24,361 bases of DNA from a virus, in the IMG/VR virus record IMGVR_UViG_3300042988_000338, positions 1 through 24,361 of that record. One strand, 5' to 3'. Of this stretch, positions 1 through 24,361 are shown piece by piece. The stretch's first letter is position 1. The number at the start of each line of letters is the position of its first letter. The notes beneath the pieces were generated by a model that searched no databases, had not been told where the DNA came from, and saw only the letters and a list, made by a program, of their open reading frames with translations. A program made the position numbers and the translations under genes.

Positions 1-957
1 AGCGTTTTGTACAGGATCAGACCTGTCAGTAACTCCAAGCTGTTCAGCAGTTTTTGGCATAAGTTGCCCTAAGCCAATTTCTCCAGACGTTCCTTTAGCG
101 GTAGGATCCCAACCACTTTCACGCTGTATAACTGCGGCAAGAAGGTTAGAAGGTATGCCATTAGCTTGTGCGGCAGACTGTACCAGATTTTGATACTGTT
201 CAGGAATCTTCACAGAGGCAGGTGCTTGAGCAGCGCCTTGAGGGTTTGCTTGATCCACTAATTGCTTACGAGTAACTGCTCTCATAGTACCGTCAGGAGA
301 AGCGATCCACTCGATATCGTTACCGGCTTTAACACCTTCTTGAGTCTGAATGAACTGTTTCATCGATTCTAAAGATCCTGGGGCGTTCATGTAACCACCT
401 TTACCGTCAGGAGCTAATACAGCACCTGCAGGAGTAGTGATAGGTTTACGAGCTTCCATGATCAGTTTAACAGCATCTTCTGGCTTATCTGCCATAGAAG
501 CCATAGCTATTTCTTGTTGTGTAAGTCCTGGGAAGGCTTGCGCTAGCATTTGCATGTTCATGCTTGCTGCAGCTTGTTTCTCTTTTTTACTTGCCAGCTT
601 AAGCAAGATGCCTTCAGCTAATTTCTTATTTTTAGTAGCCTTAGCGTAACCTAGAAGTGCTTCAGTACCTCCTCCAGATTGGATAGCTTCTTCTAACTTA
701 GCCATCGCTTGAGCTTGTTCGGTGTTAGCTTTCATGTTTTGCATAGCTGCACCGATGTATTGCAAGACGTGAGGACCTACGTACACCCCTCCAACCATCT
801 GACCTTTCAGCTGAGCAATTGCTTGACTAGTATCGGAATCTCCCATATTAGCAAATACTCCTCCGAAGGAGTCGAAGCCTTGTTTAGGTTGTTGAGGTTG
901 AGGTGAAGACTCCTCAGAGTCTTGAGAAGGGTCGTAACCTAAGTCATCAAAAGCCAT
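1..957 (-). CDS. Virion protein with SLT lytic transglycosylase domain (partial, N-terminal 319 residues)
   Basis: This frame is open from the ATG to the window edge, so the C-terminus is missing. Residues about 1-255 are Gln/Ala-rich with an acidic Pro/Gln-rich N-terminus and no recognised domain. From about residue 258 an SLT (lysozyme-like) fold begins: the sequence AAVIQRESGWDP carries the expected catalytic Glu at 280, followed by the family motif GEIGLGQLMP. Proteins of this type cut the glycan strands of peptidoglycan; in podoviruses such as T7 they travel in the virion and open the cell wall during DNA ejection. The start overlaps the stop of the preceding gene as TAATG, so translation is probably coupled. 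The position at the distal end of the structural operon fits an ejection or tail protein. The domain call is firm; the exact virion role is inferred. Confidence 0.85.
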   Translation of the reverse strand, partial: MAFDDLGYDPSQDSEESSPQPQQPKQGFDSFGGVFANMGDSDTSQAIAQLKGQMVGGVYVGPHVLQYIGAAMQNMKANTEQAQAMAKLEEAIQSGGGTEALLGYAKATKNKKLAEGILLKLASKKEKQAAASMNMQMLAQAFPGLTQQEIAMASMADKPEDAVKLIMEARKPITTPAGAVLAPDGKGGYMNAPGSLESMKQFIQTQEGVKAGNDIEWIASPDGTMRAVTRKQLVDQANPQGAAQAPASVKIPEQYQNLVQSAAQANGIPSNLLAAVIQRESGWDPTAKGTSGEIGLGQLMPKTAEQLGVTDRSDPVQNA

Positions 958-1856
958 TAAATAAATCCTCCAGACATTCCGCGCAAGTAGTTACCGGTAC
1001 TCGTAGCGCCCATAAATCCGCCTCCCATAGGGGCAGCAGAGGCAAATAACGAGCCTCCCATAGTAGGTAGCGCGCCTGCAATAGACATAGCACCTCCTAA
1101 CATATTGGACATATTAGCGTTGTTAACGTTAGCTTCTTGCAACCTTTGATTATAATCAGCAGCTGCAGCGCCAGTAAAATTAGGTCCTTGCGTCATAGGC
1201 TGTTGAGCGACAGTCGTGAACGAAGGCATTCCAAATTGGGATCCGTTCATAGCTGCTGTCAGCAAGTTAAGAGGTGCTGTCTTTTCAAACACGGCCTCTT
1301 GTAGTCCTTGAGCACGTAATTGTGAATCGAGTCCTATGCCTTGCGCCGCAGCTTGGAGGAACAAGTCGTTCATCTGCTGATCTTGCAAGTTCATAGAGTT
1401 GTTATAAGCTGAAGAGCCTTCTGAGAGTCCTCTATTAACTAGATCAGACTGCATTTGTTGCTTCTGACGTTCTAGCACAGGCTGAAGTCTCGACAACATG
1501 GCTTCTTGAGCTGTCATCCCTGCGTTAACAGGCATTGGCGTTACATTACTGAAGTCGATCCCTGTAGCTAAGCTATCCGCAGTCAACTGAGACAGCGTAT
1601 CTAACGCATCGGCAGAATTAAGCCGTGCATTAGCATTCTGTAAATACAGGAGCTGTTCGTAAGGATTCAACTCAACGGAGGCTTGCCATTGGTCAGGGTC
1701 TCCGTTTACGTTGTTTTCGTAAATTAGATTACCTAAAGGCGTGTATTGACTTACGCGATTAGCTTTTGCGTTTACGCGTGCAGCTTCTAAGTTACCTTGT
1801 GATTCAGCTATAGCTGCGCCTTTAGTATCTGCTGGTGCTGGTGCTGATGCTCCCAT
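957..1856 (-). CDS. Podovirus virion protein of unknown function (probable tail or ejection component)
   Basis: 299 residues, Ala/Gln/Asn/Met-rich, with no signal peptide. The N-terminal part has the pattern NRVSQYTPLGNLIYEN followed by LNPYEQLLYLQNANARLN. This resembles proteins that podoviruses encode between the tail nozzle and the internal virion proteins, where a similar NRV...TPxGxL...L(S/N)PxxQ segment is common. Around residues 135-155 the segment LVNRGLSEGSSAYNNSMN is also typical of them. The last third is Gly/Met/Ala-rich and probably disordered. It starts 2 nt after the previous gene and ends by TAATG overlap with the transglycosylase protein, so the three are likely made together. 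I recognise the family pattern but not a tested function. Confidence 0.7.
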   Translation of the reverse strand: MGASAPAPADTKGAAIAESQGNLEAARVNAKANRVSQYTPLGNLIYENNVNGDPDQWQASVELNPYEQLLYLQNANARLNSADALDTLSQLTADSLATGIDFSNVTPMPVNAGMTAQEAMLSRLQPVLERQKQQMQSDLVNRGLSEGSSAYNNSMNLQDQQMNDLFLQAAAQGIGLDSQLRAQGLQEAVFEKTAPLNLLTAAMNGSQFGMPSFTTVAQQPMTQGPNFTGAAAADYNQRLQEANVNNANMSNMLGGAMSIAGALPTMGGSLFASAAPMGGGFMGATSTGNYLRGMSGGFI

Positions 1857-1858
1857 AT

Positions 1859-2305
1859 TTAGATGTCCGTTTTTGGTGCGTTAAGCATGTTCATATATTT
1901 TATTTCCATATGTGAAGGGGTGCCTGCAGGTAAATTGTAAGGTTTCCCAGTTGAAGTATCGTACCATTGATCGTTATACTTAAAATAGGGCGTTTTTGTC
2001 TCTAGACGAGTCAGTCTAAATTGATCGTCCATAGAAAGAGGCTTTGGTGCAACCGTAACAGGAGCTACTGCAGATTGCCTTGCAGGACTATAAAGCCCTT
2101 GATAAGCAAGAGGGTTCGAAACTGATCGACCTCTTAAAGCGTTAATTTGATCTTTAAGCATTTGACGCACGTCATAACCTTGAGTAGCGCGAGGCATTCC
2201 TGGGTTAGGATTTGCTGCTACAGGGGTAGGCTTGCCGTTAGGATAAAGCCAGTCTGTGCCGTCCGTTTTACCAAAGCTGACTGGCGCACTAGAAGAACCG
2301 CCCAT
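1859..2305 (-). CDS. Small structural-operon protein, function unknown
   Basis: 148 residues. The N-terminal third is rich in Gly, Pro and Ser (MGGSSSAPVSFGKTDG) and looks flexible; the C-terminal part (FRLTRLETKTPYFKYNDQW...) looks more folded. No catalytic motif, membrane segment or cysteine pattern is visible. The start is clear: AAAGGAG stands 8 nt upstream of the ATG and the stop of the nozzle gene overlaps it as TAATG. Its place between the nozzle and the virion-protein genes suggests a minor tail or ejection component, but nothing in the sequence proves that it is in the particle. Confidence 0.7.
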   Translation of the reverse strand: MGGSSSAPVSFGKTDGTDWLYPNGKPTPVAANPNPGMPRATQGYDVRQMLKDQINALRGRSVSNPLAYQGLYSPARQSAVAPVTVAPKPLSMDDQFRLTRLETKTPYFKYNDQWYDTSTGKPYNLPAGTPSHMEIKYMNMLNAPKTDI

Positions 2306-3855
2306 TATCTAACTCCTTTTAATATATCGTAAATAATCTCATACCCAAACAGCCTAGTGTCTACTGAATCGGACACTACAACCATATAAGGTGCGATAGC
2401 TAGGCCTACTTGGTCAGCTACCATAAAATAAGTATTAACAGAACCTAAGTTGTCTGCAAAGAAATATGTTTCCGTACCTGCTGCCTCAAAAAGAAATGAT
2501 GAGAAGTAGATACCTGAACCTCCTCCTGAGCCTAAAGCAGTCGTTGCAACGGATCTGTCAACGTCTGTAGACCAGTTAGTGTTACATTCCAGACCTACAG
2601 AAGTGTTAGAACTTGGAGAGGCTAGTAAAGGACATATTAGCATACTTCGCTTCAAATTGGAAGTCCTATATGTATCAAATGCAAAAAGAACCTTTGCAGT
2701 TATTGCAGTTCCGTTATCTGTCCCTAAAGTTTTTGAGCACTTGTAAGTGTTCGTAGAATTAGCAAAATATACGTAATCCTTATCTTCTACAAACGTGTTT
2801 GTAATAAATCCTGTCCATTTCATCCAACTACTGTACCCTGATTTAAGGCACATTATGTATTGCTCAGTAGCTCCTACAGAGCCCATATTTATGAGCACAA
2901 TACCTAGTTTCTTGATGTAGTATATGCCTAAAGCTTGAGAAGTAGAGTCGGCGTATAAGAACTTGTCAATGATTAAGTTGTTTATCCAAGCGTACGCCTG
3001 ACGAGCTGTAATAACTCCTCGAGTAATATCAGCGACAGAGAAGATGCCTGCGATAGTTAGTAGTAGTACATCTCCTGACACTTTAACTGTTGAAGCTCCA
3101 TAACCTACAGGCTTCGCGCAATCAAAAGTGCCTAAAAGTGCCCACGTATTAGCTGAAGAAGGGTCAGTTCCTGTGAAGATAAGCACTTCACCTTCTGAAG
3201 TAACTACCACTAGTCGGTCATCTATACCAGAACCCGAATCTAAGGTCATTGAGTTCATGGAGTATAGGCTTCCGCCCTTACGCATGTACGTACCTAAGTC
3301 GATCACTGATGCTGCGCCTCCTACACTGTTTAGAGGTAGGTAGATTAAACGGGTAGTGTTCTTTTCAAGCCAGAAAAGACGGTTTTTGAACACTATAGGA
3401 CTCATCAACAAAGATGTCGTAACGCCTGTTATAGCAGGTACGCTCGCGTTATTGACAGTCGTCCAAGTGCTACCGTTGTATAATAGAGGGTCTGCAATAC
3501 CTGTTGCGAAGTACATATATTGCGTTCCAGAAATACCTATCTGAGCCGCGTAAGTGTAATTTGAGTTACAAGACGTCATTGAAGACATTGCGCCCGAAGC
3601 CGTAGTGTCGTACAAAGTACCTACCGCCTTAGCGATTATCTTAACCGTGCCAGAACCTGAGATGTATGTGAATAGCTGATCTATAGAGTCCGCTGCGCCG
3701 GTTCCGTGCGACGTGTAGCCAGGTCTGACAAGTAAAGAGTTACCGTCTACCCACCAGTTTTCAAGGTACGAAGCTTCTACGGGGCTTAACGATGTTAAGT
3801 CCTTATCGGGACGAATTCCACCTATAGGGGCTTGTTTTACACTGCGATAGGACAT
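2305..3855 (-). CDS. Tail nozzle / tubular protein (P22 gp10 or T7 gp12-like)
   Basis: 516 residues, rich in beta-branched residues, Ser, Thr and Gly, with few charges. It opens with APIGGIRPDKDLTSLSPVEASYLENWWVDGN and RPGY, a pattern of podovirus nozzle proteins, in which early residues resemble GG...(D/N)xP...P..A..L.N..... followed by a repetitive beta-propeller. Repeated strand-like blocks (for example LFTYISGSGTVKIIAKAVGTLYD and LLYNGSTWTTVNNASVPAITG) fit a propeller. The gene lies directly after the adaptor and shares a TAATG junction with it, which is the usual adaptor-nozzle order. The protein would extend the portal-adaptor channel as the short tail tube. The assignment rests on pattern and gene order, not on a catalytic motif. 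Confidence 0.7.
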   Translation of the reverse strand: MSYRSVKQAPIGGIRPDKDLTSLSPVEASYLENWWVDGNSLLVRPGYTSHGTGAADSIDQLFTYISGSGTVKIIAKAVGTLYDTTASGAMSSMTSCNSNYTYAAQIGISGTQYMYFATGIADPLLYNGSTWTTVNNASVPAITGVTTSLLMSPIVFKNRLFWLEKNTTRLIYLPLNSVGGAASVIDLGTYMRKGGSLYSMNSMTLDSGSGIDDRLVVVTSEGEVLIFTGTDPSSANTWALLGTFDCAKPVGYGASTVKVSGDVLLLTIAGIFSVADITRGVITARQAYAWINNLIIDKFLYADSTSQALGIYYIKKLGIVLINMGSVGATEQYIMCLKSGYSSWMKWTGFITNTFVEDKDYVYFANSTNTYKCSKTLGTDNGTAITAKVLFAFDTYRTSNLKRSMLICPLLASPSSNTSVGLECNTNWSTDVDRSVATTALGSGGGSGIYFSSFLFEAAGTETYFFADNLGSVNTYFMVADQVGLAIAPYMVVVSDSVDTRLFGYEIIYDILKGVR

Positions 3856-4766
3856 TACGGGGTGAATCTTCCAGGTAAGTTAGAGGCCCAATAAATAGGG
3901 TTGCGTTTAACGTTAGGACGTATCTCCGAAACGTGTGCTCTGTCTGCTTGAGCTGCTTGTTCAAGAAGCCTAGCGATAGTTCTACTCATAGCATCTGCGG
4001 TAGAAGCACCTATCTCCATAAGCCAGAGGTATTCTATAGCAGCCAACACTAGCGAGTCGCTAAATTGGATAATAGTGTCTGTATCGGCTGTAGGAAGGGC
4101 TAGGCGCGTTCCTGCCGAGTTCTTGTAGTAGTAATTGCTGCGATAACTGAGTAGAACGCTCTCAGAAGTGCTTAAGGCAGGGTAAATCTGTATTCTGCCG
4201 TCATTTAAAGCAAATACCTTAAAATTAGTCTGCACAAAGTTGTCATGTGCGTACCTATACAAATCTGACATCTCCATTTGCGAGAAGGACCAGCTTCGGT
4301 GCTCTAAAGAGCAGGGAGGTTGCATAAGTGTTTTAAAATCTGCTGGAAGTGTCCATACGAGCTGTCTCCAAGTATGGTCAACTGCGGTGCCTGTTGTAGT
4401 AGCAGGACGAGATACAGTAACCGTAGTGCTATCGACTATGGTTTCTATAAAAGTAGGATTAGCGACGTTCTCGCCGCTTAATTCGTCTCCTACAGCCATA
4501 GCGGCCGTGGAGGTTGTGGTAATAGTTGAACTGTTAGCTGTAGTCGTAAGAGGTACTGTAGCTTGCGAGCCTAGTAAACTCTGAGTTCTTATAAGGCTAG
4601 ACCATCCCGCATTGCGTGCAATGAGATTATCTACAGCCTTATAAATGAAGTGCTTTAGCTTTATTACAGTTTTGTCACTATTTCCTATCAGTGACGTCGG
4701 CGTTCTTATTCCGAGAACTCCTCGTTCCGCTGCGTACTGTGCTATTTGTAGAATTGTCGAACCCAT
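3855..4766 (-). CDS. Head-to-tail adaptor protein (P22 gp4 / T7 gp11-like)
   Basis: 303 residues. The N-terminus (TILQIAQYAAERGVLGIRTP, then TSLIGNSDKTV) matches the usual opening of podovirus adaptors: a helix ending in (R/P)PTSxxGSxD, then a helical region that packs on the portal. A Ser/Thr-rich strand section follows (residues about 70-135) and a C-terminal helical segment with an Arg/Asn-rich tail. The start lies 89 nt inside the preceding gene and has only a weak purine-rich stretch upstream. I keep it because the family N-terminus begins right there and no later Met would retain it. The protein would form the ring that closes the portal and carries the nozzle. Confidence 0.75.
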   Translation of the reverse strand: MGSTILQIAQYAAERGVLGIRTPTSLIGNSDKTVIKLKHFIYKAVDNLIARNAGWSSLIRTQSLLGSQATVPLTTTANSSTITTTSTAAMAVGDELSGENVANPTFIETIVDSTTVTVSRPATTTGTAVDHTWRQLVWTLPADFKTLMQPPCSLEHRSWSFSQMEMSDLYRYAHDNFVQTNFKVFALNDGRIQIYPALSTSESVLLSYRSNYYYKNSAGTRLALPTADTDTIIQFSDSLVLAAIEYLWLMEIGASTADAMSRTIARLLEQAAQADRAHVSEIRPNVKRNPIYWASNLPGRFTP

Positions 4767-5205
4767 GTTCTTTAAGTCTCTCTTGAATGTCTCCCAATGT
4801 GTTTAAGCCTATAGGAGTTTTAGGGTCGCCTGCCATCACCTGTTCGATACTAGTAATGCCAGCTTCTTTAAGCATAATTTGTTCCGCTTTAGTCACAGGG
4901 TTTCTTTCTTCTGCCTGCTTCTTGCGCTCTTGGTAGCCTGCCCATGCTTGAGGGTAGTATTGAGGAAAGAAACTGTCTTCCACTTCATATGCAGCTACGA
5001 TGCGTTTATCTTTATTCGTTGCGATCTCCACTACGGTAAGATCTCGCCAAATTTCACGTCTTTTATCTTTAGTAATTCCGCCGTATTGATTGGCGACATC
5101 TCTGAAAACTACGAAAACACCTGGGTCGGTTTCCTTAGGAAGCGTCCGAGTTTCTCGTCCTTCATGTAACACTGTTGAATATTCTAAACTATCCCAATTT
5201 TCCAT
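4678..5205 (-). CDS. Structural-operon protein of unknown function
   Basis: 175 residues, mostly charged and soluble. The start has a textbook SD (GGAGGT, 6 nt before the ATG). Residues 1-100 include FVVFRDVANQYGGITKDKR and AAYEVEDSFFPQYYPQAW and look folded. The last 30 residues (from about DNSTNST on) are low-complexity Asn/Ser/Thr/Arg and coincide with the overlap with the adaptor gene, as expected if the tail was adapted to a second reading frame. I recognise no domain. It sits between the cement and adaptor genes and downstream of a promoter and stem-loop, so it is probably an assembly factor or minor head component. Confidence 0.75.
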   Translation of the reverse strand: MENWDSLEYSTVLHEGRETRTLPKETDPGVFVVFRDVANQYGGITKDKRREIWRDLTVVEIATNKDKRIVAAYEVEDSFFPQYYPQAWAGYQERKKQAEERNPVTKAEQIMLKEAGITSIEQVMAGDPKTPIGLNTLGDIQERLKEHGFDNSTNSTVRSGTRSSRNKNADVTDRK

Positions 5206-5231
5206 CTGTTAACCTCCGTACAAAGAAATAA

Positions 5232-5249
5232 GGCAAGTTTTCACTTGCC
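5232..5249 (-). promoter_or_regulatory. 5'-terminal stem-loop with GAAA tetraloop
   Basis: On the minus strand a perfect 7-bp stem GGCAAGT/ACTTGCC is closed by GAAA, a GNRA loop, and followed by the T-rich TTATTTCTTT. It begins about where the promoter at 5255-5283 should start RNA. It could therefore be a 5' cap-like stabiliser of the adaptor-nozzle mRNA. For transcripts reading through from the capsid genes it could instead act as a partial terminator. The stem is seen; the role is inferred. Confidence 0.65.
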
Positions 5250-5254
5250 CTATT

Positions 5255-5283
5255 ATGATATCATGTATCAACATTGCTGTCAA
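5255..5283 (-). promoter_or_regulatory. Internal late promoter (sigma70-like)
   Basis: On the minus strand: perfect -35 TTGACA (5283-5278), a 17-bp spacer, and -10 TATCAT (5260-5255, five of six consensus). The expected start is near 5249, at the foot of the stem-loop. It would drive the 175-residue gene and the adaptor, nozzle and tail genes separately from the capsid genes. Confidence 0.65.
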
Positions 5284-5302
5284 GACATGACGGAGGTCAT
5301 CT

Positions 5303-5779
5303 TTAGAAGATGTAAGGGTCTTGTAAGTGTACGACGCAAGTGCCTGCTCCAGTTACGGCAGTAGCAAAGAATGCACCAAACAGCTCATCGCCTGCATTCA
5401 CAGCATCGTCAACAGAACCTGCAGTTGCTGTAGCGTAAACGCGAGCGCCTGCTGCAACAGTACCTGCGGTGTTACATAATAACTTACCTCTGATAGCAAA
5501 CCATGAAGCGGCTGAAGTAGAAGTATTGGCCGCTAGAGAAATAGCTACAGGGCCAGTGCCTCCGGCTACTAACCTTGTGGTAGCACCTGTTGAAGCGTTA
5601 TAAGTAACAGCATCGTTTGCTGCTAGAGAAGCTACACCGTAAAGGTATACTACATCGATGATTCCGTATGTAGGGTGATTGACTCTGACTACGTCGCCGA
5701 TCTTGGCGTTTAAGGTAGTTGAAGTTTCCTCTAAGCCTTGATTAACAAAACGTGAATCGTTTAAAAAATAATTGCTCAT
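5303..5779 (-). CDS. Capsid cement / decoration-like protein
   Basis: 158 residues dominated by Ala, Gly, Thr and Val, with alternating hydrophobic strands (GDVVRVNHPTYGIIDVVYLYG, then VYATATAGSVDDAVNAGDELFG). It resembles small beta-rich head proteins (often described as decoration, stabilisation or cement proteins) that follow the major capsid gene in many phages and are made in similar amounts. AAGGAG stands about 10 nt before the ATG and the gene starts 12 nt after the capsid stop. Such proteins bind the outside of the shell at local symmetry axes. The position and composition support the call; no unique signature confirms it. Confidence 0.6.
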   Translation of the reverse strand: MSNYFLNDSRFVNQGLEETSTTLNAKIGDVVRVNHPTYGIIDVVYLYGVASLAANDAVTYNASTGATTRLVAGGTGPVAISLAANTSTSAASWFAIRGKLLCNTAGTVAAGARVYATATAGSVDDAVNAGDELFGAFFATAVTGAGTCVVHLQDPYIF

Positions 5780-5791
5780 TAGTAGGGCTCC

Positions 5792-6772
5792 TTAGTCTGT
5801 ACGTAATACGGCTTGATCTTTAAGCGTCATGCCTATTGAACCGGACCAAGTAATGCGGCTTGTTTGACCTAGTTGGTCAATGTAGCTCACTTCTGGTTGT
5901 AATGTAAAGTTGCTTTCTGGATGATAGCGGAAATCTACGTTCTCAGGGTTCACAATATACAAGCGATCCGAAGAAACGACCGAGCCTACACCACCGATCA
6001 AAGCTAATTTGCCTGAAGCAGATCCGAAAGCATAATCGAAACCTGCAAAGCCTAAGAAGCCTTTGTCTGAGCTGACCATCTGGGCACGCGGCTCGATAGC
6101 GGCGTGGATGTAGCTGTAAGCATTACCGTCTGCAGCCATCAAGAAACGGTTTTTACGATTAAGGATCGTAGCTACGGTTTTGTTGATCTGGTAGAGGGCG
6201 TTCGATGAAGACATTGCAGCAGAGTAATCTACGCTAGAACGTCTATATAAGTTTTGATTAACTGCAACAGTCCGTACAACGCCGCCATTAGTACCTGAAG
6301 TAGGTGCGGTATTGATAAATGTGGCTAAACCAATGATATTTGTACCTGAAGCGCCACCGGTGATAGCATCTTGAGAAAGTTTATTCTCTAGACGATCTTC
6401 TGCATCGGCCATACGTTCAGCTTTAACATCAATAATCATGTCAGCTGATTTATGGTAAGCTAGCTTATCTACAAGAGATACGCTAAAGCTAGACACATAG
6501 TGCTTTAGTCCAAATTGTAATGCATCAGGATCGGGTTGTGGAGTACTGTCGATACTGTCCCAGCCGCTGAAGGTCATTACGTTGTTAAGTGTTGAATCGC
6601 CGTAACGGAACGGAATTTGAAACTCTGTACCAGACCTCCAAGCGGTCATACGACCCATCTCTTGGAGAATCTTAAAGTAAGCATTTCGTTCAATTACGCC
6701 ATTAAATACGCCAGGTGCGCGTGCCTTATTTACGGCAACGTCAATGGCATTAAACTGTAGTGTTGATGGCAT
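5792..6772 (-). CDS. Major capsid protein
   Basis: 326 residues. It follows the scaffold gene and precedes the cement gene, the standard place for the shell protein. The N-terminal region (FNAIDVAVNKARAPGVFNG, YFKILQEMGR, then W..G.EFQIPFRYG) has the long helix and extended strand expected of an HK97-fold subunit. A central section contains LENKLSQDAITGG and the C-terminus (DQLGQTSRITWSGSIGMTLKDQAVLRTD) is strand-rich, as in phage capsids that end by listing a coat peptide that cannot be mistaken for an enzyme. AGGAAG stands 6 nt before the ATG. It has its own promoter, consistent with high demand. There is no separate protease gene next to it; maturation cleavage cannot be judged from sequence. 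Confidence 0.85.
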   Translation of the reverse strand: MPSTLQFNAIDVAVNKARAPGVFNGVIERNAYFKILQEMGRMTAWRSGTEFQIPFRYGDSTLNNVMTFSGWDSIDSTPQPDPDALQFGLKHYVSSFSVSLVDKLAYHKSADMIIDVKAERMADAEDRLENKLSQDAITGGASGTNIIGLATFINTAPTSGTNGGVVRTVAVNQNLYRRSSVDYSAAMSSSNALYQINKTVATILNRKNRFLMAADGNAYSYIHAAIEPRAQMVSSDKGFLGFAGFDYAFGSASGKLALIGGVGSVVSSDRLYIVNPENVDFRYHPESNFTLQPEVSYIDQLGQTSRITWSGSIGMTLKDQAVLRTD

Positions 6773-6779
6773 GTAAACT

Positions 6780-6833
6780 TCCTAAGTTGTTGAATATGAT
6801 AACCTCACAATATTACTATAACACAACTTAGGA
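6780..6833. repeat. 11-bp inverted repeat spanning the capsid promoter and SD
   Basis: The arms TCCTAAGTTGT (6780-6790) and ACAACTTAGGA (6823-6833) are perfectly complementary with 32 nt between them. The left arm includes the AGGA core of the capsid SD on the minus strand. The right arm lies in the spacer between the -35 and -10 boxes of the capsid promoter. It could be an operator, or an RNA stem formed only in mRNA reading through from the scaffold gene. Confidence 0.7.
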
Positions 6834-6843
6834 GATTTGTCAA
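6815..6843 (-). promoter_or_regulatory. Major capsid gene promoter (sigma70-like)
   Basis: On the minus strand: perfect -35 TTGACA (6843-6838), a 17-bp spacer and -10 TATAGT (6820-6815, five of six consensus). The -35 overlaps the scaffold stop codon. RNA would start near 6808 with a short leader to the capsid ATG at 6772, allowing capsid and cement proteins to be made in excess over scaffold and portal. Confidence 0.7.
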
Positions 6844-7883
6844 ACGTTTTTTAACTCCGCACGCATCATAGCAGCGATTTGCTCTCTACGCGATAAACTG
6901 GAAGGATCTACAGTATTCTTAGTGCCTTGAACAGGTGCAGGAGAAGATACTTTTGAAGCCTCTTCAACCTTCTTAGCTCTTAAACTCTGTTCAAGCTCTT
7001 CTTTTTGCTTATTCACGAGAACTGCGCGGGTAGCGGGGTCCGCCCAGATAGCTTGCTCGTATGCATCTTCTAAACTCTTAGCCGTTTTGGAATTTAACAT
7101 CGACACCATAGCCCTTTGAATAGCTGGATGCTTAGCGTACTCGTGATTTTGTGAGAAAGCGTTAAATCTTTCTTGCAACAGTTGATTTTGAGCTTGCTGA
7201 AGTTGACGATTTAGGTTGGTAATAGTCTGTGTTGCTCGAACGGCATCCTCGTCGGTAAATTGTACCGCGCCGCCTTCAATAGCCAATCCTTCTAAACCGT
7301 ACTCTGTCAACAAATCTTTGAGAACTGCGGCCTTCTCTGCGATATCTACATGAGGGCTTCGCATATACCCGTCAACCTTAGCCAAGCGTCCTACAAAGTC
7401 TTCTGGAGCGATATTGTTAGCTGTCAACCATTCTTTATGCCCTTCTAAAGATTTGTCTACAGCCGTGAGCATCGGCATCTTAGTCGTGACAAAAGTGTCG
7501 ACATCTCGAAGTACCATCTGGACCGAAGGAGGTAAGTTTTTGACTTCCTCATCAGTAAGCTTGTACGCTTCACGGATACTTGAACTCGCTGCGTCCCATA
7601 GAGTTTTATCTGCAGCTCCTTCAGTCGTAGCAGCTTCAGTGTTATCTTCTGCAGGTGCAGCTTCTTTAGCTTCTATAGGCGCATCTGCGGGAGCTTCTTT
7701 ATTAGCCTCTACCGGAGCGGCAGGCGCTTCTTTAGCTTCTACGGTCTCAGCTTCCTGAATAGCCTTAACATAAGCCTCTCGTATAGATGTTGCGGCGTTA
7801 GTATCCGTACTATGTGCATAAGGGTCTGACGTGACTTGCGAAGTAGGTGCTTCTGTACTCGAGGGTACTGTATTTTCTTCCAT
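6840..7883 (-). CDS. Capsid scaffolding protein
   Basis: 347 acidic, Ala- and Glu-rich residues. Residues about 40-95 are a degenerate EAKEAPA-type repeat, probably disordered. A helical region follows, with a coiled-coil stretch near residues 220-245 (LNRQLQQAQNQLLQERFNAF). The C-terminus is Lys/Glu-rich and ends with a small basic helix (SRREQIAAMMRAELKNV) of the sort scaffolds use to bind coat subunits. Length, composition and position directly before the major capsid gene are typical of podovirus scaffolds, which drive procapsid assembly and then leave. AGGAGGT lies just upstream of the ATG. No protease motif is present in it. Confidence 0.85.
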   Translation of the reverse strand: MEENTVPSSTEAPTSQVTSDPYAHSTDTNAATSIREAYVKAIQEAETVEAKEAPAAPVEANKEAPADAPIEAKEAAPAEDNTEAATTEGAADKTLWDAASSSIREAYKLTDEEVKNLPPSVQMVLRDVDTFVTTKMPMLTAVDKSLEGHKEWLTANNIAPEDFVGRLAKVDGYMRSPHVDIAEKAAVLKDLLTEYGLEGLAIEGGAVQFTDEDAVRATQTITNLNRQLQQAQNQLLQERFNAFSQNHEYAKHPAIQRAMVSMLNSKTAKSLEDAYEQAIWADPATRAVLVNKQKEELEQSLRAKKVEEASKVSSPAPVQGTKNTVDPSSLSRREQIAAMMRAELKNV

Positions 7884-7896
7884 TTAAAACCTCCTG

Positions 7897-8253
7897 TTAA
7901 ATGTTTTTAAGAATGTGTTGTTTATATTGATGAATCAATTCCCGTTTCCGATCTCTCTTACTTATTAAAACTTTTCCTCCTGTATTTTTAGCTAAGTAGG
8001 TGTTATGATCTGCAATTTCTACCATACCTGTCTTAGCCAGATGTGCCTTATGAGCAGAAAGCGAGTCTATATATTCACCCGTAACAGTGCTAGTATAACC
8101 TTTAAAGTCATATGCTGTAAAGGCTTGAGTTACGAAAGTACGTGCTAAAGTTGCTCCGCAGCCACACTGCTGAGGAAGATTCCTATCGTCTATCGCCAAA
8201 CTTAAAGTTGAATACTCTTTACAGCTAGGACATTTAAAAGTGTACTCAGGCAT
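7897..8253 (-). CDS. FmdB-type zinc-ribbon protein
   Basis: 118 residues with the start at MPEYTFKCPSC. I prefer this ATG over one 15 nt upstream because AGAGGTG stands at the right distance and MPxYxFxCxxC is the normal N-terminus of the family. Cys8, Cys11, Cys30 and Cys32 (CPSC and CGCG) form one zinc knuckle pair, and LARTF after it is also typical. The C-terminal half is basic and helical (SKRDRKRELIHQYKQHILKN). The start overlaps the portal stop by 8 nt. The ribbon may bind nucleic acid or protein; in cells the family is poorly understood, and a role in head assembly or in regulating late genes is only inferred from position. Confidence 0.75.
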   Translation of the reverse strand: MPEYTFKCPSCKEYSTLSLAIDDRNLPQQCGCGATLARTFVTQAFTAYDFKGYTSTVTGEYIDSLSAHKAHLAKTGMVEIADHNTYLAKNTGGKVLISKRDRKRELIHQYKQHILKNI

Positions 8254-10099
8254 CGTCACCTCTCTCATGCTTCATTTGATCAACCATGAGCTTACCTGCT
8301 TCTTTCATAGCGTTCAGTTGCATCTCTTGCTGCTTAAGCATCAACTCCTTAGTCTTAATCTCACGTTCTAACGCCTGTTTTTGCTGCTCTAACTGAGCGT
8401 CAATCATTTTAGATTGCTGCTGAGCTTGAGTCTGCATCTGCACCATCTGCACATCAGAAGAAGGCTGTGGTGGAGGCGCTTGTAACGCTCCTTGGAGAAG
8501 TTGCTCTACGGAATGTTCTACTTGATCCGTGTTATTAAACTGACGTATTACGTATAGTGATAACTCTACAAGGCTTGGTACTACTTGAGGATTTGTAGCA
8601 GCCACTTCTTTACCCATTCTAACCACTTGCCCTAACACGTTCAACATCTCCATGGAGTCTTTACGTTTTGCTGCGTCATCCTCTTGAGCCATCGACTCAG
8701 GGTATATCGTTAAACGAAATGAGCGTGTTTTCTCCTTGCGTAATAGTTTAAGAGCAGGTTCTATAATTCCGTAATCGTCTTGTGACAATCCAAACAATGC
8801 TGTAGACCGCTCTAGTAAGTCTTTATCCGAATACGTCTCTGCGAGCAAGTCTGCGCCGACGTTTAGAACGTCCTTAACGTACATAATGAAGTCCGTTTTA
8901 AACTGCACTTGCTGTGCAGTGACTGTAGCCTCTTTGGATTTAATAGAAGCCGCAGATTCATATTGACCTTGCCCTAAACCCCCTACGATACCTCCTGTGA
9001 CGGTACGTAAACGTTGTAGCAAGTCTGCACGGATGCTTTGGAGTCCTTGAATTGAGGACACAATCTTTTCAAGCGGAGTGAAAACAATCCCTTTTGTAAT
9101 GTCTGTGGGTTCCGCCAGCCCTTGCCAATCTTGTACCGAGTACCCTACTCCGCAATCTCCATCAAATAACTTCTCTAACATATCCCCAAACCTAGCGTCG
9201 TACAGATAGTTAAGTTTAGCAATACTAATCAGATCGTTAATAGCTCTGTCAGTGTCAGAGAGCTTCTGTAGTAAGTCTTGGAAATAATAGTATTCGGGCA
9301 CAGGATAAGAACTTTCGCTGTCCAAATCGGCCATAAACGGCTTAGGTATAGGATAAAAGTCTCCTATCTCCAAAGTGTAATCAGATTCATCAAGAATTTC
9401 TTCCGAATCTAAGCACACCCAAATAACTTTTGTGTTTAGCTTGTCGAACACCTGATATATCTTAGGGTAATTGCCTAAAGACTCCTTCTCGCGTATGGAC
9501 ATTTCTATGCGGCTGTCTGAGCCTGTATACTGGCTTGAGTCACCTGATTTAAGCGCCTTAGCCTTACCCCACCGTTTAACACGCTCATCAAACGGCACGT
9601 CATGACGTACTGCGATCCAAGGGGTTTCATTCCAGCAAGGTGAAATAGGGAACACTACACGGTCGTACTTAAGATGTACGGGGACTACTCTATCTTCATC
9701 TTTAACATACTTCCACATCATAAAGCCTGCGCCTGCAACCACGCGATCTCTGATAACTAGCTTCAAAGTGTCATGGAAATCTCTACTCGACTCGAGTACT
9801 TCCTTCATATTACGTTGTAACAGAAAAGAGGCGACGCGGCCGACAGGGTCGTTATCTTTAAACGTTCTGAACACTTTAATCTTAGGTGGCTTAGTGTAAA
9901 TACTAGCCGTCAAATCTTTAGAATACTTCCAGAAATTGTTTTCAGAGATGATCTCTTTAACATCACCTTCTACATTCCCGTGAGAAGTAAAATAAGATTT
10001 ATACGCGCCGTCCGCACGATTAAGATATCGTTTGTATTTGTCGCCGTTAAGGACTGTGTTTATTCTGCGAGTCCAGCTGCGCGAAGTTTCATTACTCAT
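8246..10099 (-). CDS. Portal protein
   Basis: 617 residues using the ATG at 10099, which has GAGG 9 nt upstream; an in-frame TTG 15 nt earlier is possible but lacks a good SD. It follows the terminase and precedes the scaffold, the usual position. The first 130 residues are basic and helical (SWTRRINTVLNGDKYKRYLNRADGAYKSYFTS), then come strand-rich segments with several Trp. The middle has LQKLSDTDRAINDLISIAKLN and a Gly-rich stretch (TVTGGIVGGLGQGQYESAASIKSKE), typical of the portal stem and tunnel-loop region. The C-terminus is a Gln/Lys/Glu coiled coil of about 70 residues, like the barrel of P22-type portals. Twelve copies would form the DNA channel at one vertex. Confidence 0.85.
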   Translation of the reverse strand: MSNETSRSWTRRINTVLNGDKYKRYLNRADGAYKSYFTSHGNVEGDVKEIISENNFWKYSKDLTASIYTKPPKIKVFRTFKDNDPVGRVASFLLQRNMKEVLESSRDFHDTLKLVIRDRVVAGAGFMMWKYVKDEDRVVPVHLKYDRVVFPISPCWNETPWIAVRHDVPFDERVKRWGKAKALKSGDSSQYTGSDSRIEMSIREKESLGNYPKIYQVFDKLNTKVIWVCLDSEEILDESDYTLEIGDFYPIPKPFMADLDSESSYPVPEYYYFQDLLQKLSDTDRAINDLISIAKLNYLYDARFGDMLEKLFDGDCGVGYSVQDWQGLAEPTDITKGIVFTPLEKIVSSIQGLQSIRADLLQRLRTVTGGIVGGLGQGQYESAASIKSKEATVTAQQVQFKTDFIMYVKDVLNVGADLLAETYSDKDLLERSTALFGLSQDDYGIIEPALKLLRKEKTRSFRLTIYPESMAQEDDAAKRKDSMEMLNVLGQVVRMGKEVAATNPQVVPSLVELSLYVIRQFNNTDQVEHSVEQLLQGALQAPPPQPSSDVQMVQMQTQAQQQSKMIDAQLEQQKQALEREIKTKELMLKQQEMQLNAMKEAGKLMVDQMKHERGDDA

Positions 10100-10265
10100 T
10101 CGTTGTATCCTCAAATAGTCGAGTGTTTATAGCCTGAAGCATAGAAGTGACCATGTTTAATCGCCAACGCAAATCTTTAGAGGAAGACCCTTTAACGATA
10201 TCGTCTAGGATTTTAGTGTGTAACTTTAACGTAATGCTCAAGTCTTCAATAATGTCAGGGTTCAT
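10092..10265 (-). CDS. Small protein between terminase and portal (57 residues)
   Basis: MNPDIIEDLSITLKLHTKIL... ending in FEDTTNE. The ATG overlaps the terminase stop as ATGA, and the stop lies 8 nt inside the portal gene, so this frame fills what would otherwise be a 160-bp gap in a tightly packed operon. The protein appears helical, without cysteines or membrane segments. No SD is obvious, so translation is probably coupled to the terminase. The portal SD (GAGG) lies within this gene. The function is unknown; a small head or packaging accessory is possible. The junctions on both sides make it a likely real gene despite its size. Confidence 0.65.
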   Translation of the reverse strand: MNPDIIEDLSITLKLHTKILDDIVKGSSSKDLRWRLNMVTSMLQAINTRLFEDTTNE

Positions 10266-11779
10266 AAAATTTTTCCTGTGTTCTTAGTTTTCTTTGGTTT
10301 GTAATCTGCTAAAGACGAGAAGAAGTCTTTAAGGTCGCCAGGCTTCTTAGTTGTCTTAACGCGATCTAAGGTACCTTTCTGAGCTATCATATAAGACGTC
10401 TGTTCGACGGACATGCAGGCGTACCTGACTTCATCCGCAACGTGGTCTTCTTGACCTGATGCAAGCTCATCAGTTCCTTCTTTATAAATTAAGCCAGGAA
10501 AAGTTCTTATCATTTCCGAGCATGTAGAAAAACAGTAAATTGTGGGCCTCTCGGCGCCACGCAGTCTATTTCGTAAGATATCCCAACCGCCCATTATCCC
10601 ATCTTTTGAATTTCGACGATTTACTGCTTTTCTAAATGCTACCTTCCCTCCGCTACCTCTACGAATTCTCTCTGCTACGCTAATTGTACCGGCTTCGTTA
10701 AAGGCGCTAGGATCTAATACACATAAGTTACTGTCTATATTAGCATCGGCCGCTTCCATAAGTGCAATACTAGCACCAATCTCTTCAGAAGTCAATTTTA
10801 ATCCAACGTTAGGCCTTATTCTGCCCTCGGCATCTTTGTCTGCTCCGTACCACTCTCTATAGCGAATGATCGTGCCTGCGTCAAAGTTAAGTTGTCCTAT
10901 CTGAGTGTTGTCAGGCACTATCGCCCACCAGCCTACTGAAAACGGCTCTCTAAATCCTGAGTCCATAGACCGGAACTTCTTCCAGTGCATAGGAATAATG
11001 AACGGTTCAATGACATGCTTACCTAAGTCAAAGTCCTCAAAGAAGCCTCCTGTGGCCACGCTCCACTCTCCGTCAAGCATAGCTCTAACCTCTTCGGGCT
11101 TACCCATACCGTGCAGCACGCCTGCGTAATCATCATAATCTATCGAGGGATTGTCTTTAAGCCTGGAGGGAATGAATTGTCGCGTCATCCCACCTTCCTC
11201 TAAAGGTGCTTTCCAAATCTCCATTGGCTCATGCCCCCACACGAAGGAATTGCCTACCCAATTATACCCGATTCCTAGCGGATTCGAGACTGCGATGACG
11301 TGGGCTTTCTTCTTGTAGAAGTTTTTGAACAGCTCTTTAGGTGCGCGCACGCGGCTACGCATTCTTTGATAGAACTCGTAAGGGAATTGTGTAAGCTCTT
11401 CTACCAGCAGGATGTTAAACTCTTTACCTTGGAAGTTCTCAAAGTCTGACATCTTCTTCATGTAGGCAAACGTGATGTTGCTACCATTCGCGAACTTTAT
11501 GCCACTCTCTGGGTCAATGCTGACTTGCTTTGACTTGATCAAAGGCGCAAGCATCGCACGGTAACCTGTCATACCTTCTAACTGCTGCTCTGCTAAGTCG
11601 GCCTTCTGCTTACGGAAGAAGAATATCTGTACGCCAGGCACGGCCAAGGCTGCTAGGATGCTGTACACCCTAAGTAAGTGAGACTTACCGCCACCTGCGG
11701 CGCCTCCGTACAGTATCTCCGTTGCCTCCGACTCCAGGGCTAAGCGCTGCTTCGGATGGAGATTGAACATCTCTGACAC
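10262..11779 (-). CDS. Terminase large subunit
   Basis: 505 residues, the DNA-packaging motor and headful/cos nuclease. The ATPase domain has Walker A GGAAGGGKS at 25-33 and Walker B ILLVEE at 123-128 with the catalytic Glu pair. The C-terminal RNase H-like nuclease has acidic residues at Asp273 (MDSGF), Asp356 (VLDPSAF) and Asp445/Asp449 (EDHVADEVRY), in the expected order. The start is GTG overlapping the upstream TAG, with AAGGA 9 nt before it; a downstream ATG (residue 4) lacks an SD. No small-subunit gene is recognisable in the window: it may be outside it or unrecognised. It acts with the portal at the procapsid vertex. Confidence 0.95.
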   Translation of the reverse strand: MSEMFNLHPKQRLALESEATEILYGGAAGGGKSHLLRVYSILAALAVPGVQIFFFRKQKADLAEQQLEGMTGYRAMLAPLIKSKQVSIDPESGIKFANGSNITFAYMKKMSDFENFQGKEFNILLVEELTQFPYEFYQRMRSRVRAPKELFKNFYKKKAHVIAVSNPLGIGYNWVGNSFVWGHEPMEIWKAPLEEGGMTRQFIPSRLKDNPSIDYDDYAGVLHGMGKPEEVRAMLDGEWSVATGGFFEDFDLGKHVIEPFIIPMHWKKFRSMDSGFREPFSVGWWAIVPDNTQIGQLNFDAGTIIRYREWYGADKDAEGRIRPNVGLKLTSEEIGASIALMEAADANIDSNLCVLDPSAFNEAGTISVAERIRRGSGGKVAFRKAVNRRNSKDGIMGGWDILRNRLRGAERPTIYCFSTCSEMIRTFPGLIYKEGTDELASGQEDHVADEVRYACMSVEQTSYMIAQKGTLDRVKTTKKPGDLKDFFSSLADYKPKKTKNTGKIL

Positions 11780-12153
11780 TAGTTATGTTCCTTACCGTCG
11801 CATGACCTACAGTGAGGCCCTTTCGGGTCAAACCCGTCTAACCACTGGGTGCAGATCCATTTTGCAACTTTGCCCCTCCAGCCTTTATCGTATATTAAAC
11901 ACGATAAGCGTGAGGTAACTAAGACTTGACGAGGGAGTTGCAAAAACATGACCGTCATTACGACGATATTCAAAGCGAAGTCGAGTAAGAAGCCTACGAA
12001 GTACAGGGAGTAGCCCCAAATAACTTGCACCTTTGTGAGAGTATCGCGGAACCGCGCAAAGTGCATAATCGCAACATAGTGTACATACGTTAAGTACACT
12101 AAGCCAATAAAAAGAGCCAGCGTGTAGCCGGCATAAGTTAAAATCTCAGACAT
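11779..12153 (-). CDS. Two-span membrane protein upstream of terminase
   Basis: 124 residues with two clear membrane segments (about 8-30 and 46-71, the latter IWGYSLYFVGFLLDFALNIVVM). A C-terminal polar tail contains GWRGKVAKWICTQWLDGFDPKGPHC and a CRSC pair. The FDPxGxHC-type ending recurs in conserved hypothetical phage proteins near terminase genes as I remember them; no function is established there. AAAGGAGAC precedes the ATG, and the gene starts 1 nt after the 55-residue membrane gene, so the pair is coupled. Possible roles include a holin-like or superinfection-related membrane protein, but these are guesses. Confidence 0.7.
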   Translation of the reverse strand: MSEILTYAGYTLALFIGLVYLTYVHYVAIMHFARFRDTLTKVQVIWGYSLYFVGFLLDFALNIVVMTVMFLQLPRQVLVTSRLSCLIYDKGWRGKVAKWICTQWLDGFDPKGPHCRSCDGKEHN

Positions 12154-12154
12154 T

Positions 12155-12322
12155 TCAGTCTCCTTTCTTATTGACGTCTTTCAGCTGTGCCGCCATGACG
12201 TCTAACAGTGCTTTGGTCACATGGACCTTATGTAGCCGCGTCAATCTGACTCCTAGCGTCAGTTGATGCAGAATAGTGAACACGACGCCTAGGGCGATCG
12301 CTACGAGTAACAGTGTATCCAT
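12155..12322 (-). CDS. Small single-span membrane protein (55 residues)
   Basis: MDTLLLVAIALGVVFTILHQ... then a basic tail (RLTRLHKVHVTKALLDVM...). The N-terminal 22 residues form one membrane span with almost no n-region, suggesting a type III or N-out orientation. The SD is perfect (GGAGGT, 8 nt before the ATG) and the stop is 1 nt from the next ATG. It is the first well-supported gene of the late operon. Size and topology would suit a small antiholin, pinholin or spanin-like partner of the next gene, but the sequence does not show which. Confidence 0.7.
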   Translation of the reverse strand: MDTLLLVAIALGVVFTILHQLTLGVRLTRLHKVHVTKALLDVMAAQLKDVNKKGD

Positions 12323-12345
12323 GTCAGTTGACCTCCAAGTATCTT

Positions 12346-12387
12346 TTAGCAGCGTTTCTTACCGCCACCCTTTTTCTTTTTCTTCAT
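12346..12387 (-). CDS. Possible 13-residue Lys/Gly-rich leader peptide
   Basis: ATG followed by codons for MKKKKKGGGKKRC and TAA. An in-frame TGA lies just upstream, so the frame starts here. It lies between the candidate late promoter and the 55-residue gene. The SD is weak (GAGCGAG). Very basic mini-peptides occur in phage leaders, but at this length the frame could be chance. Confidence 0.25.
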   Translation of the reverse strand: MKKKKKGGGKKRC

Positions 12388-12414
12388 ATCTCGCTCTTTT
12401 CAATAATATGTGCT

Positions 12415-12443
12415 ATTATACCGCACCTTTTAACACAGAGCAA
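12415..12443 (-). promoter_or_regulatory. Candidate leftward late promoter
   Basis: On the minus strand a perfect -10 TATAAT (12420-12415) stands 17 bp after TTGCTC (12443-12438), a weak -35 keeping only TTG of the consensus. The transcript would begin near 12408 and read into the membrane-protein, terminase and head genes. The weak -35 would fit a promoter needing an activator. Confidence 0.45.
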
Positions 12444-12532
12444 GTTTGTCGTATTACCTTAATTATAGTACATGAACTCACACTCCGCGAGATATTTTCA
12501 ATTTATGCTAAAAATTTCGTCCCGCATGCACG

Positions 12533-12774
12533 CTCACAGCTGCTCACAGGGAAGCTTGAAGGAAGGATGAGAGGGAGCTCCTGAAAAATGGCTGAAAGTA
12601 GGACTTGAAGAAGCCTTTTAGCGTACGCTAGCAATTAGCTCGCGCACAGGCGCCTACAGGGCGCTTCAAAACCACTCAAAGAGTACTCATATCCCCACCC
12701 CTAAGATTATCTGTGAGAAATCTTGGCGTGTATTAACAGAGAGCTCTACGAATTGCCTGTGAGCAAGCTGTGAG
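12533..12774. repeat. CTGTGAG repeat family with 18/19-bp inverted copies
   Basis: CTCACAGCTGCTCACAGG (12533-12550) is the reverse complement of CCTGTGAGCAAGCTGTGAG (12756-12774), apart from one extra A. A further CTGTGAG stands at 12711-12717. In all there are three copies on the plus strand and two on the minus strand, all in the divergent control region, as expected for operators of a DNA-binding regulator. Confidence 0.55.
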
Positions 12775-12920
12775 TGGGTGAGGTGTGTGCATCTTTGAGA
12801 GTTCTGAGAGCTAGCATATAGCATGCAATTACAAGGACGGAAAAAGAATATATGCTGCGTGAAGAAGCGCTTGAAACATAGCTGTAAGCCAATTCTGTGT
12901 GCACTGCACAACAAAAAGAT

Positions 12921-12948
12921 TTGACAAGCTGAACTTATCAACTATAAT
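12921..12948 (+). promoter_or_regulatory. Strong rightward early promoter
   Basis: Perfect -35 TTGACA (12921-12926) and perfect -10 TATAAT (12943-12948), separated by 16 bp. The start would be about 12955, leaving a 35-nt leader with AAGGAG before the first early ATG at 12990. It reads into all of the plus-strand genes and should be recognised by host RNA polymerase directly after infection. Confidence 0.85.
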
Positions 12949-12989
12949 CCAAGCGTAAATAACAGCAACGGCAACACAAGGAGAATATC

Positions 12990-13097
12990 ATGAACAAGTA
13001 TCTAATACTAGCAGTAATCATCTCAGCACCTTTAGCAGTAATGCTAATAACGCTGGGATACGTGGCAGAAGTAGTGTACGAACTAATCATTAACTAA
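12990..13097 (+). CDS. Small hydrophobic early peptide (35 residues)
   Basis: MNKYLILAVIISAPLAVMLI... ending in YELIIN. Residues 3-25 form one membrane span; the ends carry few charges. AAGGAG is correctly placed and the next gene has its own SD 10 nt later. As the first gene after the strong early promoter it would be made at once after infection. Early membrane peptides in phages sometimes block superinfection or alter host membranes, but its role here is unknown. Confidence 0.6.
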   Translation: MNKYLILAVIISAPLAVMLITLGYVAEVVYELIIN

Positions 13098-13107
13098 GGA
13101 GATTATC

Positions 13108-13416
13108 ATGGAAAAGATCACATTATACAAAATCACAGAGCAAGGCAAGAAAGAGATCGCCGAGTGGTATCAAGCAGTAACAGGTAAAGAGGCTAAGCCT
13201 GCTAATATAGCACAACTAGCCACAATGGGAGCATATGAGCTGAGTTTTGGCCATCCTCCTACCGTAGTTGTAGACTTAGGTCTTACATTATCAGGTAAAA
13301 CCGAGGAGTACGTGTTGTCGCCTGAAGCGTATGAAGAGGCTGAAATGATTGAGTGGCCTGCTGGAAACGTATTAGAAGGCTTATTGAAAATCCCAATGAA
13401 CCCACAAACATACTAA
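13108..13416 (+). CDS. Early protein, function unknown
   Basis: 102 residues, acidic and soluble, with no recognised motif. The N-terminal half is helical (EQGKKEIAEWYQAVTGKEAKP), the middle has a Gly/Pro/Val stretch (FGHPPTVVVDLGLTL), and the end carries an acidic helix. The ATG follows AAGGAGATTATC, the recurring early-gene ribosome-binding module. It lies just ahead of the tandem paralog pair but shares no clear similarity with them. Confidence 0.75.
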   Translation: MEKITLYKITEQGKKEIAEWYQAVTGKEAKPANIAQLATMGAYELSFGHPPTVVVDLGLTLSGKTEEYVLSPEAYEEAEMIEWPAGNVLEGLLKIPMNPQTY

Positions 13417-13417
13417 C

Positions 13418-13759
13418 ATGAACACTAAAATTTTAATATCAGGCGAGAAAGCGGTAAGTTACTATCAAGGTGAGTTACAACTAGAAATGTCTCCAAGCAT
13501 CAGAAATGCAATACTTGCAAGTGTCAATGTGCAATACCCTGGAGCTATCGACAAGGACTTGGACAACATAATTGAGGGATTTTCTCGCCGTAAAGTCGTC
13601 ATTGTAGTACCTGAAGAAGCTATTGTACTGGGAGCCGACCTAATAGAAGGCAAGAAGAACAAAGGTACAGTGATGGGAACTCTTAAAATGGAGTATAACA
13701 AGGCTAAGGGCAGCTGTGAGCTCAAGGCTGTAGATATTTACATCAGATCAAAAGATTAA
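13418..13759 (+). CDS. Early protein, first of a tandem paralog pair
   Basis: 113 residues, function unrecognised. It aligns end to end with the product of the next gene: SP...., YPG, D-L, I-G, VI-V, G-x-x-x-x-EG, G and a final A-x-x-x-x-x-x-K/D segment stand in the same order. It begins 1 nt after the previous stop and has no SD, so it is probably made by reinitiation; its twin has a perfect SD. The fold looks alpha/beta, with strands such as KVVIVVPEEAIVLGA. The role may be host takeover, as expected for genes right after the early promoter, but this is inference. Confidence 0.75.
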   Translation: MNTKILISGEKAVSYYQGELQLEMSPSIRNAILASVNVQYPGAIDKDLDNIIEGFSRRKVVIVVPEEAIVLGADLIEGKKNKGTVMGTLKMEYNKAKGSCELKAVDIYIRSKD

Positions 13760-13771
13760 TAGGAGGTTATC

Positions 13772-14116
13772 GTGTATATGACACTAAATAACGAGCAGAT
13801 CATCGCCCTTAAAGAAGGGCAAGTAAGAATCTCACCGCGCGAAGAGTTAAAGGCGCTGATCTATAGGGAATTGTCGAAAGATTATCCTGGCATCTCTGAG
13901 ATGGACTTAGCACAACTTATCGTAGGGTGGACAGGAGAGCAAGCAGTTATCCTTGTGACCGATAGTACCAAAAGGGTGGGGCTCGAGAAGTTAGAAGGAG
14001 CATTGCACAGAGGCAAGTTATTAGGGAAAATAGAAATAGACTTTGACTACAACGTCAGGAAATATTTCTTCAGAGCAATACATTTGTTCGCAAAAGACGA
14101 AGAAACCGTGAACTAG
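13772..14116 (+). CDS. Early protein, second of a tandem paralog pair
   Basis: 114 residues. I use the GTG start because AGGAGG lies 5 nt upstream, matching the spacing of the other early genes; an ATG two codons later is 11 nt away. The sequence parallels its neighbour: SPREELKALIYRELSKDYPG against SPSIRNAILASVNVQYPG, then DLAQLIVGW against DLDNIIEGF, and AVILV against VVIVV. Divergence is considerable, so the duplication is old or under selection. No catalytic motif is visible. It is the last gene before the A+T-rich element, which may mark a boundary between early subclusters. Confidence 0.75.
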   Translation: MYMTLNNEQIIALKEGQVRISPREELKALIYRELSKDYPGISEMDLAQLIVGWTGEQAVILVTDSTKRVGLEKLEGALHRGKLLGKIEIDFDYNVRKYFFRAIHLFAKDEETVN

Positions 14117-14133
14117 TTCACACTTTTAAGGAG

Positions 14134-14315
14134 CGTTGCTGTACGGACTTAGTCTACATGTTAGCTTATATAATATATAGGTACTATATTATGCGTTGCA
14201 TATCTTATAGTAATACTATAGTAATTAATAATTAAAATTAAAATATAATATATACTATAAGTAACTAATAGAGGCCTATAGTAGATAACATATAAACTAT
14301 ATCCGTACAGCAACG
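14134..14315. repeat. A+T-rich element bounded by 14-bp inverted repeats; candidate replication origin
   Basis: Perfect inverted repeats CGTTGCTGTACGGA (14134-14147) and TCCGTACAGCAACG (14302-14315) enclose 154 bp that are about 80% A+T by my count. Inside are heptamers TATAGTA on the plus strand (14206, 14217, 14277) and TACTATA (14182, 14214, 14253), plus a near-copy TATAAGTAA at 14256. The 14206-14220 pair forms a perfect palindrome about one base. No coding frame fits. The layout, with flanking repeats, iteron-like words and easily melted DNA, suits an origin, but an RNA element or recombination site is possible. Confidence 0.55.
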
Positions 14316-14337
14316 ATCAGGAAATAAGGAGAAATTT

Positions 14338-14868
14338 ATGAAAGCATACAACCTTCCTCGCATCTCTAAAAGGTACTATGAGGCCAGATTAAAGCAGTTA
14401 GAAGCCTCGTATCCTCCTCCCAGCTGCTACGAGTGGGCGTATGCCTCTCTTAGAGATCTAGGGTCTGTTATGAGATGTTACGTGTCAGCTGCTAAGATGG
14501 ATCAGCTGTTATGGATGCAATCTGTAGGTATGGTGCAGCAAGGCACACAGCGGCACGCTAAGTGGTACCAAGAATATAACAGATATTATCCACGACAAGG
14601 CTACCGTGAGAGAGGTTGCAGGCGCTTAAAGGAAGCTCCTCCACGTAAAGCGACCTACGAGTTGGAGCAAGATGTGCAAATAAGAGACATGAAGCATAGT
14701 TACAGGGTAGACGTGGCAGGATACTTAGCGTATCATCTGCAAACTCCTGAGTATGCGGCTTGGAAGGCAGAAAAAGAGCGTGTCGAAGGTAGAGCATTAA
14801 CCTCGACAGAGAGATCGAGGAAGCGAAGAAATTTGCTTAAACTCAAAAAGTTGTCTATAGTAAGTTAA
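14338..14868 (+). CDS. Basic early protein, function unknown
   Basis: 176 residues, strongly basic and rich in Tyr and Arg, with an Arg/Lys-rich C-terminus (STERSRKRRNLLKLKKL). Segments are helical (YYEARLKQLEASYPPPSCYEW). AAGGAG is well placed before the ATG. There is no zinc or nuclease motif. Charge suggests nucleic-acid binding, and lying beside the A+T-rich element makes an origin-binding role possible, though nothing in the sequence tests this. Confidence 0.7.
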   Translation: MKAYNLPRISKRYYEARLKQLEASYPPPSCYEWAYASLRDLGSVMRCYVSAAKMDQLLWMQSVGMVQQGTQRHAKWYQEYNRYYPRQGYRERGCRRLKEAPPRKATYELEQDVQIRDMKHSYRVDVAGYLAYHLQTPEYAAWKAEKERVEGRALTSTERSRKRRNLLKLKKLSIVS

Positions 14869-14886
14869 TCAAACTAGGAGGTTGTC

Positions 14887-15042
14887 ATGAAACGGTTTTG
14901 GAAACGAGCATTGAATGAGTTGAAAGATGTACTTATGGGCGTGGTGCTTATAGGGATCTTGGTGTTGTTTGCAAGTCCCTTGGCAGGGATCATCACGGTA
15001 CTTATTGCAGTGGCACTGTTAGCGGCCTTGGGGCTGTTTTAG
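14887..15042 (+). CDS. Small two-span membrane protein (51 residues)
   Basis: MKRFWKRALNELKDVLMGVV... with a basic, amphipathic N-terminus and two membrane spans (about 16-31 and 33-51), separated by the turn SPLAG. AGGAGG is 6 nt before the ATG and the stop overlaps the next SD. It could sit in the inner membrane as an early effector, or act as a second holin-type protein; neither is supported beyond topology. Confidence 0.6.
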   Translation: MKRFWKRALNELKDVLMGVVLIGILVLFASPLAGIITVLIAVALLAALGLF

Positions 15043-15050
15043 GAGGCGTT

Positions 15051-15278
15051 ATGAGAGCGGAAGACATGGGATATTTGTGCGGAGTGTATTACACGCTTGC
15101 ACATTGGCAGCATGCAGGACTGATCGCAGGTTACTTGAAGATGTGGAAGACTTGGGTGACGGCTTGCATGCTGTGGAGAGGTAGCCTGAACATGGACGCC
15201 GCTCAGTTTGTCCTGGGCGCGCAACAAGGCGCCTGTGACACGATGTTAAAAATACTAGGAGGTCATCATGTGGTATAA
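15051..15278 (+). CDS. Small early protein, function unknown
   Basis: 75 residues, Trp- and Met-rich (YLKMWKTWVTACMLW), with no recognised domain. AGGAGG lies directly upstream. The last residues, LGGHHVV, are encoded by the DNA that also forms the SD of the next gene (CTAGGAGGTCATCATG), so the tail sequence may be dictated by that site. It overlaps the following gene by 11 nt. Hydrophobic stretches are too short and polar for a sure membrane span. Confidence 0.65.
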   Translation: MRAEDMGYLCGVYYTLAHWQHAGLIAGYLKMWKTWVTACMLWRGSLNMDAAQFVLGAQQGACDTMLKILGGHHVV

Positions 15279-15561
15279 ATGTAAGGGGTGCATTAACCGT
15301 AGAGATAATTATGAACGGCGTCGCGAGGATAGGTGGGCCTCGCAGATGTACTTAAGGTTGGTAAGAGGAGGGCATGTAGATACGTACGATGAGGGCATGA
15401 AATCTTTTCAGGAGTACCTTCAAATGTTAAAGAATTATATCTCCCTACGAGAGTATAAAAATTGTAGAAGAGTTATAGCGAGAAGGAGTTATTGCGATAA
15501 GCTAGGCCTGCAAAGGATAAAATTTATGCTTGACAGCGCACTAGGAGGTCGTCATGACTGA
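15268..15561 (+). CDS. Arg-rich early protein with N-terminal CxxC
   Basis: 97 residues, very basic. Cys5 and Cys8 (YKCKGCINRRD) plus Cys67 and Cys76 downstream might bind a metal, although they are far apart. The rest is helical and Arg/Tyr-rich, suggesting RNA or DNA contact. Like its upstream neighbour it ends LGGRHD because its last codons are the SD of the next gene. It overlaps that gene by 8 nt. The function is unknown. Confidence 0.65.
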   Translation: MWYKCKGCINRRDNYERRREDRWASQMYLRLVRGGHVDTYDEGMKSFQEYLQMLKNYISLREYKNCRRVIARRSYCDKLGLQRIKFMLDSALGGRHD

Positions 15562-15778
15562 GAAAGAATATTGGATGCTACATATTGTGAAGGATCCAGA
15601 GATGCTTACAGCGTTAGACACAGCATCTCGGATAGCTTACTACTCGGTAAGCGCTGCGACGGTACTGTTTAGCGCGTTAACGCCACAAACAGTGATGCCT
15701 TACAACATCAAACGAGAGATCGTACGCGAGGCTGTTGAGGCCGAACAGTATATAAGATCTGGGAAGGCGGTACTATGA
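15554..15778 (+). CDS. Small early protein, function unknown
   Basis: 74 residues with an acidic helical N-terminus (MTEKEYWMLHIVKDPEML), a hydrophobic centre (AYYSVSAATVLFSAL) and a helical end (REIVREAVEAEQYIRS). The centre is marginal as a membrane span. AGGAGG stands 5 nt before the ATG. The stop overlaps the nuclease start by 4 nt (ATGA), so the two are translationally coupled and this protein may be a partner of the nuclease; that is inference only. Confidence 0.65.
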   Translation: MTEKEYWMLHIVKDPEMLTALDTASRIAYYSVSAATVLFSALTPQTVMPYNIKREIVREAVEAEQYIRSGKAVL

Positions 15779-16449
15779 GCCTGACATTTGACAAAGAATC
15801 GCATACTTACAGAGTGTGCGGGTACAAAGTGCCTTCCGTATCCCAGCTCCTAAGTCTCGTTGCCCCTGATTACTCAAAAGTAATGAAGAGCGTTTCCGAA
15901 GAAGCGAAGAAAAAAGGCACTAAGCTGCATGACGACCTTTATAACTACGTCACGACGCGGGACAAATCTTTACTTAAGGAACTTCACGTAAGAAACTTTA
16001 GCGAGTGGTTAATATATCGAGAGAAAGAGGGTTGGCAGGTGTATAGTGCAGAAGAACCTTACTGCTCTTGGTACGATCCAAAAGATCCTGAGTTGAAAGA
16101 ACAGTTCTTGTTCGCAGGGACTCCTGACTTAGTACTTGTAAGCAATCCTTACGGTACTCCGAAGAAAATTATGGTGGTAGACTATAAAACGGGAGTGTGG
16201 CAAAAGTACTACGAGTTGCAATTAGCGCTATATGGAGAGCTGGTAATGTATGGGCAAGAGGGTTTAAACAATAACTTAGAAATAGATTATCAAATAGACT
16301 ACGTAGGAATTAATTTTAACGCGGAAGGAGCTATTAAGATATATCACGAATTTGATAAGTCCAGAATGACTCGTGCGGCATATGGGCTAATCAAATTGTA
16401 TGAGTGGATGCCGGAAGAAATGCGTGCAAAAATTTGGCTAAATAAATAA
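15775..16449 (+). CDS. PD-(D/E)XK nuclease (RecB/Cas4-like, probable recombination exonuclease)
   Basis: 224 residues with the full motif set of the PDDEXK_1 superfamily: His52 (KGTKLHDDL), the Glu pair at 93-94, G-T-P-D at 115-118, D-Y-K at 136-138 in VVDYKTG, and Gln149 in ELQLALYG. Asp118, Asp136 and Lys138 would form the metal site. No cluster of cysteines for an iron-sulfur centre is seen, unlike many Cas4 proteins, so it is better compared with phage single-domain recombination exonucleases. It probably makes single-stranded ends or degrades host DNA along with the primase/helicase and VRR-NUC genes downstream. Confidence 0.85.
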   Translation: MSLTFDKESHTYRVCGYKVPSVSQLLSLVAPDYSKVMKSVSEEAKKKGTKLHDDLYNYVTTRDKSLLKELHVRNFSEWLIYREKEGWQVYSAEEPYCSWYDPKDPELKEQFLFAGTPDLVLVSNPYGTPKKIMVVDYKTGVWQKYYELQLALYGELVMYGQEGLNNNLEIDYQIDYVGINFNAEGAIKIYHEFDKSRMTRAAYGLIKLYEWMPEEMRAKIWLNK

Positions 16450-16463
16450 TTACTTGCTATAAT
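16434..16463 (+). promoter_or_regulatory. Candidate extended -10 promoter for the lysis block
   Basis: TGCTATAAT is a perfect extended -10 (TGn plus TATAAT at 16458-16463), 18 bp after TTGGCT (16434-16439, four of six consensus). The likely start near 16470 falls at the SD AAGGAG of the next gene (16469-16474), so the leader would be very short. It would start a transcript through the ClpP-like protease, holin and endolysin. Confidence 0.5.
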
Positions 16464-16479
16464 ATATTAAGGAGATATC

Positions 16480-16851
16480 ATGAGCTTATTAATTGGTAAC
16501 AGCAGAAAACGTAAACTCTATGGAGTGCCTACAAAAGAAGGTAAAGTGTACATCACAAACCTTGAAACACTGTACGAAATGGCTGAGTTTTCAAAAATGA
16601 TTTCTCCTGTGTATATGAGGAGCGAAGCCCAATCGATGAAGGTATCGAGTAAAGCAATCCTCGACCGTCGGATACTTGATCAGTTGAAGAAACATAACAT
16701 AAAAGTAGAAGAGCGGGAGTATATCACAGACGGAGGCTACCCTAACGAAGATTCATATGATGCAGGATCTTTAGGGTTAGAGATGGCGTCTTTAGTTTAT
16801 TGGAGTAATGGAACTGCTAAGACTGCCGTAACCCCTTTTAGGGATGCTTAA
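16480..16851 (+). CDS. Protein at head of lysis block, function unknown
   Basis: 123 residues with a basic N-terminus (GNSRKRKLYG), helical middle (AILDRRILDQLKKHNIKVEER) and a Gly/Tyr-rich end. No membrane segment, cysteine or catalytic motif is visible. The ATG has the recurring module AAGGAGATATC just before it and it follows a candidate promoter. It is separated by 12 nt from the secreted protease gene and is co-directional with it. It could be a regulator or partner of that block, but I recognise no family. Confidence 0.65.
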   Translation: MSLLIGNSRKRKLYGVPTKEGKVYITNLETLYEMAEFSKMISPVYMRSEAQSMKVSSKAILDRRILDQLKKHNIKVEEREYITDGGYPNEDSYDAGSLGLEMASLVYWSNGTAKTAVTPFRDA

Positions 16852-16863
16852 TGAGAGGTTAAT

Positions 16864-17490
16864 ATGAGAACGAAGATAGCAACGTTAATATTGCTTTTAT
16901 TTTTTAGTGTAACTCCTTACCTACCGACAGCCGTAACTCCGGTAGTTGCTCAAGCAAAAGAGGATGCAGGGCTTGATTACTACATGGACGGCTACTTGAT
17001 CCACGGAGAGATAGGAGACTTAAGCGAGTACCATGAGTTATTGACAGCCCTATTAATAGCCAAAAAAGGCGACGAGATCGCTCTTTATATAGACTCACCA
17101 GGTGGACAGATGTATACAGGATACGCCATTAATATGGCGATGCACAAATCTAAAGCGCGCATATGGGTGTACTGCCTTAATTGTATATCAGCAGCAGGGT
17201 ATATTGCAGCAGGCGGTACAGATATGATACTTACCCCTGAAAGTATCGTGCTTGTACACCTTGCAAGTAGAGGGGATCTTGTTAAAATCACTACAGGAGA
17301 TATCTTTAAATTGTCTAGCGGATTTGCACGAGGAGTGCTCGAATCTATACATTTACCTGAATCAGAGATAGCTCCACTTATGATAGACGTTGATAACGCT
17401 ATGGACGTGTGGCTAAGCGGTTCGCATATTTGCCTAACCAGTACTCGCGCAATACAGCATCCAATTGGTTGTTATATTTCTATGAGGTAA
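16864..17490 (+). CDS. Secreted ClpP/SppA-like serine protease
   Basis: 208 residues. An N-terminal signal peptide is clear (MRTK, then hydrophobic IATLILLLFFSV; cleavage is plausible after VVAQA, residue 31), so the enzyme probably works in the periplasm or on the membrane. The ClpP fold motifs follow: IDSPGG at 76-81, the nucleophile Ser109 in ISAAGYIAAGG, His132 in VLVHLAS and Asp181 in AMDVWLSG, in the ClpP order. Distances are one or two residues shorter than in ClpP. GAGAGG lies before the ATG. Ordinary phage ClpP-like enzymes are cytoplasmic prohead proteases by the capsid genes; this one is exported and lies beside holin and endolysin. It might help lysis or attack envelope proteins. 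Confidence 0.75.
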   Translation: MRTKIATLILLLFFSVTPYLPTAVTPVVAQAKEDAGLDYYMDGYLIHGEIGDLSEYHELLTALLIAKKGDEIALYIDSPGGQMYTGYAINMAMHKSKARIWVYCLNCISAAGYIAAGGTDMILTPESIVLVHLASRGDLVKITTGDIFKLSSGFARGVLESIHLPESEIAPLMIDVDNAMDVWLSGSHICLTSTRAIQHPIGCYISMR

Positions 17491-17495
17491 TCAAT

Positions 17496-17693
17496 ATGTA
17501 CAAAACTATTCAAAAATTCTCTGCAGGATTAGGATTTACAGGATTTCTTACAGCCGTAAGTCTTTTCTTCCTAGGTTACATATGGTATGCGATAGGCGCT
17601 CTATTAATTACAGGAGTCATTTTTAACATCCATAATTGGGCGCTGCAATCTAGCGTAGCTGACGAAGCTTCTAAGTATCTTAATAGGAGCTAA
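17496..17693 (+). CDS. Holin candidate (65 residues, two membrane spans)
   Basis: I choose the ATG at MYKTIQKF because GAGGT is well placed, while a longer in-frame start would run back into the protease gene. The protein has a basic start, two membrane spans (about 10-28 and 30-46) with a tight turn, and a polar C-terminus (SSVADEASKYLNRS). This size and topology match class II holins. It lies 5 nt after the protease gene and 1 nt before the endolysin, which has no export signal, so it is the likely timer and pore for lysis. Confidence 0.65.
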   Translation: MYKTIQKFSAGLGFTGFLTAVSLFFLGYIWYAIGALLITGVIFNIHNWALQSSVADEASKYLNRS

Positions 17694-17694
17694 T

Positions 17695-18300
17695 ATGAAA
17701 ATTTTAAAAAACAATCTGGCAGCGTTTCTTGCAAATCTTCATGCAGAATCTGGAGGCTTCAAATATACCGAAGAAAGCTTTCGTTATAAATCACCTGCAC
17801 GCGTGCGTCAAATGTTTAGTAAATGCCGCGAGATGTCTGACGCTGAACTTACAGCGCTCATGAAAGATCAAAGAGCGTTAGCCAATTTTGTGTATAACGG
17901 TCGTATGGGAAACAGAGAGGGCTCTGACGACGGTTGGAACTTCCGGGGTTCTGGGTACATCCAACTAACAGGTCGTGATAACTTCAAAGCGTTTGCGGAA
18001 GAAGTTCCAGCATTGAATTTAAAAGGGTATCCCGAAATGTTGGCCAATAAAGTGCGCACAGATCCTTACTTCTCAGCTAAAGCTGCTCAATGGTATTATG
18101 AAAAATATCTTGCGAAATCGTCGAGTATTAAAGATATGATATTTAGAATAAACCCTGGACTTAAAAATAATGGACAAGAGATCCTTAAACGCCTTAACCT
18201 AGCAGAGCGTTACCATGCAGCCATAACTCGTAAACCTAGTTACGATGACAGCTATTATTTAGATAACTTACTAAATTACATAGGAGATTACAAACTATGA
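17695..18300 (+). CDS. GH19-type endolysin (chitinase-like muramidase)
   Basis: 201 residues. The GH19 motif FLANLHAESGGF has the catalytic Glu at 18, and DDGWNFRGSGYIQLTGRDNF further on is the highly conserved signature of phage GH19 endolysins. These enzymes cut the beta-1,4 bonds of peptidoglycan glycan. There is no signal peptide, so the holin is needed for release. AGGAGC precedes the ATG. The family usually has about 25-30 more N-terminal residues before the first helix; here it begins almost at that helix and no upstream start is seen. The gene ends by ATGA overlap with the kinase gene. Confidence 0.9.
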   Translation: MKILKNNLAAFLANLHAESGGFKYTEESFRYKSPARVRQMFSKCREMSDAELTALMKDQRALANFVYNGRMGNREGSDDGWNFRGSGYIQLTGRDNFKAFAEEVPALNLKGYPEMLANKVRTDPYFSAKAAQWYYEKYLAKSSSIKDMIFRINPGLKNNGQEILKRLNLAERYHAAITRKPSYDDSYYLDNLLNYIGDYKL

Positions 18301-18902
18301 TTATCGGGCTTATGGGATATGCAGGAGCAGGTAAGGACTACGTCGGCAACATTCTTGTCGAAGATTTCGGATTTAAAAGAGCCTCCTTTGCAGACACGCT
18401 TAAAGAATTCGTCTTAGAACATTACAAACATCTTAAGCCTTACGACGTGTATGATCCTCAAGGTAAGGAATCTCCGGTATCTACTACGCTGTATATAGAC
18501 GATCTAGCTCAATTTCTTTACGCTAAATTTGGGAAACCTCCACAACTTCCAGAAGGCTTACCCGAATTCGTGCGATGCTATACTCCACGGGAGCTTTTGC
18601 AACACGTAGGACTTTACGCTCGAGAATGGTTAGGCGAAGATATCTGGGTGGATAATATAAAGTATGATGACACTCAAGACACTGTAATCACTGACGTTAG
18701 ATTTAATAATGAGTGTAACTGGGTTAAAGGCAACTTAGGTTACTTAGTATTAGTTGACAATAAGTATGTAGATAGGCGTTCTATGCACGTATCAGAAAAC
18801 GTTCCTCACGACTATGCAGATTTCATTGTTCCTAACACCTTAGCTTCTAAAGAATTTTTGGAAAAGGAATTATCTAAAATAATTTACATCATAAATAACT
18901 AG
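18297..18902 (+). CDS. Deoxynucleoside monophosphate kinase-like protein
   Basis: 201 residues with a P-loop GYAGAGKD (7-14), in which the Asp after Lys replaces the usual Ser/Thr, as in phage dNMP kinases related to T4 gp1. The sequences ADTLKEF, TPRELLQHVG and ITDVRFNNE are all typical of the family. The enzyme would phosphorylate dNMPs to supply dNTPs for phage replication. Its start overlaps the endolysin stop, so lysis and nucleotide genes share a transcript. The fold call is strong; substrate range cannot be predicted. Confidence 0.8.
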   Translation: MIIGLMGYAGAGKDYVGNILVEDFGFKRASFADTLKEFVLEHYKHLKPYDVYDPQGKESPVSTTLYIDDLAQFLYAKFGKPPQLPEGLPEFVRCYTPRELLQHVGLYAREWLGEDIWVDNIKYDDTQDTVITDVRFNNECNWVKGNLGYLVLVDNKYVDRRSMHVSENVPHDYADFIVPNTLASKEFLEKELSKIIYIINN

Positions 18903-18903
18903 C

Positions 18904-19290
18904 ATGAGACTTGAAAACCTCTATATGGTATGTATGGGAACTGAGACAGTTGTAGGTCCTATACCTATTGAAGACTATGCGGACAGCAGCCTTAAACGTT
19001 TGATATGGGTTCCTGAGACTACAGCGGATGTAATCTATTTAGAGTCCTACGGTATGTATAACACTTGGCAACCTAAGCCCTATGATGGCTATAGCTTAAT
19101 CTTCTTTAAGGCCAAACGAGAATACCTAGATTATCATCAAGGTGCGTGGTATCGCCCTTGTATTAAGGAGTTTAGAGAGCATCCAAAAAGGAACGGTGAT
19201 CGTCGGCACCAGCACAGCAATGACATGTACAAGTGGTTGTGGAAGTATGAGGATCGTCGCCGAGAGGTAGCCACCGATTATTTCGAATAA
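18904..19290 (+). CDS. Protein of unknown function after dNMP kinase
   Basis: 128 residues, Tyr/Trp-rich. It has a strand-rich start (LYMVCMGTETVVGPIPIED) and a basic C-terminal half (FREHPKRNGDRRHQHSNDMYKWLWKYEDRRREV). It starts 1 nt after the kinase stop with no good SD, so coupling is likely. Aromatic and Arg/His residues suggest nucleotide or nucleic-acid contact, but no motif is recognised. Confidence 0.65.
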   Translation: MRLENLYMVCMGTETVVGPIPIEDYADSSLKRLIWVPETTADVIYLESYGMYNTWQPKPYDGYSLIFFKAKREYLDYHQGAWYRPCIKEFREHPKRNGDRRHQHSNDMYKWLWKYEDRRREVATDYFE

Positions 19291-19302
19291 AACTGAAATC
19301 TC

Positions 19303-19311
19303 TGCTATACT
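19303..19311 (+). promoter_or_regulatory. Candidate extended -10 promoter for the replication block
   Basis: TGCTATACT (TGn plus TATACT) lies just upstream of AGGAGGA, the SD of the next gene. No strong -35 is present, as allowed for extended -10 promoters. The arrangement repeats the one at 16.45 kb, where TGCTATAAT also directly precedes the SD. Confidence 0.4.
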
Positions 19312-19331
19312 TGTTCTAGGAGGACTAATAA

Positions 19332-19871
19332 ATGAGCTCAGATCTAACGCCTAAAACATCTCAATACCTTACCGCAGTAGCCGTTAATTTACCTGCAAAG
19401 ATAACTTCCACAGAAGAAGCCGACCGATGGGGAGAAGATCTTGACATGTGGGCTAAGGCTAAGGCCAAGCTTGAGAACGATAAGAAAGAAATGCTTAAGG
19501 GTGCTCGAGATACTATTTCAAAAGTTACAAAAGCCTTTCAACCATCCCTTGATGCTTGTGATTCGGCTATAAGAGCTCGTAAAGCGTTAATTCTAGAGTA
19601 CCGACAATCTCTTAGTAAGCTAGAAGATTTAGAAATCAGTACTACCTCCGTAGTAAAGCGCCGCAGCTTAGAAATAGAAGACTTCCAACTTTTGGCAGGT
19701 TACCTTCTGTCTGTTGGTGTAGGTATAGAAATTGACGACAAAGCAGTGCTGGCTTATATGAAAGACAAAGGGTTTGACAGCATACCTGGCGCAAAAGTTA
19801 AGATAGAAGAGACACTGTCTCGTAAAGCTAAGCGTCCTGAAGAATCTGACAGTAACATTTTCAAATTATGA
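19332..19871 (+). CDS. Coiled-coil protein of the replication block
   Basis: 179 residues. Residues about 25-95 form a long Lys/Ala/Glu helix (WAKAKAKLENDKKEMLKGARD and onward), with a central FQPSLDAC break and a second helix. Then come a Thr/Ser linker and a compact C-terminal domain. This arrangement, a helical hairpin with a Pro in the turn, occurs in a widespread family of phage proteins beside primase or recombination genes; its function is not well established, with DNA-end binding or recombination support as possible roles. AGGAGGA lies 7 nt before the ATG. The next gene overlaps as ATGA. Confidence 0.7.
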   Translation: MSSDLTPKTSQYLTAVAVNLPAKITSTEEADRWGEDLDMWAKAKAKLENDKKEMLKGARDTISKVTKAFQPSLDACDSAIRARKALILEYRQSLSKLEDLEISTTSVVKRRSLEIEDFQLLAGYLLSVGVGIEIDDKAVLAYMKDKGFDSIPGAKVKIEETLSRKAKRPEESDSNIFKL

Positions 19872-20059
19872 AATCAAAAGACTGGGCGAGATTAGAGCAA
19901 GTAATATCTTTCTTATCGGAAGGTAAAAGTCTACGCCTAGAGGTTCTTATGGAGTATCTAAAAAACGACGCGGAGCTTAAGAAGGCGTGGCATAGAGCCA
20001 AAGCTAAAGGCTTCGTGAAAATAAACGGTAAGTTCTTAACGTTATTATCACATGGATAA
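19868..20059 (+). CDS. Small protein before primase, possibly winged-helix
   Basis: 63 residues. Short helices (KDWARLEQVISFLSEGKSLRLEVLMEYLKND) followed by KKAWHRAKAKGFVKINGKFLTLL look like a helix-turn-helix plus a strand pair. It is joined to both neighbours by overlap (ATGA upstream, 8 nt with the primase gene downstream), so it is made together with them. It may help load the primase/helicase; this is inferred from position and shape. Confidence 0.6.
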   Translation: MKSKDWARLEQVISFLSEGKSLRLEVLMEYLKNDAELKKAWHRAKAKGFVKINGKFLTLLSHG

Positions 20060-22202
20060 ATTTTCTACCTGGGTTCGTCAAGGCTACAAAGACTTTGTCC
20101 TTCCTAAAAGAGAAGGGTGCAAGTTTGCATACAAGCCAGAGCAATCAGAACCCTTTTTCAACGATGAATACCCTCACGGCTGGGTGTTTCACGCCAATGA
20201 CAAGCCTACGGACGTGTATGTAATAGACTATGACGTGACCGAGCCTGGATGGGAAGCCCGAACGTCAACATTATTTGGATCGTCACGACAAGGGATAAGA
20301 TTTAAGACCTTAGCCCGTATAACGGATACTAACGTGCGCCCTGGGTGGGGAGTTAAAGTGCTCTCAAACGGCTTAGAAGTGGGCAAAATTGAGTTTTTAA
20401 AGCATGGGTGCTTTAGCGGGTCTGCTCCAAGTGGTAAAGACGGACCCTTAAGCCCCTACCAACCTTTCGGAGAACTTCCAAAGATACAGGATTTGCCTGT
20501 AATAGGAGATGTTAAGAAGTTCTTAACAGCTGCGATTAAATCTGAAAAGCGTTACACTTTTGTGTTTCCCGCGGCAAAGAAAGAAGTTGATAAGAAAACG
20601 ACTAAGGTAAAACAAGAAGTATCTTTGCAACAGTTAGAAGCAGATTTAAAAGCGTTAGAATACAAAGCGTTAGAAGATAGGGCAGAATGGTTGAGAGTAA
20701 TGATGGCCGTACATCACCAATTTGCAGGGTCTCAAGAAGCTAAAGAACTTTGCAAAGCCTGGTCAGCAGTTTCTCCGAAACATACAGACGCAGAGTTTGA
20801 TCAACAGTGGAACTCCTTACAGTCTGATAAAGCTGGAGCTGTCACGTATTCCTACATTAGGCATCTTAACCCTATACAAGATGTTAGACTGCGGCCAGAA
20901 GGACTCTTGTGTAAGATTGTAACACGCTCAGGAGACTCGCAGTGGTATGTTAAAGATAAGCACGGAGACTGGCACGCTTTAGCCCCTACCAAAGGTGCTA
21001 ATATCTACGTATACGCGGCAATTAAAATTAACCACGAGCATTTTGATGCTAAGTTGTCTGAGTTTGATTTAGAAAAATTGGTACAGAGGATTCGTGAAGA
21101 TGAGCCTGCGTACGAACGGTATAGCTGGGAGTTAGAAGATCAGTACCCTTATCTGCACGTTAATGGCAAAAAGCTTAATGCTGCAGCAGGTATTTATGCG
21201 GAAGATAAAGAACTTACACTAAAGAACATACCTTTTGAAAAGTCTGAAAAATCAAACTGCCCTTACTGGGATAAGCACATTTCAGATTTTTGCTGCGGAG
21301 ATGCTGAACTGGTAGAATGGTTAAGAATGTTTTTTGGGTGTGCTTTAGTAGGAGATACTAGAGAGCAGATCGCTTTAGTTATTTATGGACCTTCAGGAAG
21401 TAACGGTAAGTCTACGACCATTAAGGCACTAAGAAAAGTGTTTGGAGATTACGCTAAACAGTTTCCTGCAAAGCAGTTATTCAGCAAACATGTTGTGGCA
21501 GAGGATACATCAACAGAAATTAACGATGTGCTGATGTCTACCGAAGGTTATCGGTTACTGACCATTGAAGAAATACCTTCAGGGATGTATTTACGAGAAT
21601 CTGAATGGAAAACTCTTGTAGGCGGCGCAGACATAGCAGGTCGTGGCGTGTACAAGGCTACACGTGAGTTTACGTCGCAAGCTACCGTAGTTGCGGCCAC
21701 TAACCACATGTTTTATTTTAATGGCCTTGACGGCGGTACGTTACGACGGTTAGTTGTATGTCCTGCAACTGCGCAGTTTAAAGGGCATCTGCACAGCCAC
21801 GAAGATTTTTTACTTCAAGAGCGTTCTGAAATCCTCACATGGTTGCTTGAAGGGTACTCAACATATTACGCTAAAAGAAAACAAGGATGGATGCTGAAAG
21901 AAAACTTACCAAAAATTATAGAGGAGGAAACAAACCGATGGATTAATGAGAACATTATATTAAAGTCTTTCATATCTCAAGAAGTTATTTTCGAGAAAGG
22001 AGCAAAAACCTCTATTCGAGAGATAGCAGCGCGTGCTATGGAGTACGTTCCTAAACGCGTTAAGAGTGTGAAATACACTACAGATTATGAGATAGCTAAG
22101 GACTTAATCCTAACGCTTAAAAATATTTGGCAGGAAACCGAAATGCCGTATATAATTGAGAGTGAAGGAGTTGTTGTCAACATTAACTTAAAGGATTGTT
22201 AA
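20052..22202 (+). CDS. Primase / SF3 helicase (AEP primase-polymerase-like, PriCT-2, D5-type ATPase)
   Basis: 716 residues. N-terminal ~150 residues resemble an archaeo-eukaryotic primase fold: VIDYD with Asp59/Asp61, a Ser/Arg segment (SSRQGIRF, 77-84), and IEFLKHGCF...APSG (Glu114, 125-128). Residues about 185-275 match a PriCT-2-like linker (ALEDRAEWLRVMMAVHHQF, CKAWSAVSP). The helicase half has Walker A GPSGSNGKST (446-455, Lys453), Walker B LLTIEE (Glu506/Glu507) and a sensor Asn551 in VVAATNHMF, as in D5-like SF3 helicases. The enzyme should open and prime DNA at the phage origin. The His expected in the primase motif II is replaced, so priming activity is uncertain. The gene is the core of the replication block. 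Confidence 0.85.
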   Translation: MDKFSTWVRQGYKDFVLPKREGCKFAYKPEQSEPFFNDEYPHGWVFHANDKPTDVYVIDYDVTEPGWEARTSTLFGSSRQGIRFKTLARITDTNVRPGWGVKVLSNGLEVGKIEFLKHGCFSGSAPSGKDGPLSPYQPFGELPKIQDLPVIGDVKKFLTAAIKSEKRYTFVFPAAKKEVDKKTTKVKQEVSLQQLEADLKALEYKALEDRAEWLRVMMAVHHQFAGSQEAKELCKAWSAVSPKHTDAEFDQQWNSLQSDKAGAVTYSYIRHLNPIQDVRLRPEGLLCKIVTRSGDSQWYVKDKHGDWHALAPTKGANIYVYAAIKINHEHFDAKLSEFDLEKLVQRIREDEPAYERYSWELEDQYPYLHVNGKKLNAAAGIYAEDKELTLKNIPFEKSEKSNCPYWDKHISDFCCGDAELVEWLRMFFGCALVGDTREQIALVIYGPSGSNGKSTTIKALRKVFGDYAKQFPAKQLFSKHVVAEDTSTEINDVLMSTEGYRLLTIEEIPSGMYLRESEWKTLVGGADIAGRGVYKATREFTSQATVVAATNHMFYFNGLDGGTLRRLVVCPATAQFKGHLHSHEDFLLQERSEILTWLLEGYSTYYAKRKQGWMLKENLPKIIEEETNRWINENIILKSFISQEVIFEKGAKTSIREIAARAMEYVPKRVKSVKYTTDYEIAKDLILTLKNIWQETEMPYIIESEGVVVNINLKDC

Positions 22203-22203
22203 A

Positions 22204-22821
22204 ATGATTACAGTAATTAGAAACAGTATTGCAGTCACAGGTAAGAAATTTAAACTTAATTTCCCTACCTTGTTTGTAGCAGAAGGACGTCCAGACTATC
22301 CTACCGCTCCACCTAAATTTTCTTATCAGGCCGTAGTGCGTGACCCTGAGGTTATTGAAGCGCTTAAAGAAGCGGCTAAAGCTACTTTAGAGTTCAAACA
22401 AGTTTCTGCTAAAGAAACAAAACGAATCCTTGAATCCTTCTTCAATGACGGTAACGAAGTACTCGTGTCTGAATACGTGGATAAAGTGGCCACAGGTAAT
22501 AAAATAGTTCCTCCAGAGATGGAAGACGCAGTGTATTTCAGAGTCATTAGCTCAACCCCAATGGATATTTCGGGAGTTCATCCTGAAACAAAAGAAAAAG
22601 TAACTCTGATGACTGCAGCCGATGGGTATGTAGGGGAAGGTGAAGCTACTAACCGCCACCCGTACGCTCCTAAATGGGTTGAGGCGGATGTAGGTATTAA
22701 CTTTTGCTATGTAGCTAAAGCAGGTAAGCTAGTAGCTTATGGTAAGTCATTAAAACTTTATCCTAAAGAGCTTGCAGAATCTGTTAATTTAACTCAGATT
22801 TTAGAGGATATGGGTGAATGA
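22204..22821 (+). CDS. Putative ssDNA-binding protein (DUF2815-like)
   Basis: 205 residues, strand-rich with an acidic C-terminus (NLTQILEDMGE), a feature of phage ssDNA-binding proteins. The opening RNSIAVTGKKFKLNFPTLFVAEGRPDY..PPKFSYQAVV resembles DUF2815 proteins, which are often located with helicase and nuclease genes and have an OB-type fold. Here it lies between the SF3 helicase and VRR-NUC genes. It would coat single-stranded DNA made during replication and recombination. AAGGA stands about 8 nt before the ATG. The family match is from motif memory, so I rate it moderate. Confidence 0.55.
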   Translation: MITVIRNSIAVTGKKFKLNFPTLFVAEGRPDYPTAPPKFSYQAVVRDPEVIEALKEAAKATLEFKQVSAKETKRILESFFNDGNEVLVSEYVDKVATGNKIVPPEMEDAVYFRVISSTPMDISGVHPETKEKVTLMTAADGYVGEGEATNRHPYAPKWVEADVGINFCYVAKAGKLVAYGKSLKLYPKELAESVNLTQILEDMGE

Positions 22822-23087
22822 ACGAGTCAGGGTTTACTGGAAAATGTAAGAGACTGGTAGGAGGGACTTGGATAAGATTGAAAAGCCAATCTCAAACAGG
22901 TCTCCCCGACTGGATGGTACTTAAAAATTTAAAAGTAGCCTTCGTTGAAATGAAAGCTCCAGGTGAACTAGCAAGACCTGCTCAAATAGTTAAAGGCCGA
23001 AACCTCTCTAAAAAAAGCGGGTGGCCTTTTATGGTTGTTAACTCTGAGGACGCTGCAAATGAACTTAAACGATATTTTGAAGCGTAG
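22818..23087 (+). CDS. VRR-NUC domain nuclease
   Basis: 89 residues, a bare VRR-NUC domain: an acidic Glu3 near the start, G-L-P-D at 28-31, E-M-K at 44-46, Gln56 and Gly68 (SKKSGWPF). These match the PD-(D/E)XK-like order with Asp31, Glu44 and Lys46 as active site. Phage stand-alone VRR-NUC proteins resemble Holliday-junction or flap endonucleases. It is placed between the ssDNA-binding and SF2 helicase genes, and its start overlaps the previous stop as ATGA. Confidence 0.85.
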   Translation: MNESGFTGKCKRLVGGTWIRLKSQSQTGLPDWMVLKNLKVAFVEMKAPGELARPAQIVKGRNLSKKSGWPFMVVNSEDAANELKRYFEA

Positions 23088-24361
23088 AGACGACTTAGTC
23101 GATCAGATAGTGGAAAAGATGAAAGAGAAGAAGCGCTGTCATCTTTACGCCTATGCCGGCTTTGGAAAAACGAACATCGTTCAAAGGCTTGTCCGCGAAT
23201 TAAAACTAAAAAGCGTCTTATATGTTAAACCTGCCTCGGATAAAGAGGCTAATAAATCACGCTTTGTAGACTATCCTCAAATAGAATTGATATCTTACGC
23301 CTCTTTACATAAAGCGGCTAAAACCTCTTATGACCTTGTAATAGCTGACGAGTCCGACAATCTCGCCTCGTTCAGAGTTCGAGGAGGTTCTAAACGGGCT
23401 AAGATGCTGTTTAAAATAGCTGCAAAGAGTCCAAGATTCATAGGATTGTCAGCTACCTTATATAGAGAGAATCCTCTTAGTTTATATGGCGTGCAGACTT
23501 TTGTGGATTTTGGAGAGGCTTTAGGCAGATACTTCTCAGACTTCGGCAATAAATACTTTACAGCCTATCAAAGAGAGAATTTTACGTTATACAAAGAAAA
23601 ACCTGACACACTGTCTCGAATAGCTGCTGACATGTCTAAAGACGTTATCACCGTTCAGTACTCAGAAATTTTCGGAGACTTGCCGGAATATGACCTTAAG
23701 TATTTGAAAGTCCCTTTAGACGCAGAAATTATGCAAGCGTTAAGATCCTTAGAAAATGAGAGCTGTCTAGGCACCAGAACAGTTAGCGCAGGCATCACTC
23801 GTATATCTTTAATGTTGCAAGTGGCTTCAGGCTTCTATATGGAAGAAGATTTGTCAGAAAAACGTGTACAAACTTCGGACAGAGATTGTGTAACGCTAAG
23901 TGATAATAGGTTTGAAGCATGTTGGGCTAAGATACACGAGTTAGTTAAACAAGGCAAGAAAGTTGTAGTATTCGCTAATTTTTTATATGAGCAAAACAGG
24001 TTGTATGAGGGGTTACGTGGAATAAAGGCTTCCATTTTTGGAAAAACAGTTAAAAAAGAGCAGGGTTTGAAGGATTTTATTACTGGAGACACTCAAGTGC
24101 TTATCAGCCACGCTGAAACTTTAGGCGTAGGTGTGGACGGACTTCAGAAAGTATGCAGCGATATGATATTCTTCAACGTAGGCATCTCGCTTAGACAGTT
24201 TTACCAGGCTACTGCTAGAATCTCTACACCTCGACAGCTTCTAGGAGGCGGCAAACTTACGTTAGAAGATTACGCTAAAGGAACCGTACCTACTGTATGG
24301 GTACTTACCTCAGATGCCTTGATCGAGAAGGAAGTAGCAAAAGCGTTAGATAAAAAATCTT
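23059..24361 (+). CDS. SF2 helicase (partial, N-terminal 434 residues)
   Basis: The frame is open to the window end. The ATG has GAGGA about 8 nt upstream and lies 29 nt inside the VRR-NUC gene. Visible motifs are Walker A AGFGKT (33-38), Walker B ADESD (96-100), motif III SAT (131-133), motif V near ISHAETLGVGVDG and motif VI QATARIS (383-389). The protein is a superfamily 2 helicase of the DEAD/DEAH-like group, close to phage replication and recombination helicases. Together with the VRR-NUC and SSB-like genes it would handle branched DNA. A DNA polymerase gene is expected beyond the window. Which DNA it prefers cannot be seen here. Confidence 0.85.
   Translation, partial: MNLNDILKRRDDLVDQIVEKMKEKKRCHLYAYAGFGKTNIVQRLVRELKLKSVLYVKPASDKEANKSRFVDYPQIELISYASLHKAAKTSYDLVIADESDNLASFRVRGGSKRAKMLFKIAAKSPRFIGLSATLYRENPLSLYGVQTFVDFGEALGRYFSDFGNKYFTAYQRENFTLYKEKPDTLSRIAADMSKDVITVQYSEIFGDLPEYDLKYLKVPLDAEIMQALRSLENESCLGTRTVSAGITRISLMLQVASGFYMEEDLSEKRVQTSDRDCVTLSDNRFEACWAKIHELVKQGKKVVVFANFLYEQNRLYEGLRGIKASIFGKTVKKEQGLKDFITGDTQVLISHAETLGVGVDGLQKVCSDMIFFNVGISLRQFYQATARISTPRQLLGGGKLTLEDYAKGTVPTVWVLTSDALIEKEVAKALDKKS

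Follow-up and report, generated by a model that had tools for sequence, protein, structure and literature searches.

A putatively exported serine protease of the ClpP type is encoded in the lysis block of a phage genome, at positions 16864..17490 (+ strand) of the window, i.e., the whole 24,361-nucleotide stretch of IMG/VR record IMGVR_UViG_3300042988_000338 that was analyzed. An earlier note on this DNA had described an exported ClpP-like enzyme beside a holin and an endolysin; the observation is confirmed and its interpretation is partly supported, and the context now provided by T5-like phages and by a second phage contig is stronger than that note could know. The reading tentatively preferred here, held with slightly less than even confidence, is that the protein would be a periplasmic ClpP-type peptidase acting with the lysis proteins as a lysis accessory, a role for which we infer export, proteolytic activity, oligomeric state, substrate and timing. 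What computation establishes is the ORF, the ClpP fold, the alignment of the catalytic residues, a leader resembling a signal peptide, the order of the genes and, in an unrelated phage, another leader-bearing ClpP within a complete lysis operon.

The open reading frame is real. It codes for 208 amino acids from an ATG located 5 nt after a Shine-Dalgarno sequence (GAGAGG, 16853..16858, + strand), and the stop codon of the preceding gene ends 12 nt before this ATG. Met41, the alternative start that leaves the protease domain intact, has no good ribosome-binding site as judged by eye. When codon usage was scored with a table built from other genes of this phage, frame 0 came out positive and best in all eight 20-codon windows covering codons 21-180; in the same test the leader window was neutral and the end of the gene negative.

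The predicted protease matches the CLP_protease family PF00574 over residues 60-138 (2.8e-10, 40.8 bits, above the gathering score of 20.2), and its best PHROG is phrog_1827, "ATP-dependent protease" (1.2e-15), ahead of all head-maturation families. A phmmer search of the PDB returned ClpP (9e-5). In the AlphaFold model, the block means are 90-94 over residues 51-120, confidence is lower past residue 130 and pLDDT is below 50 in the leader; the best Foldseek matches of the model in the PDB are ClpP structures (1.5e-7), SppA (4kwb) appearing at rows 36 and 37 among the first 40 matches listed. VIA paired it with ClpP2 of P. aeruginosa (Z 13.5, rmsd 3.3 over 144 residues), and its viral structure matches, among rows bearing a name, are mostly phage ClpPs. 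Judged from the model, the protein is of the ClpP fold, and its predicted affiliation by profile is nearer to phage ClpP (phrog_1827) than to SppA. Of the ClpP/SppA group proposed in the earlier note, ClpP is the closer, a choice with which the structural comparison proposed at the time agrees; the SppA profile TIGR00706 is matched at 19.4 bits, well short of its cut-off (155). Bacterial ClpP (peptidase family S14) shares the fold and the aligned catalytic residues, but is only ~16-23% identical, has no such leader and is represented by an equivalog profile, TIGR00493, that the window protein matches at 25.8 bits, far under its cut-off of 308.6. SppA and NfeD1b are ATP-independent, membrane or periplasm-facing enzymes of the ClpP superfamily. 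Both resemble the window protein through weak profile matches, but neither curated cut-off is reached (NfeD1b PF25145, 19.1 bits, gathering score 40), and the encoded protease has no C-terminal membrane domain.

The residues proposed for catalysis in the earlier note stand where it placed them. Ser109 (codon 17188..17190), His132 (17257..17259) and Asp181 (17404..17406, all on the + strand) are found at these positions in the translation, the serine and the histidine being invariant in alignments of 8 and of 27 sequences and the aspartate occupying a D-x-[WY] position. The Ser-His and His-Asp distances of the putative triad (23 and 49 residues) are those of the ClpP of the T5-like phage Slocum (23/49), with 23/51 in Sugarland, and the announced IDSPGG motif is present.

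The signal peptide claimed for the protein is likewise there according to a home-made hydropathy/AXA rule, which was adjusted between three versions of the screen. A Sec signal peptide is predicted over residues 1-31 (16864..16956, + strand), laid out as MRTK-IATLILLLFF-SVTPYLPTAVTPVVAQA^KE, i.e., with a positive n-region and a hydrophobic core (mean Kyte-Doolittle value of 3.09 over 10 residues); cleavage is placed after AQA by eye and after VVA, two residues earlier, by script. A stricter version of the rule (cut-off of 2.6, tighter cleavage) was passed by 3 of 322 phage ORFs preceded by a Shine-Dalgarno sequence, namely the window protease itself (copy L184), a wall hydrolase and a lipoprotein-like ORF, the latter two being plausibly exported. 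The N-termini of relatives translated from T5-like and other phages are hydrophilic and bear no leader. The leader of the window protease is convincing, and export through Sec is predicted from it; because of this leader, no cytosolic Clp ATPase is favored as a partner.

A plausible leader was found in 2 of 184 ClpP-like sequences, counted as distinct over a core of ~70 residues with the two positives included, and taken from 76 viral contigs, 63 genome contigs, 27 GTDB genomes and 18 phage records. The two belong to the window phage (L001) and to contig L228, and both genes lie in lysis blocks; the cut-off of the screen, 2.4, was fixed after the value of L228 (2.70) was known. A third positive, the host ClpP L125, was judged to be an artefact, its "leader" hanging on an upstream start. 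Query P0018, run across 398 genomes of one phylum, found a match in 358 of them (best E 5e-16), and none of the 27 distinct ClpPs obtained from 30 loci of that genome set has a leader. Since both leader-bearing ClpPs sit in lysis blocks, a periplasmic role linked to lysis is the best reading of the window protease.

The 3′ end of the gene is unusual in its codon usage over the last ~26 codons (17410..17490, + strand). Over the last 20 codons the score is -5.0 (mean 7.6), a level as low as that of 0.7% of 2213 in-gene windows, and none of 145 stop-free control windows shows so large a lead of the -1 frame over frame 0. This -1 frame is open over 17410-17693, from the end of the protease gene through the following membrane ORF, and looks more like coding sequence than frame 0 does across the last 20 codons. 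One codon table included the first 477 bases of the protease gene, and the tail figures relied on use tables from other genes. Along with the drop in model confidence after residue 130, such figures would suit a decaying or non-proteolytic gene, whose sequence past Asp181 has degenerated or lost the frame and whose product is a remnant or a structural or regulatory ClpP fold. The chances of this are considered slim, given that frame 0 remains positive and best across codons 21-180, that the three predicted catalytic residues all precede the atypical tail and retain their spacing, and that a near-identical contig carries the same tail sequence. When compared with 12 phage ClpP tails, neither reading of the tail does better than shuffled sequences (as good in 619 of 1000 shuffles for frame 0 and in 583 of 1000 for the -1 frame), which gives no positive sign of a broken end. 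Low scores at the tail are also seen in another test gene (14338-14868). The codon shift had raised the idea of a frame-shifted, NfeD1b-like fusion between ClpP and the membrane protein; a profile of leaderless ClpPs reaches into neither tail reading, and homology to this profile and to the 12 ClpP tails favors neither frame.

The protease gene is directly preceded by an ORF of 123 aa to which ORF calling and family scans assigned no function (16480..16851, + strand) and, further upstream, by a PD-(D/E)XK exonuclease gene (15775..16449, + strand; PF12705, 5.4e-6; phrog_298, 1.4e-14). It is followed by a gene for a 65-aa membrane protein with two hydrophobic stretches (17496..17693, + strand; Shine-Dalgarno GAGG at 17484-17487), by a gene for a leaderless, GH19-like endolysin (17695..18300, + strand; phrog_181, 7e-31; PF00182 weak, below its cut-off) and by a deoxynucleoside monophosphate kinase (dNMP kinase) gene that overlaps the endolysin stop (18297..18902, + strand; phrog_139, 1.4e-31). 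The endolysin neighbor reported earlier is supported; the membrane ORF does adjoin the protease gene, but is a holin candidate by its size, position and hydrophobicity, a 61-aa piece of it having matched no family, holin families included. A further holin candidate of the same arm is a 51-aa, strongly hydrophobic membrane ORF preceded by a Shine-Dalgarno sequence (14887-15039; phrog_24311, 0.0089).

As the earlier note had remarked, the protease gene is far from the capsid genes, the portal and capsid genes lying ~7-10 kb away on the opposite strand. This location argues against a prohead (head maturation) protease that has moved away from the capsid genes, as does the leader. Head-maturation profiles do come second (phrog_2976, 4.1e-12), and NF045542 is matched at 42.6 bits, but the latter falls well below its cut-off of 120 and the best family, phrog_1827, is not a head family, so that a prohead function appears highly improbable.

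The window has one near-identical counterpart, IMGVR_UViG_3300047552_000530 (99.995% identity over 21.5 kb), in which PF00574 occurs once. The last 953 bases of the window are the first 953 of that record, and the end of that record falls inside the window; because the ends overlap both ways, the two records appear to cover one circularly permuted genome of ~41 kb. Queries with the protease, the portal and the endolysin found no other close relatives, and a terminase query retrieved the near-identical contig and 46 loci with at most ~55% local identity. Conservation of the gene beside holin and endolysin genes, which the earlier note had proposed to look for in related phages, is consequently seen as distant parallels, in T5-like phages and in L228.

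Among 19 ClpP neighborhoods taken from phage records, ClpP adjoins lysis genes in eight, all T5-like or T5-arranged: Slocum, Stubb, Eos, Sugarland, Kenya-K37 and KEY, which belong to the Demerecviridae, and Vibrio D386 and D260 (the T5 gene number, T5.042, is taken from notes in the Slocum record). In the GenBank record of Eos (MN478377), the T5-type ClpP (L056 4842-5513) is annotated "holin" and the gene before it is labeled "protease." All eight lysis-adjacent ClpPs, and 10 of 10 relatives scanned, have phrog_1827 as best family. They share with the window protease this family, the Ser-His distance, a His-Asp distance of 49 (Slocum) or 51 (Sugarland) and a position beside holin, endolysin and dNMP kinase genes. 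On the other hand, the T5-like ClpPs are leaderless, the gene order is kinase, ClpP, holin, endolysin rather than ClpP, holin candidate, endolysin, kinase, and the holin and endolysin types differ from those of the window. As the kinases are homologous (window versus Kenya-K37, E 4e-9) but the endolysins are of different types, the comparison of sequences indicates a block common to the window and the T5-like phages even though its parts are not all related. The statement that no established phage lysis system has such an enzyme accordingly needs a qualifier, T5-like phages having an annotated, leaderless ClpP in that block.

An annotated dNMP kinase stands beside ClpP or one gene away in seven of the eight lysis-adjacent records, the exception being Eos, where the gene is labeled otherwise; in the window, two genes lie between. 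This association could mean that a T5-type ClpP is tied functionally to the dNMP kinase and to early or middle genes. The lysis neighbors would then come from an ancient common block, and a leader acquired later and locally would anchor the enzyme at the membrane. Phage ClpPs outside the block, which adjoin other genes, often PhoH, fit this proposal as well. It is nonetheless regarded as improbable in view of L228, whose exported ClpP keeps company with lysis genes and in which no dNMP kinase was recognized among 10 ORFs scanned or by eye in 10 kb.

In the other 11 neighborhoods (KVP40, AD45-P1, KLEP7, PPSC2, ICP1, J2-1, pf16, CR3, 203, F93, and phiPsa267), no annotated holin or endolysin gene adjoins ClpP, a count that an unannotated holin would escape as many of the neighbors are "hypothetical." A gene for a PhoH-like ATPase is found beside ClpP or within a few genes of it in 8 of these 11 large phages, and PhoH might be the unfoldase partner of these ClpPs. 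A rough base rate was drawn from 148 neighbors of 77 viral ClpP entries, by taking on each side of a ClpP gene the longest ORF that lay within 900 bases; 104 neighbors were scanned, consisting of 101 of the 148 and of three placed by hand for L189 and L228 that were already recognized as lysis genes. In this rough sample, portal and major head families are the commonest among the best 25 of 80 families, and the holin family phrog_860 has two members. In L189, another lineage in which ClpP and a wall hydrolase are neighbors, a leaderless ClpP directly follows a Hydrolase_2 (SleB-type) cell-wall hydrolase with its own hydrophobic leader (PF07486, 5.9e-25; ORFs 4351-4893 and 4899-5576), and a PD-(D/E)XK nuclease is encoded upstream.

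The second leader-bearing ClpP lies on L228 (IMGVR_UViG_3300035695_000022), a contig of 16 kb which, as labeled by eye, carries a repressor-like gene and a gene for a DnaB-type helicase and has a lambdoid look; this contig is the strongest support for the lysis reading. Its genes are ordered as holin (phrog_920, 5.7e-9), 43-aa membrane ORF, exported ClpP, 105-aa membrane ORF, GH24 endolysin (PF00959, 1.1e-41), Rz (phrog_1026, 3.7e-14) and, overlapping Rz, Rz1 (phrog_1275, 4.4e-18), with start-stop overlaps at both ends of the 43-aa ORF and in front of the endolysin gene. The ClpP start overlaps the previous stop and has no clear Shine-Dalgarno sequence; the leader, called by the same home-made rule, reads MKTRWQFWLALMLCVGLAFAVRA. 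The protein matches PF00574 (2.2e-25), and its model (mean pLDDT of 78.9) resembles ClpP 1yg6 (Foldseek 6.7e-16, TM 0.72). It has Glu175 where an aspartate is expected, like several aligned head-maturation ClpPs. Both proteins thus combine a predicted leader, a ClpP fold and a placement in a lysis operon or block, whereas they are 33% identical over 94 residues, differ in the acidic residue (Glu versus Asp) and, in L228 only, are followed by a GH24 endolysin and Rz/Rz1. Because the best families differ, phrog_1827 for the window protease and phrog_94 (head-maturation ClpPs) for that of L228, where phrog_1827 ranks fifth, the sequences suggest that the two exported ClpPs were recruited separately.

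The remainder of the phage genome bears on what such a protease might do. The + strand arm that carries its gene also carries replication genes (exonuclease, dNMP kinase, primase). Contig L171, which belongs to the genome of this phage, codes for a GroEL-like chaperonin (997-2580; phrog_5725, 6.1e-117; PF00118, 2.6e-42), an HslV-family peptidase-like protein (7471-8064; phrog_1040, 5.4e-9; no Pfam match at 0.1) and a membrane protein with a weak SbmA/BacA match under its cut-off (8066-8878; PF05992, 4e-4), which is unexpected in a small phage. As an HslV-like peptidase is encoded besides the ClpP-like protease, this phage may have two different barrel-protease-type folds. L171 also encodes a 304-aa protein (3735-4649) whose middle part weakly matches phrog_181 (1.9e-3) and which shares 31% identity with the endolysin of the window across 97 residues; it may be an additional lysozyme or a decayed one. 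The chief rival to a lysis role is that the exported protease serves host takeover or superinfection exclusion by removing a receptor, a transport protein or an envelope-stress factor, its adjacency to the endolysin gene being incidental. The exonuclease, dNMP kinase and primase genes of its arm and the richness of the genome in proteostasis and envelope genes (GroEL, HslV-like, the weak SbmA/BacA-like match) are in keeping with this explanation, which is nevertheless deemed rather unlikely, an unrelated exported phage ClpP (L228) being found in a tightly coupled lysis operon.

A role as a spanin substitute was set aside as the first choice. L171 carries an Rz-like ORF with a transmembrane segment and a coiled coil, an i-spanin candidate (9588-9887; phrog_739, 1.9e-3), and a lipobox (LTGC) ORF with no family match, a spanin candidate (10697-11104), both on the + strand arm ~15-16 kb downstream of the window endolysin; within the window, no lipoprotein ORF preceded by a Shine-Dalgarno sequence was found among ORFs of at least 45 aa. 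The protease is probably not a spanin substitute. As spanin candidates exist elsewhere in the genome and no lysis function is visibly missing, the lysis reading is also weakened. It is weakened further because the T5-like ClpPs in a similar block are leaderless, so that adjacency need not mean a periplasmic role, and because 11 of the 19 phage neighborhoods have no annotated lysis gene beside ClpP. Glu175 of L228, the neutral leader codons, the atypical tail, an arm shared with replication genes and a 65-aa ORF devoid of holin family support count against it as well.

Under the preferred reading, a lysis accessory, the ClpP-fold protease would differ from the cytosolic phage ClpPs in that Sec would carry it into the periplasm. 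Working without ATP and without a Clp unfoldase, it would there cleave at least one protein of the envelope or periplasm, and lysis by the neighboring holin candidate and endolysin would thereby be timed or completed. Likely substrates would be envelope-tethering or repair proteins, or else a regulator of holin or endolysin action located in the periplasm. Because the periplasm offers neither ATP nor a Clp unfoldase, they would be expected to be unfolded, membrane-near or flexible. Other ATP-independent members of the ClpP superfamily cut substrates of this kind. Degradation of the T4 antiholin RI by DegP, as discussed in a section of PMC8385771, is a precedent for periplasmic proteolysis touching lysis, and a degP deletion cited in that section left lysis inhibition unaltered (PMC8385771).

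Among the matches listed in a search of the open-access literature, no title or abstract opening concerned a secreted lysis protease, which is weak evidence of absence, and neither of the two papers found there on bacteriophage T5 and Clp protease was about the T5-like ClpP by its title. Lysis by phages of diderm bacteria is described in terms of a holin, an endolysin and a spanin or disruptin. A secreted protease is not known to be part of this scheme. The known T5-like arrangement lowers the absolute novelty of the finding. Since a ClpP in a very similar block is present in the T5-like phages, which serve as a laboratory model group, the question of its role is directly testable. More broadly, and as a possibility that is on balance doubtful, exported ClpP-type peptidases would be an unrecognized lysis accessory in some diderm phages, having arisen on two or more occasions when separate branches of cytosolic phage ClpP acquired a signal peptide, and the leaderless T5-like ClpP would be a related solution from the cytoplasmic side. 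Any ClpP-fold enzyme in the periplasm would have to do its work without ATP or an unfoldase.
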